In this document: positions 1-64,000 of the stretch, in pieces
How the letters are laid out: each line of letters begins with the position of its first letter
How positions within the stretch are numbered: position 1 is the first letter of the stretch
Assembly (NCBI RefSeq): GCF_004340785.1
Contig: NZ_SLXS01000003.1
Span: 405,689 to 469,688, forward strand
DNA length: 64,000 nucleotides
Reading direction: 5' to 3'
Origin: Tumebacillus sp. BK434
GTDB taxonomy: Bacteria; Bacillota; Bacilli; Tumebacillales; Tumebacillaceae
The notes under the pieces: generated by a model
Database searches by the model: none
Seen by the model: the letters and a program-made list of their open reading frames with translations, nothing else
Told to the model about the DNA's origin: nothing
Position numbers and translations under genes: made by a program

Positions 1-1
1 G

Positions 2-169
2 AAAACTATAAAGGAGCGCAACCTTGTGGTCGATCTGAAGATACTGATGGGTTCTTACCTCATGTTCGTCCTTATACGGCTAATTTTTCAACGTGGACCT
101 ATTGATGTACAAGCCTTGTGTAACAAACCCACCCACCCTATTTTACTAGAGCAGATGGGTTTGACCTAG
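2..169 (+). other. Unassigned open frame at the left edge
   Basis: An open frame of 55 codons runs in from the window edge and stops at TAG 167-169. It contains a short DLKIL stretch that faintly recalls the C-termini of sugar transferases, but the rest does not fit and the frame overlaps the peptide gene on the other strand by four bases. No start is visible. It may be the tail of a gene outside the window or a chance frame; I assign no function. Confidence 0.15.
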
Positions 170-297
170 AATGAAGTATTCGAGGAAGACATGGGTCCAA
201 TATCACGGTCACCAGCCAAGGCAGCGGACTGCGCCAGGAACGATCCTGCAGAAATCAGTAAAGCGACTGCAACAACAAATCCGATTAGTCGTTTCAT
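166..297 (-). CDS. Small exported peptide, candidate Phr-like signalling pheromone precursor
   Basis: A 43-residue peptide begins MKRLIGFVVAVALLISAG, a charged N-terminus followed by a hydrophobic export segment, and continues through ...AQSAALAG to a small polar tail ending SSSNTSF. The ALA|G step is a plausible signal peptidase site. Its ATG overlaps the TGA of the upstream RRNPP-type regulator (ATGA), and the regulator's last codons supply an AAGGAGGGG ribosome binding site. This layout, TPR regulator followed by an overlapping secreted peptide, is that of Rap-Phr, NprR-NprX and PlcR-PapR cassettes; a signalling role is inferred from it. A weak hairpin (124-131 pairing with 156-163) overlaps the 3' end. 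Too short for ordinary ORF calling. Confidence 0.65.
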   Translation of the reverse strand: MKRLIGFVVAVALLISAGSFLAQSAALAGDRDIGPMSSSNTSF

Positions 298-1616
298 AAT
301 ATCCCCTCCTTCCCGTCACTAAGTACTCGCAGAAGATACACACACCTCTTCTGAAGATCATACGCCTTACCTGTGTCCGCTAATGCTTCATATGCTTCGG
401 CAGCAATTTGCAAGGAATCAACTTGGTCAACCAATAAGCCAATTGTATCAAAAACTGACGCCGATTTTAAAGCGTAGTCAACGCACTTTTTAAAATCTTG
501 AAGCTTTAAATGATAACGGGCACACGCCTGAAAACATTCCGCACCCTCGTCAGTGCCATGAAGATTGTGAGTAATCACAAACTCCTCCGCCTGTTGTAGC
601 TCTCTTTCTGCCATCTCATAGTTCTCCAGATCAAGCTGAATGGCGGACTTTTTGGTAAGCACACGAACCAGATCCGAAATGCTGCCTTGCTCTTTAAAAG
701 CTACCGCACATTTTTCTAATTGACTCAACGCCCGTTGGGGATCTTCCAATGCAGTCACGGTAGAAGCCATGGTGTGCTGAATGATGTGATATTGGTGCAT
801 TAAGTTGAGTGCAAAAAAGATATTCATAGCGGTTGAGAACGAATCAACCGCACCGGCGTAATCTTTCAAGTTTTTATAGGAGATTCCTTGCGCATACACG
901 GTCATCGCCAGCTTATTCATATCCCCAATGCCTTGAAAATACTTATAAGTCCTTTCCAAGAAAAACAACGACTCTTGGGAATGACCTATTTTCCTCAAGG
1001 TGATCCCAACGTTGTACGAAATCTTTGCAGCTAGCAGATCAAACAATGTGAACCGGCTCGTATAGTCATACGCCTTACGGTAGTTGTAGTTGGCATGCGT
1101 ATAATTCTGCAAGCCGTAATACACATTCCCAATTGTATAACGGATCAGCGCCAACATCCGCGCATCGTCATAATTGACCGCTTCCAACTCATCCGAAAGG
1201 GGGATGAGCAATCCCAGTGTTTCTTCATACCGCTTTTGCTGATACCAGCATTCTCCAAGCTCCACGGTAAGTTCAATCGACTCTGCTTGTGATAAATCAT
1301 TTCTGGCTCTCAGTTGGTGCAAGAGCGGCTCAGCTTGATTAGGCTCCTTGATTTCAAGATACACCTTGACCAGTTTATGCTGGCATGCCATCGCCATCTG
1401 ACCAACATCATCTTCTACTAACTCGTGCAATGGAATTTGTAATTTACGGGCAATATGCCGCAATAATTCTACAGAAGCTGTATTCCTGTTGCGTTCGAGT
1501 TGACTAATCATCGATATTGTCACAAAACCGTCAGCGAGCTCACTTTGTGACATGCCCTTCTCCAGCCTAAGTCTCTTTATCTTTTCGCCAATTGTTTCGA
1601 CCGTAATGAGTTCCAC
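294..1616 (-). CDS. XRE-type HTH regulator with TPR repeats (RRNPP family)
   Basis: An N-terminal helix-turn-helix (IGEKIKRLR...SQSELA...ISMISQLERNR, within about the first 65 residues) precedes a long all-helical TPR-like region, giving about 440 residues. That is the architecture of RRNPP peptide-responsive regulators such as NprR and PlcR, in which the TPR part binds an imported peptide. I place the start at GTG 1616, 5 bases after AAAGGGGGG, rather than at the further upstream GTG 1640. The stop overlaps the ATG of the small peptide gene. A TATAAT at 1648-1653 is a plausible -10. It lies on the same strand as, and just downstream of, the cas operon but behind a terminator (1726-1751). Target genes cannot be read from the sequence. 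Confidence 0.8.
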   Translation of the reverse strand: MELITVETIGEKIKRLRLEKGMSQSELADGFVTISMISQLERNRNTASVELLRHIARKLQIPLHELVEDDVGQMAMACQHKLVKVYLEIKEPNQAEPLLHQLRARNDLSQAESIELTVELGECWYQQKRYEETLGLLIPLSDELEAVNYDDARMLALIRYTIGNVYYGLQNYTHANYNYRKAYDYTSRFTLFDLLAAKISYNVGITLRKIGHSQESLFFLERTYKYFQGIGDMNKLAMTVYAQGISYKNLKDYAGAVDSFSTAMNIFFALNLMHQYHIIQHTMASTVTALEDPQRALSQLEKCAVAFKEQGSISDLVRVLTKKSAIQLDLENYEMAERELQQAEEFVITHNLHGTDEGAECFQACARYHLKLQDFKKCVDYALKSASVFDTIGLLVDQVDSLQIAAEAYEALADTGKAYDLQKRCVYLLRVLSDGKEGIL

Positions 1617-1725
1617 GAAACGCCCCCCTTTATCAGTCACTAAAGTAATTATATCCCAATCACAATAAAAAGGACAGTTGAATTACAATGTTTTCTCCAA
1701 ATGAATAACATCTGTTAATAAGCAC

Positions 1726-1751
1726 AAAAAGGTACCGATATATCGGCACCT
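1726..1751 (-). terminator. Terminator of the cas operon
   Basis: A near-perfect palindrome, AGGTnCCGATATATCGGnACCT (1730-1751), sits directly after the cas5 stop and is followed on the minus strand by a T run. It separates the cas operon from the RRNPP regulator. Confidence 0.75.
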
Positions 1752-1757
1752 CTTTTA

Positions 1758-2441
1758 CTATCGGGAGTAAACTGTGTATCCACGACTTGAAGACTTTATC
1801 CGATAAGGAAGAAACACGATTCTCATCACTCGGTCGCGACCTAGCGTATTCTTAACGTCGCTATACGAGTTGATGCTTTCAAATGTTGCTGTAGCTCCCA
1901 TATCATCTAAGTATTGCACCATGACTACGGAACTGGTTGTGCTTCGTTCGCCTAAAACTACACTGAACGTATGCCGAAGCTCATCTTGCATTTCTTGTTC
2001 CACAACTTGAACAAAACTTCCCCGCTTGCCCAGGTAGTTGATATGAAGCAGAATGCTCTTCAAGGTAGACAACTTGTCTCCTTCTAGCCCATCCACACAG
2101 ATCGCAATACACAGATCTCCCTCAAACGAGACAAACTCCCGATAACCGACCGAAGAGATAAAGGGTAGCCCTTCTGGGTCCTTGGTTTTTGGCTCACTCA
2201 AAACTTTGATGAAACTGTTATTGACGACAGCATGTGCGGGAGGCTCAAAACGGATCTCCAGGTCGCGTACCCATGGAAAAATATCAGCTCCGTCCAGTCC
2301 CATGCGAAAGGATGCATCCAAAATTGCCATCTTCACGCTGTACATGCTCGGGACAAGATTCGTTTTTCCTCCAGAACTCGTCGCCATCGAGGATCGGAGG
2401 GAAAACAGTGCGGTATGACGATAGGTTGTCAGCAACCACAT
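1758..2441 (-). CDS. cas5: Type I CRISPR-associated protein Cas5
   Basis: Last gene of the cas operon, 227 residues. It begins MWLLTTYRHTALFSLRSS and fits a Cas5-type RAMP protein by size, by its position next to cas7 and by its N-terminal strand. In type I Cascade, Cas5 caps the 5' handle of the crRNA and anchors the large subunit. The start lies 6 bp after the cas7 stop, with AGGTGAG upstream inside the cas7 end. The call rests on operon position more than on a diagnostic motif; the subtype (I-A/I-B DevS-like) is tentative. Confidence 0.7.
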   Translation of the reverse strand: MWLLTTYRHTALFSLRSSMATSSGGKTNLVPSMYSVKMAILDASFRMGLDGADIFPWVRDLEIRFEPPAHAVVNNSFIKVLSEPKTKDPEGLPFISSVGYREFVSFEGDLCIAICVDGLEGDKLSTLKSILLHINYLGKRGSFVQVVEQEMQDELRHTFSVVLGERSTTSSVVMVQYLDDMGATATFESINSYSDVKNTLGRDRVMRIVFLPYRIKSSSRGYTVYSR

Positions 2442-2446
2442 TGGAG

Positions 2447-3391
2447 TTATCTCACCTGCTCAATCAAGTCAGCCATGATTTTCGTGAACTCAGATTGGGA
2501 GTGGAACACATGCGTTTGAATGGTGTTCGGATACAGACGATTCAGGTTGTTAGAAACACCCTCGATTTCTGCTTGGTATTTCGCATTCAACGGGCTAATC
2601 GTCGGCGCAGGCACGGTAGAGCCTGATACCGCTACTACGCCCTCAAAGTTCAAAATGTGCGGAAATTGAGTGCTGCGGTGAGCACCAAGCGGTTTGATGA
2701 AGGTCAGCATCACGCTCTCGAGCAATGCCTGAACGCGCTCTTGGCGCTCAGTTTCGGAAATCTCGTATTCACGTGTGAAATCGTTAAAACCCACTCGATT
2801 CAATTCTGCGTTCATCACGAGCGCGTATTTCCCTGAGCTCGCCGGCCGATAGAAAATATTTTGGCCCAAGTTGGCTCCACTGTCGTCACCAGACCCCTCT
2901 TTGCGATCTTTGTCAAACTTCACGTGAAAGTACGTTTCTGTACGAGTGACTTCCGGGAGGCCGATCAGCCAGCCAAATTCAACCGTCGATTTTCTCGGAG
3001 CGGAGTTTTTGTTCGCGGTGATCAAAACGCCTTCAAGATCGTCCATCGCACAGTGGTTCAGCAGTTTCCTCAAGACATCAGCTGTCGGAGCCTTACTTCC
3101 TAAAGATTCTATAAATTCGTGGTCAGCGTTGATACGGTTGGAGCTCAGCGTCTTGCATCCTTCACAGAGCGCCAAGTCTTTATCAACTGCCAGACCATGC
3201 AAATGCTCCGCTTGGATATGCTTCAACATATCGCCGGATACCGCGTTGACAACGGTCGGCTCCCCTTCGCCATCCAAAATGTGCACCATACGAGTCTGCA
3301 GGTGATTTCCTTCCGCACCTTCATTGTTCAGCGAGTGCATGTCCAAGGTCAAAAGACCGGAAATTGAAAAAGATTGGAACGGAATGCTCAT
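2447..3391 (-). CDS. cas7: Type I CRISPR-associated protein Cas7, DevR/Cst2 family
   Basis: A 314-residue backbone protein of Cascade that polymerises along the crRNA spacer. The N-terminus (ISGLLTLDMHSLNNEGAEGN) and the following VNAVSGDMLKH and LHGLA segments are typical of the DevR/Cst2 Cas7 group. The ATG shares one base with the cas8 stop (TAATG), so the two are translationally coupled. It is followed 5 bp later by cas5. Confidence 0.85.
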   Translation of the reverse strand: MSIPFQSFSISGLLTLDMHSLNNEGAEGNHLQTRMVHILDGEGEPTVVNAVSGDMLKHIQAEHLHGLAVDKDLALCEGCKTLSSNRINADHEFIESLGSKAPTADVLRKLLNHCAMDDLEGVLITANKNSAPRKSTVEFGWLIGLPEVTRTETYFHVKFDKDRKEGSGDDSGANLGQNIFYRPASSGKYALVMNAELNRVGFNDFTREYEISETERQERVQALLESVMLTFIKPLGAHRSTQFPHILNFEGVVAVSGSTVPAPTISPLNAKYQAEIEGVSNNLNRLYPNTIQTHVFHSQSEFTKIMADLIEQVR

Positions 3392-5106
3392 TAGATTTCC
3401 TCCTCAAGTGACTGCTCGTCATTTTGTTGTTTCGTATCGTCTTTTGCCGATGCAAAGGCAATCAGCAGCATTGCAATCGTCTCGGTCTGTTTCGGATACT
3501 TGTCAAAAAGGGAGAACAGCTCCTCCAACTCCTGAAGCGTGACATTGGCTCTGCGTCGTCCAGCCCCCTCTTTAATCCGTTCAGCCCGACGTGCATTTTC
3601 CGCGTTGTATTCGTTGACGAACCTTGCCACACGCTCAATCAACTGCTCACGGAATTTCGCCTTCTGCTTGATTTCTTGAAAGAGTCCATAGTGGATGTCA
3701 AAACTTTGATTGCCTCTGGACTTATGAAACTGCTCTGTCACAGTAGCCTTGCGCATCGCTTCGGCTACACTTTTGAATCCAGCATTTCTGATAACTTCTG
3801 CGATCGGCAACTTGCTGTTTTCTTGAGATTTCAAAAACAACGCCTCCAAATCCGAATAGGTAAACGTCCGAGCTGGTTTGCCCTTTTCTCGTTTTTTCAT
3901 CAGTAAAATACCATTGCCGCCAAGAAACTGTAGAAATGCACGCCAATCACTTGCCGACAAAAAATCTCGATACGCCCCAAGCAGGTCCGCTTCTTCGCTT
4001 TTGTCCTCGTCCCAAAGTTGCAACACTTTGCGATGGTCATCGGTGATGCGTTTCCAAAGATCGTAATCAGCCTGTGTCTTCACAGTGAACCAGTCAGGTA
4101 CACCAATGCTGGAAATGTTTGTGACAGCTCGCCCGGAACCGAGTGACTTGAAATAGGTAGTCTGGATCGAGGAGATCAGATCTCTTGGACTCTTGTTCAA
4201 AACCAGTCTTAAACGTACTCCGCTCTCTTTTTCTGCATGTTGGAGGAGGAAACCGACTTGGTCGAGGACTGCAAAAATGTCTGACTTGCGGGAAGTCCAA
4301 GCAAGTGTCCCTTTTTCCTTATTCATGGCTTGATATGTCCGAAACGTTATTTCTTTAGGAACAGGTACCGACATTTTGATATCCTTGTTCATGGAATAAC
4401 CCATGAGTGCAATATCGCTCGCAATGTAACGTAGCCACTCTTCAAACCAATCCAAAAAATCATTTGGCAACGACTTTCTGGATGTGCTCAGTGCCTTTGT
4501 TTGATTGATTCCTTTCCCAGCAATCGGATTGAAGACTTGCAGCGGAGAAGTGCTAGGTGCAAAGGGCGTCGTACCCTGAAGATCAGTTCCTGTTCCCAAC
4601 GCCATTAATCGTTGGATCAAAGTCGTGCGAAATGCTTCCGGGTCTGCATTTTCAATCTCGCGATATAGCTTGTTCCTTGCACCAAATCCTTGAAGAAGGT
4701 TGATCTTCTGGAAAGTAGGAAACCGTGGTTCTGGACCCCGCGGTCGAGTTTCATCATCACTCAAAATCCCAGACTTTGCTTTGGCATTTTTCTTCTTGTA
4801 CTCCCGCTCTTCATCGGCAAGTCTTTTTTGCTCCGCATAAAGAATGGCATTTGGTGGTATGTCACCATCCTCATCGCTCAAATGAGCATAGCGAAACTGC
4901 GGACGTGCCTGCAATTTCTGATAGTCCAGATTGGACAGATCGACCGGGTCTGATGTTATCAGAAATGAATCGCTTTTTTCCGAGACGAAAACCTCTTGCT
5001 CCCCGTCCAACAAAAAGTCGATCATTTTCGCTAGCCCAACCGCAGCTAACGTGTCAGCATACGTGCCGGTTCGCTTATACAGAGTCCACTGTGATACGAG
5101 CTCCAT
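3391..5106 (-). CDS. cas8: Type I CRISPR large subunit, Cas8-like
   Basis: A protein of about 571 residues between cas3 and cas7, the slot of the Cascade large subunit that recognises the PAM and recruits Cas3. It begins MELVSQWTLYKRTGTYADTL; a charged linker (about residues 95-125) and a helical C-terminus ending in acidic residues are visible. I use ATG 5106 with AAAGGAGG 7 bases upstream; the longer frame to 5154 lacks a site. It overlaps the cas3 end by 32 bp. Large subunits diverge strongly, so the call is by synteny and size, and I cannot fix the subtype: a DevR-type Cas7 suggests I-A/I-B. Confidence 0.7.
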   Translation of the reverse strand: MELVSQWTLYKRTGTYADTLAAVGLAKMIDFLLDGEQEVFVSEKSDSFLITSDPVDLSNLDYQKLQARPQFRYAHLSDEDGDIPPNAILYAEQKRLADEEREYKKKNAKAKSGILSDDETRPRGPEPRFPTFQKINLLQGFGARNKLYREIENADPEAFRTTLIQRLMALGTGTDLQGTTPFAPSTSPLQVFNPIAGKGINQTKALSTSRKSLPNDFLDWFEEWLRYIASDIALMGYSMNKDIKMSVPVPKEITFRTYQAMNKEKGTLAWTSRKSDIFAVLDQVGFLLQHAEKESGVRLRLVLNKSPRDLISSIQTTYFKSLGSGRAVTNISSIGVPDWFTVKTQADYDLWKRITDDHRKVLQLWDEDKSEEADLLGAYRDFLSASDWRAFLQFLGGNGILLMKKREKGKPARTFTYSDLEALFLKSQENSKLPIAEVIRNAGFKSVAEAMRKATVTEQFHKSRGNQSFDIHYGLFQEIKQKAKFREQLIERVARFVNEYNAENARRAERIKEGAGRRRANVTLQELEELFSLFDKYPKQTETIAMLLIAFASAKDDTKQQNDEQSLEEEI

Positions 5107-7480
5107 TCTGATCCTCCTTTCCCTCGTGCAACAGACGCTGGGACAATTGGTCATTAAGACGCACTCTTCGCACCAAGTACCAGTACAACGCGAGAACGTC
5201 AGGTTTGATTAACCTGTTTTTGTAGCTGCTCAGATCTTCAGCTTCATGATTCAGTTGCACCCCTCCATCAAATAACCCAGAAAGACTTTTCCCTACTATT
5301 TCTTCCGCCCGCTTGGCAATTGAGAATTCTTTATAATTCTCACTAAATGCGTTGTGGTGTCTCATGATTGCGAGAACCATTGCAAAGTATGCGTGCTCCT
5401 GTGCTTGACCATCAAACCTCAAGGCAGTCTCATCGAAAATGGGAAGGCTCATCAGCGCCCCTTCGACTGCATGATTCCCTCGCTCATACATTTTCTTTTT
5501 CGATTCCTTCCGGTCCGCTGGATTGAGACCGTCGTAATCGGTGTGTGCCAGCAGGTCCGATTCGTCTTTGTTCCTATACTGAACTTGCCATTTCCTAACA
5601 GCAATCTGATACTTTTTTGTGAGTTTGCCCACATCATGCAAAGCACCGACCAATTCCGCAACGTAAGCGATTAAAAGCTGACCATCCTGTCCCCGAAGCT
5701 GCTTACTCAACTTGTCGTTCGCGACTCGAAACATATGCAATTGCTCTTCATGTTGAAAGAGGGAGCGAATTCGCTCTACGTGCTCCAAGTACGTCTCTCG
5801 CACATAACGAAAAGGTTGATTGGCCCTCGCGTGATCTGTTTTTTGCTCTTTAGACATGAGGCACTTACGATTACCGGAAAAAGGAGGCAGCAACAAACCA
5901 ACATCCTTTTGATAGTTCACAATCTGCGGAGAGAGACAGACCAGTGAACATCCCCTAATGTCACGTTCTGATCGAATTGGTGCCCAGGTGACTTCCAGCC
6001 CCTTAGATTGGCTCTTCTCAAAGATCGGATACCAGCCGATATCGTATTCTTTAACCTTCTCCAGCTCCTGCTTGATCAACTTGTAGAGCCTGAAGGTTGA
6101 AATCGAAACACGCTCCGGTTTGTTTTCCAATCGTAAACTCTCAGGTGCGTTATGTACCAATACACTCACATTGTCTATGAGACGTACAAGCTCTTGGACA
6201 TTACCCTCCCCAGAAACCAAAGACTGTTCAATCACATCAGCTCTGGCAGGCAAATCAAGAAAGGCTTCGTTTAGTTCCTTAACATCCAAGGTTCCGTGTA
6301 CGTATTCAACGATGGACTGCTCAAACTCAGGAGTCATCTGACTGGGGACGTTGCTGATTAGAAATTCCTCAGTTAAGCACAACCGCTCAACATCGTATGG
6401 AGATGGTAATCGCTCCCCCTCCGCATCTACCAACGAGAAAACATGTATTTTCCCGATTTCTTCTTCATAGCGCGCGCAACGTCCAGCACGCTGCAAAAGT
6501 GCGTTGGCCGGGCAAAGATCCGTTATCAGAACATCAGCCGAGATGTCTAGACCAACTTCTACAACCTGAGTCGCCACCAAGATAGCAGGGGCTTTCGCTT
6601 TTTTATAAAATCTCTCATGAACCCATTTCTCCGTGTCCTGTCGATCTTTCTCAAACATCCTTGAGTGAAGGCATCTGACAGGAAGGTGCATGCCCTCATC
6701 AACAAGGCGAGATTGCAGTTCTAGGTAGAGCTGCTGCGCCCTGTCAACTGTATTGATGACAACAAGAGTTTTATCCCCGCGACTCTTTAGGATCGCATCA
6801 ACACTTAGGGGCTCCTCATGCCACTGAAGACTTCGTGTCCTATTGAGTTGATTCATGTTACTCAGCCGTATTGGTGTCGTGTTCAAATGCAGGGAGATGC
6901 GATCAACGATCTCGGATGGGGCTGTTGCAGTCATCACAAAAAATTGGGTGAAGTGCTTCAACCGTTTCATCATCTCCAAAAACGTTAGCAAAGCTTCCTG
7001 ATAAGACAAGAGATGGAATTCATCGATGATCACTTGCGCACCAATGAGTGCACCCGGCGGTATATTTGACGCCGGGGCAGAAGTTCCGAATGCAAGACCT
7101 ACATAGGCACTCAAGAGTTGATCGATCGTCGTAAAAACGATGTCCCCTTGAAAATAGGGGTCATCAGGTTGGTTCCCCATTTGAAGAGTGACGTCCAACC
7201 CCAATTTTTCTTTAACGATCTCTTCTGTCGATTGATGTAGCGAGGAGGCGAGAGCACGGAGCGGCAAGGCATAGATTACGCGATCTGCAACCGGCTTTCC
7301 GATTTTCTTTGAATACAGGAACGGCGCCAAAGCAGCGTAGGTCTTGCCTGCGCCTGTTGGCGCAACAAGCACCATGTTTTTGTCCAACAGGACTTGCTCG
7401 GCTACTTGTACTTGGTATGGATATGGTTTATTGCCAAACGTTTCTTGAAAAAATTCCTGAAATCCAATGTCCATTCTCAT
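5075..7480 (-). CDS. cas3: Cas3 helicase-nuclease with C-terminal HD domain
   Basis: 801 residues. The helicase comes first: Walker A APTGAGKT (40-47), Walker B DEFH (153-156), TATAP (184-188), and motif VI QRAGRCAR (330-337). The HD nuclease domain is at the C-terminus, with EHVER, LHDVGK (about 614-619), RGNHAVEGA and RHHNA supplying the metal-binding histidines and aspartate. Cas3 unwinds and degrades the target strand after Cascade binding. Most Cas3 proteins have HD first, so the order here is a subtype marker. Translation is coupled to cas6 by an ATGA overlap. All catalytic motifs look intact. Confidence 0.92.
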   Translation of the reverse strand: MRMDIGFQEFFQETFGNKPYPYQVQVAEQVLLDKNMVLVAPTGAGKTYAALAPFLYSKKIGKPVADRVIYALPLRALASSLHQSTEEIVKEKLGLDVTLQMGNQPDDPYFQGDIVFTTIDQLLSAYVGLAFGTSAPASNIPPGALIGAQVIIDEFHLLSYQEALLTFLEMMKRLKHFTQFFVMTATAPSEIVDRISLHLNTTPIRLSNMNQLNRTRSLQWHEEPLSVDAILKSRGDKTLVVINTVDRAQQLYLELQSRLVDEGMHLPVRCLHSRMFEKDRQDTEKWVHERFYKKAKAPAILVATQVVEVGLDISADVLITDLCPANALLQRAGRCARYEEEIGKIHVFSLVDAEGERLPSPYDVERLCLTEEFLISNVPSQMTPEFEQSIVEYVHGTLDVKELNEAFLDLPARADVIEQSLVSGEGNVQELVRLIDNVSVLVHNAPESLRLENKPERVSISTFRLYKLIKQELEKVKEYDIGWYPIFEKSQSKGLEVTWAPIRSERDIRGCSLVCLSPQIVNYQKDVGLLLPPFSGNRKCLMSKEQKTDHARANQPFRYVRETYLEHVERIRSLFQHEEQLHMFRVANDKLSKQLRGQDGQLLIAYVAELVGALHDVGKLTKKYQIAVRKWQVQYRNKDESDLLAHTDYDGLNPADRKESKKKMYERGNHAVEGALMSLPIFDETALRFDGQAQEHAYFAMVLAIMRHHNAFSENYKEFSIAKRAEEIVGKSLSGLFDGGVQLNHEAEDLSSYKNRLIKPDVLALYWYLVRRVRLNDQLSQRLLHEGKEDQNGARITVDSV

Positions 7481-8442
7481 GACCCAATTCGAATTCTGCC
7501 AAGATCAAAGACCGTATTTTTGCCAATGTGAGTCAACTCTGCAACTTGTAGCCAAGGCAAAAACTCTTTCCAGTCGCCTTCATACTGCGCCCATCCCATA
7601 ATGCCGCCGAGCTTCATTTTGGCATCTTGCCGTGCGGAAAACCGGTCATAATCGACCCATTTAGTCTCCTGTCGAACGAGTTTAATCTGTTCTGCTTTTT
7701 GCAATAATTCTTGGAAGTTTTCGGAACTGGTATCAAGTCCGTGGTGGTAGTGAAGCAGCCCGGTTATGCGGCGCAGTACATTGCGGAAGATGATATGAAA
7801 TTGCGGGTCACTCGTATAGCGGCCTTGCCATTTCATTCGAAGTGGAGTCTCAAAGAAAAGTATTAGACGAGAGTAGTCTGAGTTGGCGCTATCAAGATCG
7901 GTGATTACGTCTGCACCAGTAGAGATTATTGGATTGTGTGTTTGTTCTCCTCCCTCCATGTAAACCATTCTGTCCATTTCCCGCCTCACGCCTTCCGATG
8001 CCACGTGATTCAGGCGGTAGGGTTTTCGGCCCTTGCCAATACCTGAGTTGCCTAACTCCCGAAAAGTCGAAACGAACAATGGAGCGTAGTCGATCCCCTT
8101 GCCGAACAAGCGCAAGCGCAGTGTCAGTACTTCCCCAGGCTCGTAATAGGTCTGCCGATCCACAGGTACTTCCAGCAAGTAAGGACGCGGAATCTGCTCG
8201 TATCGACCCATGAATCCCCCTGTTTCTTCTTCTGGAGCTGTCTCAAAAATATAGCCGTATGCGCATACAGAACTCGCTTGGCATTTTACGCAAGCTTCAT
8301 CAGCTCTCATACAAGCAAGCTTCTTGAAAACATGCCCGAATCCACCACGAAAGGTCGATGCCTTCCATGGAGGCAATTCGACCCCTTGTTTGCCAGCCTG
8401 CAGTGTAAAGCGGTACGTTGCGAACTGTAAGTTTTTAAGCAT
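7477..8442 (-). CDS. cas6: Cas6 pre-crRNA processing endoribonuclease
   Basis: First gene of the cas operon, about 321 residues. The central Cys-rich segment, with CVKCQASSVCAYGYIFE, matches the C..C....CPYG..FE signature of the PF10040-type Cas6 group, and the glycine-rich GNSGIGKGRK loop is typical of RAMP proteins. Cas6 cuts the repeat in the array transcript and leaves an 8-nt 5' handle. I choose ATG 8442, 5 bases after GGAGG, over the TTG at 8460. A promoter-like element shared with the CRISPR leaders lies at 8471-8487. Confidence 0.85.
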   Translation of the reverse strand: MLKNLQFATYRFTLQAGKQGVELPPWKASTFRGGFGHVFKKLACMRADEACVKCQASSVCAYGYIFETAPEEETGGFMGRYEQIPRPYLLEVPVDRQTYYEPGEVLTLRLRLFGKGIDYAPLFVSTFRELGNSGIGKGRKPYRLNHVASEGVRREMDRMVYMEGGEQTHNPIISTGADVITDLDSANSDYSRLILFFETPLRMKWQGRYTSDPQFHIIFRNVLRRITGLLHYHHGLDTSSENFQELLQKAEQIKLVRQETKWVDYDRFSARQDAKMKLGGIMGWAQYEGDWKEFLPWLQVAELTHIGKNTVFDLGRIRIGS

Positions 8443-8470
8443 TGTGTCCTCCGTCCCCAATAGTGGGTCT

Positions 8471-8487
8471 CAGTTTTTGAATACAAT
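8471..8487 (-). promoter_or_regulatory. Promoter-like element of the cas operon shared with CRISPR leaders
   Basis: On the + strand this reads CAGTTTTTGAATACAAT. It matches leader 1 at 9894-9910 in 16 of 17 positions and leader 2 at 11702-11718 in about 14. On the transcribed strand it contains TTG-TATTCA, an extended -10-like element, about 30 bases upstream of the cas6 start. The leaders have a recognisable -35 17 bp further upstream; here the -35 is poor. Confidence 0.45.
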
Positions 8488-8614
8488 CTTAATATCGTAC
8501 TAAGAGTTATATTTTACATTCTTGAACGAAAAAACAATACCTTCTACAAAAGTCAATAAAGTGAATTTTATGATCGCAGAGTACTACCGAATGCTGCAGA
8601 TCATCAGACCGGTT

Positions 8615-9339
8615 TTAGCGAACCACACGCGCGAAGCTCATGTCTACATCCTGCGAATCGGCTTGGTCGAGGACAGCTTCGATAAACGGCGCTTTGAGCT
8701 GCAAGGTGAAGATGAAGCTTTTCAAATACTCGATGAAAACGGAATTCTGCTCTTGGAAACTCTCGAAAGGTTGCGACATGCTTTTCTCGAGGTGTTCAGA
8801 TTTAGCAAAAAAGTCGACAGTATTTTTGCTGAGCTCATTCAACCAGTGGAACAATTCAGTCCATGTCGAATGAAGTTCTGCATCTTCAAGTTGGGCATGT
8901 GTTTCGATGATGCGTTTTAAGATGCCAAGCAGCCGATCAAAGACCGCGCGGTCTAGTGCGCCACGGTCGGTGTGTTCTGTGTTTTCCCATCCTAGTAAGG
9001 TGCGCTCGATTGCGACTGTCAGCGGTGTCAGCTGGTAGTGGAAGTTTTTTGTTTGATTTCGGCAATGCTTTTGAAGTTTCGATTGACTTGCCGCTCGATC
9101 AAGTTGCCCCACTTAACAAGCATCCGGAGATCCTGTTCGACTTCTTCTTTGGTGTACTTTATCTCCGGGTACGCACTTTTCACGTGCTCGTAAATCTCTC
9201 TTTTAAACACCTGATAGCGGTAGATCTCGTGCTGTTCGAACAAGTACCTGATGATCGGCCGGTATCGGTCCGAGTTGTCCTGCGCGAGATATTTCGCTTC
9301 CGTGATCTGATCCACTAACGCCCTCACGGCATGCACCAA
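8615..9339 (-). pseudogene. Remnant of a DUF2397/TIGR02677 (Wadjet JetA-like) gene, frameshifted and truncated
   Basis: Two consecutive minus-strand frames form the N-terminal half of a DUF2397 protein: 9339-9028 carries EAKYLAQDNSDRYRPIIRYL and LRMLVKWGNLIERQ; after a frame change inside an A6 run (T6 at 9045-9050 on the + strand) the second frame continues KNFHYQLTPLTVAIERTLL. The reading then ends at TAA 8615, far short of the family's usual length of nearly 500 residues, and nothing homologous follows before cas6. DUF2397 proteins are the JetA-type component of four-gene SMC-like anti-plasmid systems. No partner genes (DUF2398, SbcC-like, DUF2399) are in the window, so this is a relic. 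Confidence 0.65.
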
Positions 9340-9455
9340 CTTTCGATTTATAACGTTGATGAGTACATGATGGACGAATAATTTTTAAATTATACACTTA
9401 TTGGATGTTTTGTAAGCCTTCATTTGAATTGAAATCAAAAGATTAGGTGCTAACA

Positions 9456-9490
9456 TAAAAGAGACAAGCCTCGTGAATCGGCTTGTCTCT
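9456..9490 (-). terminator. Hairpin downstream of CRISPR array 1
   Basis: An 11-bp perfect stem (AGAGACAAGCC 9460-9470 with GGCTTGTCTCT 9480-9490, 9-nt loop) is followed on the minus strand by TTTTATG. Array 1 is probably transcribed on this strand, so the hairpin would end the crRNA precursor before it enters the relic gene. Confidence 0.65.
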
Positions 9491-9561
9491 CTCGGGTAGG
9501 GACTTTTGTTGTTATGTGGTGTTTATGTACGAAGAGTCGGTGAGTTTTTACGGGTCATTCA

Positions 9562-9745
9562 TATTTGTTCCACTATAGCTCGGGGGTCACGATGTTAGTA
9601 GAGAATACGGGCGTTTTCCTTTTGCAGATCGTCGATTTCAGTCCCCTACAACTTGGGTCTCACGATGTTACTTTATTACCAAGCCGCTAAACAAGACGAT
9701 GGATTGTGCTTTCAGTCCCCTTCAACACGGGTCTCACGATGTTAC
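9562..9745 (-). CRISPR. CRISPR array 1: three repeats, two spacers, decaying
   Basis: Repeats lie at 9562-9598, 9635-9671 and 9709-9745, with spacers of 36 and 37 bp. The repeat nearest the leader differs from the array-2 consensus at two positions, the middle one at about five, and the distal one keeps only its 3' half and ends GATGTTAG instead of GATGTTAC. In crRNA orientation (minus strand) the repeat starts GTAACATCGTGAGACC and ends GGGGACTGAAAG, giving an ACTGAAAG handle. The mutation gradient away from the leader supports minus-strand transcription. Confidence 0.9.
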
Positions 9746-9950
9746 CGACCTTGATGGCCGGACAAAAATACTGTTCTGGCGCGGGTTCCGCAAACTTTGC
9801 AACGGGCTTTAGATGCTACATTTTTCGAGGATTCATTTTCTGTAGAAAAAGTGGCTCGATCCTCGAAACTCTAAGTCATATCCTTATGTTCCCCAGTTTT
9901 AGAATACAATATCCGCTCTTAGGATACAATGAATGGTTAGCCTATAATAT
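9746..9950 (-). promoter_or_regulatory. Leader and promoter of CRISPR array 1
   Basis: The sequence right of array 1 is homologous to that right of array 2. A 48-nt block (9821-9868) is identical in both and contains an inverted repeat, TTCGAGGAT (9824-9832) with ATCCTCGAA (9859-9867). Further upstream, in minus orientation, lies TTGTAT (9924-9929), 17 bp, then TATTCT (9901-9906): a plausible promoter about 155 bp from the first repeat, spaced exactly as in leader 2. The 260 bp between array 1 and the kinase gene are accounted for by this leader and that gene's upstream region. Confidence 0.7.
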
Positions 9951-10006
9951 AAAAAGATATATCCTGAAGGAAGGGCAGCGATTAGGAAATAAAAGGAGCG
10001 AATGAT

Positions 10007-11002
10007 TTGAAAGCATTGCTTACAGATACTTACCTGATGCCAAACGCGATGATTTCGGAGATCGCATATGGCATGATGAATCATAATTATTTGGTTCAAA
10101 CACAGGATGATACATACGTGTTGAAAGCCTACTCAGCTCACCTCTATCCCCCCGACCGTGTACGTCGAGTCTGTTCGGTGCAAAAGATGTTGCGCCAATC
10201 GGGTCTGCCGGTTCCTGACGTGATCGCGACCGCTGCCGGGGAGTTGGTGGCGGAATCGAAACCGGGCTGCTGCTATGTGCTAAGCCGTTTCGTGCTTGGG
10301 CAGCATCCTCAGCGTTTGCATATTCGCGCAGCCGCTGCATTTTCTATGGGGCACACGCTAGGGCGCTTGCATCATGTTCTTGAACGAATGGATCGTGTCA
10401 CAGATTACGCAGTGATGGATTGGGAGACCGCGATGGATCGGACGGAACAATTGCTCCGGCTTGCGGAACCGCATCGCCACGCTACCGGCGTGGATGAAAT
10501 AGCATATCAGGTGTTACAGAGTCAGCTTGCAGCAATTGAACGTCTCGCTGTGCTGCGTGCTGGATTGCCGAAATTGCCAGCACAGTGGGTGCATGGCGAT
10601 TATCAGGAGACCAACTTGCTATTTGATAAAGACGATCAAATCACCGCCGTGATTGATTTTGACAACCTGCGCTGCGTTCCGAGGGGATTGGAGCTCATGC
10701 GCACGATGCACCTTTGTTTTTATAACCGACGGGAACTGCTGCCTGAGGCATACGACTTTTTTGCCGGATATGCAGCCACTGCGAATGGCTTAACCACTGA
10801 CGAAGTCGAAGCGCTCGTTCCTTACTGGACCTACCAAGAACAGATTACCGATTGGCCGATGCGCACCCGCTACGAACAGCCGGACAAATATGATCCTCGC
10901 TGGGATCGGTTCATCCAAATCAGCAATGATTTTTGGGAGACTCATCGCGGTCCTGTTACTGAACGATTTCTCAAAATCCTGCGCACAAGCAATAACAAGT
11001 GA
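10007..11002 (+). CDS. APH-family phosphotransferase (homoserine kinase II/aminoglycoside kinase-like)
   Basis: 331 residues with the kinase fold of the APH family: an N-terminal nucleotide-binding lobe (YVLKAYSA), the catalytic loop WVHGDYQETNLLF (about 198-210) and the metal-binding VIDFDN (about 219-224). Such enzymes phosphorylate small hydroxylated molecules or choline; the substrate cannot be told. The start is a TTG at 10007 with AAAGGAG 8 bases upstream, because the nearby ATG 10002 stops at once. A TATAAT at 9943-9948 may be its -10, diverging from the CRISPR leader. It is bracketed by two CRISPR arrays, probably through leader-array duplication, and I see no sign that it belongs to the CRISPR system. 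Confidence 0.8.
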   Translation: MKALLTDTYLMPNAMISEIAYGMMNHNYLVQTQDDTYVLKAYSAHLYPPDRVRRVCSVQKMLRQSGLPVPDVIATAAGELVAESKPGCCYVLSRFVLGQHPQRLHIRAAAAFSMGHTLGRLHHVLERMDRVTDYAVMDWETAMDRTEQLLRLAEPHRHATGVDEIAYQVLQSQLAAIERLAVLRAGLPKLPAQWVHGDYQETNLLFDKDDQITAVIDFDNLRCVPRGLELMRTMHLCFYNRRELLPEAYDFFAGYAATANGLTTDEVEALVPYWTYQEQITDWPMRTRYEQPDKYDPRWDRFIQISNDFWETHRGPVTERFLKILRTSNNK

Positions 11003-11036
11003 GTTAGCGCAATGCCCCTTTATTACGAACGAAAAA

Positions 11037-11065
11037 CCTCGCCAGAAACGGCGAGGTAGTTTTTT
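11037..11065 (+). terminator. Terminator of the APH-family kinase gene
   Basis: CCTCGCC (11037-11043) pairs with GGCGAGG (11050-11056), followed after a few bases by a run of six T. Confidence 0.8.
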
Positions 11066-11146
11066 GTTGTGATTCTTCTCCTACTACAGATGTTAGTGGC
11101 TGTCCGTATGGTTATTTCTTTCCCATTTTCTCAGGTCATTCGAACA

Positions 11147-11553
11147 GTCTCAGTCCCATTCAACTCGGGTCTCACGATGTTACTGGACGACAACCCGAAG
11201 CTCCCTTTCAAGGAATTCGCCTTTCAGTCCCCTTCTACTCGGGTCTCACGATGTTACAGCGCAATGATGTAATCCGTCATTACGAAGTGCGAATCTTTCA
11301 GTCCCCTTCTACTCGGGTCTCACGATGTTACTCAGGAGGGGAACGCAGATGCATGTAGAAATCATTCACTTTCAGTCCCCTTCTACTCGGGTCTCACGAT
11401 GTTACGACCGAATGCGGCAGCGCGTCTGTGCCGCCCAAGTCTCTTTCAGTCCCCTTCTACTCGGGTCTCACGATGTTACGATCTCCAATTGCCACAAGAC
11501 CGCGAAAAGCTCGCGACTTTCAGTCCCCTTCTACTCGGGTCTCACGATGTTAC
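11147..11553 (-). CRISPR. CRISPR array 2: six repeats, five spacers
   Basis: Repeats of 37 bp start at 11147, 11221, 11295, 11369, 11443 and 11517, a strict 74-bp period with 37-bp spacers. On the + strand the repeat starts CTTTCAGTCCCC and ends CTCACGATGTTAC. Five copies are identical; the one at 11147 has mismatches near its start and in the middle, as expected for the leader-distal repeat. The crRNA strand is the minus strand, whose repeat ends GACTGAAAG. Spacers show no match to each other or to anything I noticed in the window. Confidence 0.97.
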
Positions 11554-11755
11554 CGACCTCGATGGTCGAACAAAAACACAATACTGGAGCGGGTTCCGAA
11601 GACATTAGAGCGGGCTTGGGCAACTGCGTTTTTCGAGGATTCATTTTCTGTAGAAAAAGTGGCTCGATCCTCGAAAACCTTGTGCCTATCCTTATATTTC
11701 CCAGCTATAGAATACAGTATCCAATCTTGGGTTACAATGAATGGTTGGTCTGAAG
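11554..11755 (-). promoter_or_regulatory. Leader and promoter of CRISPR array 2
   Basis: Homologous to the array-1 leader over about 200 bp. The identical 48-nt block lies at 11629-11676, with the inverted repeat arms at 11632-11640 and 11667-11675. In minus orientation TTGTAA (11732-11737), 17 bp and TATTCT (11709-11714) form a likely promoter 156 bp from the first repeat, the same geometry as in leader 1. Confidence 0.7.
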
Positions 11756-11788
11756 AAAAAGGAAATCAAGTTCTTTTACGAGTCAACG

Positions 11789-11947
11789 GCTCTTTCTTCC
11801 TAATTTAATACAAGTGCTATTTCAGTAGGTAGTTGCCGAAGTCATCCAGCAGCAGGTTCGCTGCTGTGATATCGCTGCCGTTCAATCATTCTTGTTCGTT
11901 ATTTTGCTTACCCGTTGCCGGTGTCACAGATGAAGTAGAAGATGAGT
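11789..11947 (-). pseudogene. Decayed copy of the 3' end of the siderophore-binding protein gene
   Basis: The stretch starting at 11814 (GTGCTATTTCAGTAGGTAG) closely follows 14171 onward, the end of the intact binding-protein gene, including its C-terminal LLLDDLGNYLLK codons, and the similarity begins slightly earlier in the terminator region. After about 60 bp an internal segment is missing, then similarity resumes (TTCAATCATTCTTGTTCG versus TTCAGCCATTCTTGCTCG) up to about 11947. It cannot encode a working protein. The rest of 11948-12136 shows nothing I recognise. Confidence 0.75.
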
Positions 11948-12136
11948 ACCATCGACAAGTCAAACACTGTTGGTAACAGATTGCTTATGGCTGTTTGCCG
12001 CACGCGCAGAGAATATCTTCTTGGGTCATCAGGCTCGGCAAAAAGCCATTTGTCAGTTGCGATGACACTCTGATTCCCCAACCGGGAAATTAAGCGGCTA
12101 CAACCTGATCTCCTGTATCCTAGGGGAACTTCTTAT

Positions 12137-12286
12137 TTAAAAGAAAAGAATATCAATCAAACAAGCAAATATGCTAAAGAAAAGTATCTCAAGTATAGAC
12201 TTCAGGAAAAGGTTTTTATCACGTTGCTTTGCAGAGAAGTTTCTAATAATCACAAAAGCAATATAGCCTAAAATAAGGATTTTCAT
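12137..12286 (-). CDS. Small membrane protein, unknown
   Basis: A 49-residue frame starts MKILILGYIAFVIIRNF at ATG 12286, with GAGGGG about 9 bases upstream, and ends in a second hydrophobic stretch (LEILFFSIFACLIDILFF). Two membrane segments separated by a basic loop are visible. The frame is open further upstream, so it could instead be the end of the frame described in the next entry. I do not recognise it. Confidence 0.35.
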   Translation of the reverse strand: MKILILGYIAFVIIRNFSAKQRDKNLFLKSILEILFFSIFACLIDILFF

Positions 12287-12630
12287 ATCAATCGGGCACC
12301 CCTCTATTACTGTCCAGGTGGTGACTTTACCCTTTGATCGGGTCGACAAAGTAAATCTTGCATGCTTATACCAAGTGTAATCAGCACCCGTTGTACTATT
12401 CTTGATAGTTGCATGGTAATGGTAATCCATACTTGTTCAAAGGGAGCACCACCAACCAATACCCTGATTTGTACTGAGTTAGTCATGATCACTGTATGTC
12501 CCACTGCCGCCAACACAAACACTTTCTTGAACGTCCAGAGAGATGAAGTTCGGTGCATATTTCGTTTTTGAAAACTTTTGTCCAATAATTCAATTTTGTT
12601 GGTTTCTAATCCTTCATTGTCCTCGGCCAT
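12287..12630 (-). pseudogene. Unrecognised, probably frameshifted gene
   Basis: Starting at ATG 12630 (GAGGG 10 bases upstream), one frame reads through a strand-rich stretch (TNSVQIRVLVGGAPFEQVW) and then degrades, while the overlapping frame from 12430 carries another protein-like, strand-rich stretch (NSTTGADYTWYKHARF). Both together look like one small beta-rich protein with a frameshift near 12430. No family is recognised, and either frame alone could be real. Confidence 0.3.
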
Positions 12631-12703
12631 AAGTGGAAAATTCCCTCACGCTGCTCAAAGAAACGCCCCAGTCGTTAGAGAGGCTCAGGATTACCTGAAA
12701 TTC

Positions 12704-12733
12704 TTGACACCCTGCCTTTCCATATTCTATATT
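12704..12733 (+). promoter_or_regulatory. Promoter of the TetR-MBL operon
   Basis: TTGACA (12704-12709), 18 bp and TATATT (12728-12733) form a near-consensus sigma-A promoter whose -10 abuts the palindromic operator. Confidence 0.65.
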
Positions 12734-12763
12734 ATAACCAACGGTTACTAACCATTGGTTATA
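12733..12763 (+). promoter_or_regulatory. Palindromic operator of the TetR-family regulator
   Basis: TATAACCAA (12733-12741) and TTGGTTATA (12755-12763) form perfect 9-bp inverted arms around a 13-bp centre, with an additional GGTTACTAACC palindrome inside. It overlaps the end of the promoter and lies just before the tetR start, the usual place for autorepression. Confidence 0.7.
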
Positions 12764-12777
12764 AAGAGGTGAGTCGA

Positions 12778-13428
12778 TTGCCAAGAAGCAAAAAAGAGCT
12801 TCGTGCTGAGGAAACGAAACAGGCGATTATCCTCGCCTCCGGTCAATTGTTTGCCAAGCGGGGTTTTGAAAAGGTTACAATGCGGGAGATCGCCAAAGAG
12901 GCAGGTTGCTCGCATACTGCAATTTATTTGTACTTTAAGGACAAAGAGGCGCTCTTGCATCAGTTGGCGATGGGGCCGCTGCAGGCGTTGTTAGAGCGGT
13001 TTGAGGAGATTTTGCAGGAAAAGAGCCTGCCGCCTGCAGAACGGCTGCGGACGTTTACGCGGGAGTTTATCCGCTTTAACCTGACACAGCGGAGTCTGTA
13101 CAACATTCTCTTTATGACACGGGCGTCGCGGGTGGATGTGGAGGAGCAGGAACTGGCCGTTCAGCGGCTGCGAAACCGGCTGTTTGATTGTTTGCGCAGC
13201 GCGATCAAGATGTGCTTGCCGGGTCAGGTGGCGGAGGAACGGATTCTGGCCTATGCGCGGATCTATTTTTATACGCTCCATGGCATCGTGGGAACGTATC
13301 TGGGATCTGACGAAACGGATGACATGTTACTCGAGCGGTTGGGCTCAACGTTTGAACTTGCGGTGGACGTGATGCTGGCCGGGTTTCAACAAACGCTGGA
13401 AAGGGAGTGGAAGGCGAATGAAAATTGA
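12778..13428 (+). CDS. TetR/AcrR-family transcriptional regulator
   Basis: About 216 residues. The N-terminal DNA-binding domain contains the TetR signature (ASGQLFAKRGFEKVTMREIA, then SHTAIYLYFKDKEALL). The C-terminal half is the helical ligand and dimer domain. I place the start at TTG 12778, 6-7 bases after AGAGGTG; the GTG at 12769 lies inside that site. It is co-transcribed with, and overlaps, the MBL hydrolase gene. A palindromic operator in front indicates autoregulation. The inducer is unknown. Confidence 0.88.
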   Translation: MPRSKKELRAEETKQAIILASGQLFAKRGFEKVTMREIAKEAGCSHTAIYLYFKDKEALLHQLAMGPLQALLERFEEILQEKSLPPAERLRTFTREFIRFNLTQRSLYNILFMTRASRVDVEEQELAVQRLRNRLFDCLRSAIKMCLPGQVAEERILAYARIYFYTLHGIVGTYLGSDETDDMLLERLGSTFELAVDVMLAGFQQTLEREWKANEN

Positions 13429-14092
13429 ACAGGTCTCGGATCACATCTGGTGCTTAAAATCATGGCTGGTGATCCTCACGGTGCGGGTCTGGGTCGTGGT
13501 CGAGAAGGATGGGGTCACGCTGGTCGATGCCGGGATGCCCTTCATGGCGAAAGGAATTCTCAAGTTTCTGCAGGAGTTGAACGCAGGTCCGCTGAAGCGC
13601 ATTGTGCTGACGCATGGTCATGGCGATCATGTCGGGGCGGTGCAGGCGATTCTGAAACAGCACGCAGTGCCAGTCTCTGCACACGCCATTGAAATGCCCT
13701 ACTTGGAAGGCGAACTTCCGTATCCGCGCCGTAAAAAAGCGGAAGCCGGGTTGCCGAAGGGGCTGGTGCAGACGCTTTCGCAGGACGAGGAGAGCTTGCA
13801 GGCAGTCGGCAGTTTACAGCCGTATCTGACTCCGGGGCACTCGCCGGGTCATGTGGTGTACTTTCACGAACAAGACGGTGTGCTGTTGGCCGGTGATCTT
13901 TTCACTTCGAAGCACGGTCTGCTCAAACGCCCGATGCCGATGTTCACGGCAGACATGGCCGAAGCGGTGCGTAGCAGTGCGATCCTCAAGGAGCTGCAGC
14001 CCAAGCGCTTAGAAATTTGCCATAGCCGGCCGGTGATGAACCCTGCAGAACAAGTGGATCGCTATCTGAGGGAAAACGCGGGCAGCAAGTGA
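13418..14092 (+). CDS. MBL-fold metallo-hydrolase
   Basis: 224 residues with the metallo-beta-lactamase zinc motif THGHGDH (65-71), the preceding VDAGMPF strand, TPGHSPGHVVYF (about 139-150) and GDLFTS (about 160-165). It is a glyoxalase II/YflN-like hydrolase; the substrate (a thioester, lactone or other ester) is not determinable. It starts inside the end of the tetR gene, so the two form one operon under the palindromic operator. Confidence 0.85.
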   Translation: MKIEQVSDHIWCLKSWLVILTVRVWVVVEKDGVTLVDAGMPFMAKGILKFLQELNAGPLKRIVLTHGHGDHVGAVQAILKQHAVPVSAHAIEMPYLEGELPYPRRKKAEAGLPKGLVQTLSQDEESLQAVGSLQPYLTPGHSPGHVVYFHEQDGVLLAGDLFTSKHGLLKRPMPMFTADMAEAVRSSAILKELQPKRLEICHSRPVMNPAEQVDRYLRENAGSK

Positions 14093-14123
14093 GGAAATGT
14101 ACTGCAAACCTTTCGACCTGAAC

Positions 14124-14155
14124 AAAAAGCCCTTGCACGCGGCAAGGGCTTTTTC
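14124..14155. terminator. Bidirectional terminator between MBL hydrolase and siderophore-binding protein
   Basis: AAAGCCCTTGC and GCAAGGGCTTT form an 11-bp stem around a short loop with A and T runs on either side, so it can end both convergent genes. Confidence 0.8.
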
Positions 14156-14173
14156 TTCCTATATAAAGAAGTG

Positions 14174-15151
14174 CTATTTCAGCAGGTAGTTGCCGAGGTC
14201 ATCCAGCAGCAGGTTCGCTGCTTTGATACCGCCAGCGGTGTTCCAAATTGCGTCGTCAACTTTGTATGCTTTGCCTGCTTTGACAACTTTGAGGTTCTTG
14301 AAGAGGCTGTCGTTCAGCCATTCTTGCTCGGTTTTGTTCGCTTCGCCGTTGCCGGTGTCGTAGGTGAAGTAGAAGAGGATGTCGCCTTCCATTTCCGGAA
14401 TGCGCTCTTTGCCGACTTCTGCTGCGAAATCTTCTACGTTCTGCTTTTCCGGGCGCGCCAGGCCGAGCTCTTTGAAGATCATGCCGGAGAAGGTGTTGTT
14501 GTAGTAGATGCGGGTCTTGCCAGCCATGAATCGAACCATCGAAACTTCGGTCTTCAGCTTGTCGCCAGCTTTTTCTTTGAACTCAGCAACGCGTGCATCC
14601 CATGCCGCCAGTGCCTTGTCGCCTTCTGCTTTCTTGTTCAGCGCTTCTGCGTACAGGGTGAAGTTCTTTCTCCAGTTGCCGCGCAGATCTTCCGACATGA
14701 CGGTCGGCGCGATCGCTTTCAGCTGTTCGTAGACTTTCTCTTGGCGCATCTTGTTGCCGATGATCAGGTCCGGCTTCAAGGCTGCGATCGCTTCCAGGTT
14801 CGGCTGGGACTCGTCGCCGACCACTTGCACGCCTTCCATCTCCGACTTGATGTGCGCATACCACGGGTCGCCCGTCCAGGACTTGACAGCGCCGACCGGT
14901 TTGACACCCATCGCCAGCAGGGCTTCGGTGCCTTCGTTGGTCAGGACGACCACTTTCTCCGGCGTGCCTTTGATCTCAGTTTCGCCCATCGCGTGTTTCA
15001 CAGTGTATGTAACTTCTTGTTTCGCAGGCTCTCCAGCCGGCTTTTGTTCCTCCGTCTTGGAGCCGCAGCCCGACAGGATGAGCATAGAAGATAAAAGTAC
15101 GGTGAACATGGTGAAGCCGGACTTTTTCAGCCGGTTCATTTTCGAAAACAT
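14174..15151 (-). CDS. Iron-siderophore ABC transporter, substrate-binding lipoprotein
   Basis: About 325 residues, FecB/PF01497 family. A basic, hydrophobic signal peptide ends in the lipobox LSGC, so it is lipid-anchored outside the membrane. Family landmarks are PEKVVVLTNEGTEALLAMG, LEAIAALKPDLIIG and the C-terminal YKVDDAIWNTAGG. I use ATG 15151 behind GAGGGGG; the 14 extra codons upstream would run through a Fur box. It is divergent from the permease and ATPase genes. A shortened, decayed copy of its 3' end lies at 11789-11947. The exact siderophore is unknown. Confidence 0.88.
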   Translation of the reverse strand: MFSKMNRLKKSGFTMFTVLLSSMLILSGCGSKTEEQKPAGEPAKQEVTYTVKHAMGETEIKGTPEKVVVLTNEGTEALLAMGVKPVGAVKSWTGDPWYAHIKSEMEGVQVVGDESQPNLEAIAALKPDLIIGNKMRQEKVYEQLKAIAPTVMSEDLRGNWRKNFTLYAEALNKKAEGDKALAAWDARVAEFKEKAGDKLKTEVSMVRFMAGKTRIYYNNTFSGMIFKELGLARPEKQNVEDFAAEVGKERIPEMEGDILFYFTYDTGNGEANKTEQEWLNDSLFKNLKVVKAGKAYKVDDAIWNTAGGIKAANLLLDDLGNYLLK

Positions 15152-15168
15152 TGTGTTTCCCCCTCGTT

Positions 15169-15187
15169 GAAAATGATTCTCATTTAC
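15169..15187 (-). promoter_or_regulatory. Fur box upstream of the siderophore-binding protein gene
   Basis: GAAAATGATTCTCATTTAC matches the 19-bp Fur consensus at about 16 positions and lies directly upstream of the ribosome binding site, so iron repression is expected. Confidence 0.75.
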
Positions 15188-15232
15188 AGCCATATCCTAC
15201 CCTGCCGCCGCGTATCTTGTCAATAGGTGAAT

Positions 15233-15260
15233 TTGACAAATGATAATGAGTCTCAAATTC
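15233..15260 (+). promoter_or_regulatory. TTGACA and Fur box upstream of the siderophore permease operon
   Basis: A TTGACA at 15233-15238 is followed by GATAATGAGTCTCAAATTC (15242-15260), a Fur-box variant with about 14 of 19 consensus positions. Together with the box at 15169 it suggests coordinate iron control of the divergent operons. The -10 is weak. Confidence 0.6.
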
Positions 15261-15354
15261 ATTGACAGGAACTTCGCCTTTTCCTACACTTAGTACGTAT
15301 CGTCGTTTTGACATCGAGACATTCATCAATTCTCAGGAAGAAGGACTCTTACTT

Positions 15355-16365
15355 ATGTTTGTACTGCTGCCGAAACCTTTGGGCAAAGTCGCAGGACTGA
15401 TCGGGCTGATCGCTTTGATCATCTGTCTAATGTTCATCTCCATCGTCTTTGGCGTGATGGACACCTCGTGGCAGACTGCGGTCGACGCTTATACGAATTT
15501 TTCCGGTACCAATGAACAGATCGTCATCAAGGAGGTCCGCGTGCCGCGCGCTTTGATCGCCGTCGCCGTCGGGGCTTCGCTTGGGATGGTCGGGGTGCTG
15601 ATGCAGACGTTAACGCGCAACCCGCTGGCCGACCCGGGCATCTTTGGGATCAACGCGGGCGCGTCGTTTTTTATTGTACTGGCAATTACGTTTTTCTCGG
15701 TCAACTCGCTGTCGCAGTTCGCTTGGATCGCATTCTTGGGCGCGGCGGTCAGCGGGATCGTCGTCTATGTGCTCGGCGCGCTTGGCCGCGACGGGTTGAC
15801 GCCGCTGAAACTGACGCTGGCCGGGGCGGCGATGACGGCGCTGTTCTCGTCGATGATGCACGGGATGCTCGTCGTCAATGAACGCGCTTTAGAGGAAGTG
15901 CTGTTCTGGCTGGCCGGTTCGGTCGCCGGACGCAAGCTGGAATTCCTGACCTCCGTCCTGCCGTACCTCGGCGTCGGCTGGATCGGCACGCTGCTCATCT
16001 CCGGGCAGCTCAACACGCTGATGATGGGCGACGACGTGGCGAAAGGGCTCGGGCAGCGCACCGCGCTCCTGAAAGGCGTCACCGGCCTCTTGATCATCCT
16101 GCTGGCCGGCGCTTCGGTGGCGGTCGCGGGGCCGATTGGATTTGTCGGGCTGGTCATTCCGCACATCGCACGGTTCATGGTCGGCATCGATCTGCGCTGG
16201 GCGCTCGTGTACAGCGCGGCGCTCGGGGCGGTGCTGGTGCTCGCCGCCGACGTCGCGGCGCGCTGGATCGTCATGCCGGATGAACTGCCGCTCGGCGTGA
16301 TGACAGCGCTGATCGGCGTGCCGTTCTTCGTCTATGTGGCACGAAAGGGGCTGACCCGGAAATGA
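15355..16365 (+). CDS. FecCD-family siderophore ABC transporter permease
   Basis: About 336 residues with roughly nine membrane segments. Typical FecCD features are the RVPRALIAVAVGASLGMVG and MQTLTRNPLADPGIFGINAGA stretch near the N-terminus and GPIGFVGLVIPHIAR near the C-terminus (coupling to the ATPase). ATG 15355 follows GAAGAAGGA; the longer frame to 15262 would include sequence just behind the Fur box. Its TGA overlaps the ATG of the next permease gene. Confidence 0.9.
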   Translation: MFVLLPKPLGKVAGLIGLIALIICLMFISIVFGVMDTSWQTAVDAYTNFSGTNEQIVIKEVRVPRALIAVAVGASLGMVGVLMQTLTRNPLADPGIFGINAGASFFIVLAITFFSVNSLSQFAWIAFLGAAVSGIVVYVLGALGRDGLTPLKLTLAGAAMTALFSSMMHGMLVVNERALEEVLFWLAGSVAGRKLEFLTSVLPYLGVGWIGTLLISGQLNTLMMGDDVAKGLGQRTALLKGVTGLLIILLAGASVAVAGPIGFVGLVIPHIARFMVGIDLRWALVYSAALGAVLVLAADVAARWIVMPDELPLGVMTALIGVPFFVYVARKGLTRK

Positions 16366-17399
16366 AGAAATATATGCACTTCCGTCTGAACACCCCGCCG
16401 CTGTCGTTCCTCGTCGACCGCAAGGCGCTCGTGTTGTCGATCGTGCTCGTCGTGCTGGTGCTCGCCACCGTCATCCTCTCCACCGGGCTTGGCGCGATGT
16501 ACATCGCACCGCTCGATGTGGTGAAAGCGCTGTTTGGCGTCGGCGACCCTGGCGCGCAGCTGGTCGTGCTCAATCTGCGCCTGCCGCGCATTCTCGTCGC
16601 GCTGCTCGTCGGCATCGCGCTCGGCGTGGCCGGGGCGATCATGCAGAGCCTGATCCGCAACCCGCTCGCTTCGCCCGACATCGTCGGCATCACCGGCGGC
16701 GCTTCGGTGGCGGCGGTGGCGTTTATCACGCTTTTTGAAGGGGTCAGCGTGCATTTCATTCCGTTCGCCGCGTTTGTCGGGGCGGCGCTGGTCACCCTTT
16801 TGATCTATGTCTTGGCTTGGAAAAACGGGGTCACGCCGCTGCGGCTCGTGCTGGTCGGCGTCGGCATCGGGTCGGCGATGACCGCGTTGACCACCCTGCT
16901 CATCGTCGCCGCCCCGATTCAGTTGACCTCGAAAGCGATGATCTGGCTGGCCGGCACGGTGTACGGCTCTTCGTGGCAAAACGTGCTGACCATCCTGCCC
17001 TGGGTCTTGGTCTTCGTTCCTCTGGCGATCGTCTTCGCCCGCAGCATCAACGTGCAGCAGCTCGGCGATGAAGTGGCGACCGGCGTCGGCAACCCGGTGC
17101 ACAAGCACCGCTTCCTGCTCCTGATGTTCACCGTGGCGCTGGCCGGTTCGGCGGTGGCGGTGGGCGGCGCGATCGGCTTCGTCGGGCTGCTGGCCCCGCA
17201 CATCGCACGCAAGCTGGTCGGCTCGGCGCTCGGCGCGCTGATCCCGACGGCCGGGCTGTTCGGCGGCTTGATCGTGCTGCTCGCCGACCTGATCGGACGC
17301 CTGGCGTTTGAACCGCTCGATGTCCCGGTCGGGATCTTCACGGCGGCGATCGGAGCTCCGTTCTTTATCTTCCTGTTATATAAGCATCGCAATCAATAG
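16362..17399 (+). CDS. FecCD-family siderophore ABC transporter permease, second subunit
   Basis: 345 residues with the same family landmarks as its neighbour ([54 protein letters not shown]). With the upstream permease it forms the heterodimeric membrane channel. It overlaps the first permease gene by four bases (ATGA), and the ATPase gene follows after 20 bp. Confidence 0.9.
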
Positions 17400-17419
17400 A
17401 TGAGATTGGAGAGATTCTC

Positions 17420-18238
17420 ATGGAGGCGTTGAAAACGCACAACCTCACCTTGTCCTACGGCGAGGCCACCATCATCGACAGCTTGAACCTGGCGATCCCC
17501 AAAGGCAAGATCACCGTCTTCATCGGAAGCAACGGCTGCGGCAAATCGACTCTGCTCCGCTCGCTGGCCCGCCTGCTGAAGCCGGTCTCCGGCGCGGTGC
17601 TGCTCGACGGCACCGCCGTCGCCAAACTGCCGACGAAAGAGGTCGCCAAGCGCCTCGCCATCCTGCCGCAGGGCCCGGTCGCGCCGGAAGGGCTGACCGT
17701 CCTGCAACTGGTCAAACAAGGGCGCTACCCGTACCAAAACTGGCTCCAGCAGTGGTCGGAAGAAGACGAGAAGATGGTGCGCGGCGCGCTGGAAGCGACC
17801 GGCATGGCGCCGTTTGCAGAACGGGCGGTCGACTCGCTGTCCGGCGGCCAGCGCCAGCGCGCCTGGATCGCGATGACGCTCGCCCAAGGCACGAGCACGA
17901 TTCTGCTCGATGAGCCGACGACCTACCTCGACCTGACTCATCAGATCGAAGTGCTCGACATCCTGTTTGACCTCAACCGCCACGAACAGCGCACCGTCGT
18001 CATGGTGCTGCACGATCTCAACCTCGCCTGCCGCTATGCGGACCACATCGTCGCGCTGTCCGATAAACAGATCTACGCGCAAGGCAAGCCGGAAGAGATC
18101 ATCACCACCGAGCTGGTCAAAGACGTGTTCCACATGGACTGCCAGATCATCGCCGATCCGGTGTTCGGCACTCCGATGCTGGTGCCGTTTGGCAAAGGCC
18201 GGCACCTGCACATCGAGCAAGCGGTCGCCATCGGTTAA
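17420..18238 (+). CDS. Siderophore ABC transporter ATP-binding protein
   Basis: 272 residues, FecE/FepC type. Walker [10 protein letters not shown] (36-44), signature LSGGQ (141-145), Walker B ILLDEP (162-167) and the switch histidine in VLHDLN are intact. It powers the two FecCD permeases from the cytosolic side. Last gene of the operon; a hairpin with a T run follows at 18272-18316. Confidence 0.92.
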
Positions 18239-18271
18239 CTGGCACCATCTGTTGGTATAGTTTTCCTCCGC

Positions 18272-18316
18272 CCTCCCGACACTAAGAGGTGATCTTATCG
18301 TGTCGGGAGGTTTTTT
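18272..18316 (+). terminator. Terminator hairpin containing the ribosome binding site of the next gene
   Basis: CCTCCCGACAC (18272-18282) pairs perfectly with GTGTCGGGAGG (18300-18310), followed by six T (18311-18316) and immediately by ATG 18317. The 3' arm carries the GGGAGG that must serve as the Shine-Dalgarno of the Memo-AMMECR1 gene. The structure therefore acts as a terminator for the transporter operon and would also mask that site in any read-through RNA. Confidence 0.75.
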
Positions 18317-19723
18317 ATGGACGGAAAAATCGTGCTGGGCGCCTTGATGCCCCATCCGCCGCTGATCATCCCCGAGATCGGCGGCGAGGAGACGGAACAA
18401 GTGCGCGCCACAGCAGCCGCGATGCGGCAGGCGGCGGAAGACTTGGTGCGGGTGAACCCCGATGTGGTGATCGTCATCTCGCCGCACGGGCCGATGTTCG
18501 AAGACGCGGTGACGGTGATGGGCGGCGCTGTGTTGCACGGCGATCTGGGCGAGTTTCAGTCGGACAGAACGTTTTCCTATGTCAGTGATGTGGAATTGGC
18601 CAATGAGATCGTGAAAGAGGCGGCGGAGCGTGAGGTGTCGCTGTACCTGATGGATGAGCGCTTGAAACAGGAGTTTGGCATCGCGAGCGAAGTCGACTAC
18701 GGGGCTGGCGTCCCGCTCTCTTTTTTCGAGCAAGCGGGCTATCGCGGACCGATCGTGCTGCTCTGCCCCGGCGGGGTCAGCGCGGAGATGCTGTATCAGG
18801 CCGGGCTCTGTGTGCAGACGGCGGTGCGGAAGCTGGGGCGTCGCGCGGTGGTGCTGGCGAGCGGCGACAATTCGCATGCGCTGGCGAACGACGCTCCGCT
18901 GGGGTTTCGCGAGGAAGGGGTGGCGTTTGATGCGGTTTTGCAGGAATGTTTGCAGGCAAGCGACTTAGCGCGGCTGCTCACACTTGATGAGACGATGCTG
19001 GATGCGGCGGCGGAAGACACGGTCGGGTCGCTGACTTTGCTCTGCGGCGCGTTCGACCGCGTGCCGCTCCTCACGGAGCTGCTCTCCTATGAAGGGCCGT
19101 TTGGCGTCGGCTACACGGTGGCCATGATGTCGCCGAACAGCGGCGATGCCGCTTCCCTGCTCCCCCATATTTTGGAGACGCGGGCGGCGCGGCTGGAGGC
19201 GATCCGTGCCGCGGAGACGCCGTTTGTGCGGTTGGCGCGGGCGGCGCTGGAGACGTATGTGCAGGAGGAACAGATGATCGCGCCGCCTGCCTTGATGCCT
19301 GCGGAGATGAAGCGCGCCGGGGGCTGCTTCGTGTCGATCAAGCAGCAGGGCCGGCTGCGCGGCTGCATCGGCACGGTCGACGCGGTGACCGGGTCGCTCG
19401 CCGAAGAGATCATCCGCAACGCGATCGCAGCGGGCACGGCCGACGACCGTTTTTTCCCTGTCGAGGAAGAGGAGCTGGACGGGCTGATCTACAACGTCGA
19501 CGTGCTGGAGCCGGCCGAGCCGGTCACCGACCTCAGCGAGCTGAACCCGCGAGTCTATGGCTTGATCGTGGTCCAAGGCGACCGCAGCGCCGTGCTGCTC
19601 CCCGCTCTCGACGGCGTGTACACAGTTGATGAGCAGGTAAGATACGCCAAGGAAAAAGCGGGCATCGCGCAGGACGAAACGGGCGTGGAGCTGTTTCGCT
19701 TCCAAGTCACCCGATATCTATAA
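18317..19723 (+). CDS. Memo-like (class III dioxygenase fold)/AMMECR1 fusion, AmmeMemoRadiSam system protein
   Basis: 468 residues. The N-terminal part (about 1-270) is a LigB/Memo-type domain with histidines in MPHPPLI, ISPHGPMF and DNSHAL. The C-terminal part (about 285-468) is an AMMECR1 domain with the signature LRGCIGT. Such fusions are annotated as part of the AmmeMemoRadiSam group, which normally includes a radical SAM enzyme; none is visible here. Biochemical function is unsettled. The only ribosome binding site lies in the 3' arm of the terminator in front of it. Confidence 0.8.
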   Translation: MDGKIVLGALMPHPPLIIPEIGGEETEQVRATAAAMRQAAEDLVRVNPDVVIVISPHGPMFEDAVTVMGGAVLHGDLGEFQSDRTFSYVSDVELANEIVKEAAEREVSLYLMDERLKQEFGIASEVDYGAGVPLSFFEQAGYRGPIVLLCPGGVSAEMLYQAGLCVQTAVRKLGRRAVVLASGDNSHALANDAPLGFREEGVAFDAVLQECLQASDLARLLTLDETMLDAAAEDTVGSLTLLCGAFDRVPLLTELLSYEGPFGVGYTVAMMSPNSGDAASLLPHILETRAARLEAIRAAETPFVRLARAALETYVQEEQMIAPPALMPAEMKRAGGCFVSIKQQGRLRGCIGTVDAVTGSLAEEIIRNAIAAGTADDRFFPVEEEELDGLIYNVDVLEPAEPVTDLSELNPRVYGLIVVQGDRSAVLLPALDGVYTVDEQVRYAKEKAGIAQDETGVELFRFQVTRYL

Positions 19724-19740
19724 AAAAGGCAGTCAGCCAC

Positions 19741-20493
<753 letters not shown>

Positions 20494-20505
20494 GTCAGCA
20501 ACCCC

Positions 20506-21438
20506 CTAGAATATCAGCCAGTTCATCAAGAGTAAAAATGCCAGATACAGTGCCGTCGACCGATACAGCAGGGAGATCGTCTGCAAAATGTGACCGGGTG
20601 CGATCGGCTCCACCGGGTCGCCGAGATAGGCACGAAACGACTTCACGCCGTGGTATTGGTTCTCCCCGCCTAGGCGGATGCCGAGCGCCCCGGCCACCGC
20701 CGCTTCCGCCCAGCCGCTGTTCGGGCTCGGGTGCTTTTTGGCGTCGCGCCGGGCGAGCCGCCATGCGTCCCGGCCTTTTTTTCCGGCGGCGAGGACGAGG
20801 AACGGAACGGTCAGGCGGGCCGGGATGAAGTTGGCGAGATCATCCAAACGGGCCGACGCCCAGCCGAGGTGGAGGTATTTATCGTTTTTGTAGCCGACCA
20901 TCGAGTCGAGCGTGTTGACGGCGCGGTAGGCCAAAGCGAGCGGCGCGCCGCCGAGCAGTGCGAAGAACAAAGGAGCCGTGACGGCGTCGACGATGTTTTC
21001 TGCGACCGTTTCGATGCCGCCGCGGGCGATCTCCGAGGAATCGAGGTGCCCGGTATCACGCCCGACGATCCACGAGAGGCGTTGGCGGGCGAGAGCGAGA
21101 TCGCCTCCCTGCAATGCCTTATAAACGCCGCGCCCGGCATCGGCGAGCCCTTTGACGGCGATGGTCGTGGAGATCAGCCAGATCTCCAGCGCGAGCCCGA
21201 GCCACGGGTGCAGCGCGTAGAGCTCTTTCAGCAACCAGTAGCTCAGCGCATACACGCCGCCCACGAGGAGCAGCGGGAACAAGATGCCTTTCAGACGCTC
21301 TGCCCATTTGCTGCGCCTGCGTTTGGCGAGCAGGCGGTCGAGGGCGGAGATCCCTTTGCCCATCCAGACCACCGGATGCGGCAGCCGGGGCGGGTCGCCG
21401 ACGAGCAGGTCGATCAGGTAGGCGAAGGCGAGAGTCAT
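20506..21438 (-). CDS. cbiB: Adenosylcobinamide-phosphate synthase
   Basis: 310 residues, integral membrane protein. It attaches (R)-1-aminopropan-2-ol phosphate, made by CobD, to adenosylcobyric acid. Family landmarks are the N-terminal LIDLLVGDPPRLPHPVVWMG, the ETVAENIVDAVTAPLFF segment and the NTLDSMVGYKN motif, with several hydrophobic helices between. It lies 58 bp after cbiZ and 12 bp before cobA. Confidence 0.93.
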   Translation of the reverse strand: MTLAFAYLIDLLVGDPPRLPHPVVWMGKGISALDRLLAKRRRSKWAERLKGILFPLLLVGGVYALSYWLLKELYALHPWLGLALEIWLISTTIAVKGLADAGRGVYKALQGGDLALARQRLSWIVGRDTGHLDSSEIARGGIETVAENIVDAVTAPLFFALLGGAPLALAYRAVNTLDSMVGYKNDKYLHLGWASARLDDLANFIPARLTVPFLVLAAGKKGRDAWRLARRDAKKHPSPNSGWAEAAVAGALGIRLGGENQYHGVKSFRAYLGDPVEPIAPGHILQTISLLYRSTALYLAFLLLMNWLIF

Positions 21439-21496
21439 GGATGCGTCCTCCTTTCGGCAGTGCGAGAGACGTTCGTCAAACAGATCCGGTAGCGCA

Positions 21497-22177
21497 TCAG
21501 ATCTGCTCCCGCTGTGTCCTCTGATGCTGCAAAGAGCGAGTCAGGGAGTGATAGACGGTATCCGCGATAGCTCCCCCAAGCTCCGTCGCGACCCCGGCGT
21601 ACTGGTGGATGCCGCTGTACTCCGGGTCCTGCGTGGCGGCGACGATCACCGCGTCGGTCGTTGTGCCGGTCGCGCTGCGCCCGCTGCCGTCGTGAATGGT
21701 GATGCCGCTGTCCTGCAGCGCGGCCGTCTTCGCTTCGGTGATCGTGATCACGGCGTTGATCAGCGCCGCTTCGGTCATCCGCCCGTCGATGGCGACGATG
21801 ATGTTGATCGTGCCTGCGACATAACCGGGGTACGTCTTGCGGGTGACACCGGCGCGGGCGGCGTTGCCGACACCGGCGGTGACGAAGGTGCGCAGGCGGA
21901 ATTGGTCGCCCATTGCGAATCCTTCGACCACCTGATCGACGTCGGCTGCCGTCATCATCCCGGCCGTCTCGCCGATCGGCAGGCCGAGGTCGTGCACGCG
22001 CTGCTCCAGATCCTGCCACGGGTCATCGGAGCTGTAGCCGTGCGGGACTTGCGCGTTGACGAGGTAATTTTTCTGCTGGCAGCCGCCGCCGAACAGAGAC
22101 GAGCTGACGATGTGCAAGGGGCGGTCGGCGCTGACGATCAGCGCGCCGCCCTGCAGGTGATGGCGAATCTCGCTCAC
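21497..22177 (-). CDS. cbiZ: Adenosylcobinamide amidohydrolase
   Basis: 226 residues, CbiZ family. It removes the aminopropanol arm of adenosylcobinamide to regenerate adenosylcobyric acid, a salvage step that remodels imported corrinoids. Landmarks are SSSLFGGGC near residue 30, the GMMTAAD segment and FVTAGVGNAARAG, then ATGTTTDAV. It starts within the cbiP stop (ATGA) and so is co-translated with de novo genes. Confidence 0.85.
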   Translation of the reverse strand: MSEIRHHLQGGALIVSADRPLHIVSSSLFGGGCQQKNYLVNAQVPHGYSSDDPWQDLEQRVHDLGLPIGETAGMMTAADVDQVVEGFAMGDQFRLRTFVTAGVGNAARAGVTRKTYPGYVAGTINIIVAIDGRMTEAALINAVITITEAKTAALQDSGITIHDGSGRSATGTTTDAVIVAATQDPEYSGIHQYAGVATELGGAIADTVYHSLTRSLQHQRTQREQI

Positions 22178-23682
22178 GTCCGGTTCACCCCGTTCCAGCT
22201 GCCGAGGATCTGGTAGAGGCGATCCATGTCGAGATGCTGGCGGAGATGGACGGCGAGCTTGTGGTAGCTCTGCTCGCGGCGCTCCGCTTCGCTCGTCACC
22301 TCGTCACCGCAGGGAGGCAGCCCTTTCTCGGCGCGGATGCCGTTCAGGAACTGGCGCGTGAAGGCGCGGTTTTGGAACAGTCCGTGCAGGTAGGTGCCAA
22401 AGACGGTACCGTCTGCGGAGCGCGCGCCGTCTTGTTCGCCCGATGCGAACTGCAGGAACGGCTCCGCTCCGTGGCGCTCGGTGCGGCCGAGGTGGATCTC
22501 GTAGCCTTCGACTTCATGCCCGGCGAACGGGCCGAGCAGTTGACCCCGGTTGCGGATCGTGCGCTTGTCGGCGTAGAACGTGGTCGAGGCGGCGAGCAGG
22601 CCGAGCCCGTCCAGCGTGGCACAGGTCGACTCGACGCTTTCCGGGTCGTGCAGCTGCTCGCCGAGCATCTGAAACCCGCCGCAGATGCCGGCGACCCGCG
22701 TGCCTTTCGCATGTGCGGCGCGAATGGCGTCGGCAAGTCCTTGTTCCTGCAGCCAGATCAGGTCTTGCACCGTGTTTTTGCTGCCCGGCAGCACGATCAG
22801 GTCGGGCGTGCCGAATCCGCGCAAGGAGGAGATGTAGCGGACGCTGGTGCTCGGCTCTTCCTGCAGTGGCGAGATGTCGGTGAAGTTGGAGATGCGCGGG
22901 AGCTTGATCACCGCGATGTCGAGGTCGGCGGTGAGCTGGTCACGTTTTTTCAACTTTAGCGCGTCGAGGGCCAGCGAATCTTCCGGGTCGATGTCGTGCT
23001 CAAAGTGCGGGATGACGCCGAGCACGGGGATGCCGGTGCGCTGTTCGAGCCAGACGAGGCCGCTGTCGAGCAGCTCTTTATTGCCGCGAAACTTGTTGAT
23101 GATGAAGCCTTGGACGCGGGCGCGCTCATGCGGTTCGAGCAGTTCGAGCGTGCCGACGATCGAGGCAAACACGCCGCCGCGCTCGATGTCGGCGGCGAGC
23201 AGGACGGGGCAGTCGAGCAGATCAGCCATGCGCATGTTGGCGATGTCGCGGTCTTTGAGGTTGATCTCAGCCGGGCTGCCCGCGCCTTCGACGACGAGCA
23301 TGTTGAAGGACTCCGAGAGGCGGTCGATCGACGCTTGGATTTTCGGCAGCACCTGCGGGACGAAATCGTTGCGGTAGGCGAACGCTTCCATGTCGGCGAA
23401 GTGGCGGCCGTGGACGATGACTTCGGAGATCATGTGCGCTTTCGGCTTGAGCAGGATCGGGTTCATGTCGACGGTCGCTTCGATGCCGCACGCTTCGGCC
23501 TGCACGCCTTGGGCGCGACCGATCTCGCCGCCGTCCTGGGTGATGTAGGAGTTGAGCGCCATGTTTTGCGATTTGAACGGCGCGACGCGGTAGCCGTCTT
23601 CGCGGAAAATGCGGCACAGGCCGGTGACGAGCAGGCTTTTGCCCGCATCGGACGAGGTGCCTTGGATCATCAGGCTTTTCAT
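22174..23682 (-). CDS. cbiP: Cobyric acid synthase
   Basis: About 502 residues. It amidates side chains b, d, e and g of adenosylcobyrinate a,c-diamide using glutamine and ATP. The N-terminal P-loop-like MIQGTSSDAGKS and the FKSQNMALNSYIT segment belong to the synthetase domain; the C-terminal class I glutaminase domain has the cysteine in VAGICGGFQMLG. I use ATG 23682 (AAGGAG 7 bases upstream, ATGA overlap with cobC); the longer frame lacks a site. CobQ is the alternative name. Confidence 0.95.
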   Translation of the reverse strand: MKSLMIQGTSSDAGKSLLVTGLCRIFREDGYRVAPFKSQNMALNSYITQDGGEIGRAQGVQAEACGIEATVDMNPILLKPKAHMISEVIVHGRHFADMEAFAYRNDFVPQVLPKIQASIDRLSESFNMLVVEGAGSPAEINLKDRDIANMRMADLLDCPVLLAADIERGGVFASIVGTLELLEPHERARVQGFIINKFRGNKELLDSGLVWLEQRTGIPVLGVIPHFEHDIDPEDSLALDALKLKKRDQLTADLDIAVIKLPRISNFTDISPLQEEPSTSVRYISSLRGFGTPDLIVLPGSKNTVQDLIWLQEQGLADAIRAAHAKGTRVAGICGGFQMLGEQLHDPESVESTCATLDGLGLLAASTTFYADKRTIRNRGQLLGPFAGHEVEGYEIHLGRTERHGAEPFLQFASGEQDGARSADGTVFGTYLHGLFQNRAFTRQFLNGIRAEKGLPPCGDEVTSEAERREQSYHKLAVHLRQHLDMDRLYQILGSWNGVNRT

Positions 23683-24236
23683 CGGAGGTCTCCTTCCGAG
23701 AGCTTCAGGATGGCGTGGCCGCCCGGCGGGAGGCGCAAAGTGTGAAACAGGGTCGTGTCGCGGTGCGCGTATTTCGCCAACAGCCAGCGCAGCGGACCGC
23801 CGTGGGAGACGGCGGCGACCGTTTGCTCGGGGTGCCGGGCGAGGATGTCGTGCAGCCAACTACTGAGGCGCAGATCGAGCTGCTGCAAGGTCTCACCGCC
23901 CGGCGGTGCGAAATGCCACGGGTCGTCGTACCAGCTGTAGAGGTGATCGCGTTCGGAGATCTCGTCATAGGTCAACGCTTCCCAGGCGCCGAAATGCAGC
24001 TCGGCCAGCCGCTCATCCGCGCGGAGCTCTTCGCCGAGTTGCGCGGCGGTGGCTAGGGTGCGCTGGTACGGGCTGTGGTAAATGGCGGCGATGCGGTGTT
24101 CACTGAAGGCGGCGCGGAGCTCGGCAGCTTGGGCGAGCCCGGTGGCGTTGAGCGGGACGTCGGTACGGCCGATGTAGCGGCGCTGCACGTTGGCGTCCGT
24201 CTCACCGTGGCGGATCAAGAGCAGGGTCGTCGTCAT
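23679..24236 (-). CDS. cobC: Alpha-ribazole phosphatase, histidine phosphatase family
   Basis: 185 residues starting MTTTLLLIRHGETDANVQ; the RHGE motif carries the phospho-accepting histidine, and SHGGPLRW near the C-terminus holds the second catalytic histidine. In this operon it is expected to remove the 5' phosphate from alpha-ribazole phosphate or adenosylcobalamin phosphate. ATG 24236 overlaps the cobS stop (ATGA). The family is broad; the specific call rests on context. Confidence 0.85.
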   Translation of the reverse strand: MTTTLLLIRHGETDANVQRRYIGRTDVPLNATGLAQAAELRAAFSEHRIAAIYHSPYQRTLATAAQLGEELRADERLAELHFGAWEALTYDEISERDHLYSWYDDPWHFAPPGGETLQQLDLRLSSWLHDILARHPEQTVAAVSHGGPLRWLLAKYAHRDTTLFHTLRLPPGGHAILKLSEGDLR

Positions 24237-25069
24237 GTCAGCAGGAACCCGAACAGGACGGTGACTTCGACCAGTTCGCACAGTGCGCCGTAAATGTCGC
24301 CGGTCAGCCCGCCGAGCTTGTTCTTGGCCGCGGCGATCAGCATCCCGCCTGCGAGGAGCGGGAAGAGCAGTGTCCAGTGGAGCAAAATCAAGCCGGGCAC
24401 CGCGAGCAGAAGCGGCCAGAGCCGATACCAGCGCGGCCGCGTGCGCAGCGTCTGGGCGAGGCCTTCTGCCCGCGCGTACGGGAAGGCGTACAGCGCGAAG
24501 AGCATGGCGGTACGTCCCAGGATCACCGCTGTGAAGATGCCGAGCCACAGGTCGCTCCCCTGCAGATGGGCGAGCAAGACCGCCTTATTGCCCAGCAACA
24601 GCACCGCCGCCAACACGCCCATCGCGCCGACGCGCGAGTCTTTCATGATCTCCAGCACCCGCTCCCGCGGGCGCTGACTGCCAAAACCGTCCGCCGTGTC
24701 CATCAGTCCGTCGAGGTGCAGACCTCCGGTGAGATAGACCCATACGGTAACGAGGAGCATGGCGAGCACCATCGAAGGCAGATGGTCTTGCAGCAAAAAT
24801 GCGGCAAGCGCCAGCACAGAGCCAAGAACAGCTCCTGCCAGCGGGTACATCGGCGGACTGTGCGGCCAAGCGCCCGCTTCAAGCTGCTTCGGCACAGGGA
24901 AGCGCGTTAAGAACGCGAGTGCGTGCCAGAACGCGTCGAGGTGTAGTCGCATAGCAGAGCTCTTTTCTTTCGATTGAAACGCCTCGTCCTGCGATGCAGA
25001 ACGGGCCGTCGCTATTGTAGACTCGTCTTCCCGACCGCTTCTTGTATCATTGCGAGTACTATCGTTCAT
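24233..25069 (-). CDS. cobS: Adenosylcobinamide-GDP ribazoletransferase (cobalamin synthase)
   Basis: 278 residues, membrane protein. It joins AdoCbi-GDP and alpha-ribazole (phosphate) to complete the lower ligand. The diagnostic LDGLMDTADGFGS and KDSRVGAMG motifs are present. The ATG at 25069 overlaps the cobU stop; it adds about 39 polar residues before the conserved MRLHLDAFWHALAFLTRFP. ATG 24952 is the alternative start but has only a weak ribosome binding site. Confidence 0.93.
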   Translation of the reverse strand: MNDSTRNDTRSGREDESTIATARSASQDEAFQSKEKSSAMRLHLDAFWHALAFLTRFPVPKQLEAGAWPHSPPMYPLAGAVLGSVLALAAFLLQDHLPSMVLAMLLVTVWVYLTGGLHLDGLMDTADGFGSQRPRERVLEIMKDSRVGAMGVLAAVLLLGNKAVLLAHLQGSDLWLGIFTAVILGRTAMLFALYAFPYARAEGLAQTLRTRPRWYRLWPLLLAVPGLILLHWTLLFPLLAGGMLIAAAKNKLGGLTGDIYGALCELVEVTVLFGFLLT

Positions 25070-25599
25070 AACTTTAATGCCCTGCCTGCGATCACAAGAT
25101 GGACTTCCTCTGCATGCCCGGCCAGAACTTGGTTGATCTCGCCGAGCAGGTCGGCGAAGATGCGGCCGAGCTTGGTGAGGGCGACGCCGCCGAGCCCGGT
25201 TTCGGTGGTGACGAGGACGGCATGGCGGTCGGGGTCGCTGAACAGCTGGGCGAGGCGCTCCGCTTCGGAGAGGATTTGAGTGCGGATGGTCTCAGATCGC
25301 AGCTCCGATTCGGGGCGGCTCATCAGGATCTGAGACAGCCACGCCGACATACAATCGACCAGCACGCAGTCCCAGCCGTCCATGTTGTTCACCAGCGTTT
25401 CGGTGAGCAAAGCGCCGGATTCGAGCAGGCCCCACTGGGCGGGCCTGCGGTCGCGGTGCAGGCGGATGCGCTGCTGCATCTCTTCATCCCACGCCTGGCC
25501 TGTTGCGACATATAACACACGCCGGTCGAGTCCGGCCCGCTGCTCCGCGAAGCCGCTTTTGCCGGAGCGGACGCCTCCGGTCACGAGCACGTAGGGCAT
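25066..25599 (-). CDS. cobU: Adenosylcobinamide kinase/guanylyltransferase
   Basis: 177 residues beginning MPYVLVTGGVRSGKSGFAE with the P-loop GGVRSGKS. It phosphorylates adenosylcobinamide and transfers GMP from GTP to give AdoCbi-GDP. Further landmarks are YVATGQAWDEEM and VLVDCMSAWLSQ. ATG 25599 has GGAGGAGATCGC in front and overlaps the cobD end by 19 bases. Confidence 0.93.
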   Translation of the reverse strand: MPYVLVTGGVRSGKSGFAEQRAGLDRRVLYVATGQAWDEEMQQRIRLHRDRRPAQWGLLESGALLTETLVNNMDGWDCVLVDCMSAWLSQILMSRPESELRSETIRTQILSEAERLAQLFSDPDRHAVLVTTETGLGGVALTKLGRIFADLLGEINQVLAGHAEEVHLVIAGRALKL

Positions 25600-26627
25600 G
25601 CGATCTCCTCCTTTACCGCCTGCAGCAATTGCAGGTTCTCTTCCCGCGTCCGCACCGCCACGCGGTAAAACCCGTCTCCCAGCCCCGGATAGTCCGCACA
25701 GCTGCGGATCAAGATCCCCCGCCGACCCAGCCGTTCCGCCAGGTCGGGCTGCGGCAGCGCAAAGAGGACAAAATTGACCTCCCCGCTGTACACCTTCGCC
25801 CCCAACTGCTGCAGACCGGCGACGAGGAACGGACGCTCCTCCGTCAGCCAGGCTAAGGTGCGTTCCGTGAACACCGCGTCCTGCAGCCCGGCCACCCCTG
25901 CTAACTGAGCGAGGACGTTGACCGACCAAGGCGGCAGTTCACGCTTGATGCGTGCCACCAGCTTTTGCTCACCCAGCAGATAACCGAGGCGCAGGCCCGG
26001 TATCGCGTAAAACTTCGTCAGCGAACGCAGCAGGATCACATTCGGACGCAACGTCACGCGCCGCTCCGGCAGAAAATCCACAAACGCTTCGTCCACCACC
26101 AAAAACGCCCCTCGTGCCGCCAGCACATCGGCCAGCTCCTCCAGCCACTCCTGAGGGACGGTGCGCCCGTTCGGGTTGTTCGGCGAGGCGATCACAAACA
26201 CATCGACCTCTCCGCACACCGCCAGCAGTTCCGCTTTCACCGGCAGAAAATCGTCCTCCGCCCGCGCATACACGCTGACCAGCTCCGCCTCCTGCGCCGC
26301 TTCGGCATACTCGGCAAAGCACGGCTGCAAGAGCCCGACACGTTTCGGACGCAGCGCGTGGAAGATCGCAAACAGCAGCTCCGCCGCGCCGTTCCCCGCG
26401 AGGATGCAGGCGCCCGGCAGACCCGTTTTTTCCGCCAAGGCGAGGTGCAGACCGGACGCCTCCGGGTCGGGGTAATGCATCACCGACTCCACGCCGCGCA
26501 AGATCGCCTGCTTCACCAACTGCGGCGGCCCGAGCGGGTTGATGTTCGCGCTGAAATCCAGAAACGACTCGGGCGGCACCCCGTACTGCTCCGCTGCCGC
26601 CTGCAGGTTACCGCCGTGCTTGGCCAT
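25581..26627 (-). CDS. cobD: L-threonine-O-3-phosphate decarboxylase
   Basis: About 348 residues, class I/II PLP aminotransferase fold. It makes (R)-1-aminopropan-2-ol phosphate for CbiB. It begins MAKHGGNLQAAAEQYG, then DFSANINPLGPP, SPNNPNGRTVP, DEAFVDF and SLTKFYAIPGLRLGY with the PLP lysine in SLTK. ATG 26627 (GGAAGGGG upstream) lies 20 bases inside the cbiA end; the longer open frame upstream is only the shadow of cbiA. Confidence 0.92.
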   Translation of the reverse strand: MAKHGGNLQAAAEQYGVPPESFLDFSANINPLGPPQLVKQAILRGVESVMHYPDPEASGLHLALAEKTGLPGACILAGNGAAELLFAIFHALRPKRVGLLQPCFAEYAEAAQEAELVSVYARAEDDFLPVKAELLAVCGEVDVFVIASPNNPNGRTVPQEWLEELADVLAARGAFLVVDEAFVDFLPERRVTLRPNVILLRSLTKFYAIPGLRLGYLLGEQKLVARIKRELPPWSVNVLAQLAGVAGLQDAVFTERTLAWLTEERPFLVAGLQQLGAKVYSGEVNFVLFALPQPDLAERLGRRGILIRSCADYPGLGDGFYRVAVRTREENLQLLQAVKEEIACPTCS

Positions 26628-28008
26628 AGCGCTTGGCCCCTTCCACAAAGCGCTCGGCGATCTTCGGGTTGGACGGAAAGTAAAGGTGCGTGTAGCCTGC
26701 GACGAGTTGACCCGTGCAATACCCCTCCGCCTTCTCCCCGCGCAGCCCCTTGATGAAGTACGCCGCCGGGAACTCCCCCTCTTCCGCCAAGGTCGAGTAG
26801 TGGAATTCATGCCCTCTCGCCTGCTCCCCTTTGGCAAAAAGGAAGGTGTCGCCGAGCGCCGTCACTTCGCGATAGCCCAGCGCTGCCAGTCGGGACTGCA
26901 TCTTCACGCTTCCCGGCACCAGCCCGGTCATCTCATAGGTCGCCCCTTCGCGGTCGGTGATCGTGTTGCAGAGGTACATATAGCCTCCGCACTCCGCCAG
27001 CGTCGGCAAGCCCGCTTCGATGCGCCGTTTCAGATCGGCCCGCACCGCTTCATGCCCGGCCAGCTCCGCCGCAAACTCTTCGGGGAACCCGCCGCCGATG
27101 TACAAGCCGTCCGCTTCCGCCGGAACTCGCTCTCCGGCCAGCGGTGAAAAGAACAAAAGCTCGGCGCCGTTTTGCTCCAACAGCTCCAAGTTCTCCTGGT
27201 AGTAGAAATTAAACGCCGCATCCCGCGCCACCGCGATCTTGGTGACGGGCGCAGCAGCAGTCGTTTTGCCAAAAATCGTCCCGGGCGCAGGCGCAAGGTC
27301 TGGTGCCGAGCGTGCGATGTTCAAGATCGCGTCCACATCCAGCGCGTCTTCCACGAGGTCGGCCAGCTTATCAAACAAGGGCGTCAACTCCCCGCGCTCG
27401 ATGGCCGGGACAAGACCCAGATGGCGCTCCGGGATCGCGATCCCTTCCTGCCGCACGAACCCGCCGAGCAGCGGAAGGCTGCACTCCTGCTCAATCGCCG
27501 TCTTCGCCAGCTTGATGTGCCCTGCGCTGCCGCCCTGATTGGCGACGACGCCGGCGATCTGCACGCCTTCGGTCAGCGTGGCGAATCCTTTGACGATCGC
27601 CGCCGCCGAACGCGCCATGCTGGCGATGTTGACCAGCAAGATCGCCGGCGCGCCGAGCAGCATCGAGATCTCCGCCGTGCTGCCTTGGTCGGTCTTGGGG
27701 TCTTTGCCGTCATAAAAGCCCATCACGCCTTCGATGATCGAGATGTCAGCGCCCGCGCTGCCTCGCCAGAACACTTCGCGCATCACGTCGGGCGCGACCA
27801 TCCAGGTATCGAGGTTGCGCGACGGGCGTCCCGTGACGGCGGTGTGGTAGGTCGGGTCGATGTAGTCCGGGCCGCATTTGAAGCCTTGGACGTTCAGGCC
27901 GCGCCGCTTCATGGCTGCCATCAGGCCGAGCGTCAGCGTCGTCTTGCCGACGCCGCTGCCCGTGCCGCCGATGACCAGCCGAGGGCGGTTGGAGATGTGG
28001 TCTGTCAT
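26608..28008 (-). CDS. cbiA: Cobyrinate a,c-diamide synthase
   Basis: 466 residues. It amidates the a and c side chains of cobyrinate. The P-loop is in VIGGTGSGVGKTTLTLG, followed by GFKCGPDYIDPTYH; the C-terminal glutaminase domain has its nucleophile in LAECGGYMYL. Four bases separate it from cbiG. Also called CobB. Confidence 0.95.
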   Translation of the reverse strand: MTDHISNRPRLVIGGTGSGVGKTTLTLGLMAAMKRRGLNVQGFKCGPDYIDPTYHTAVTGRPSRNLDTWMVAPDVMREVFWRGSAGADISIIEGVMGFYDGKDPKTDQGSTAEISMLLGAPAILLVNIASMARSAAAIVKGFATLTEGVQIAGVVANQGGSAGHIKLAKTAIEQECSLPLLGGFVRQEGIAIPERHLGLVPAIERGELTPLFDKLADLVEDALDVDAILNIARSAPDLAPAPGTIFGKTTAAAPVTKIAVARDAAFNFYYQENLELLEQNGAELLFFSPLAGERVPAEADGLYIGGGFPEEFAAELAGHEAVRADLKRRIEAGLPTLAECGGYMYLCNTITDREGATYEMTGLVPGSVKMQSRLAALGYREVTALGDTFLFAKGEQARGHEFHYSTLAEEGEFPAAYFIKGLRGEKAEGYCTGQLVAGYTHLYFPSNPKIAERFVEGAKRYGQARR

Positions 28009-28012
28009 GGTG

Positions 28013-29104
28013 TCATCCTCCCGGTACGAGGGCGATGGACAACGTCACATTGCCCGCCTTTTTCTTCTCCAGCAGCAGTTCCGTCCCGCCTGCCGAACGC
28101 AGCGATGCTGGTTCGCTGACGCCGTACGCGCCCGTGTATTTGAACACCGTTTCTGACGGGCTCGGGATCGCGATCTCGTTCAGCTCCTGCGGTGTGTACG
28201 TCACCAGCGGCCAGCGATATTTTTCACAGAGCGCGAGCAGTCCCGCTTCGTCTTTTTTCAGATCGATGGTGGCGACGTTGCGCACGCTTTTGATCGAAAG
28301 GCGCAGCTCTTCCAGCGTCTGCTGCACCACCGCTTCGATCTCGGTAAGCTCCGTGCCGCGGTTGCAGCCGATGCCCAGCACCAGCGTCTTGGGGCGGTAG
28401 AGGACGCCGTTTTTGAGCAGGGTCTGCGCTTCCGTTTCTTCTAAGATACGATGCGTCACGACCAGCGCCGCATTCCACTGCCCGGCACTGGCCAGCGCTT
28501 CGGCTGTCGTCACGCGGCGGATGTGGTCGGGCATCGGTCTGTCATACTGCCACCAGTTCGTTTCGCCCGCTTCCTGAACGACGACGACCGGCTCTTCGTT
28601 GACCACCGCCGCCGAGACGGGGGTAGCGTGCTCGAAGCTTTCGATCTCCCAGCCGAATTGCCGCCCGAAGAGGTCGACAGGAATCGTTTTCTGCACGTCC
28701 GACGCGGTGGTGATCACCGGCGAGGCGCCGATCAGCTCCGCGATGTGGCGGGTCAGTTCGTTCGCACCGCCGAGATGACCGGACAGGACGGAAATCGCAT
28801 GTTCACCCCGGTCGTCGATCACCACCACGCCCGGGTCGGTCTTCTTGTCCTGCAAGATCGGGGCGATCATCCGCACGACCGCCCCGAGCGAGATGAACAG
28901 AATGATGCCGCTGTAGCGCGCGAACAAGTCGGGCAGGATCAGGCGCACCGAGCCTTCGAACAGCTCGATGCCTTTTTCCTGCTCATCGCCGCGCGCGAAC
29001 TTGCTCATGTAGTAGAGATCGGAGCCCGGCAGCTTTTCCAGCAGCTCGCGAGACTTCTCCACCCCGTGCTTGGTGATCGCGACGAGGGCGTACGGGTTAC
29101 TCAT
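28013..29104 (-). CDS. cbiG: Cobalt-precorrin-5A hydrolase
   Basis: 363 residues. It opens the delta-lactone of cobalt-precorrin-5A and releases acetaldehyde, a step specific to the early-cobalt route. Landmarks are ISLGAVVRMIAPIL, the VVIDDRGEHAISVLSGHLGGAN motif, and the C-terminal GIGCNRGTELTEIE. It overlaps cbiF by eight bases. Confidence 0.94.
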   Translation of the reverse strand: MSNPYALVAITKHGVEKSRELLEKLPGSDLYYMSKFARGDEQEKGIELFEGSVRLILPDLFARYSGIILFISLGAVVRMIAPILQDKKTDPGVVVIDDRGEHAISVLSGHLGGANELTRHIAELIGASPVITTASDVQKTIPVDLFGRQFGWEIESFEHATPVSAAVVNEEPVVVVQEAGETNWWQYDRPMPDHIRRVTTAEALASAGQWNAALVVTHRILEETEAQTLLKNGVLYRPKTLVLGIGCNRGTELTEIEAVVQQTLEELRLSIKSVRNVATIDLKKDEAGLLALCEKYRWPLVTYTPQELNEIAIPSPSETVFKYTGAYGVSEPASLRSAGGTELLLEKKKAGNVTLSIALVPGG

Positions 29105-29903
29105 GCGCGGGTACCCCTTTGCGGAAGCGGTGTGTGAAAGATCTGTCGTACAGCTTGGAACGGTGGCCGTCCTGTTCGACCAAAGTCGGATCGAGCGCCC
29201 AGCCCGCGAGGATCATCGCATGCGAGCGGATGCCGTGTTCGCGCATCGCGTTGTCCAGCTCCGCCAGCGTCGTGCGGACGATCAGCTGATCCGGCCACGA
29301 AGCGCGCTGCACGACCGCGACCGGCGTGTCGGGACTCCAGCCTGCGTCGATCAGCTCGCGCATCACCTTTTTGGTCAACGTCGCACTCAGGTACAAGGCG
29401 AGCGTGCAGTGGTGCGCGGCGAGGCTTTGCAGCTCTTCGCGCTCCGGCACCGGCGTGCGGCCGGAAGCGCGGGTCAGGATCAGGGTCTGGGTCAGCTCCG
29501 GCACGGTCAGCTCGGTCTGCAGGGCGGCTGCCGCTGCGAAGACGGAGGAGACGCCGGGGATGATCTCAAATGGCACGTCCGCTTTTTTCAGCAGGCTCAT
29601 CTGCTCCAGAATCGCGCCGTACACCGCCGGATCGCCCGTATGCACGCGGGCAACGCTTTTGCCGGCGCGGGTGCTGTCGATCATCAGGTCGACGATCTGG
29701 TCAAGGTCCATCCCGGCGCTCTTCTGCACATTGGCTTCCGGCTTGGCGCGGGCGATCAGGTCTTCGGAGACGAGCGAGTCGGTGTAGAGCACGACGTCGG
29801 CCTGCTGCAGGATGCGCAGGCCTTTGACGGTGATCAGGTCGGGGTCGCCGGGGCCGGCGCCGACGATGTAAACTTTCGGTTCGAGCGTGTTGTGTTGGGT
29901 CAT
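29097..29903 (-). CDS. cbiF: Cobalt-precorrin-4 C11-methyltransferase
   Basis: 268 residues with the class III methyltransferase N-terminus VYIVGAGPGDPDLITVKG, YTDSLV, VHTGDPAVYG and IPGVSSVFAAAA. It methylates C11 of cobalt-precorrin-4. CobM is the aerobic-route name. Its ATG overlaps the cbiL stop. Confidence 0.94.
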   Translation of the reverse strand: MTQHNTLEPKVYIVGAGPGDPDLITVKGLRILQQADVVLYTDSLVSEDLIARAKPEANVQKSAGMDLDQIVDLMIDSTRAGKSVARVHTGDPAVYGAILEQMSLLKKADVPFEIIPGVSSVFAAAAALQTELTVPELTQTLILTRASGRTPVPEREELQSLAAHHCTLALYLSATLTKKVMRELIDAGWSPDTPVAVVQRASWPDQLIVRTTLAELDNAMREHGIRSHAMILAGWALDPTLVEQDGHRSKLYDRSFTHRFRKGVPAHE

Positions 29904-30619
29904 TTGCGCACCACCATCAGCGTGAGATAGTTGAGTTCGGAGCCTTTCAGTTCGGTGATATTTTGCCAGACTTGCTCTTCGCCGGACGTGACTTTCGTGA
30001 CGACCGACGCTTTTGCGGTCAGGCCGAGTTCGCCGAGCAGGTCGATCATGCTGTCGAGAACTTTGGCGACTTTCAGGAAGACGATGCAGTCATGCGTCTC
30101 CAGCACGCGCTTCATCTCCGCGCGGTCGTCGGTCGCCGGGATGATCGCAAACTGCTCATCGCCGTCGGCGAGAAAAATGCCCAGTCTCGCCGCCGCGCCG
30201 AGGGCGGAGGAGATGCCGGGCACCGAGGTGATCTCCACTTCCGGGTGCGCTTCCTGCATCATCCGCGCCATGTGAATCCACGTGGAGTAGAGGTTGGGAT
30301 CGCCTTCGGTGACAAACGCCACATCTTGGCCCTGCGCCAGATGCGACCAGATCGTCTCGGTCGTTTGCGCCCAAGAGGTGCGGAGCTGGTCGGGGTCTTT
30401 CGTCATCGGGAAGACGAGTCCGAGCATCTCTTTTTCGCCCGGTCTGATGTAGGTGTCGACGATGGCGTGGGCGTAGCTTTTGCTGCCTTGGCGCTTTTTC
30501 GGGTAGGCGATGACGTCCGCTTCTTTCAGCAGGCGGAACGCCTTGACGGTGATCAGCTCCGGATCGCCGGGGCCGACGCCGAGGCCGTAGAGGCGGCCGA
30601 GTTTCGTGGTCGTGGTCAT
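29900..30619 (-). CDS. cbiL: Cobalt-factor II (precorrin-2) C20-methyltransferase
   Basis: 239 residues; [16 protein letters not shown] at the N-terminus, [13 protein letters not shown] and [15 protein letters not shown] follow. It methylates C20. The presence of CbiX, CbiG and CbiD in the operon points to the cobalt-loaded substrate. Its ATG overlaps the cbiET stop. Confidence 0.93.
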
Positions 30620-31830
30620 GCTTCTTGTGCCTCCTTGTACGCGGTGATGATATAGATCGGGTTCAGCCCTTCGAAGCGGGTCATGTGCAGGATCGGCTTG
30701 CTGCGCGACGTCTGCAACAGCGTCACGCGCGTGCTCAAGCCGACATGCGCGAACGTCTGCGTCGCTTCGTACAGCGTTTCGATCGTCGCGGCGTTCAGCA
30801 CGATCCGTCCGTTCGGGCGCAAGCGCTCAGCGCAGAGCCGGAGCAGGTCGGCCATCTCGCCGCCGCTGCCGCCGATGAAAACGGCGTCCGGGTCGGGCCA
30901 GTCCTGCAGCCCTTCCGGCGCTTTGCCGTGGACAAACGTGATGTCGGCGCGGAACTTCTGCGCGTTTTCATAGGCGTTCTGCAGATCGGGCTCATTTTTT
31001 TCGATCGCATAGACCGCCCCGTCGCGGGCGATCCGCGCCGCTTCGATCGCCACCGAAGCGGTGCAGGTGCCGATGTCCCAGACGACGCTGTCCGGGCGCA
31101 GGTTGAGCTCAGACAGGCTGAGCACGCGGACTTCCTTTTTCGTGATCAGGCCTTTGTCCGGTTTGCGCTGGGAAAATTGGCTGTCGTCGATGCCAAGCCC
31201 CCAGCGCGGCGCGGCATGGCCTGCTTTTTTCAACAGGAGCACGACGTTGAGCGGTGAAAAGGTCTGATCTTTCAGAGCTTCCAGTTCGTACCGGCCGCAG
31301 CGCTCCTTTGGGCCGCCGAGGTTTTCCGCAACAAACGCAACGTATTCGGTCATGCCAAACGACAGCAGGTAGTCGGCGATCACCGCCGGGGTGTGTTTGT
31401 CGTCGGTGAGCAGGGCGATTTTGTCGCGCCCGTCGATCTTCTGGGCGAGCCCTTTGATCGGCTTGCCGTGCAGGGAGGCGATGTAGGCGTCCTGCCAGCT
31501 CACACCGAGCCGGGCGAAGGCGAGCTGCACCGAGGAAAAGTGCGGGTGGATCACCACGCCGTCCAGCTTCTGCGCAAGGTAGCCGCCGATGCCGTAGAAG
31601 AGCGGGTCGCCCGAGGCGAGGACGGTGACGGTGCCTGTGGCCGCTTGGATCTGCTTGACCAGTTCGCTCAGCCCGCCTTTGATCACCCACTTCTGCCCTG
31701 CGAAGTCCGGGAAGAACGCGAGGTGGCGCTCGCCGCCGATCAGGATGTTGGATCTGTAGATGAGTGCGTGCTGCTCCGGCGCGACGTCTCCGTCATCGCC
31801 GATGCCGATCACGTGGATCTTATCGTTCAT
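30616..31830 (-). CDS. cbiET: Fused CbiE-CbiT, cobalt-precorrin C5,C15-methyltransferase (decarboxylating)
   Basis: 404 residues. The N-terminal CbiE half (about 1-200, [35 protein letters not shown]) methylates C5; the C-terminal CbiT half (about 215-400, a Rossmann methyltransferase with [18 protein letters not shown] and FIGGSGGEM) decarboxylates the C12 acetate and methylates C15. The fusion corresponds to CobL. It overlaps cbiD by 11 bases. Confidence 0.94.
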
Positions 31831-32929
31831 CGATGTGTGCCCTCCCCAGCATGTCGCCTTTCATCGTCGTCAGCACCGTCTCCACCCACAGGCCGCCGCC
31901 GACTTCGTGCAAGGCGTGGCGGGAGGCGTGCACCGACAGTTTTTCAAAAAATTCGCCGTGGCCGGCGGCATGCATGATGTCGCCGACCTGCGACGCCGTG
32001 TTCGCCGTGCGGATCTCGTCTACCATCTCCGGCGTGGCGCCGCACTCGGCGGCGATGTCAGCAAGGAAGTGAAAGTCGACCGGGGCGGACTTGGAATGCA
32101 CCATCATCACGCCTTGGGCGACTTTCGAGAATTTGCCCATCATGCCGACAAGGGAGACCTTGGCGGCACCCTGTCGCTTGCAATGGCGCAGCGAGAAGCC
32201 GACAAAGTCCCCCATCTGGATAAACGCTTCCTCCGGAAGTTCCGCGTAGATCCGCATCGCGTACTTTTCGCTGGAGCCGCCGGTGGTCAGCACGAGGTGG
32301 TCGCAGCCGCTCGCCCGGGCAACGCGGATCGCCTGCACGACCGACGCTTGGTAGGCGGCGGTGGAAAACGGAACGACGATGCCTTTCGTGCCGAGGATCG
32401 AGATGCCGCCGAGGATGCCGAGGCGGGCGTTCAGCGTCTTTTTCGCGATCTCTTCCCCGTCGGGGACGGAGATGACGACGCGGACGCCACGGTTGATGCC
32501 GTATTCGTTTTGCAGGGCGGCGACCACTTGGCGCAGCATGCGGCGCGGCACCGGGTTGATCGCCGCCTCTCCGACCGGCACGGGCAGGCCGGGCTTGGTG
32601 ACGCGCCCGACGCCGATGCCGCCGTCCAGTTCGATCTCGCCGTCGCGCGCCGCGTCCAGCCAGCTCACTTCGGAGCAGATCAGGGCTTGGTGCGTGGCGT
32701 CAGGGTCGTCGCCGGCGTCTTTGATCACGCCGCAGGTGGCGCGGTCCGGGTAGAGGCGCAGGTCTTCGATCTGGAAGACGGCCGTCTCGCCGATCGGCAG
32801 GAGCAGTTCGACGCTCGCCACGGGCTGCCCGGTGATCAAGGCGCTCAGTGCCGCTTTGGTCGCGGCCGCTGCGCAAGCTCCTGTGGTGTAGCCGTGGCGC
32901 AGCGGCTTGTCTGCAGCCGCTTCGCTCAT
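31820..32929 (-). CDS. cbiD: Cobalt-precorrin-5B C1-methyltransferase
   Basis: 369 residues. The N-terminal [19 protein letters not shown] motif and the internal [16 protein letters not shown] segment are typical CbiD. It methylates C1 and occurs in early-cobalt pathways. The ATG overlaps the cbiC stop (ATGA). Confidence 0.95.
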
Positions 32930-33579
32930 CGTTCTGCCATCAGCGACAGGGCGTTGACCGCTGCGACGGAGACGGGCGAGCCGCCTTTGCGCCCGATGTT
33001 GGTGATGAACGGCACGTCGCCGCCGATCAGTTTGGCCAGCTCGTCTTTGGACTCGGCGGCAGAGACGAAACCGACCGGCATGCCGATGATCAGCGACGGT
33101 CTGGCTTCACCGGTCTTGATCAGGCGGATCAGTTCGAGCAGGGCGGTCGGCGCGTTGCCGATCACGAAAATGCCGTCCGGCTGCTCGCGGACCGCTTTGC
33201 GCGTGGCGATGATCGCGCGGGTCAGGTTGGCCGCTTTCGCTTCCTTCGCCACGTCCGGGTCGGAGATGTAGACGCGGACGTCGCCGCCGAATTTCTCGAT
33301 ACGCGGCTTGGAGATGCCGACTTGCACCATCTGGACGTCAGCGTAGATCGTCTTGCCGGCGCGGATCGCGGCGATGCCCGCCTGCACCGCTTCCGGATGG
33401 AAGACGAGGCTGCGGCCGAGGTCGAAGTCGGCGGAGGCGTGGATGACGCGCTGCACGACCGGGTATTGTTCTTCGCTGAACGGATGCTCGCCGATCTCCT
33501 GGGTGATGATGTCAAAGCTGTAGCTTTCGATCTCCTGCGGCTGTACGGTGAGTGGCACGAATTCGGTTTTAAAGTCCAT
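32926..33579 (-). CDS. cbiC: Cobalt-precorrin-8 methylmutase
   Basis: 217 residues. It moves the methyl group from C11 to C12 to give cobyrinate. Landmarks are VQRVIHASADFD, with the catalytic histidine, ADVQMVQVGI, and the C-terminal GMPVGFVSAAESKDEL and GRKGGSPVSVAA. I start at ATG 33579 with GAGAGGAG upstream; it overlaps cbiJ by 11 bases. Confidence 0.94.
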   Translation of the reverse strand: MDFKTEFVPLTVQPQEIESYSFDIITQEIGEHPFSEEQYPVVQRVIHASADFDLGRSLVFHPEAVQAGIAAIRAGKTIYADVQMVQVGISKPRIEKFGGDVRVYISDPDVAKEAKAANLTRAIIATRKAVREQPDGIFVIGNAPTALLELIRLIKTGEARPSLIIGMPVGFVSAAESKDELAKLIGGDVPFITNIGRKGGSPVSVAAVNALSLMAER

Positions 33580-34354
33580 GGGGAATCTCCTCTCGCAACG
33601 CATTGACATGGTCTAGCACATCGTCAAAATCATGGAAGGCGACGCCGTATTCCAGCTTGGGACGGCCGATGACGATGACATGGAGGCCGAGCTCGAGCGC
33701 GGCGTCCACTTTTTCGTCGACCGCACCTTGCTGACCGCTTTCTTTGGTGATCACGACGTCCGTCTTGTATTGGCGGTAGAGCGCGGTGTTCAGCTCTTTG
33801 GAAAAGGGGCCTTGCATGGCGATGATGTATTTTTGTTCGAGGCCGAGCTCGGCGCATTTTTCCATGTTGTCGAGGCGCGGCAGCATACGGGCGGTCAAGG
33901 TGACGCCCTCTGCGCCGAGCAGTCTTTGGGTGAAGATCTGCAAAGTTTTGGAGCCGGTGGTGAGCATGATGTTGCCTTTGAGCTCCGCCGCTTTTTCGGC
34001 GGCGGCAGCGTAGTCGTCGACGAAGTGCAGGCGCGGGTTGTGCTCGAAGGTGAGCGTTTCGCGCTCGAAGCGGACGTAGGGCACGCCGCAAGCTTTGCTG
34101 GCGGCGATGGCGTTTTTGTGCGCTTCTTCGGCAAACGGGTGGGCGGCGTCGACGACGAGATGAATGTTGTTGGCTAGGATGTAGGCGGCCATGTCGTCAG
34201 CCGTCATGCGACCGATGCGGACGGGGATGCCTGCTTCCGTCAGCGAGTTGGCAGCCGATTCGGTGACGACCGATGCGGTCAGGTCATGCCCGGCCGCCCG
34301 CAACAGCACGGCCAGTTCGCGGGCGTCGCCCGTTCCGGCGAGATGGAGGATCAT
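33569..34354 (-). CDS. cbiJ: Cobalt-precorrin-6A reductase
   Basis: 261 residues; LHLAGTGDARELA at the N-terminus, DAAHPFAEEAHKNA, MLTTGSKTL and KESGQQGAVDEKVDAA are family landmarks. It reduces the macrocycle with NAD(P)H. It overlaps cbiX by four bases. Confidence 0.93.
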   Translation of the reverse strand: MILHLAGTGDARELAVLLRAAGHDLTASVVTESAANSLTEAGIPVRIGRMTADDMAAYILANNIHLVVDAAHPFAEEAHKNAIAASKACGVPYVRFERETLTFEHNPRLHFVDDYAAAAEKAAELKGNIMLTTGSKTLQIFTQRLLGAEGVTLTARMLPRLDNMEKCAELGLEQKYIIAMQGPFSKELNTALYRQYKTDVVITKESGQQGAVDEKVDAALELGLHVIVIGRPKLEYGVAFHDFDDVLDHVNALREEIPHGL

Positions 34355-35391
34355 TTGCGCGCCTCCTCGTGCTCATGGTCGTGCTCATGGTCGTGCTCAT
34401 GGTCGTGGTACTCATGGTCGTGGTGCTCATGGTCGTGGTGCTCGTGATCGTGGTGCTCGTGATCGTGGTGCTCGTGATCGTGGTGCTCGTGATCGTGGTG
34501 CTCGTGATCGTGGTGCTCGTGATCGTGGTGCTCGTGATGGTGGTCGTGATCATGATCGTGGTGGTGATGATGGTGATGGTCTTCCATCGCAGCGAGGCGA
34601 TATTTGCAGAGGTCGCAGTTCATCTTCGTCTCTCCGCTCGCCGCTTCCACCGCCCGCTCGCGGAGGATCGTCACGAGGTTGTCGTGGAAGCCGAAGTACT
34701 CGGCGAGCACCATCGGCACGTCCGGGTACTGCTGGGAAAATGATTCTGTCATCGCTTCCATCCGCTTGATCAGCACGCCGGTGAACAGGAAGTACGGCAG
34801 GATGTAGATCCGCTTCGCCCCCAGCTGCACGCAGCGCGCCACCCCACCGGCAAAATCGGGCTCGGTCACGCCGATGTAGCAGGTCTCGACAGTCTTCACC
34901 GGCACTTGCTCATACAGCAGCCGGGCGATCTTGCACAGATCGCTGTTCGCATCCGGGTCGGAGCTGCCGCGCCCGACGATCAGCACGGCATCGTCCGAAC
35001 GCCCTTCCGCCGGGGATGCAAATCCGGCTTGGCCGAGGCGCGAGGTCAGGATGTCCAGCGCCTTCGCATGCACCCCGATCGGCTTGCCGTAGGAGAAGCC
35101 GACGTGCGGGTAGCGCTCTTTCGCTTCGTCGATCTCATGCGGGATGTGCAGCTTGGAGTGGCCGGCGCCAAACAGAATCACCGGCACCAGCGTCACATGC
35201 TCCGCCCCGCGGGCGACGCAGTTGTTGATGCCGTGCGGGATGCTCGGGGCGGCAAATTCGAGAAAGCAGGTTTCGACGATCGGGAACTCGCGGTCGAGCT
35301 CCGCCTCGACACGTTTGGCGAAAGCGAGCAGTTCCTCGTTGCCCTCCGGGTCGCGGCTGCCGTGTCCGACCAGCAGAATCGCATGTTTCAT
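34351..35391 (-). CDS. cbiX: Sirohydrochlorin cobaltochelatase with long His-rich tail
   Basis: 346 residues. Two chelatase halves are visible: the first from MKHAILLVGHGSRDPEGN, with GAGHSKLHIPHEI carrying metal-site histidines, and a second from VLIVGRGSSDPD. The MNCDLCKYRLA stretch supplies a CxxC, and from about residue 270 the protein is almost entirely His, Asp and Glu. That tail (34351-34580) is built from HHDHE-type units and is probably a cobalt store. B. megaterium CbiX also has a His-rich region and an Fe-S centre. ATG 35391 has AGGAGG 9 bases upstream and follows the cbiH60 stop; the longer frame is a shadow. Confidence 0.92.
   Translation of the reverse strand: MKHAILLVGHGSRDPEGNEELLAFAKRVEAELDREFPIVETCFLEFAAPSIPHGINNCVARGAEHVTLVPVILFGAGHSKLHIPHEIDEAKERYPHVGFSYGKPIGVHAKALDILTSRLGQAGFASPAEGRSDDAVLIVGRGSSDPDANSDLCKIARLLYEQVPVKTVETCYIGVTEPDFAGGVARCVQLGAKRIYILPYFLFTGVLIKRMEAMTESFSQQYPDVPMVLAEYFGFHDNLVTILRERAVEAASGETKMNCDLCKYRLAAMEDHHHHHHHDHDHDHHHEHHDHEHHDHEHHDHEHHDHEHHDHEHHDHEHHDHEHHDHEYHDHEHDHEHDHEHEEARK
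34366..34540. repeat. 15-bp tandem repeat encoding the CbiX histidine-rich tail
   Basis: GTGGTGCTCGTGATC and close variants repeat head to tail, about eight units in the regular block at 34420-34535, flanked by less regular GTGCTCATGGTC units. Each unit encodes HHDHE on the minus strand, so unit gain or loss keeps the frame. Confidence 0.9.
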
Positions 35392-35404
35392 CAGCTTCAT
35401 CCTC

Positions 35405-37045
35405 CTAGTCTCCGCAGACCGTATCGACGGTGACTGCGGGTACGTGTTCGTTGTGGTGGTAGCCGGCGACTGCGCCGATCCGTTTGAAAAACTTGTGGAA
35501 GCGCTCGTCAGGATGGCCTTTTTCCTTGTATTCGGCCAGCACGCGACCGACCGTGTCGACCAGCTCGTCGGCCGGAATTCCTTCTGCGACCGGCTGCGCG
35601 GCATGCGCGTTGCGGCCGATCGTCTTGCCGCCGAGGAAGAGGTCGAATTTGCCCCGGCGGTAGATGACGGCGATGTCTTCATGCGCCGAGCCGTAGCAGG
35701 CCATCGCACAGCCTGCGAAGCCGATCTTCAGCTCTTTGGGCACCGCCAGTCCGGCAAAGCGGGCGGCGATCTCCTCGGCCTCGGCGATCGACTGCGTTTT
35801 TTCGCCGTTGCAGAAGTCGCACGCTTTCACCTGCACCACGTCGCCGATCGGCTGCACGAGCAGCCCGGCCGCTTCCAGCTGGGAGACGACCTGGTCGGGC
35901 TCCTTGGTCAGCACGCGGAGCAGCACGTAGTGGTGCGGGGTGTATTCGATCTCGCCTTCGTCGCCCGCTGCGGCCATGAGGGCGGTCAGCTGTTTCGCGG
36001 TCAGCTTTTTGTTGCCGACGCCCGGCGAGACGGCGATTTCGAGGATCGCCGGCATGGTGTCGTACGGATTCGAGACGGGAGCATCCACCGCCTTCGTATT
36101 CACCACGCCGCGTTCGGCGAGCAGGGTCACCGCTTGCATCGCCAGTTCGAGCGAGTTGCTTCCCGATGCTTCCTGTTTCAAAACGGAAGACTGACGCTCC
36201 GAAAGGCCGCCGTGAAGCGCCCAAGGCTCGTGTTCTTCTTTCAGGCGCTCGTTCGCTTTGATCGGCTGCTCGGCTTTGTCGAGCGTGTATTTGCGCTGGT
36301 AGCCGCGCGGGGTGATCATTTTGCCGTCATAGACGAAGGTCGAGGTGTTGCCGATGATCACCGTGGTCAGCATCCCGATGTCATGCTCGAGCATCTCGCC
36401 AAGCGTGGTCAGCACGACCGACTGGCGGTCGCGGTAGGCGCTCTTCACGAGACCGACCGGCGTGTCGGCCGAGCGGTAGTTGAGCAGGATCTGCTGCGCC
36501 TCGACGATCTGGCGCGTGCGCTTGCCGGAGCGCGGGTTGTAGAGGGCGACGATAAAATCCCCCATGCCCGCCGCTTCGATCCGGCGTGCGATCAGCTCCC
36601 ACGGCGTCAGGTGGTCACTGAGCGAGATCGTGCAGGCGTCGTGCATCACCGGCGCGCCGAGCAGAGACGCGCAGGAGTTGATCGCCGAGATGCCCGGGAT
36701 CACTTCCACCTCCACGCCGTCCGCTTCCCGCCAGCCCTTTTGCACCAGCACTTCGTAGACGAGTCCGGCCATGCCGTACACCCCGGCGTCGCCGGAGGAG
36801 ATCACGGCGACCTTTTTCCCGAGCTCCGCCTGGCGCACCGCTTCGATCGCCCGGCTGACCTCTTCCGTCATGCCCGTGCGGACGATCTCCTGATCGGTCA
36901 AAAGCCCGCGGATCAGATCGACGTACGTGTTGTACCCGATGATCACATCCGACTCCTGAAGCGCTTCCCGCGCCCGCTCTGTGATGTGTTGAAAACTCCC
37001 CGGCCCAAAGCCGATGATCAGCAGCTTCCCGCGCATCTCCTTCAC
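35405..37045 (-). CDS. cbiH60: Cobalt-factor III C17-methyltransferase with C-terminal Fe-S/ferredoxin-like domain (CbiH60 type)
   Basis: 546 residues, first gene of the riboswitch-controlled operon. Residues about 1-245 are a CbiH/CobJ methyltransferase (GFGPGSFQHITERA, ISSGDAGVYGMAG, VIPGISAINSCASLLGAP) that methylates C17 and contracts the ring. The C-terminal part (about 325-546) resembles the nitrite/sulfite reductase half-domain, with cysteines in KACDFCNGEK and GFAGCAMACYG for a 4Fe-4S centre. This composition matches B. megaterium CbiH60. A short polar linker separates the domains. Confidence 0.92.
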   Translation of the reverse strand: MKEMRGKLLIIGFGPGSFQHITERAREALQESDVIIGYNTYVDLIRGLLTDQEIVRTGMTEEVSRAIEAVRQAELGKKVAVISSGDAGVYGMAGLVYEVLVQKGWREADGVEVEVIPGISAINSCASLLGAPVMHDACTISLSDHLTPWELIARRIEAAGMGDFIVALYNPRSGKRTRQIVEAQQILLNYRSADTPVGLVKSAYRDRQSVVLTTLGEMLEHDIGMLTTVIIGNTSTFVYDGKMITPRGYQRKYTLDKAEQPIKANERLKEEHEPWALHGGLSERQSSVLKQEASGSNSLELAMQAVTLLAERGVVNTKAVDAPVSNPYDTMPAILEIAVSPGVGNKKLTAKQLTALMAAAGDEGEIEYTPHHYVLLRVLTKEPDQVVSQLEAAGLLVQPIGDVVQVKACDFCNGEKTQSIAEAEEIAARFAGLAVPKELKIGFAGCAMACYGSAHEDIAVIYRRGKFDLFLGGKTIGRNAHAAQPVAEGIPADELVDTVGRVLAEYKEKGHPDERFHKFFKRIGAVAGYHHNEHVPAVTVDTVCGD

Positions 37046-37068
37046 TCCTTGTCAGCAAAAATGGCAAA

Positions 37069-37098
37069 TAAAAAACGCCTTCTCAAAAGAGAAGGCGT
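37069..37098 (-). terminator. Intrinsic terminator downstream of the B12 riboswitch
   Basis: ACGCCTTCTC and GAGAAGGCGT form a 10-bp perfect stem with an AAAA/TTTT loop, followed on the minus strand by six T. It lies between the riboswitch and cbiH60, the place for a transcription-off switch when B12 is bound. Confidence 0.85.
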
Positions 37099-37184
37099 CA
37101 GATGTCTACATGGGTAAACGCAGAAAAAACGTCCATGACAAACCAATCGACCATCCCTCTTATATCCCCGTAAGAAGGTATGGA

Positions 37185-37345
37185 AAACATGACAGGCAGG
37201 TCTCCTGACTTATGGATCATCACATCCTCTGCCTTCCCATTTGACACAGTGGCATGTTAGAGGATGCTCCCCAAATACAGTGGCGGGACCGTGCCGGACT
37301 TACACCGGCTTCCCTATTAAGCTCTTGCGAGCACCTGAACGTTAT
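37185..37345 (-). promoter_or_regulatory. Cobalamin riboswitch
   Basis: On the minus strand the order is CAGGTGCTCGC..., AGGGAAGCCGGTG, AAGTCCGG, CGGTCCCGCCACTGTA, a GGGGAGC segment, and finally AGTCAGGAGACCTGCCTG. This is the conserved core of the adenosylcobalamin riboswitch with its B12 box. It precedes the terminator at 37069-37098 and the cbiH60-cobA operon. A weak promoter (TTGAAT at 37365-37370 on the minus strand) lies just upstream. The 37046-37385 gap is filled by these elements. Confidence 0.95.
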
Positions 37346-37385
37346 CCTATGCAGTTATCGAACGATTCAAAGTATAGGTGAAAAA

Positions 37386-38384
37386 TCAAGGCTTGTCGAG
37401 ACCCAAATCCGCAAATGTTGCCATCTCCGCGACCAGACGGCACGACGCTTCGAGCAGCGGCATCGCCAGCACCGCGCCCGTCCCTTCGCCGAGCCGCATC
37501 TCCAAGGTCAGCAGAGGCTGCAGGCCCATCTCCTGCAGCAAGACGAGATGGGCCGGCTCCTGCGACAGATGCGAGGCGAACAGCACTTCTTTCACCCGCT
37601 CCTCGATTCGGACCGCCACCAGCGCCGCCGCCGCTGCGATCACTCCGTCGACGAGCACCGCGATCCGCCGCTCCCACGCCCCGAGGACGACGCCGACCAG
37701 CCCGGCGATCTCAAGGCCGCCCAATTTGGCCAGCACGTCCAGCGGGTCGCTCGCATCCGGCCGGTTCACTTCGATCGCACGCTCGATGACGCGCGCTTTG
37801 TGCAGAACTTTCTCCTCATCGATGCCCGTCCCCTTCCCGACGAGCGGCAGCAGCGGAGTGTTGACCAAAACGGCAGCCAGCGCCGCGCTCGGCGTCGTAT
37901 TGCCGATCCCCATCTCCCCGAGCGCGACCACCTGCACGCCTTGTGCGTACAACTCTTCCACCGTCGCCACGCCGACGGCGATCGCCAGCTCCGCTTCCTC
38001 GCGAGTCATCGCGGGTCCTTTGGCAAAATTGGCCGTGCCCTTGCGCACTTTGCGGGACAGCACGCCCGGCACCTCTCCCTCAACACGGCTGCCGACATCG
38101 ACGACCCGCACCGCGCAGTTCATCTGCCGGGCCAAGACGTTGACCGCCGCCTTGCCGTTCACGAAATTCTGCATCATCAGCCCCGTCACTTCCGCCGGGA
38201 ACGCGCTGACCCCTTCCTCCGTCACACCGTGGTCTCCGCACATGACGACGACGGCGCGCTTGTCCACGGTCGGGAACACCGTGCCCTGCAGGCCGGCCAG
38301 CCGAATCCCGATCTCCTCCAGCTTCCCGAGGCTCCCCGGCGGTTTCGTCAAAAAGTCCCAACGCTCTTTTGCCGCTTGCATCAT
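37386..38384 (-). CDS. cobT: Nicotinate-nucleotide:dimethylbenzimidazole phosphoribosyltransferase
   Basis: 332 residues. It makes alpha-ribazole phosphate from a lower-ligand base and nicotinate mononucleotide. Landmarks are LTKPPGSLGKLEE, VMCGDHGVTEEGVSAFP, LGEMGIGNTTPSAA and, near the end, EMRLGEGTGA with the catalytic glutamate. It lies upstream of the B12 riboswitch and behind the cobO terminator, so it may be transcribed separately from the main operon. Confidence 0.95.
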   Translation of the reverse strand: MMQAAKERWDFLTKPPGSLGKLEEIGIRLAGLQGTVFPTVDKRAVVVMCGDHGVTEEGVSAFPAEVTGLMMQNFVNGKAAVNVLARQMNCAVRVVDVGSRVEGEVPGVLSRKVRKGTANFAKGPAMTREEAELAIAVGVATVEELYAQGVQVVALGEMGIGNTTPSAALAAVLVNTPLLPLVGKGTGIDEEKVLHKARVIERAIEVNRPDASDPLDVLAKLGGLEIAGLVGVVLGAWERRIAVLVDGVIAAAAALVAVRIEERVKEVLFASHLSQEPAHLVLLQEMGLQPLLTLEMRLGEGTGAVLAMPLLEASCRLVAEMATFADLGLDKP

Positions 38385-38409
38385 CTCGCATCATCCCTTC
38401 TGTGGCTAT

Positions 38410-38436
38410 AAAAAAACCAAGCCTGTGCAGGCTTGG
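38410..38436 (-). terminator. Terminator between cobO and cobT
   Basis: CCAAGCCTG and CAGGCTTGG form a 9-bp perfect stem with a two-base loop, followed on the minus strand by seven T. It should end most cobO transcripts before cobT. Confidence 0.85.
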
Positions 38437-38499
38437 CGCATGGTTCAATTTTCTAGCAAACAGACTACGGCAACTTTTGAAAAAAATCAATACGGAAAA

Positions 38500-39045
38500 T
38501 CAATACTCAATGCCAAAAACGGCCGGGATGCCGTCCTCGTAATAATGCTTCACCGGGCTCATCTCCGTCACCAGATCGGCAAGTTCAATCACTTCCGGCT
38601 TGGCGCTGCGCCCCGTGATCAGCAGGTGCACATAGTGCGGACGATTCCGCATCACATCGAGCACCTCAGCAAGCGGCAAAACGTCGGCGACCGGAAAGCG
38701 CTCGATCGCCAGCGCGTTGTTCAGCTCATCCAGAATCACCACATCGTAGTCACCGGACAGCACGCTCTCCTTCGCGACAGCCCACGCTTTCGCCAGCGCC
38801 GCGCGGTGCTCGTCCGGCGTCTTCGTCCACGTAAATCCGATGCCGAGCTGGCGGATCTCCACGCCCAAGCGTTCCAGCGCGATCTGCTCGCCGTAGGTGC
38901 GCTCCGGCGACTTGATAAACTGCAGCACGAGCACCTTATACCCGCGCCCGACCGCGCGCACGCACAGCCCCAGCGCCGCCGTCGTCTTGCCTTTGCCGTC
39001 CCCGGTGTAGACGAGCGTCATGCCCTGCCGTTTCTCCCGCTCCAT
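38500..39045 (-). CDS. cobO: Cob(I)yrinic acid a,c-diamide adenosyltransferase
   Basis: 181 residues, CobA/CobO/BtuR family. It transfers the 5'-deoxyadenosyl group from ATP to the reduced corrinoid. The P-loop is VYTGDGKGKTTAALG, followed by VLQFIKSP and VVILDELNNAL. ATG 39045 follows GGGAGGAGTGAGAG, which rejects the longer frame. TTGAAG (39111-39116) and TTAAAT (39088-39093), 17 bp apart on the minus strand, may be its promoter. Confidence 0.93.
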   Translation of the reverse strand: MEREKRQGMTLVYTGDGKGKTTAALGLCVRAVGRGYKVLVLQFIKSPERTYGEQIALERLGVEIRQLGIGFTWTKTPDEHRAALAKAWAVAKESVLSGDYDVVILDELNNALAIERFPVADVLPLAEVLDVMRNRPHYVHLLITGRSAKPEVIELADLVTEMSPVKHYYEDGIPAVFGIEY

Positions 39046-39177
39046 CCTCTCACTCCTCCCGATCCTGCTCCTTGTTGCTACTGCGCCATTTAAGCACAAA
39101 AGGCCTTCCGCTTCAAGTCTTCGCCATTTGTGAAATGATTCAGTGAGAGATCAGAAAGGTCTGACCTTTAAAGAGCT

Positions 39178-40191
39178 TCAGGAAACACTCGCCATCACAC
39201 GGTCGCCAAACTCGCGCAGGTAATGCAGATAATCCCCATCCGGGCCGCTATAGTTATAGCGTTTGTTCGCCATCCGCACCACGACCAGCTCCTCCTCCGG
39301 CACGACCAGCACCAGCGGCCCGGTCACGCCGAGGATCTGGAACGACCCGTGGGGAACGGCGGGGCCAATTTCGCTTCGCGCGGCCGGACGGTCCTGCACA
39401 TACCAGAAAAAGCCCATCGGCGGCAGCGCCGGGTCGGTGGGCTCTGGACTGTGCACACTTGTCGCCAATTGAATAATTTCAGCCGGCACGACTGGCCTGC
39501 CCTCGACCAACCCTTGCGTCAAATGCAACTGCCCCCACTGCGCCAACTCCCGGGCCGACACGAACAGATTGCGTTGCATACCGCCGCCGCTGCCGTCGGT
39601 GCCGAGATTGAGCTCCGTCCGCTCCGGAGCGTCCAAGATCACCTGCACCAGATGCTCCGACGCTTCTGTCCGCCAGCCCGTCTCCGTAAAGCCGAGCGGC
39701 ACAAACACTTGCTCCTGCAAGATCTCCGCCACCGTCTTGCCCGTCACGCGCTCGATGATGTCGGTGATCATCACCACGTTCACCCCGCGGTACGCCCACG
39801 AACGGCCAGGCGCGAACTCGCGGAACAGCCGTCCATGTACGTCCTCATGCAGCCCGTGCGTATGCGTCAAGAGATGGCGGATTGTCGTCCCCTGCAGCAG
39901 CGCAGCGTCCAGCTCCGGCAGATAGCCGGTCACCGCGTCATCCAAGCTCCCGATCTTCCCTTCCCGCAGCGCCCAGGCCGCGGCGAATCCGAGATAGCTC
40001 TTTCGCGCCGACGCGATGTTAAACTGCGAATCCGCCCCGATCGGCCGCGCGCCCGCCTCATGCGAATGGTGTCCGGCGTAATGCTCGCAGACGACCTCGC
40101 CCCTTCGCATCACGATCAGCGCCGATCCGCTCGCTCCGTTCCACTCGTTGATGCGGTCCACATACTCCACCAATTCCCGCCAGCACGTCAT
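39178..40191 (-). CDS. Serine hydrolase, beta-lactamase/class C-like family
   Basis: 337 residues with the SxxK catalytic tetrad SARK (61-64) inside FNIASARKSYLGFA, a tyrosine at about 133 in WAYRGVN where YxN is usual, and HGS near the C-terminus in place of KTG. No signal peptide is seen, so a cytosolic esterase or amidase-like activity is more likely than cell-wall work. The substrate is unknown. It does not overlap its neighbours. Confidence 0.8.
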   Translation of the reverse strand: MTCWRELVEYVDRINEWNGASGSALIVMRRGEVVCEHYAGHHSHEAGARPIGADSQFNIASARKSYLGFAAAWALREGKIGSLDDAVTGYLPELDAALLQGTTIRHLLTHTHGLHEDVHGRLFREFAPGRSWAYRGVNVVMITDIIERVTGKTVAEILQEQVFVPLGFTETGWRTEASEHLVQVILDAPERTELNLGTDGSGGGMQRNLFVSARELAQWGQLHLTQGLVEGRPVVPAEIIQLATSVHSPEPTDPALPPMGFFWYVQDRPAARSEIGPAVPHGSFQILGVTGPLVLVVPEEELVVVRMANKRYNYSGPDGDYLHYLREFGDRVMASVS

Positions 40192-40207
40192 TATTAAATC
40201 CCTGCCT

Positions 40208-40807
40208 CTACCCTTGAATCATCCGCTGCAGCTCCGCGGTGAACCGGTCGGTCAGCCAGCTTGCCGTCGACTCGCAAAGCGACCGTTTGGCAAAATGGAG
40301 CCTGACAAACAGCTGCTCCCCGATCCACTCCGCGCGCAGCTCCAGCGGATAGCGGTGCGGCGCAGTCAAGGCGCCGTCGCCGACATGCAGCTTGGCTTCC
40401 GGCCGCGGCACCGCATATTTGGCGAGCACCGCTTCCATGCCCGCCAGTTCGCGCAGCTCATCATGTTCCCGCACGCGCTGCACTTGCTTCCGTACATGGT
40501 TCAAGACCGCAACGGGATTCTCCTCTGCCGACAGCTCGATCAACAGCGGCAACGTGCCGACTTTCACCCACTGCGCGCTGCGCCCCGTCCAGTCGGACAG
40601 CACCGTGCAAAAGGCGGTGAGCAGCACCTCTTCCGCCGCCTGCTGCTCCAGCAGCCAGCCTGTCTCCGCTTCGTTCAGCCCGACAGAAAACGCGCCAAAT
40701 CCTTCCGTCGCCGCACCTGTTTCCCAAGGCAGTCCCACCGCTTTTTCCCGCACTTCCGCCGCCCACCGCACCAAGTGCATCTGGGGCGAGTCGGTCACGA
40801 GCACCAT
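40208..40807 (-). CDS. Stand-alone protein resembling the C-terminal part of an NRPS condensation/TIGR01720 domain
   Basis: About 199 residues. The stretch EEVLLTAFCTVLSDWTG, a following LPLLIELSAEENP, and the C-terminal segment with LRAEWIGEQLFVRLHFAKRS and TASWLTDRFTAELQRMI follow the order seen at the end of condensation/epimerisation-associated (TIGR01720) domains of peptide synthetases. The catalytic HHxxxD half is absent and no synthetase is nearby. ATG 40807 follows AAGGCGGTGG; the upstream GTG has no site. Function unknown. Confidence 0.45.
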   Translation of the reverse strand: MVLVTDSPQMHLVRWAAEVREKAVGLPWETGAATEGFGAFSVGLNEAETGWLLEQQAAEEVLLTAFCTVLSDWTGRSAQWVKVGTLPLLIELSAEENPVAVLNHVRKQVQRVREHDELRELAGMEAVLAKYAVPRPEAKLHVGDGALTAPHRYPLELRAEWIGEQLFVRLHFAKRSLCESTASWLTDRFTAELQRMIQG

Positions 40808-40963
40808 TTTTTCATCCACCGCCTTCGTATTCTTGCACTGACCAGATAGTATAATTAAATGGTACTTCACAAATAACTAAAATGTAAAGCCTAACATTTT
40901 TGGTGCCGCACCCCGGCATGGTATGATAGAGGTAAAAAAAGAGGCCCAGGAGGTGTTCGACAG

Positions 40964-41629
40964 ATGTGCGGACGTTTTACGCTGACGATCACGCCCGACC
41001 AGTTGGCGATGCGATTTGAGACGGATGAGCCGGCGTTTGACTATGCGCCCCGCTACAACATCGCGCCGGGACAACTCATCACCGCCGTGATCCAAAGCGA
41101 CGGGAAGAACCGCATCGGGCAGCTCAAATGGGGCCTCGTGCCGCCGTGGGCGCAAGACGAGAAGATCGGCTACAAGATGATCAACGCCAAGTCAGAAACG
41201 GTGGCCGAAAAGCCCGCTTTTAAAAGCGCCTTTCTCCGCAAGCGCTGCCTGATCCCCGCCGACGGGTTTTACGAGTGGCAGGCGACCGGGGACGGCAAGC
41301 AGCCGATGCGCATTTTGCTGAAGCATCAAGACCTGTTCGCGTTCGCCGGTCTCTATGAGACCTGGACGTCCCCGGAAGGCAGCAAAGTGCATACCTGCAC
41401 TCTCCTCACCACCAAGCCGAACTCTCTCGTCGCCTCGATCCACGACCGCATGCCGGTCATCCTGCGCCGTGAGGACGAAGCGATCTGGCTCGACCGCGGG
41501 AAGCAGGACGCCGAGCTGCTGCACTCCCTGCTCGTGCCCTACCCGGAGGACGAGATGTACGCCTATCCGGTCGACAAAATGGTCGGCAACGTGCGCAACG
41601 AAGTGCCGGCGTGCATCGCAGGCATCTAA
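40964..41629 (+). CDS. yedK: SOS response-associated peptidase, SRAP family (YedK/HMCES)
   Basis: 221 residues beginning MCGRFTL; Cys2, exposed after Met removal, forms a thiazolidine link to abasic sites in single-stranded DNA. The motifs YNIAPGQ, NAKSETV, CLIPADGFYEW and HDRMPVIL carry the other catalytic residues (Asn, Glu, His). TTGGTG, 16 bp and TATGAT in front resemble a promoter; AGGAGG precedes the start. It converges on the membrane protein gene at a shared terminator. Confidence 0.93.
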   Translation: MCGRFTLTITPDQLAMRFETDEPAFDYAPRYNIAPGQLITAVIQSDGKNRIGQLKWGLVPPWAQDEKIGYKMINAKSETVAEKPAFKSAFLRKRCLIPADGFYEWQATGDGKQPMRILLKHQDLFAFAGLYETWTSPEGSKVHTCTLLTTKPNSLVASIHDRMPVILRREDEAIWLDRGKQDAELLHSLLVPYPEDEMYAYPVDKMVGNVRNEVPACIAGI

Positions 41630-41635
41630 GCAGCA

Positions 41636-41675
41636 AAAAGCCATGACAGGGCCGCTTGGCCCCGCCATGGCTTTT
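41636..41675. terminator. Bidirectional terminator between the SRAP and membrane protein genes
   Basis: AAAAGCCATG (41636-41645) pairs with CATGGCTTTT (41666-41675), with an inner GGCC/GGCC stem. A and T runs on both sides serve both convergent genes. Confidence 0.8.
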
Positions 41676-41698
41676 CCGTTTGGTCATGCGCTGCACGC

Positions 41699-42232
41699 TT
41701 AGTTGAGATCCTTCAGCCGCTGGCTCCCGTTCTTCGGCTTCTCCCCGCGCAGGAACAAAGCCAGCCCGAGCAGCAGGAACAGCGCGGCGAACCCGTACTG
41801 GCCAAATGTCGCCAGCTGCCCCAGCCCGAAGACGATGAAGAAAATGATCGACAGCCCGCCGAGAATCCCGACCGGGATCAACAGCGCAGGCTGGCGGTTG
41901 CCGAACAGATACAGCTCGAACAGCCCCAAGGCCACCGAAGCCATGAAGCCCGGCCACATGTAGCCCCACGCATCGAACAGCATCGAGATCTGGCAGACGA
42001 CACCGACGCCGAGCAAAATTCCACCCGGCACCAGCAGCCCGGCAAAGCGCCCGCCGCTGGCCAGGAAGCCGATATGAAACGCCAGCCCGATCGGGATGAC
42101 GAACAACAGCGGCCAGAAAGTTCCCAAGATCTTGCCCGGCGAAAACGCATCGCCCAGCATGCCTGCCTGCCCGGTCAGAAACAGGACGCCCAGCACCAGA
42201 AACACCACACCAATCCAACGTCTGGTATTCAA
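41699..42232 (-). CDS. Membrane protein, DUF5668/LiaF-N-like
   Basis: 177 residues with about five or six hydrophobic segments and a short charged C-terminus (RGEKPKNGSQRLKDLN). The N-terminal RRWIGVVFLVLGVLFLTGQ followed by FWPLLFVIPIGL resembles the small helical hairpins of LiaF- and DUF5668-type proteins. It starts at TTG 42232 behind GAGGTGGGG. No enzymatic motif is present, and the function is unknown. Confidence 0.6.
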   Translation of the reverse strand: MNTRRWIGVVFLVLGVLFLTGQAGMLGDAFSPGKILGTFWPLLFVIPIGLAFHIGFLASGGRFAGLLVPGGILLGVGVVCQISMLFDAWGYMWPGFMASVALGLFELYLFGNRQPALLIPVGILGGLSIIFFIVFGLGQLATFGQYGFAALFLLLGLALFLRGEKPKNGSQRLKDLN

Positions 42233-42300
42233 AAAGCCCCACCTCGCACATTTGTCTGATGGGGCTATTGTACCATATCATTCAATTTTTATGGTAGATA

Positions 42301-43143
42301 TTAGTAAGAATAAAAACCTTGTCCCGATTTGCGCCCGTGCAGGCCAGCTTCCACCATCTTGCGCAGCAGCGGGCAGACGCGGAATTTCGGGTCTTGATAG
42401 CTTTCATACAGGATGTCGAGCGACTGGACAACGGTGTCCAACCCGATCAGGTCGGCCGTCTCCAGCGGGCCCATCTTGTGGCCGAAGCACTCTTTGAAGA
42501 TGTCATCGACCGACTTCGGATCGGCGACCTGGTCTTGCACGACGTACGCCGCTTCGTTCATCAGCAGATGCGACAGGCGGTTGGAGACAAAACCGGGCAG
42601 GTCGTTGACCATGATCGCCTTCTTGTCCATCGAGCCGAGGAAGTCGTTGGTGAACTGGATCGTCTCCTCCGAGGTGTGCCAGCCTTTGATCGACTCTACG
42701 GTCGGCTTCATCGGCACCGGGTTCATGAAGTGCACGCCGATCACTTTGTCCGGGCGCTTCATCAGGCTGCCGATCTTGGTGATCGAGATGCAGGACGTGT
42801 TGACGAGGAACACGGTGTCTTCGCCGCAGATCTCGTTCATTTTCACATAGGCGTCGCGCTTGATCTCCCACACTTCCGGCACGTTCTCGACGATGATCTC
42901 CGCATCGGCCAGCGCCGCGTAGTCGGTGGTGAAGGTCAGGCGCGGCATGACCACATCGACCGACTCCAACTGTTTATCCTTCTGGTAAAAGCCTGCAAAG
43001 CGCACGTTCTGGTAGATCGACGCCTTCGACTTCGCCAGCACCTCTTCATGCAAATCCACCACGATCACTTCATGCCCCGCCTGTGCCGCGCTCTGCGCCA
43101 CGCCGGAACCCATTACGCCAGCGCCAAGAACTCCAACTTTCAC
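42301..43143 (-). CDS. 3-hydroxybutyryl-CoA dehydrogenase family
   Basis: 280 residues. NAD-binding GVLGAGVMGSGVAQ at the N-terminus, the HFMNPVPMKPTVE segment with the catalytic histidine, and LPGFVSNRL are all typical. It oxidises (S)-3-hydroxyacyl-CoA to the 3-keto form or works in reverse. No other fatty-acid genes are adjacent; it appears to be a single-gene unit. Confidence 0.9.
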   Translation of the reverse strand: MKVGVLGAGVMGSGVAQSAAQAGHEVIVVDLHEEVLAKSKASIYQNVRFAGFYQKDKQLESVDVVMPRLTFTTDYAALADAEIIVENVPEVWEIKRDAYVKMNEICGEDTVFLVNTSCISITKIGSLMKRPDKVIGVHFMNPVPMKPTVESIKGWHTSEETIQFTNDFLGSMDKKAIMVNDLPGFVSNRLSHLLMNEAAYVVQDQVADPKSVDDIFKECFGHKMGPLETADLIGLDTVVQSLDILYESYQDPKFRVCPLLRKMVEAGLHGRKSGQGFYSY

Positions 43144-43233
43144 TAAAATTCACACCTTTCTAATTGAATCCAGATACTTTTACTATTTAATTCGCGCCCT
43201 GCCAGTAACCTCCTCCACATTTACCGAAAAAAG

Positions 43234-43263
43234 AAAAAGCCAGTCGAATTTTTACGACAGGCT
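43234..43263 (-). terminator. Terminator of the broken RRNPP regulator gene
   Basis: AGCCTGTCG and CGACTGGCT form a 9-bp stem with one mismatch, followed on the minus strand by a T-rich stretch. It comes 16 bp after the stop, leaving no room for a peptide gene of the kind that follows the other two RRNPP regulators. Confidence 0.7.
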
Positions 43264-43278
43264 CAAATTACTTCTCAC

Positions 43279-44577
43279 TTACAATGCAATCCCGCGGTTG
43301 GACAGGTGGCGGTTGATCAGTTGATCGAGCCGTTCGAGCTGGGCAAATGCTTCTGTAGAATTTTCCCCTTCGTTGAGGCGCTTGCATAAGGTGAGTACCG
43401 ATTCCCGGAGTTCGGAAAGCATGGTGTACTTCTCGAAGATCTGGATGGCGTTGCGCAGGTGCTTCTCCCCTTGCTCGGTGTGGCCGGACGCAAAGGACAG
43501 GTCGGCGCGGAGACGTTGCAGTTTCCCGGCGGCAGGGCTTTGCTGAGACAGGTAAGCGCTTGCTTCTTCGATCAGTTCAAACGCTTTATCGAGTTCGTTG
43601 TGGTCAATCAGGATCGATGCAGCATCTGTCAACGTTTCGCCTGCGCGGGCTTGGTCGGGCAGGAAGAGGTACTGGGTGGCGATCTCACGCAGGCTTTCGA
43701 CCGACTGCTGCCAGTTGGCTTCGCTCTGTTGCAGGAGGATCAGCTTTTGCCGCCATGACAGGTATTGGGTTTGATCTTTCAACTCGTTGAAGACAGAGAT
43801 GGACAGCGTCGCGTAATGGCTCGCTTTTTCGAACTGTTGCTGGCGCTGGTAGGCATGGGCGAGCTCGTAGAAAGTCTTCGCCTTTTCACTGAGCGTGGTG
43901 AGGCGTTCGCCGATCACGATCAGCTCTTCGTAGTAGTTGGACGCAAGCTGCACTTCCCCGGTGTGGGTGTGGATGGTAGCGAGCTGTGACAGGATGTCTT
44001 TGTGCAGCAGCGGGTCGAGGATGCCGTGCGTTTTGTATTTTTCCAGCGCTTCTTGCGCGTGGAATTTCGCGACCTGGTACTCTTTCTTTTGGACAGAAAG
44101 ATCTGCGAGGTGCAAGAGTACGGTGATCAGTGTTTCCGTGTCCTACCGAAATTTTGCGTCATCTAAGATGCTGAGCAAAAGCGACGAGGCGCGGTCGAGC
44201 TCTCCGGTCTGGACGTAGCATTTGGCCAGTTCGAGCTTCAGCTTGGCCGACGGGATGCTGGCCGCCTTGACCTCGGGGATGCTTTCGAGCAAAGGGATCG
44301 CAGCGTGGTACTCCCCCGCCTGCACCATGCATAGCGCCATTTTATAGAAGCTGATATGCTCCAGATTGAGATCGACGTCTTGCAAAAGCTGCTCCAGCGG
44401 AACGCTAAGGCGGTCGGCGATGCCGTAGAGGATTTTGTAAGAGGGGCGTGCCCGGTCACTTTCAATCTGGGAGATCATCGACGGGGTGCAGAGGCCTTGG
44501 GCAAGGTCGATTTGTGTGATACCGATTCGTAAGCGATGATTGCGGATTCGTTGTCCAAGCGATATGCTGGCTGACAT
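43279..44577 (-). pseudogene. RRNPP-type HTH/TPR regulator interrupted by an in-frame TAG
   Basis: The first 144 codons (44577-44143) encode a helix-turn-helix domain (LGQRIRNHRLRIGITQIDLA, SMISQIESDRARP) and the first TPR helices. They end at TAG 44143-44145; the same frame then continues without interruption to 43279 with TPR-like helices. The whole would be 432 residues, the length of the intact homologue at 294-1616. A single base change (for example CAG to TAG) explains it. Unless the stop is read through or is a sequencing error, the product is a short DNA-binding fragment. Confidence 0.8.
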
Positions 44578-44713
44578 TGGGACGACCCCCTGAACGGAAT
44601 AGTTGTTATTATTATTGTAGTAAAATGTATGAAATAAATGTATAGATTACCAATGATTCATTTGCGACATTTCATAATGCGAAGTATTGTCAGATAATTT
44701 GTAAGGAAGGCAC

Positions 44714-44740
44714 AAAAAAACCTCTCGTCGTAACGAGAGG
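44714..44740 (-). terminator. Terminator of the RRNPP-peptide cassette
   Basis: CCTCTCGT (44721-44728) and ACGAGAGG (44733-44740) form a tight stem followed on the minus strand by seven T. It lies 10 bases after the small peptide gene's stop. Confidence 0.85.
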
Positions 44741-44749
44741 TTCGGAACT

Positions 44750-44878
44750 TTAGGTACTCTTAATGATACTAGGCCTCGGCGGAAGAAGTTCCGCATTTTC
44801 GGATGTACGATCTATCATAGTCAAAGAAAATGCAAGAGCTACTGCTACAATGCTACCCCACAGAATGAACCTTTTCAT
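44750..44878 (-). CDS. Small exported peptide, candidate pheromone precursor (second cassette)
   Basis: A 42-residue peptide starts MKRFILWGSIVAVALAFSLT, a basic N-terminus with a hydrophobic core, and ends with a polar, proline-containing tail (LLPPRPSIIKST). The ATG directly follows the regulator's TAA (TAAATG), with GAAGAGGAGG upstream inside the regulator's last codons. It shares the MKR plus hydrophobic design with the peptide at 166-297 but no obvious sequence in the tail, as expected for pheromones of different specificity. Its own terminator follows. A signalling role is inferred from this layout. Confidence 0.65.
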   Translation of the reverse strand: MKRFILWGSIVAVALAFSLTMIDRTSENAELLPPRPSIIKST

Positions 44879-46027
44879 TTACAGATCCTCCTCTTCTATC
44901 AAATCCATGTACGAATCACCACGAATGCTCTCCGAGAGTTCATGATACTTCATGAATAATTCGGCTTCCCCAGCACGCTTGTAGTACTCCATCAAGTACT
45001 TGCAGCCCAAATCACGGACTTTACTTCCATATGCACAATTGGAAACGACCTTCTTTGCATGCTCCGGGGTATGATCAATTCGCCCAAGCAAGAGCATGAG
45101 CTTGCCTTCTAGTTCCAATAAGCCGCTTGTACCTGCGATCTCCAAAGCAGTGGTAATCTGTTGTTTCGCATGTTCAAGGATTCCTAGTTTGATCAGTGTC
45201 TTACTATAATCCTTGACCGTTACCCAATAGGAATAGTCGTACTTTTCTAGCTTAGGAAGCGCCAGTTCGAAATATTCCTTTGATTTCTCATAATTAGAAG
45301 TTACAAACTCGATAAACCCTACGTTTCGTTCCGCAATCCCAATGTTTATGCGATCTCCCGTTTGGATGTAATACTCCAAGGATTGATACAATCTCTGTTT
45401 GGTAGCCTCAATATTCCCTTTTTCATATTCAATCATTGCGTAGGAATAACAGAGGGCACCTGAATACTCCGGTTGCAGATCGAAGATCGGCTCCAGTTCG
45501 GAAATGATGTTTGAAAGATGGGTGTACTCTTTTCTTGCAGCAAATGAAATCATGAGATTTTTTGTCACGTTAAATAAAAATTCTGTCTCTTTATAACGCT
45601 CTTTGATCTCAGTTGCTTCATGATACGCCAGTAACCACGAGGCATGGGCTTCTTCATATTTTTGTAGATCGTAATATGCATTGCCTAAGTGGTTAAGCGC
45701 CTCACATCTTTCAGTAACACCAATCGCAACATTTGCGATGCGCTGAGCTAGTTCGAGCGCACGATGTTTGTCGCCAAGCTTATCTAAAAGCGTCGACAAC
45801 TCTTTCACTTCGAAGTATGTATCCTCTTGCTTGATCCGCTCGACTGGCACTTTCAAAAAGGAGGCAATCTGGTTGAGCTCGTGCGGCAGGATCACGCGTT
45901 CACCGGTCAGCATCAAGCGCACCGTTTCCCGACTGATCCCCATTTTATTTGCAATCGCCTGTTGAGAGAACGCTTTGCCCTTCTCTTTCATGATCTCGGC
46001 GATCCGACGTCCTAACGGAAGCCCCAT
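44879..46027 (-). CDS. HTH/TPR regulator, RRNPP-like
   Basis: 382 residues. The N-terminal helix-turn-helix (SQQAIANKMGISRETVRLML, about 20-40) is followed by TPR-like helices throughout (for example EALNHLGNAYYDLQKYEEAH). Such regulators bind a short imported peptide in the TPR groove. It is intact, unlike its neighbour at 43279-44577, and is directly followed by a small exported-peptide gene. The start follows GGAGGATAAATAA. Confidence 0.8.
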   Translation of the reverse strand: MGLPLGRRIAEIMKEKGKAFSQQAIANKMGISRETVRLMLTGERVILPHELNQIASFLKVPVERIKQEDTYFEVKELSTLLDKLGDKHRALELAQRIANVAIGVTERCEALNHLGNAYYDLQKYEEAHASWLLAYHEATEIKERYKETEFLFNVTKNLMISFAARKEYTHLSNIISELEPIFDLQPEYSGALCYSYAMIEYEKGNIEATKQRLYQSLEYYIQTGDRINIGIAERNVGFIEFVTSNYEKSKEYFELALPKLEKYDYSYWVTVKDYSKTLIKLGILEHAKQQITTALEIAGTSGLLELEGKLMLLLGRIDHTPEHAKKVVSNCAYGSKVRDLGCKYLMEYYKRAGEAELFMKYHELSESIRGDSYMDLIEEEDL

Positions 46028-46144
46028 TTATTTATCCTCCAAATCAATATTTCGAGAGTAATTATAACTCTCATTAACGCGTCCGTATAGCTAAAAAACC
46101 CTCGTGCCGCCTGGCCTGAGGGAGTTTTTTTTACGATCAAAACA

Positions 46145-46180
46145 CAAAAAAAAAGCCTGCCTCCATCAAGGAGTCAGGCT
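46145..46180 (-). terminator. Terminator of the YdjO-like gene
   Basis: AGCCTG-CTCC and GGAG-CAGGCT form a stem with one mismatch, followed on the minus strand by nine T. Confidence 0.75.
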
Positions 46181-46198
46181 TTGGCACAGAAGAGTCAT

Positions 46199-46438
46199 CT
46201 ACTCAGACTTCTCAATCTGCGTGCCTTTCTTTAATGCCTTCAAATCACCATTCGGGTTATCAAGTACTGGCAGCAGCTTGATGCCGCTTTCCATCGGGGA
46301 GGAGCAGAGGACACAAGTTGGTGCAGCATCGAATGCGAAGTTATCGCGCATCCAGCCGTTGCAATCTTCTTTGGTGCAGGTCCAGATCGCGGTATCCACC
46401 TGTGGAACTTCTTCTTGCGACTTTCCTCGATTATACAT
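46199..46438 (-). CDS. Cold-inducible YdjO-type protein
   Basis: 79 residues, start ATG 46438 six bases after GAGGGGG. The paired CxxxxC and CxxC sites in WTCTKEDCNGWMRDNF and PTCVLCSSPM match the YdjO family, a small cold-induced protein with a likely zinc site. It lies next to a cold-shock protein gene on the same strand, separated by a terminator. Confidence 0.8.
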   Translation of the reverse strand: MYNRGKSQEEVPQVDTAIWTCTKEDCNGWMRDNFAFDAAPTCVLCSSPMESGIKLLPVLDNPNGDLKALKKGTQIEKSE

Positions 46439-46473
46439 GGTAAGCCCCCTCAATTGATTTTTCGAAGACGTAA

Positions 46474-46510
46474 AGAAAAAACTGCCCCTAACAGGAGTTA
46501 AGGGCAGTTT
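46474..46510 (-). terminator. Terminator of the cold-shock protein gene
   Basis: AACTGCCC and GGGCAGTT arms extended by TTAAC/GTTAG are followed on the minus strand by TTTTTTC. Confidence 0.75.
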
Positions 46511-46523
46511 AAGTTGTCAAAGC

Positions 46524-46724
46524 TTACAGCTTTACAACGTTCTCAGCTTGCGGGCCGCGGTTGCCTTCAACAACGTTGAATTGTACGCGTTGGCCTTCGT
46601 CGAGGGTTTTGAAACCGTCGCCTTGGATAGCGGAGAAGTGTACGAATACGTCGGAACCGCCTTCAACTTCGATGAAGCCGAAACCTTTGTCAGCGTTGAA
46701 CCATTTAACAGTACCTGTTTGCAT
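46524..46724 (-). CDS. CspA/CspB-family cold-shock protein
   Basis: 66 residues starting [23 protein letters not shown]1 (KGFGFI) and RNP2 (VFVHF) are intact. It binds single-stranded RNA and DNA as a chaperone. The start follows CTGGAGG. An AT-rich stretch of about 140 bases upstream would give a long 5' leader, as in many csp genes. Confidence 0.95.
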
Positions 46725-46948
46725 GTGGAAAAACCTCCAGAAAGTTAGATTAACATGTTTCTTTTATTCTCGTGACAAAAATAAAATTCACACATTGAAA
46801 AAAGTATCATTCGTACAACTGATAACCCTTTGCAACACGTGAATTAGGTAATCCGTTTGTATTTGATCTTATCTTATCACAGGCATCTGCGAAAAGCAAA
46901 CCATTCCCAAGAAAAAGCCAATAAAAATAAAATATCGCCTTTTTCGAC

Positions 46949-46987
46949 AAAAAGCAAGTCCTCCGTGTCGAAAAAACACAGAGGACT
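46949..46987 (-). terminator. Terminator of the SLH-domain protein gene
   Basis: AGTCCTC-GTGT (46957-46968 on the + strand) pairs with ACAC-GAGGACT (46976-46987), followed on the minus strand by TGCTTTTTG. Confidence 0.7.
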
Positions 46988-47001
46988 CCGCTCCTGTCCG
47001 C

Positions 47002-50000
47002 TTATTTCCCTGCTGCCTGAATTGCGCCAAACGCCCAATGCGCGGACGGCACGTCGTGAAACTTCGGCACTGCGCCCAGCTCCGGCGCACGGCCGAGCAG
47101 TTTGTTGACCAGCACGGCCGCTTCGGCGCGGCTCAGCGCCTGCTCCGGCCGGTACGTGCCGTCCTGATATCCGTTCACGATGCCCGCGAGATGAGCCCTT
47201 TCAATAGACGACGCCGCCCAGTGGCCTTGGAGGTCGGAGAAGGCGCGAGCGCCTGCCGTCGCCGCAGCTGCGTTCTGCGACGGAAGCCATGCGGCAATGA
47301 TCGCCGCCATCTCGGCGCGGGTGATGGTGCGTTCCGGGTGAAACTTGCCGTCCGGGTCGCCTTGCATCAGGCCCAGTTGGCCGACTCTTTCGATCGACCG
47401 CTTGGCCCAGTGTAAATCGGCCACATCGGAGAACGCCGACTTGCCGCCCCACGCTTCCCCGCGGATCACTTTTGCCAAGATCGCAGCCAGCTCCGCCCGC
47501 GTGATCGCCGCGTCCGGCTTGAACAGGCCGCCGTCATACCCGGTGAGGTAAGGCTGCAGCGTTCCCCAGCCTTCCACCTGCACGATAGTAAACAGGCTGA
47601 AGCGGTCGACCGACAACTCGATGCCGGACACGCCGGCTGCGTTGGTGACAAAACGTCCTTGCACCAGTTCCTTGCCGCCATCGCTGTGTTCGATGTAGAT
47701 CCCGGTGTCCTGCTTCTGCTCCTCGCTCAGCGCTGCGCCGTCGAGCGGCAGGAACAGTTTTACAGGCAACTGCGGCAGATTCGTCTCAATCGACACCGGC
47801 ACACCCAACACGGTCAAGACACCGTTGCCCGCTTTTTTGCGCAGATCGGCATTCGATGCCGCCCGCTGTTTCACCGCCTCCACGTCAGACTGCGCGGTGA
47901 CCGGGGCGATTTCAAACTCAACCGTCTGCCCGGCCGCTTTCAGCGACGCAGCCGGGATGACCGCTTGCGTCTGGAACAAGCTCACGTTCACGCTCAACCC
48001 TGCGTCAGCCAGTCGATCGGCCGCGTTTGCGGACAGAGTCAGCTTTGCTGCTTTGTTACTCGCTTTGTCCTCGGCAAACACAAGGTGCAGCGCATTGGCA
48101 CCTGCCGCCTTTAAACGGGCGACGAGGTCTGCCGCCACCGCATCGGTGATGTCCACCTGATCGGTCACACGGCCGGTTGCATCCGTTTTCCGTGTCAGCG
48201 GCAGCGTGCCGAGCACGACGCCGTTTTCCACCACTTTCAGCACCGGCGAAGGCACGGTCGTCGGAGGCGAAACCGGTGTTCCGCCGCCCGGAATCACAAT
48301 CTTCTTCGCCCGAAACGCCTCCACCGCCTCATCGATTGCGCCCAGCGCCTGCAACACATCCGCCTGCGTATACAGCGTGCCGTTCAACACCGTCAGCCCT
48401 GCTTGGATCGCCGTCTGCAGCTCCGCTTTTGCTCCCAGTGGATATTGACCGTCCGCAACGCCTTCGACCGCTTCCATATAGAGCGTCGTCGCCCCTTGCA
48501 GCGTGAAGCGCAGCAGCTCTTTTTGCACGATGCCGGGAACGGTGACCGCCACGCGGCTGCTCTCCGCCATCTCCGGTGCCTGCGCCGCGATGTACACGGT
48601 CGGAAGCGCGATTCCGTCCCCGACCGTCAGCAGCAGGCGGCCAGGCTCTGCTCCCTGCGTCATCGAAGCGAGCACAGAACCTCCCACTGCCTGGTCATAC
48701 ACCTTGACGGTCACTTCCCGGCCCACCCCGTCCACGATCAGCACATCGGCACCGAGGCTGTTGTTGATCACGGTGACCTTCTCCAGGTCTGGCGCAGGGG
48801 TTTTGGCCGGTGGAACGTACGGCGCAAACTCCAGATTCGCAAACGTGTACAGATCGGCGATCCCGTTAGTCCCCATCGTTATCAGCGACGCGCCTGCAGC
48901 TGTCGTCGGCGTCGGCAGCAGTGTGATTTCATCGCCCCCTGCCGTACCCGACAACGCGAGCGTGTACGACTTGCCCTCTTCCAGCACGACACCGTCAGGC
49001 AGGAGTACCGTCAGCCCATAGTCGTCGCCCGCCACGAATATCGCCGCCGGGGCAATCTGCGTTTCATCGGTGTTGTTCCACAAGACCAAGTCGCTCTTCT
49101 TCAGCGCCAGCCGTTGGATCGACGTCCGATTGTCGCCATCTGTGGGAAATTCAAAAATGATCTGATTCGCCAAGCTGTCGGTCGGGGAAAACGTGACGAT
49201 GTCGTCGCCTGCCTGCAGCGTGTAGCCGGCACGCTTCGGCAGGTCGATCTGCGGCACGCTTTGGAAACTTCCGATCAGCCGGTTGTCGACGGCGACCGCT
49301 TCTGACGACAGCGCATTGCCGGCCGCGTCGGTGGCAGGCATCCCTTGCGGCGCGTAGCGGACCGTCACGATATCGCCTTTGTGCGCCCCGCTGCTCAAGC
49401 CCATCACTGCAAACGTGCGCTGCTCGTCCGGCGCCACAAAATCGATCACAGCAGGCGTCCCGTTGATCAAGACTTCAAAATCCGCTTTGTCGAGCGCCGC
49501 ACCTCCAGCTAATGGCTCGGAGAAGTTTAAGACGATCGCCCCATCCGACAAAACCGGCCCGGTGATCCTCGGCGCCGTCTTGTCGATCGTGAACCGCACA
49601 TTTTTGAAATTTGACGACATCTCCGTGCCGTTCCATTCATTGATGTTAAAGCGGATCTCGTACTCGCCTTCCTCGTACAGCGCGTCGATCTGCCAGGCAT
49701 CCAGATCGCGGTAATACTGTCCGTTCTCTCCTTTGTACAGCCCGTAGCCGCCATGCCCGTCTGCGACCCAGAAGTCTGCCGGATTCGCCGAGGCCGTGTA
49801 TTGCATGAACTTTCCGTCGCTCAGCCGCTTGATCAGGTACCCGCCGTTTTGAAGCTCATCTCCATCCGGGTCGACGGCGATGCCATCCAGCCGGGTCAAC
49901 CGGTTGATCTTGCCGTTCTCCAGCGGGCTACTCAGCGTAAACGTCACGTTCCCCACTGCCGCGCGGGCCAGATCCGGAGCCGGAACGACTACAATCCCTG

Positions 50001-50046
50001 CGGCCAGTGTGACGACCAGCAGGCTCGAAGTGAATCTGCGTCTCAT
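47002..50046 (-). CDS. Large secreted surface protein with three C-terminal SLH domains
   Basis: About 1014 residues. A signal peptide (RRRFTSSLLVVTLAAGIVVV... ending near ARA|A) is followed by beta-rich repeats with Ig/cadherin-like and Bacterial-Ig-type character, and three SLH modules occupy roughly the last 180 residues (ITRAELAAILAKV, ITRAEMAAIIAAWL, LSRAEAAVLVNKLL are their conserved helices). SLH domains anchor proteins to pyruvylated cell-wall polymer. ATG 50046 follows GAGAGAGGG; the upstream start is rejected. No catalytic motif is visible. Confidence 0.85.
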   Translation of the reverse strand: MRRRFTSSLLVVTLAAGIVVVPAPDLARAAVGNVTFTLSSPLENGKINRLTRLDGIAVDPDGDELQNGGYLIKRLSDGKFMQYTASANPADFWVADGHGGYGLYKGENGQYYRDLDAWQIDALYEEGEYEIRFNINEWNGTEMSSNFKNVRFTIDKTAPRITGPVLSDGAIVLNFSEPLAGGAALDKADFEVLINGTPAVIDFVAPDEQRTFAVMGLSSGAHKGDIVTVRYAPQGMPATDAAGNALSSEAVAVDNRLIGSFQSVPQIDLPKRAGYTLQAGDDIVTFSPTDSLANQIIFEFPTDGDNRTSIQRLALKKSDLVLWNNTDETQIAPAAIFVAGDDYGLTVLLPDGVVLEEGKSYTLALSGTAGGDEITLLPTPTTAAGASLITMGTNGIADLYTFANLEFAPYVPPAKTPAPDLEKVTVINNSLGADVLIVDGVGREVTVKVYDQAVGGSVLASMTQGAEPGRLLLTVGDGIALPTVYIAAQAPEMAESSRVAVTVPGIVQKELLRFTLQGATTLYMEAVEGVADGQYPLGAKAELQTAIQAGLTVLNGTLYTQADVLQALGAIDEAVEAFRAKKIVIPGGGTPVSPPTTVPSPVLKVVENGVVLGTLPLTRKTDATGRVTDQVDITDAVAADLVARLKAAGANALHLVFAEDKASNKAAKLTLSANAADRLADAGLSVNVSLFQTQAVIPAASLKAAGQTVEFEIAPVTAQSDVEAVKQRAASNADLRKKAGNGVLTVLGVPVSIETNLPQLPVKLFLPLDGAALSEEQKQDTGIYIEHSDGGKELVQGRFVTNAAGVSGIELSVDRFSLFTIVQVEGWGTLQPYLTGYDGGLFKPDAAITRAELAAILAKVIRGEAWGGKSAFSDVADLHWAKRSIERVGQLGLMQGDPDGKFHPERTITRAEMAAIIAAWLPSQNAAAATAGARAFSDLQGHWAASSIERAHLAGIVNGYQDGTYRPEQALSRAEAAVLVNKLLGRAPELGAVPKFHDVPSAHWAFGAIQAAGK

Positions 50047-50129
50047 GTTTTTTCCCTCTCTCCCCATGCAGGTTACCATTTCATCCTACTGACCCCCGCT
50101 CTCAAGATTCTCACAAAAAAAGAGAGACC

Positions 50130-51221
50130 TCAGTCTCCCTTTCCTTCCTGCACCCCCAGTTGCTGCGCCAGCCGCCCGATCCTTGCCGAGGGCGCCACGC
50201 CCAACTCCTCCGCCAGCCTGTTTCGATACGCCGCATAGTGCTGCCGAAATAGCTCCCGTTCTTCCTGTGCCGCATACAGTTCCAACAGCTGCTCATTCAT
50301 CTCTTCATCCAACGGCAGATACGCCAAATACGTCCGCAGCGCCTCCTTCGCTTTTGCCGCCTGCCCTTCGCGCCGGTACTTGGCGACCAGCTCTCTGGCC
50401 GCTTCCGCATACTGCACGTCCAACTCCGCCGCGACACCAGCGCTCCACACATAATCCTTCCCGGCAAAAAGAGCTCCTTGGTACGCCCGAAACCGCGCCT
50501 CCCCTGCCAGCTCCCGGAACTGCCCCAGATCGGAACAAGCCGCCGCGATCTGCATGTGATAGCCATCATTGGCATGCACCACTTCCACCCCGATGCCCGC
50601 TTCCTTCAACGCCTTTTTCAAGCGATAGACCGTGTTGTGGACATTGTGAACCGCGCGCTCCTCCTCCAGATCAGGCCAGAGCAGATCGGCCAACTGCCAC
50701 TTGCTCGTGCTGCGGTTCGGATAGACGAGAAAATACGCAAACAGTTCCTCCGTCTTCCGTGTCGGCCAGCTCATCAGATGCCCGCCGGCCCGCCTCGTCT
50801 CAAACGCGCCGAGGCAGCGCACAAACTGCTGCTCCTGCTCCGCAGGGCGCGCTGCCCGCAGCTTCTGGCCTTTTGCCAAGCGTGCGGCCACCCGCTCAAT
50901 GCCATCCGGCGTGACCGGCTTGAGCAGATAATCGACCGCACAGACCTGAAAGGCCTCCAGCGCATAGTCGGGGTAGGCGGTGGTAAACACGATCTGCACC
51001 TCCTCATCGATCCGCTTCAGCTGGCCGGCCAGCTCGATCCCGTTCATCCTCGGCATCTCCACATCGAGCAAGGCGGCGTCCGGCTGCAAGCGCGGAAACT
51101 GCTCCAGCGCCTCCGCCGCGCTCTGAAACGCGCCGACGACTTCCAGGTGCGGATGGCGGCCAACGAGCAGCTTCATCAGCTCCAAGATCGGCAGCTCATC
51201 CTCGACAATCATCACCCGCAT
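50130..51221 (-). CDS. Response regulator with SARP/BTAD-type output domain
   Basis: 363 residues. A receiver domain (about 1-120) has the phosphoacceptor in LLDVEMPRMNG. A winged-helix domain follows (WPTRKTEELFAYFLVYPN, AVHNVHNTVYRLKKAL), and the last 130 residues form a BTAD-type helical region. Its ATG (or the GTG three bases before) overlaps the sensor kinase stop, so the pair is co-translated. SARP outputs usually bind direct repeats near promoters. Confidence 0.88.
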   Translation of the reverse strand: MRVMIVEDELPILELMKLLVGRHPHLEVVGAFQSAAEALEQFPRLQPDAALLDVEMPRMNGIELAGQLKRIDEEVQIVFTTAYPDYALEAFQVCAVDYLLKPVTPDGIERVAARLAKGQKLRAARPAEQEQQFVRCLGAFETRRAGGHLMSWPTRKTEELFAYFLVYPNRSTSKWQLADLLWPDLEEERAVHNVHNTVYRLKKALKEAGIGVEVVHANDGYHMQIAAACSDLGQFRELAGEARFRAYQGALFAGKDYVWSAGVAAELDVQYAEAARELVAKYRREGQAAKAKEALRTYLAYLPLDEEMNEQLLELYAAQEERELFRQHYAAYRNRLAEELGVAPSARIGRLAQQLGVQEGKGD

Positions 51222-54200
51222 CACGACTTCGACTCCTCTCCCGGCAGCAAACCGCCGTTTTTCGGCAAAAACACGGTCACCTTCGTCCCCCGCTCCAGCG
51301 CAGAGTCGACCGTCACAGTGGCGCCGCGGATCGCCTGCAGGCGCTTGCGCACATTGGTCATCCCGATACCCGACCCGGCCCGCTCCCCGGCGTGGATCCG
51401 ATACAGCATGTCGTCCGCCATACCCACGCCGTCATCCTCGACCGTAAAGCGGACATGCCCGTCCCCGTCGGTGATCGTCAGCGTCACCGTGCCCGGGCCC
51501 TCTTTTTCAAACAGCCCGTGCCGGATCGCATTTTCCACAAACGGTTGGATGCATAGTGACGGCACCCGCATCTGCTCCAAGCCCGGGTCGGCCTGCAGTT
51601 GAAACTGAAAGCGGTCGCCAAAGCGCGCCTTTTCAATCTCCACATACGCCAGGGTCAGTTCAACTTCCAGATACAGCGGCACCTGCGTCACAGCGAGGTC
51701 GCGCTCAAACACCATCCGCAGATAGCGGCTGAGCATCGACAGCAGATAGGCCGCCTTTTCTCCGTCGGTGTAGCAAAACGAGATGATGCTGCTCAGCGCG
51801 TTGTACAGAAAATGCGGCTTGATCTGCGCCTGCAAAAAGGCCATCTCGTTTTGCAGTGCCTGATCCATCGACGACTTCATCGACAAGAGCGTATGGACGC
51901 GGGCGTTCAGCGTTTTCGCGTTAAACGGCTTGGCGATAAAATCATTTCCGCCCGCCCGGAAGCAGAGCTCAATATCGTGCAGCGAGTCCTTGGCGGTGGC
52001 GAAGAGGATCGGCAGTTCGAGAATCGAACGCGTCTCCCGCACGGCCTTGCACAGATCGATGCCCGACATCTCCGGCATCATCACGTCCAAGATCATCAGG
52101 TCGATCCCCGGATGCTCTTCCAGCTTGCGCAGCGCCTCCCCCGCCGAAAACGCGGTCAGCACGTGGTGGTGGTCGCCGAGCAAGTTCAGCAAAATGCGCA
52201 CATTCGACGCTTCGTCATCGACGACCAGCACCGTGTGCTCACGCTTGGCGTCCTGCAAGCCCGGCTGATTCGGCACAAGCGTCCCGCGCTGCGATCCGCG
52301 AACTTCAGCCTGCCCGTAGTCCGGCCGCCCCGCTCCATCAGCCGCGGTCAGCACGACCGAAGCGCCACGCCCCTCCAAAACATCCGCCTCTGCCAGCGGC
52401 ACCGTAAACGTGATCCGCGTCCCGTTCCCAGGTGCCGACCTGTCCACAAAAATCCGGCCGCCCATCCGCTCGACCAGCTGGCGGGAGATGTACAGCCCAA
52501 GTCCCATGCCGCGGTAGCCGTTCGGCTCCGGCACGCTTTCCGCCTGTTCAAAATAGCCGAAGATCGCCTCATGACTCTCCGCCGCAATCCCGACCCCCGT
52601 GTCCTCCACCGACACGGCGAGCTGTTGCCCTTGTATGGTCGCCGATATTTCGATCCATCCGCTTTTCGTGTGTTTCATCGCGTTGTGGATCACATTGTAC
52701 AGCACCTGCCGCATCCGGTTTTCATCGGCAAGGACCAGCGTGTGAGGGGCGACTTTGTTGATCCACTGCACGTCCTTGCCCATCAATTCAAACTCCAGCA
52801 CCTGATACACCGTCTGCGCCGCGACATGCAAGTCCAGCACCGACGGCTCCAGCCGCAAGTCGCCATGCTTCATCTGCACCACATCGACCAGATCGTTGAC
52901 CAGCGCCGCCAGCTTGGTCGACGTGTCCTGGATCAGCGTCAGTTCGCTCCGCTGCTTCCCGGTCAGCGAGCCTGCCCGTTCTTCGAGCAAGTACGCGGCG
53001 ATGTTCTGAATCCCGTGCAGCGGAGTCTTCAGTTCATGCGACGTATTTGCCAAAAACTCGTCTTTTAGCTGATCGCGCAAAATCAGCTGTTCCGTCAGCC
53101 GTTCCTTCTGCTCCGACGCGTGCGCGAGGCGCAACGCGAGCAGCGTATTCATAAACGCGATCACCGCCAGCAGCCCCACTCGCCGCAGCATGTCGTTCGA
53201 CGTCCAGCCCAGCGAGAAAAACAGTCCGCTCAGCATGATCAAAACGATCGAGATCATCGCCCCGCCGAGCAGCGCAGTCTCCTTGCGGTTCAACTGCTCC
53301 CCGTCCTGTTTGATGAACAGGCGGACCGTGCGATAGACGTAAAACAGGGTCAAGAGCAAGACATAATCCCAAGGCAGATTGCCCGCCTGTTCAATCCACG
53401 CATACGGCAGCACCAGCACCGCCAGCAAAAACAGACCGATCGGCAGGAGGAGGTACCAGAGCTGCTTTCGCGAAATCAGCTTCGCATCCAGATGGTGCAG
53501 AAAAAACGCCAGCATCGCATAGCAGGAGAAGCCGCCCAGATCATAGATCCGAGATGCTGCTTCATAAGAAATGCCCGGCCACAGCTGCAGCAGCAATTTT
53601 TCCCCCATCACGACGAGCATGACCAGCATGGTCAGGAAAAACAGTCCGCTGTACAGATAGGCCTTGTCCTTGCGCCGCATCACGTAGATGCTGATGTGGT
53701 ACCCGCCAAACAGCAGCAAAATAAACACCCCGGACAGCTCCGTCCCAAACAGCACGTTGCCCATGCGCAGCATGTCCGCCTGCCGCCCAAACTGAATGTC
53801 ATCCACCCATCCCCCGTTGCTGGGATGCAACGGGTCGGCCACCCGCAGCACCACGACCATCTCGGTACCACGCGCTTGTGCAAAAGCCAGATACGGCGTA
53901 TTGCCCGCTTCAAAAGCGGCCTTGTGCTCGGCAGGAACCCCGCTTCCCCCAAGCAACACACCGTCTACATAGAAGTGATGACCCGCCCAGATGCTATTGA
54001 CTTTGAACCCGTAGACGTTCCGGTCGTCCTTCACCTTCACCCGCAACGCATATGTCCCAACTTCAACCCCGTCCTGAAACCCAGTCCCCGGCAGTCCAAC
54101 GAACTTCTCCGGTTCCACACGCCCATCTGCAATCTCCTGCGGGTCTGCCATCCGTCCCGCATAAAACGCCCACTCCCCATCCAGTTCCAGCAGCCCGTTC

Positions 54201-54370
54201 TTCTGAAAATCCCACGCACTCAGATCCAGCACGCCTTGGCGCGCCGTGGGAGCCTCTGCATTCGGCTCAGTATAGGTGTAGATCCCGATCAACACCAACA
54301 GCGTTAAGATCGGAATGAGACTCAATCCTGTGATTCGATACGCCTGCCGCAACCCATTTCGTAAAGCCAC
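51221..54370 (-). CDS. Hybrid sensor kinase: 7TMR-DISM sensor, HisKA-HATPase, receiver and a second LytS-type kinase module
   Basis: 1049 residues. After an N-terminal membrane segment comes an extracytoplasmic jelly-roll-like region (about 45-190), then about seven membrane helices (about 205-415), as in 7TMR-DISM proteins. A first kinase core follows (ANTSHELKTPLHGIQN, with the histidine; ATP domain to about 655), then a receiver (VLVVDDEASN, LMILDVMMPEMSG), and finally a LytS/His_kinase-type core (QAQIKPHFLYNALSS) with its own ATP domain. GTG 54370 follows GGGGG. Its likely partner is the overlapping SARP response regulator gene. Confidence 0.88.
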   Translation of the reverse strand: MALRNGLRQAYRITGLSLIPILTLLVLIGIYTYTEPNAEAPTARQGVLDLSAWDFQKNGLLELDGEWAFYAGRMADPQEIADGRVEPEKFVGLPGTGFQDGVEVGTYALRVKVKDDRNVYGFKVNSIWAGHHFYVDGVLLGGSGVPAEHKAAFEAGNTPYLAFAQARGTEMVVVLRVADPLHPSNGGWVDDIQFGRQADMLRMGNVLFGTELSGVFILLLFGGYHISIYVMRRKDKAYLYSGLFFLTMLVMLVVMGEKLLLQLWPGISYEAASRIYDLGGFSCYAMLAFFLHHLDAKLISRKQLWYLLLPIGLFLLAVLVLPYAWIEQAGNLPWDYVLLLTLFYVYRTVRLFIKQDGEQLNRKETALLGGAMISIVLIMLSGLFFSLGWTSNDMLRRVGLLAVIAFMNTLLALRLAHASEQKERLTEQLILRDQLKDEFLANTSHELKTPLHGIQNIAAYLLEERAGSLTGKQRSELTLIQDTSTKLAALVNDLVDVVQMKHGDLRLEPSVLDLHVAAQTVYQVLEFELMGKDVQWINKVAPHTLVLADENRMRQVLYNVIHNAMKHTKSGWIEISATIQGQQLAVSVEDTGVGIAAESHEAIFGYFEQAESVPEPNGYRGMGLGLYISRQLVERMGGRIFVDRSAPGNGTRITFTVPLAEADVLEGRGASVVLTAADGAGRPDYGQAEVRGSQRGTLVPNQPGLQDAKREHTVLVVDDEASNVRILLNLLGDHHHVLTAFSAGEALRKLEEHPGIDLMILDVMMPEMSGIDLCKAVRETRSILELPILFATAKDSLHDIELCFRAGGNDFIAKPFNAKTLNARVHTLLSMKSSMDQALQNEMAFLQAQIKPHFLYNALSSIISFCYTDGEKAAYLLSMLSRYLRMVFERDLAVTQVPLYLEVELTLAYVEIEKARFGDRFQFQLQADPGLEQMRVPSLCIQPFVENAIRHGLFEKEGPGTVTLTITDGDGHVRFTVEDDGVGMADDMLYRIHAGERAGSGIGMTNVRKRLQAIRGATVTVDSALERGTKVTVFLPKNGGLLPGEESKS

Positions 54371-54457
54371 CGCTGTTCCCCCGTTTTTTCATCTCTTTCT
54401 AGTAAGAATAAAACTTTCCGCTCTCAAAATCCTCTCAAGAGATTATCAAATTATAGC

Positions 54458-54487
54458 AAAAAGGGTGGCGAAATCGTTTCGCCACCC
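54458..54487 (-). terminator. Terminator of the lipoprotein gene
   Basis: GGGTGGCGAAA and TTTCGCCACCC form an 11-bp perfect stem with a three-base loop, followed on the minus strand by five T. Confidence 0.85.
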
Positions 54488-54515
54488 CTTAAATCAACTG
54501 TTGTTTGTATGACTC

Positions 54516-55319
54516 CTATTGGATTTGCACATAGTGGTCGTCCCTTAACTCCCAAACCTCATCCCAGCGATGGTTGGGGTCTTGATTGTCCTCTCGATGG
54601 ACAATGAAACTGTCAATGCTTTGCATCTCAATTTGAGCATTGTATAAAGTCTCCCATTTGACATAGGTTGGGAGCCAAACGAGGCGCCACACACCGTTCT
54701 CAAGACGGAGGAGTTGAACTTCCTGACCTGCTTTCGAATTGCCATACTCGAGAACCACCGCGAGAAGGCTGCCTTTTTGATGCAGGGACTTGAATTTTGC
54801 AAATCTGTATGGACTCCTTTTAAAAGTTTCTTCTCGTTGCGCTGTATCCTCTGCACTCGCTTTGGGGTAAGGCTGTGCTTTCCATTGCCCGTCTGATTGC
54901 CAGACCAGCACATGTGCAGGTGTGTCATTCACTCCTAACCCGATACCAGCGGCCACAACGGTGGGTGTCGACGTTCCTACTTGATAAAACATTGTGATCA
55001 AAGAGCCCTCTCGGATCGGCGCGGACAATTGGTTATCCAAGTCATGATTCTGAAAATACATCTTTGCATCCATTGCCAAACCTTCCATTTCCACTTCAGT
55101 TGCAACAGGTCGAGACGTATCTAAGGCAAGGAGCGCAGCAGACCCGTATTGCTTCACCACTTCATTCACTTTCTGTTCATCAGATCCTTTTGCTTGGCTT
55201 GGTTCTTTGGCGGGAACAGATGGTAAAACCTCAGGCTCTTTCACGCCGCACCCAACGAATAACACGGAAGCCAATATAGCCCCCAAAAATATATCTCTGT
55301 TAGTGATATGAATTAACAT
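54516..55319 (-). CDS. Lipoprotein of unknown function
   Basis: About 267 residues. ATG 55319 lies six bases after GAGGTG. A hydrophobic signal ends in LFVGC, a lipobox, and is followed by a proline- and lysine-rich linker. The rest alternates strands and helices (for example VLVWQSDGQWKAQPYP) without a family I recognise. TATAAT on the minus strand (55369-55374) may be its -10. Confidence 0.7.
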   Translation of the reverse strand: MLIHITNRDIFLGAILASVLFVGCGVKEPEVLPSVPAKEPSQAKGSDEQKVNEVVKQYGSAALLALDTSRPVATEVEMEGLAMDAKMYFQNHDLDNQLSAPIREGSLITMFYQVGTSTPTVVAAGIGLGVNDTPAHVLVWQSDGQWKAQPYPKASAEDTAQREETFKRSPYRFAKFKSLHQKGSLLAVVLEYGNSKAGQEVQLLRLENGVWRLVWLPTYVKWETLYNAQIEMQSIDSFIVHREDNQDPNHRWDEVWELRDDHYVQIQ

Positions 55320-55328
55320 AGACATCAC

Positions 55329-55537
55329 CTCAAAATATTTAATTTACGCAACCTTCATTTTTATTAATTATTATAACATAAAAAAATTTTAGAGCGATGC
55401 GCCAAGTCGCTTGGTCACTCCGCTAACGGGTGAATCGCGGTACGATAGTCAGTTGCTTATACTTAACATTTCCGGTTCGTCCCTAGATACGAGACACGAA
55501 CATCCCTCTGCTATTTGAAGCAAGGGGATGTTTTTTT
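55329..55537 (+). other. Intergenic stretch ending in an orphan terminator, possible small RNA
   Basis: No open frame with a start is present. An AT-rich region is followed at about 55390 by GCGATGCGCC...GAATCGCGG, and the stretch ends in a terminator (CATCCC...GGGATG, 55501-55530, then seven T). A terminator on the + strand with no + gene before it suggests an untranslated RNA or a lost gene. No promoter is convincing. The rest up to 55652 shows nothing. Confidence 0.25.
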
Positions 55538-55652
55538 CGATCCAGCCCTCTCTTTTCAGCAAACACTCAGCCACCGCTCATCTTCAATTCAGCACCCCGC
55601 GCGATAATCGCCTTGTAGAGAACAACGACGCACACGAAAGGAGCTGAGGGAG

Positions 55653-56060
55653 ATGAAAAAACGCGGCTGGTTCAAATGGGCCGTCTTCCTCTTGGCCGCT
55701 GTGATCCTGACCATCGGGGGGATGCAGTTGCTCGACCACAGAGTGGACAAGTTCGACAAAGGCACGCAAATCCAAGCGTTCGTCAAGCATGACCGCGGCG
55801 GCATGATGCAGCACCATGTGATCATGATGCCGGTCAAACAGCACGGCGGCCATCACGAAGCAGGCTGGTTCTGGTTCCTCGCGCTAGCCGTCATCGCAGC
55901 GTTCCTGATTTGGAAGTTCATGAAGAAGAAAAAGCGCCCGCAACAGCACAGCAACTATGCAGTTGATCTGAGCATCAGCCTGCCGGGCGGTGCAACCGAT
56001 TTCCTCGACCAGTGGGAGAACCAAACTCGCAAGCAGCAGAACACCAAGGAGGAGAACTAA
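55653..56060 (+). CDS. Small membrane protein in the pspA operon
   Basis: 135 residues with two hydrophobic segments (about 10-27 and 74-93) around an outside loop rich in His and Met (MMQHHVIMMPVKQHGGHHE). A basic stretch (KFMKKKKRPQQ) follows the second segment. The start has AAAGGAGCTGAGGGAG in front. It lies 1 bp before the pspA gene and probably assists it at the membrane. No family is recognised; the His/Met loop could bind metal. Confidence 0.65.
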   Translation: MKKRGWFKWAVFLLAAVILTIGGMQLLDHRVDKFDKGTQIQAFVKHDRGGMMQHHVIMMPVKQHGGHHEAGWFWFLALAVIAAFLIWKFMKKKKRPQQHSNYAVDLSISLPGGATDFLDQWENQTRKQQNTKEEN

Positions 56061-56061
56061 G

Positions 56062-56733
56062 ATGGGAATCACGAAACGCATTCGCGACATTTGGACGGCA
56101 GGCGTACACGATAAACTGGACGCGCTGGAGTCCCCGGAAAGCCTGATCAAGCAATACCTGCGCGACCTCGAATCAGACCTCGCCAAAGCGGAGGACGCGA
56201 TCCGCAGCCACCTGATGATCGAGAAGCGCCAAGAGCGCCTCGTCTCGGAAACGGAAGCTTTCATCACCAAGCGCGAGCGTCAAGCTAAACTGGCAATCGA
56301 GACCGGCCAGGATCAGATCGCCAAGCTGGCCTTGCAGGACAAGTTCGACTACGAACCCCGCCTGGCTGTGTACCGCGAGCAGTTGGACGTGATCCAAGGG
56401 CACACCACGCAGCTGTTCGAGCAATTCAAAGAGCTGAAAACCAAATACGCGGAACTGCAGCAGAAGAAAATCGTGCTGCTCTCCCGCGCCAACGCCGCCG
56501 CTTCCATCGATCACGTCAACCGCACGCTCTCCTCGCTCGACGCCGGCAGCGCCTTGCGCGGCTTCGAGCGCATGGAACACCGCATCGCCGAACTGGAAGC
56601 GTCAGCCCAAGCGACCCATCGCCTGCGCACCCTTTCCGTACCGGCCGCTCCCGCACCGGATGTTGAATTCAACGTCGATGTGGAAACTGCGTTCGCCAAG
56701 TTAAAAGCGGAACAAAAGGAGCCAACCGCCTAA
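56062..56733 (+). CDS. PspA/IM30-family membrane stress protein
   Basis: 223 residues beginning MGITKRIRDIWTAGVHDKLD, then long coiled-coil helices (ESLIKQYLRDLESDLAKAED, LQQKKIVLLSRANAA). PspA/LiaH proteins bind stressed membranes and form large oligomers. ATG 56062 follows AAGGAGGAGAAC. It is transcribed with the membrane protein gene in front; a strong hairpin ends the operon. Confidence 0.88.
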   Translation: MGITKRIRDIWTAGVHDKLDALESPESLIKQYLRDLESDLAKAEDAIRSHLMIEKRQERLVSETEAFITKRERQAKLAIETGQDQIAKLALQDKFDYEPRLAVYREQLDVIQGHTTQLFEQFKELKTKYAELQQKKIVLLSRANAAASIDHVNRTLSSLDAGSALRGFERMEHRIAELEASAQATHRLRTLSVPAAPAPDVEFNVDVETAFAKLKAEQKEPTA

Positions 56734-56754
56734 CCTTTCGCTCCCCCTCACTTG

Positions 56755-56784
56755 CCACCGTTGTCTAAACGGTGGTCTTTTTTG
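56755..56784 (+). terminator. Terminator of the pspA operon
   Basis: CCACCGTT (56755-56762) and AACGGTGG (56768-56775) are followed by TCTTTTTT. Confidence 0.85.
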
Positions 56785-56789
56785 TTTTA

Positions 56790-56918
56790 TATTTCATTTA
56801 CTATGATCAGAATGGCTACCAAGGCTGGCTTCGCGCGATCTATATCGAGGAGTTTGCGTCCGATACGAAGTCCTACTATGTGACATACATCGGCGAAGTC
56901 TACTACGTCGGCTACTAA
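56790..56918 (+). pseudogene. C-terminal remnant of an unknown tyrosine-rich protein
   Basis: A frame without a start reads YYDQNGYQGWLRAIYI, then TKSYYVTYIGEVYYVGY, and stops at TAA 56916-56918. Composition and regularity look protein-like, but it begins right behind the pspA terminator and has no ribosome binding site. It is probably the tail of a deleted gene. The 56919-57326 stretch holds a GC-rich inverted repeat (GGCTCGCC...GGCGGGCC, about 57249-57272) and nothing else I can name. Confidence 0.45.
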
Positions 56919-57326
56919 CCGCAGTGTCTCGTTTCGCAGTAAAAAGACCTGCTGTTCTCCAGATCGAAAAACAACAGGCCATACAGGGTTTTCAGCGGTG
57001 GAGGAGAGGGAGTCGACCCCCTGTCCCCGCGAAATGGAGGGGGCATGGCGTTTAGCTACTTACGATCACCATCTTTTTACAAGGAGACCGCATGAAAACT
57101 TGTTATCCCGCGATGGATGTGGAATAATCAGCGTAACAGGCAGAGGGCGCAGTATCTCCTCCTTTTCGGACTGCTACGTCCGATTCGTTCGGTATTGGGG
57201 TCGCTAATTGGCGGGTTCACTGGCACGAGAAACAAGATTTCCAAATGCGGCTCGCCTTCTCTTAGGCGGGCCGTATGGCTTGCTGCCACAAGAGCACCTA
57301 AAATTATTTACCGAGGGGGAATAATA

Positions 57327-57917
57327 ATGACTGATTTTAACATCATTCTGTTTGATGATTTTGAAACGCTTGACGCATTTGGCCCTGCCGAGATTATTGG
57401 AATTATGCCCGAAACTTACAAGCTGGATTACTTTTCATTACATGGGGGAACCGTAACAAGCAGTCAGAATATCCGGGTAGCTACCCACCCTTTTTCCGAT
57501 ATGAATCCAGAAGGCATTTTACTGATACCAGGGGGGTTGGGAACCAGAGCACTTGTAAATAACGCTGAATTCATCCATGAACTGAATACGATTGCTCATC
57601 AAGCCGTCTTTGTATTAACCGTTTGTACGGGTTCTGCTCTTCTCGCAAAAACCGGGGTGCTTGACGGACGACCTGCTACCTCAAACAAAATGGCTTTCGA
57701 GTGGGTACAATCTGTTAATACCAAAGTAAACTGGGTGAAACAAGCCCGCTGGGTAGTAGACGGGAATTGTTACACCTCTTCCGGGGTTTCTGCGGGCATG
57801 GACATGACTTTAGGATTTGTCGGCGATCTTCATGGCCAAGACATCGCAAAAAGAATTGCTAATGATATTGAATACATTTGGAATTCTAACAAAGATTTTG
57901 ACCCTTTTACCCCTTGA
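57327..57917 (+). CDS. DJ-1/PfpI-family protein
   Basis: 196 residues. The nucleophile elbow is in LTVCTGSALLAKTGVLDGR, with an acidic residue early (FGPAEI) as in the class I amidotransferase-like DJ-1 superfamily; GILLIPGGLGTR precedes it. Members include isonitrile hydratases and stress proteins, and the substrate is not evident. ATG 57327 follows GAGGGGG. The codons are AT-richer than in the pspA operon. A transposon is inserted 14 bp after the stop. Confidence 0.85.
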   Translation: MTDFNIILFDDFETLDAFGPAEIIGIMPETYKLDYFSLHGGTVTSSQNIRVATHPFSDMNPEGILLIPGGLGTRALVNNAEFIHELNTIAHQAVFVLTVCTGSALLAKTGVLDGRPATSNKMAFEWVQSVNTKVNWVKQARWVVDGNCYTSSGVSAGMDMTLGFVGDLHGQDIAKRIANDIEYIWNSNKDFDPFTP

Positions 57918-58041
57918 CTTTTTATAGCTGGTGTTACTACTGCCCTATAATGTCCGTAAATTGACAGGCTCTACTGTCCAAGAATTGACGGAAAAGATGA
58001 CCGCGTGAGCGATGTTAAACAGGAAAGAAAAAACGGGAGAA

Positions 58042-58842
58042 TCAAGTCAATTCTCCCGCGATCACCCGTTTCACCATGTGGTCGTCAATGATTCGATGCT
58101 TATTCGCTGCTCCATAGATCAGACTATGTGTGGCCGCCTTATTCACCAATCGAACCGTACCGCTTGAATAACGATAGATCTCATCGACCGCACCATCCGT
58201 GAAAATGTCACGGCTAACGCCCGCATATTCCAGATGACGAGCTATGTACGCCCCAATCTGTGCGCGGTCGTAGTGAATCAGTTTGCACTGTAGATCAATC
58301 CTTTGCCGAACGGCCGTAAACATCTGGAGTTGAAGGCGATCCCACAGTTCATTTTGTCCGACCAGGATCAGAGCCATTGGACTCTGGGCATCCATTTTGA
58401 AGTTCAGCAAGAACCGCACTTCTTCAAACATTTCTTTGTCTAACAGATGCGCTTCATCAACCACCACGACTGGTTGCAAGCGATGAATCCCCCGCATCAG
58501 CTCAATTTCCCGATGTAGTTGCCTCTTGCTGTCCCCTCGATAAAACTTCGCTTCACACCCCAACTGTTCAAGCAATCCCTTGTAAAAATGGCATGGCGTT
58601 AGCTTCGAATCGGATAGATACAACAGTTTATATTTCGATGTGTCGAGCACATCTGCGAATCGGCGGATCGTCGTTGTTTTACCAGTTCCGCAGTCGCCGG
58701 TCACAACGGAGAACCATTGCCTTTCAGACGTATATTCCAATCTCTCAAGCTTTTCTTCCAAAACATCCGACGCATACAGCTCATGGGTAGGCATATCACG
58801 AGAAAAAGGGGTTCTCGCCATTTCATAAAACGCTTCAAACAT
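58042..58842 (-). CDS. Transposon AAA ATPase, ExeA/TniB-like
   Basis: About 266 residues. Walker A GDCGTGKTT (about 50-58), Walker B VVVVDEAHLL (about 123-132) and a C-terminal helical part are clear. It begins MFEAFYEMARTPFSRDMP, typical of ExeA-type ATPases that accompany transposases and select targets. ATG 58842 lies inside the transposase end with GGAGG upstream, so the two are coupled; the longer frame is rejected. Confidence 0.9.
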   Translation of the reverse strand: MFEAFYEMARTPFSRDMPTHELYASDVLEEKLERLEYTSERQWFSVVTGDCGTGKTTTIRRFADVLDTSKYKLLYLSDSKLTPCHFYKGLLEQLGCEAKFYRGDSKRQLHREIELMRGIHRLQPVVVVDEAHLLDKEMFEEVRFLLNFKMDAQSPMALILVGQNELWDRLQLQMFTAVRQRIDLQCKLIHYDRAQIGAYIARHLEYAGVSRDIFTDGAVDEIYRYSSGTVRLVNKAATHSLIYGAANKHRIIDDHMVKRVIAGELT

Positions 58843-60190
58843 CTTGGTTCGCCTCCTCCCGAATTTTACGGAATGAGACGGCGCGTATTTGACGCTCTTT
58901 CCTGACTTGATTCTTCTTCTCTGCAGCGTCCAGCAAACGTGAACCTTCAACTGTAAGCGATTCAATCGCCGACGGGATAGAGGGGCGTTTTCCTGCCCAT
59001 TCACCTATGTTCAGTTCTTTCGCCTGCCATGGTGTATGGCTGCCATACTCAATTGTAATCGTCGATATGTCACGCGGGTCGTAGACGACTTCAACCTTTT
59101 GCCCAATGAAAGAAAGCCCGACCTCGTATTTCTTCCCCATAAAACTAATACAGCCAGCCTTGTCCACTTTTCTCGTTTCGCTGTGTAAAAACGCATCCGC
59201 AATGAGAGATTCCTCGGCGAGCCGGAGCGGCGTCGAGTCACTTCGAAATGCCACCTGCGGGCTAGAATTGTCATCGAGTGCGGAATGGGGTTTGGTCTGG
59301 TAACATTCGGTGAGCCAAACTTGGAACAACAGATTGAGCTGGTCGAGTGTCTGGGGATTTTCAAGCGCAGCTTCCGCTAGGAAACTGTCTATGACCCGGT
59401 TGAAGCGCTCGATTTTCCCTTTGGATTCGGCTGCATACGGCCTCGTAAAGCGAAGACGTATGCCAAGTTTTGCACATGTACGAGTCATACTTTTGGTTCG
59501 AAATTGCTTGCCGTTATCAAAGTAGACAGAGTCAGGTACGCCATTTGTTTGTATTGCGAAACGGAAACAGTCTTCTACGATCGTTTGGTCGAGTGTTGGA
59601 TAGAAAGCCGCATGCAACACGTAACGAGTCGCATCGTCGATGAACGCAACGAGATAGACTTGCTTGTTGGCTCCGCCTTCACCAATCGGTAGATACGGCC
59701 CGAATTTGATGTCAGCTTGCCACAGTTGGTTACGCTGTTGGTGTTGAAAGCGTCTGGCCGCAAGGCCAGAGGTTGAGTATAGTCGCATGTGGCGAGTGCT
59801 GTAGCCGCGCTCCATCAATTTTTCCTGCAAGGTGCTTCGCTTGATCTCACCGGGCTTCGCTAAGCCTTCCCACTCCAAGATCTGAATGATTTGTGCAACA
59901 CTGCGGCTGGGAACTTCTCGGCGAAGCAGGATGGCTTGCTCCAGGAGATAGGGGGGGATTGCTTCGGCTGTTTGCCTTTGACCCTTCCCTTGAGGTCGAA
60001 GTCCGGCGAAACCTTCGGTTCGGTAGGCAGATAGGTAACGACGGAGGGTTCGCTCGGATAAGCCGGTTTGCTCACAAATGACTTTCTTCAGCTCTTTGGC
60101 TTTCCCAGGGTCAATACCATCGGCCAAGAGCGGAGAGATCAGTTGCATCCGTTCGACGGCGATCTCTTCTGCCCTTTTTTCACTATTCAT
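58835..60190 (-). CDS. DDE transposase, Mu/IS481-like integrase core
   Basis: 451 residues. N-terminal winged-helix parts (TGLSERTLRRYLSAYRTEGF) precede the integrase core with D in WQADIKFG, D in VYFDNGKQF and E in ESKGKIERFN. A Mu-type C-terminal beta barrel follows (CISFMGKKYEVGLSFIGQKV). It catalyses strand transfer together with the ATPase encoded downstream. All three acidic residues are present. Confidence 0.93.
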   Translation of the reverse strand: MNSEKRAEEIAVERMQLISPLLADGIDPGKAKELKKVICEQTGLSERTLRRYLSAYRTEGFAGLRPQGKGQRQTAEAIPPYLLEQAILLRREVPSRSVAQIIQILEWEGLAKPGEIKRSTLQEKLMERGYSTRHMRLYSTSGLAARRFQHQQRNQLWQADIKFGPYLPIGEGGANKQVYLVAFIDDATRYVLHAAFYPTLDQTIVEDCFRFAIQTNGVPDSVYFDNGKQFRTKSMTRTCAKLGIRLRFTRPYAAESKGKIERFNRVIDSFLAEAALENPQTLDQLNLLFQVWLTECYQTKPHSALDDNSSPQVAFRSDSTPLRLAEESLIADAFLHSETRKVDKAGCISFMGKKYEVGLSFIGQKVEVVYDPRDISTITIEYGSHTPWQAKELNIGEWAGKRPSIPSAIESLTVEGSRLLDAAEKKNQVRKERQIRAVSFRKIREEANQDV

Positions 60191-60234
60191 AGGAATCTAC
60201 AGTCCTTTCCAATAGGATGTAGATTCACGATACC

Positions 60235-60747
60235 TTAGGGAATCGCGGACAAGAAGGCGAAACGGGTATGTACCCATAATTGAGAATGAACGATGGGTCG
60301 GACAACTCTCGCCAGCCAACCTGCCTCTTGTCCAACGTAATGTCCGATCCTTTGGAGTGCAGACGGTGAAGGTACGGACAATGGCTCCACCGGATTTCCT
60401 GTACGCGCCGCAATCGTTGATAAACAATTAACCCAGTATTGCCAGCACGCCTTGAACCAAATGTGCCAGCGGTACAGGGTTGATTCATCAGCGGCAACGT
60501 CCGAGGTCTGCGCCTGAGACAAGACTGCTTCAAGGCATTCGGCTTCATAACGTTTATAAGGAACGAGCAGGTCCCGCAACTCATGATGGATCTTCCCGCA
60601 ACCTTTACAACGCAAACGACGGATGATATAGGTGACCCGTTCACTGGTTGGCTTACGCCCAATGCGACTCCGGCTACCGATCACGAACAGTTCATGCTCA
60701 CAGACAGGGCAGATATGCTGCTCTGCACTCCTAACGAAAAACACCAC
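60235..60747 (-). CDS. Transposon-encoded DUF6431-like zinc protein
   Basis: 170 residues. Cysteine pairs in CPVCEHE and CKGCGKIHHE form a probable zinc ribbon, followed by the helical RDLLVPYKRYEAECLEAVL. Such proteins accompany this type of DDE transposon. A GTG start at 60747 has only a poor ribosome binding site. Its role in transposition is not known to me. Confidence 0.7.
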   Translation of the reverse strand: MVFFVRSAEQHICPVCEHELFVIGSRSRIGRKPTSERVTYIIRRLRCKGCGKIHHELRDLLVPYKRYEAECLEAVLSQAQTSDVAADESTLYRWHIWFKACWQYWVNCLSTIAARTGNPVEPLSVPSPSALQRIGHYVGQEAGWLARVVRPIVHSQLWVHTRFAFLSAIP

Positions 60748-61197
60748 GTTTTCTATTTTCTTCGAGCCAATAATTTGATAAACTGATCATGTGATTTTTT
60801 GGGGACGACTCTGGTGCAACTGTTGACGCAGCGGCACATCATACAGAGTCGTCTTTTTCCTTTTTTGAATGTGTACGTGGTCATTATATCCGTCAGTTTT
60901 TGGACAGGCAATAGCGTCAGCTTTTGGTCATTTAGCATTGGCTGTAACAAGCTGGTCTTTTAGCAATTCGGTAAAAACGGCCCGAATTGTCAGCGTTCAT
61001 CATAGGCTGCACTTACTTATGATACGATTCACTGTGGCGGTAGAAAGCACAAACTTCTGACTGCTTATTGATTTAATATTTCAATCTAAATAACGGGCGT
61101 TCTTCTTTAGAATTTTCTATGGTTGAATACAACCAGCTCAATTAAATAGGCTCCTCAAGGGTGGTCGGCTCATCTCCTGCCGAAAGGGAGTGTTACC

Positions 61198-61317
61198 ATG
61201 TCTGCACATGAAGTCATTTCACTCTTGCTCTAATTCGGGCTGTTATTACTCGCGGCTCTTACTTTGGTCTTGACGATCATGAAACAGATGCTGGACATCC
61301 AAAATAAAAAGAAATAG
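61198..61317 (+). pseudogene. Holin-like type I toxin gene interrupted by TAA
   Basis: AAAGGGAG precedes ATG 61198. The frame encodes MSAHEVISLLL, then TAA in place of an expected residue, then FGLLLLAALTLVLTIMKQML and a charged NKKK end, stop TAG 61315. Short N-terminus, one membrane helix and basic tail match the holin-like type I toxins of Firmicutes (TxpA/BsrG-like). A hairpin (TAGATCGCC...GGCGATCTA) follows at once and a second terminator lies at 61409-61441. An antitoxin RNA on the minus strand would be expected but is not demonstrated. CAA to TAA would explain the stop. Confidence 0.6.
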
Positions 61318-61348
61318 ATCGCCCTCTGAGTTGGTAGCTCTGGCGATC
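61315..61348 (+). terminator. Hairpin at the end of the toxin-like gene
   Basis: TAGATCGCC and GGCGATCTA form a 9-bp stem that starts on the toxin stop codon and is followed by TTTCG. Confidence 0.6.
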
Positions 61349-61408
61349 TATTTCGTCTTACAAAACCTTATAGAGCCGACACCCTTGAAGGGTATCCGTT
61401 GTGCAAAC

Positions 61409-61442
61409 GACCGTAGGTGTTTCGCACCTTCGGTCATTTTTT
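61409..61442 (+). terminator. Second hairpin behind the toxin-like gene
   Basis: GACCG-AGGTG and its complement around a TTTC loop are followed by six T. In type I toxin loci the region between two such hairpins carries overlapping toxin and antitoxin RNAs. Nothing else is recognised between 61443 and 61588. Confidence 0.65.
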
Positions 61443-61588
61443 AGTATATATTTTCCTTGTGAGCTTATTCTTACACATCCCGGCTGTTAATCACAACTTC
61501 TATGGCTTGTGATTACTTATTGTAAGGATCCCCACATCACTCTAATAGAGAAAACCATAAATTCAATACTGATTTCTCGTTTGCCGCT

Positions 61589-64000
61589 CTATTCGACAAG
61601 GCATTTCCTCAATTCGTGATAAGTGATAATGGAAAAACCAATCTCCTTATACCTAGAAGTGAACAATTTGTTAGTCACCATAAACGGAACAATTTTGTAA
61701 TCCGAATGTTCTAATTCTATCGCAGTTGTAACCTTACTAAGGTTATTCCTTATATAGTCAATCCTTCTCTGAAATTTCTCATCATCTTTATGTTGATAGA
61801 AAAAGCTCTTTTGTTGCATTTGATCTTCGTATATTGAGCCTACTTTTTGGAGAACTTTGCTCTCTATTATCCATATTTCCTTTTTCGACTGATTAACAGC
61901 AATTACATCGTAGTCACCTAAGTTATCTGGGAAGTAGCTATTGGGAAATCTCTTTACCAACTCAAACTCCGAAAAAACTGGATAGAATCCCGCATCAATA
62001 AATACACCTGCTATATCTTGCACCATCTCATCTTCATATCTTTTTTTCCATTTCGCGAGAGCTATTTTCACATTCCCCAGACCTACCTCAAACGGTGGGT
62101 ACCACTCTAAAAATCCACCTTTCCAAGACTCTTTTAATTGTTTGATAACAACAGGTGAGAAAATATATTTACCACCTTCAACAATTATAGGCTTCACATC
62201 AAATCGGTTATCACGTTTTTCCCGTTCCCAAAATGGCAAAATATCAGTAACTTTCCCGTTGAGGAATTTTAATTTATCGCAATCAAGAGTTATAAAACGA
62301 AGTGCATTTTCTATTTGTTCATGATCATCACTTTTGAGATCCTCAATATGTTTTAGGAAATCACTGATCAGATCATCTTTTTGGAACTCAAATACATTTG
62401 GATAGATTTCTTCAACAAACGGCTTTTCTACAACTTCCAATTGTAAATATTCGAGTAAAGGTATCAGTATACCTAATTCTATCCCTGTGTCCGACAAAAA
62501 GGCATCGACGCATTGAATTAGATTTTCCTTGTCTCTTTCATCATTTTTAATTGTGTAATCTTCTTGCCCATACTTACGAATAATCGTTTCTTCATACTTA
62601 TGTTTACCGAAATCAGATATAAGAGTATCCACCCTGAAATCATGATCAATTTGAATTGATGAATCCAGTTCCGTGAAGTAACATGTATCGGCATTATCTT
62701 GTAGCACAACAAGCCAGTCAGCAAGAGCCAAGAGATTTTCAAATTCATCTTTTTTACAGTCAAAAATATCATCTCTATGTTGAATGGCGAGATTACTTTC
62801 TAAAAGATACTGAGCCGTCCTTAAATTCCGTCTATACTTTTCTCGAATATCTCTTGTTTTCTCCTCGAATTCTTGTAGAACAAGTGGCTCCAAATTTTTA
62901 AAACTCGAATAACGCTTGAGATTGATCATTACTCCGTGCAACTGAGTGGAGTAATAACCCAATGCTTTTTTGTGTAAATTTTCTTTATTGTACTTCGAAA
63001 TGTGACTCTCAAAAACCTGCACAATAGCTGTTTGCATTTTTCTAATAACACGGGTTGCCTCCTTTCCGCGATACTCTCCAGGCTCTGCCCCTGCTACAAA
63101 ACAAACTTTTGCAATTTCTTTCCTTGCTTTCCCAAAGTTCTGTACATCCATTTGAAAATCAGGCGCCATATCAGAATAATAATAATCTTGTTCGATAATA
63201 AATACGCCGACCTCTTTTTTTAGTGAAGACTCTTTTTTTATGACCGACTCCAACTTTACAAAAGACGGGCCAATATACTTTTTTAAAGGATACATTAATT
63301 CAGAGAAATATGCTGATTCTACGCTTTTATCATTAGCATTCATCATAGCAGAAAGCAGCTCATCTAGATTTACAGCATATCGAATAATTATTGTATCTGT
63401 ATCAACATAGATATCACTATAGACATATCTCTTATTTCCGTCTAAAGTAAATCCGGAATGGTCAACCTTTTGTGCGTAATGCATGGGCATAAACAATACT
63501 TGCAATACTTTTCCATGTAGAAATGTGAATGCGGCAAGTGTTTCCCCATATCTATTAAAAAGGCGTTGGTTCAACTCATTTATAACTCTAAGTGCTGTAT
63601 GATTATTCGGTTCGAAATCTTCACTTTTAAAAAACTCAACATTATGTGCGAGAAAAAGGAATGTTGAGGATCCAATCATCTTACCCTCACCGCCGAAACC
63701 AAGACAGCCTTTATGTTCTAAATGAGAGTACCCCAACTCATACTCCTTAACTTCCCAACTTAGTGCATTAGAAAACATTTTAGAATGTATACCAAATGGA
63801 TAATTACATAAATTATTTTTATAATATTCGAATGTATAGTGATCTGAATTTCCATATGAAATAGAAATTAGATCATACTCAATAGCGCCTGATGAAAATT
63901 GTTGATGTGCACTTTTCCACGAAAAAAACAAATCGCTTTTCCCGCCAATGGCCACTATTTGCGCTTTTTCTAATCTGTCATATTCTATAAAATCTATCAA
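61589..64000 (-). CDS. Large protein with C-terminal PD-(D/E)XK nuclease-like domain, partial
   Basis: At least 803 residues; the frame runs off the right edge, so the true start is unknown. Near the C-terminus GDYDVIAVNQSKKEIWIIESK has the D...ExK arrangement (D698, E713 and K715, numbered from the edge) of restriction-endonuclease-fold nucleases, with a glutamine-rich YEDQMQQK after it. The long N-terminal part is helical with strands and matches nothing I recognise. It is much AT-richer than the core genes and next to a toxin relic and a transposon, which points to horizontal transfer. A defence or restriction role is possible. Confidence 0.55.
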   Translation of the reverse strand: MIDFIEYDRLEKAQIVAIGGKSDLFFSWKSAHQQFSSGAIEYDLISISYGNSDHYTFEYYKNNLCNYPFGIHSKMFSNALSWEVKEYELGYSHLEHKGCLGFGGEGKMIGSSTFLFLAHNVEFFKSEDFEPNNHTALRVINELNQRLFNRYGETLAAFTFLHGKVLQVLFMPMHYAQKVDHSGFTLDGNKRYVYSDIYVDTDTIIIRYAVNLDELLSAMMNANDKSVESAYFSELMYPLKKYIGPSFVKLESVIKKESSLKKEVGVFIIEQDYYYSDMAPDFQMDVQNFGKARKEIAKVCFVAGAEPGEYRGKEATRVIRKMQTAIVQVFESHISKYNKENLHKKALGYYSTQLHGVMINLKRYSSFKNLEPLVLQEFEEKTRDIREKYRRNLRTAQYLLESNLAIQHRDDIFDCKKDEFENLLALADWLVVLQDNADTCYFTELDSSIQIDHDFRVDTLISDFGKHKYEETIIRKYGQEDYTIKNDERDKENLIQCVDAFLSDTGIELGILIPLLEYLQLEVVEKPFVEEIYPNVFEFQKDDLISDFLKHIEDLKSDDHEQIENALRFITLDCDKLKFLNGKVTDILPFWEREKRDNRFDVKPIIVEGGKYIFSPVVIKQLKESWKGGFLEWYPPFEVGLGNVKIALAKWKKRYEDEMVQDIAGVFIDAGFYPVFSEFELVKRFPNSYFPDNLGDYDVIAVNQSKKEIWIIESKVLQKVGSIYEDQMQQKSFFYQHKDDEKFQRRIDYIRNNLSKVTTAIELEHSDYKIVPFMVTNKLFTSRYKEIGFSIITYHELRKCLVE

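Follow-up and report, generated by a model that had tools for sequence, protein, structure and literature searches.

Several described receptor-pheromone systems resemble the locus analysed here. In NprR-NprX a small exported precursor is encoded directly downstream of NprR and carries the core SKPDIVG, and in Rap-Phr the peptide gene lies downstream of the receptor gene and overlaps it. Rap proteins are not known to have an HTH domain, and their N-terminal helical bundle binds a response regulator. AloR-AloP of Paenibacillus shows a large in-genome expansion, in which the receptor genes carry small ORFs at their 3' ends (PMC7425212), and AloR has been placed in a clan with degenerate TPRs (PMC12700828). 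A scan of complete Firmicutes genomes with RRNPP_detector reported 21 new candidate subfamilies, pairs in Alicyclobacillaceae (the NCBI family of Tumebacillus), and RRNPP pairs in 196 biosynthetic clusters, 10 of these in Alicyclobacillaceae; it works with RRNPPA receptors of approximately 285-473 aa and precursors of 10-100 aa located at -60 to 400 nt, and both Tumebacillus and CRISPR are absent from its main text (PMC10075063). Density-dependent control of CRISPR-Cas has been reported for LuxR/LuxI-type systems, in Serratia (SmaI/SmaR) and in Pseudomonas aeruginosa (PMC10013973), and a survey of lanthipeptide clusters and defence systems lists the quorum-sensing RNPP domain PF18768 among the families near class II clusters (PMC12715929). 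A search of the open-licence literature found no paper with both Tumebacillus and RRNPP, and among the matches listed no title or abstract start dealt with peptide quorum sensing of defence islands.

The regulator-peptide cassette and its surroundings

The window, i.e., the whole stretch of DNA analysed here, comprises 64,000 nucleotides from Tumebacillus sp. BK434. A sequence-only reading of it had described a regulator-peptide pair joined by an ATGA overlap, placed directly behind cas5 and set off from it by a terminator, and all three elements were recovered on the minus strand (Table 1). The peptide ATG (297) overlaps the regulator stop at an offset of -4 nt, the preceding same-strand gene is cas5, 141 nt upstream of the regulator, and a terminator-like hairpin occupies the gap. 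Strong Shine-Dalgarno sequences precede both genes. With a 440-aa HTH and TPR receptor and a 43-aa precursor at -4 nt, the pair lies inside the RRNPPA limits given above. The regulator matches the Pfam domains HTH_3 (7.9e-11) and TPR_12 (5.7e-11); an alternative start is offered by an in-frame GTG at 1640, which is without a Shine-Dalgarno sequence. The peptide had no family match in a Pfam/NCBIfam profile search and is laid out as MKR, a hydrophobic run, SAALA and the tail GDRDIGPMSSSNTSF, which begins after a likely ALA signal-peptidase site (cleavage site placed by eye); export was judged throughout from N-terminal K/R plus a hydrophobic stretch.

Upstream of the regulator, the same-strand order is cas6, cas3, cas8a, cas7, cas5, with type I-A models giving the best PADLOC matches for cas8 and cas5. 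The TATAAT read as a likely -10 was not picked in a two-hexamer promoter scan. The earlier suggestion that a nearby stretch (1675-1689) resembles the cas promoter motif with a gap describes a real but weak likeness: in a post hoc comparison, made without a syntenic orthologue, two versions of the motif were matched by 6 and 11 of 500 shuffles, respectively (1-2%), and by 7 and 0 of 300 window segments. A separate AloR/AimR-like pair was seen by eye at 44750-46027 of the window.

Table 1. Features of the cassette and of the CRISPR-Cas locus upstream of it (window positions)
Feature	Position	Strand	Basis or remark
Exported-type pheromone precursor gene, 43 aa	166-297	-	ATGA overlap, Shine-Dalgarno, family conservation
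Receptor-regulator gene, 440 aa, GTG start, TGA stop 296-294	294-1616	-	Pfam, model
Peptide-gene Shine-Dalgarno GGAGGGG	309-303	-	sequence
Regulator Shine-Dalgarno, with AAGGGGGG at 1630-1623	1621-1630	-	sequence
TATAAT, likely -10 of regulator promoter	1648-1653	-	by eye
ATTGTAATTCAACTG, gapped likeness to cas6-promoter/leader motif	1675-1689	-	weak
Terminator-like hairpin, cas5/regulator gap	1726-1755	-	13 pairs
cas5 (Cas5a)	1758-2441	-	PADLOC 6.5e-74
cas7 (DevR/Csa2)	2447-3391	-	Pfam 1.4e-65, PADLOC
cas8a	3391-5154	-	PADLOC 6.4e-56
cas3 (helicase then HD)	5075-7480	-	Pfam, NCBIfam, PADLOC
cas6	7477-8460	-	Pfam PF10040 1.5e-19, PADLOC
cas6 upstream motif ATTGTATTCAAAAACTG	8471-8487	-	read from sequence
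CRISPR array, short, partly degenerate; leader side towards 9750-9950	9569-9745	-	repeats and orientation by eye
Second CRISPR array	11150-11553	-	repeat units by eye

The AlphaFold model of the receptor (31-sequence alignment, pLDDT 91.2) consists of an HTH followed by 18 helices that form nine TPR-like pairs wound into a TPR superhelix. VIA-align Z scores were 30.0 for Rap phi3T, 29.1 for apo NprR, 27.5 for NprR-NprX, 22.9 for AimR and 20.7 for PlcR, with 335-349 residues aligned in the best solved matches (Rap, NprR). However, the fold alone is not diagnostic because unrelated TPR proteins of eukaryotes come close to these scores: LGN reached a VIA-align Z of 27.6, and a plain Foldseek list placed eukaryotic LGN/Pins TPR chains first, with PlcR 21st and Rap 23rd. 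A sequence-profile search gave PlcR among its bacterial matches (8.9e-20 over residues 6-275).

Receptor-peptide pairing and co-variation in the Tumebacillus lineage

Searches at E<=1e-60 returned 30 relatives of the receptor in 6 of the 7 family genomes, the nearest being L031 and L032 (59 and 58% identity); all named records for relatives more than 33% identical over most of the receptor belong to T. avium. Four of the 30 (L038, L069, L072, and L075) have broken receptor frames, and all 26 intact receptors adjoin an exported-type peptide ORF, so that no relative was found which keeps the regulator intact and has lost the peptide frame, a finding that the earlier reading had named as one that would refute it. 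Even among the broken loci, the peptide ORF is still present at L038 and L072 and lies 266 nt past the premature stop at L075, with an unconvincing ORF after an internal stop at L069. Together with the HTH/TPR receptor and its predicted fold, this retention bears out the earlier classification of the pair as an RRNPP-type regulator-pheromone cassette.

In the genome of the window itself, the 30 listed HTH-TPR places correspond to 29 genes (L029 and L030 being a single gene); nine have an abutting exported-type ORF, one (L008) has such an ORF 283 nt downstream, and 19 have no acceptable small exported-type ORF. We also scanned the ends of all genes encoding 200 aa or more, both in the window and in the regions around such cassettes. 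Abutting small exported-type ORFs occurred at 36 of 343 gene ends, 32 of them behind HTH-TPR regulators (28 flagged by script and 4 assigned by reading, two of the latter of the AloR/AimR-like class), and the other four behind a single ORF of 1025 aa and a transposase-like gene present in three copies. The pairing of regulator and peptide therefore exceeds chance.

Receptor matches at E<=1e-30 were confined to 9 of 398 genomes of the class, all within its own order; since only four candidates were scored per genome, the lack of matches beyond the order is a preliminary result for this sample of 398. The window pair belongs to a subfamily of the Tumebacillus lineage that has multiplied. Origin from a phage or plasmid was considered and is unsupported: none of 50,697 phage records matched the receptor at E<=1e-5, plasmid matches were limited to three records of Priestia TPR/HTH regulators (21-23% identity), and the nine viral-contig matches were weak, none of them spanning more than 99 of the 440 residues.

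The peptide tails share a core of the type DIGPM, PIGPL or PGPGPM, in some cases in tandem (e.g., L002, L033, L009, and L120); RDIGPM of the window aligns with PPIGPL of its nearest relatives L031/L032, while the tails of L120 and L009 repeat DPGP[LM] three times and FIHDAEPL four times, respectively. A regular expression for the core, composed after the tails had been inspected, matched 26 of 30 tails vs. a mean of 7.0 and a maximum of 17 in 2000 shuffles. In partial Mantel tests on 30 pairs, peptide distance followed the distance between TPR regions (residues 200-430) given the HTH (partial 0.29, 1 of 1000 permutations), and not that of the HTH given the TPR region (partial 0.03, 323 of 1000 permutations). 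Both the core count and these tests were run without L008, L038, L069, L072, L075, and the more distant L115-L126. Peptide similarity thus goes with the C-terminal half of the receptor, which holds the TPRs, rather than with its HTH. This is what would be expected if the TPR domain reads the tail. Additionally, synonymous exceeded nonsynonymous divergence in two orthologous peptide genes (pS 0.47 vs. pN 0.19, and pS 0.19 vs. pN 0.05).

The two halves of the receptor also appear to differ in history. Between the T. avium receptors L031 and L033, identity over successive tenths runs 95, 98, 86, and 77% and then falls to 25-59%; residues 1-150 give a pN of 0.035 and a dS of 0.48, whereas residues 200-430 give a saturated pS of 0.79 and a dN of 0.49. 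The neighbours of L002, in the genome of the window, are those of L031 and L032, namely a PDC-M26A gene, a MazG-like gene, and a divergent HTH-TPR gene without a peptide; yet its sensor half and its pheromone (YEPGIPM) are those of L033. The simplest reading of these sequences is recombination that would have swapped sensor and pheromone together while the DNA-binding half was kept. Pairing, shared core, co-variation with the sensor half, and the NprR/Rap-like fold together suggest that the cassette works like an RRNPPA system.

Defence genes and CRISPR loci beside the cassettes

In a midpoint-rooted receptor tree built without L038, L069, L072, L075, and L115-L126, the window receptor falls into a clade of 14 (clade A; support 93/90). 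PADLOC hits at E<=1e-20 within 5 kb were counted as defence, limits which were set after the association had been noticed. By this count, defence genes accompany 8 of 12 independent clade-A cassettes (9 of 14 uncollapsed) vs. 1 of 19 loci picked at random in the three genomes concerned (Fisher 0.0005); because the pattern was seen before testing, this and the following Fisher values are optimistic. Restricted to established system types, the count is 6 of 12 (Fisher 0.007), and against the other cassettes (set B, 2 of 11) the value is 0.026; if the generic PADLOC hits of the random set are admitted too, which raises its count to as many as 7 of 19, significance is lost (0.11).

The systems concerned, as identified by PADLOC, differ from cassette to cassette. 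The window cassette (L001) adjoins its type I-A CRISPR locus, L040 a type I-D locus (Cas10d, Cas11d, Cas7d, Cas5d, and Cas3d), and L036 a III-D-like operon whose last gene is a Csx1-type CARF-HEPN. Other neighbours are a DpdA/DpdC-like protein (L003), a type IV restriction enzyme with a NucC-like nuclease further off (L004), the candidate system PDC-M33ABC with an HNH nuclease (L035), a type II restriction enzyme with two methyltransferases (L041), and the candidate system PDC-M26A in the single syntenic group of L002, L031, and L032. The remaining cassettes lie beside transposase-like genes (L033), an NRPS-like cluster recognised by eye (L034), three unknown genes (L037), and an AAA ATPase with PtuA as its best PADLOC match (L039). 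L031 and L039, whose defence genes are more than 5 kb away, were kept out of the positives, and L036, L039, L040, and L041, which are close paralogues at separate loci, were counted separately. The clade-A bulk scan, with 25 of 122 families listed, gave hits by set and not by cassette, and the allocation of the second methyltransferase to L041 and of two PDC-M26A hits to L002/L032 was deduced.

Of 20 random loci, one overlapped the L033 cassette and was removed; the set was scanned without one gene of 2459 aa. Its one defence system, as read, is Wadjet, whose proteins were taken to form one locus, and its generic hits were four mad3-type ATPases, a cysteine desulfurase, and a subtilase. Set B comprised 12 Tumebacillus cassettes (11 independent, with L038 left out); one of its two positives is the L045/L005 site, with AriA/AriB and LmuA. 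A JetA3 hit is also present among the set B neighbours. The cassettes of genomes G004 and G006 belong to neither set; defence-type neighbours occur there at L074 (PDC-M26A) and L071 (type III methyltransferase). Mapped onto the tree, the defence label showed no strong clustering (8 changes, with 40 of 500 shuffles as low). Seven clade-A cassettes adjoin a defence gene directly, five of them downstream of it on the same strand (binomial 0.013, post hoc).

The association was also viewed from the CRISPR side. A Cas6 (PF10040) search found seven loci in 4 of the 7 family genomes, and at three of them a cassette is the next same-strand gene downstream, after gaps of 141 nt (own I-A), 170 nt (T. 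avium III-D), and 81 nt (T. avium I-D). Uniform placement, a naive model, would predict approximately 0.002 adjacencies in seven loci, for a probability of three or more of 5e-10. L036 and L040 are closely related sisters, whereas L001 stands apart from them, which makes two or more separate associations likely. The other four loci are without a cassette: a III-D operon (homologous to that of T. avium, 71% over 6 kb) and a decayed I-A operon (by eye) in G001, and a I-A and a type III operon in G004. A cas operon in G013 is also without one, and ancestral linkage of the cassette to type I-A cas was rejected because G004 and G013 have the operon alone. In the five cas loci lacking a cassette (L127, L128, L129, L098, and L114), tblastn with 32 regulator sequences at E<=1e-3 revealed no regulator remnant.

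In eight promoter comparisons we could not demonstrate an operator shared between a cassette and its defence genes. A match between the promoters of L041 and its restriction enzyme arises only because the two stretches overlap. The single comparison to stand out was III-D cas10 with L036, for which 1 of 40 and then 3 of 200 shuffles scored as high; as the cognate score (12.6) is nearly reached by non-cognate regulators (12.4, 11.8, and 11.8), we do not claim an operator. Terminator-like hairpins, recognised by eye, also precede the regulators of L003 (after the DpdA-like gene) and L036, and together with that of the window cassette they favour transcription separate from the defence genes. Action of the pair on the cas operon is unproven; the case for it, which is drawn from gene neighbourhoods, gains strength from sister cassettes that lie next to other CRISPR systems and to restriction systems.

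Interpretation and relation to known systems

We regard the pair as a self-contained RRNPPA-type module that would control itself and the adjoining type I-A CRISPR-Cas operon in a density-dependent manner, a reading to which we assign an even chance. By analogy with described systems, the small gene would encode a precursor exported through Sec, from which proteolysis would release a short peptide that includes the DIGPM core; the processed peptide would be taken up again by an oligopeptide permease (the own genome has eight matches to the oligopeptide-binding-protein family SBP_bac_5, which speak to presence only), and binding to the concave face of the C-terminal TPR superhelix would then alter DNA binding by the N-terminal HTH. 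The subfamily appears to exchange receptor halves by recombination, and clade-A copies are lodged preferentially beside antiphage defence systems. Such placement suggests, short of proof, that immunity is tuned by cell-cell signalling. More broadly, and more tentatively, at somewhat less than even confidence, the subfamily could represent a peptide quorum-sensing family dedicated to antiphage immunity, in which each copy combines its own pheromone code with a different defence system, density sets the expression of that system, and sensor and pheromone are swapped together.

The main rival holds that the cassette is a genuine RRNPPA-type system which regulates only itself or distant targets (e.g., sporulation or secreted products) and shares variable hot spots with defence islands. 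We give it appreciable weight, clearly short of even, since the terminator ahead of the regulator, the existence of cas loci without a cassette, and the transposase-like genes near L033, L039, and L041 all speak for it. So does the L005/L045 pair, where receptors 91% identical and surrounded by similar flanking genes have different defence cargo beyond a recombinase-like gene, LmuA at L005 (own genome) and AriA/AriB at L045 (T. avium), although this site is compatible with control of defence as well as with co-residence. Shared hot spots account less readily for the constant side, strand, and spacing of the cassette at three of seven cas6 loci, for the downstream, same-strand position of five of the seven adjoining clade-A cassettes (post hoc), and for defence at only one of 19 random loci. 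A second alternative, which we consider improbable, is that the pair regulates a staphyloferrin-B-like siderophore cluster next to it, whose genes run towards the pair from the left. Such genes were recognised by eye on the plus strand left of the window (L076:2007-10561), the sister cassette L034 adjoins an NRPS-like cluster, and RRNPP pairs have been reported in biosynthetic clusters, including the 10 in Alicyclobacillaceae (PMC10075063); however, the convergent orientation leaves cluster and pair no shared promoter region, and no siderophore genes were recognised by eye beside the listed sister cassettes. It is highly improbable that the small ORF is instead there by chance, or encodes a membrane microprotein coupled in translation to an ordinary HTH-TPR regulator: the peptide is known here from genes alone, yet complete pairing in 26 relatives, the shared core, tandem repeats, sensor-half co-variation, the excess of pS over pN, and the mere 4 of 36 background ORFs that follow other genes argue against it.

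Should control of defence by these cassettes be borne out, a peptide cassette found beside chemically unrelated defence systems would constitute a portable controller of immunity, density-dependent defence would have arisen separately in Gram-positive bacteria, and short synthetic peptides could serve as switches for CRISPR and restriction in the Tumebacillus lineage. Additionally, receptor-pheromone pairs with swapped halves form a natural series for the mapping of specificity.

The LuxR/LuxI-type control of CRISPR-Cas differs from the arrangement described here in that it is Gram-negative, uses diffusible signals of the acyl-homoserine-lactone type, and has no peptide cassette adjoining the defence locus. 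The lanthipeptide survey links its RNPP domain to bacteriocin clusters and mentions neither Tumebacillus nor RRNPP (PMC12715929). The RRNPP_detector candidates have the same signature as the window pair and are linked in that work to biosynthetic clusters; overlap with the Tumebacillus pairs is possible (PMC10075063), so that the earlier description of the cassette as undescribed is only partly safe: candidates have been reported in Alicyclobacillaceae, and Tumebacillus goes unnamed in the main text. With AloR-AloP the Tumebacillus family shares the in-genome expansion of receptor-peptide pairs, whereas the model of the window receptor matches NprR and Rap best. Rap-Phr provides the best structural match (Z 30.0) and differs in that the N-terminus of the window receptor is an HTH domain. 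NprR-NprX shares the architecture, nine TPRs behind an HTH (Z 27.5-29.1 with 340-345 residues aligned, for a predicted model), and differs in its peptide, the core here being PGP[LM]-like. The suggestion that the pair is distinct from both Rap-Phr and NprR appears to hold at the level of sequence, as judged from the search of class genomes and from plasmid relatives 21-23% identical, even though the fold is NprR/Rap-like; the receptor tree contained no NprR sequence. The window pair is thus a lineage-specific variant of the RRNPPA systems that introduces no new principle, and its surprising part is the placement beside defence genes.

Genes flanking the CRISPR locus and cassette

A JetA (DUF2397, Wadjet) gene, present as two overlapping fragments, sits directly upstream of cas6, and a decayed defence gene thus adjoins the CRISPR locus. 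Immediately left of the window lies a cluster which by eye resembles those for staphyloferrin B (sbn-type) siderophore synthesis, in convergent orientation with the window cassette.

Locations of the neighbouring genes and receptor-peptide pairs
Location	Strand	Feature
8615-9339	minus	JetA gene fragments
43279-44577	minus	HTH-TPR paralogue disrupted into pieces of 144 and 278 aa, frames differing
44750-46027	minus	receptor-peptide pair of another class
L076:2007-10561	plus	siderophore synthesis-like cluster
L085:2774-7612		three-gene operon (573, 724 and 324 aa)
L091 and L090:1-8000		regions of cassettes L005 and L045
L098:12759-13943		AloR/AimR-like receptor gene, genome G004

Surroundings of related cassettes

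Cassettes L005 (own genome) and L045 (T. avium) are near-identical, with similar flanks and a recombinase-like gene present, whereas the defence cargo at the two sites differs, being LmuA in the own genome and AriA with AriB in T. avium. By eye, the upstream DNA of these two cassettes and of L038, L044 and L046 shares an inverted repeat close to TTACATCAATTCTTGATGTAA, approximately 100 nt 5' of the receptor start, which may be regarded as a candidate operator of this subclade.

For many of the cassettes (regions L077-L079, L085, L090-L094, L101 and L103), the head-to-head neighbour is a second HTH-TPR regulator with an SLGQ-type N-terminus. No peptide gene was seen for these second regulators in the same regions; they are possibly partners or antagonists of the cassette. 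The operon convergent with cassette L037 (region L085) gave no PADLOC match and no Pfam match above the cutoff, and provided that the association of cassettes with defence genes holds, it is a candidate for an unknown defence system.

A broken paralogue and receptor-peptide pairs of another class

The broken HTH-TPR paralogue in the window was searched for an adjoining exported-type peptide ORF, and none was seen. The type I-A cas operon of G004 lacks the window's cassette type; 3.6 kb past it lies an AloR/AimR-like receptor gene, and the next ORF encodes a tandem peptide (AEYVPIVP twice). The window itself holds another receptor-peptide pair, of a class different from its cassette, in which a 42-aa exported-type peptide with the C-terminal end AELLPPRPSIIKST is encoded 0 nt downstream of the gene of a 382-aa HTH-TPR receptor that by eye is likewise AloR/AimR-like.
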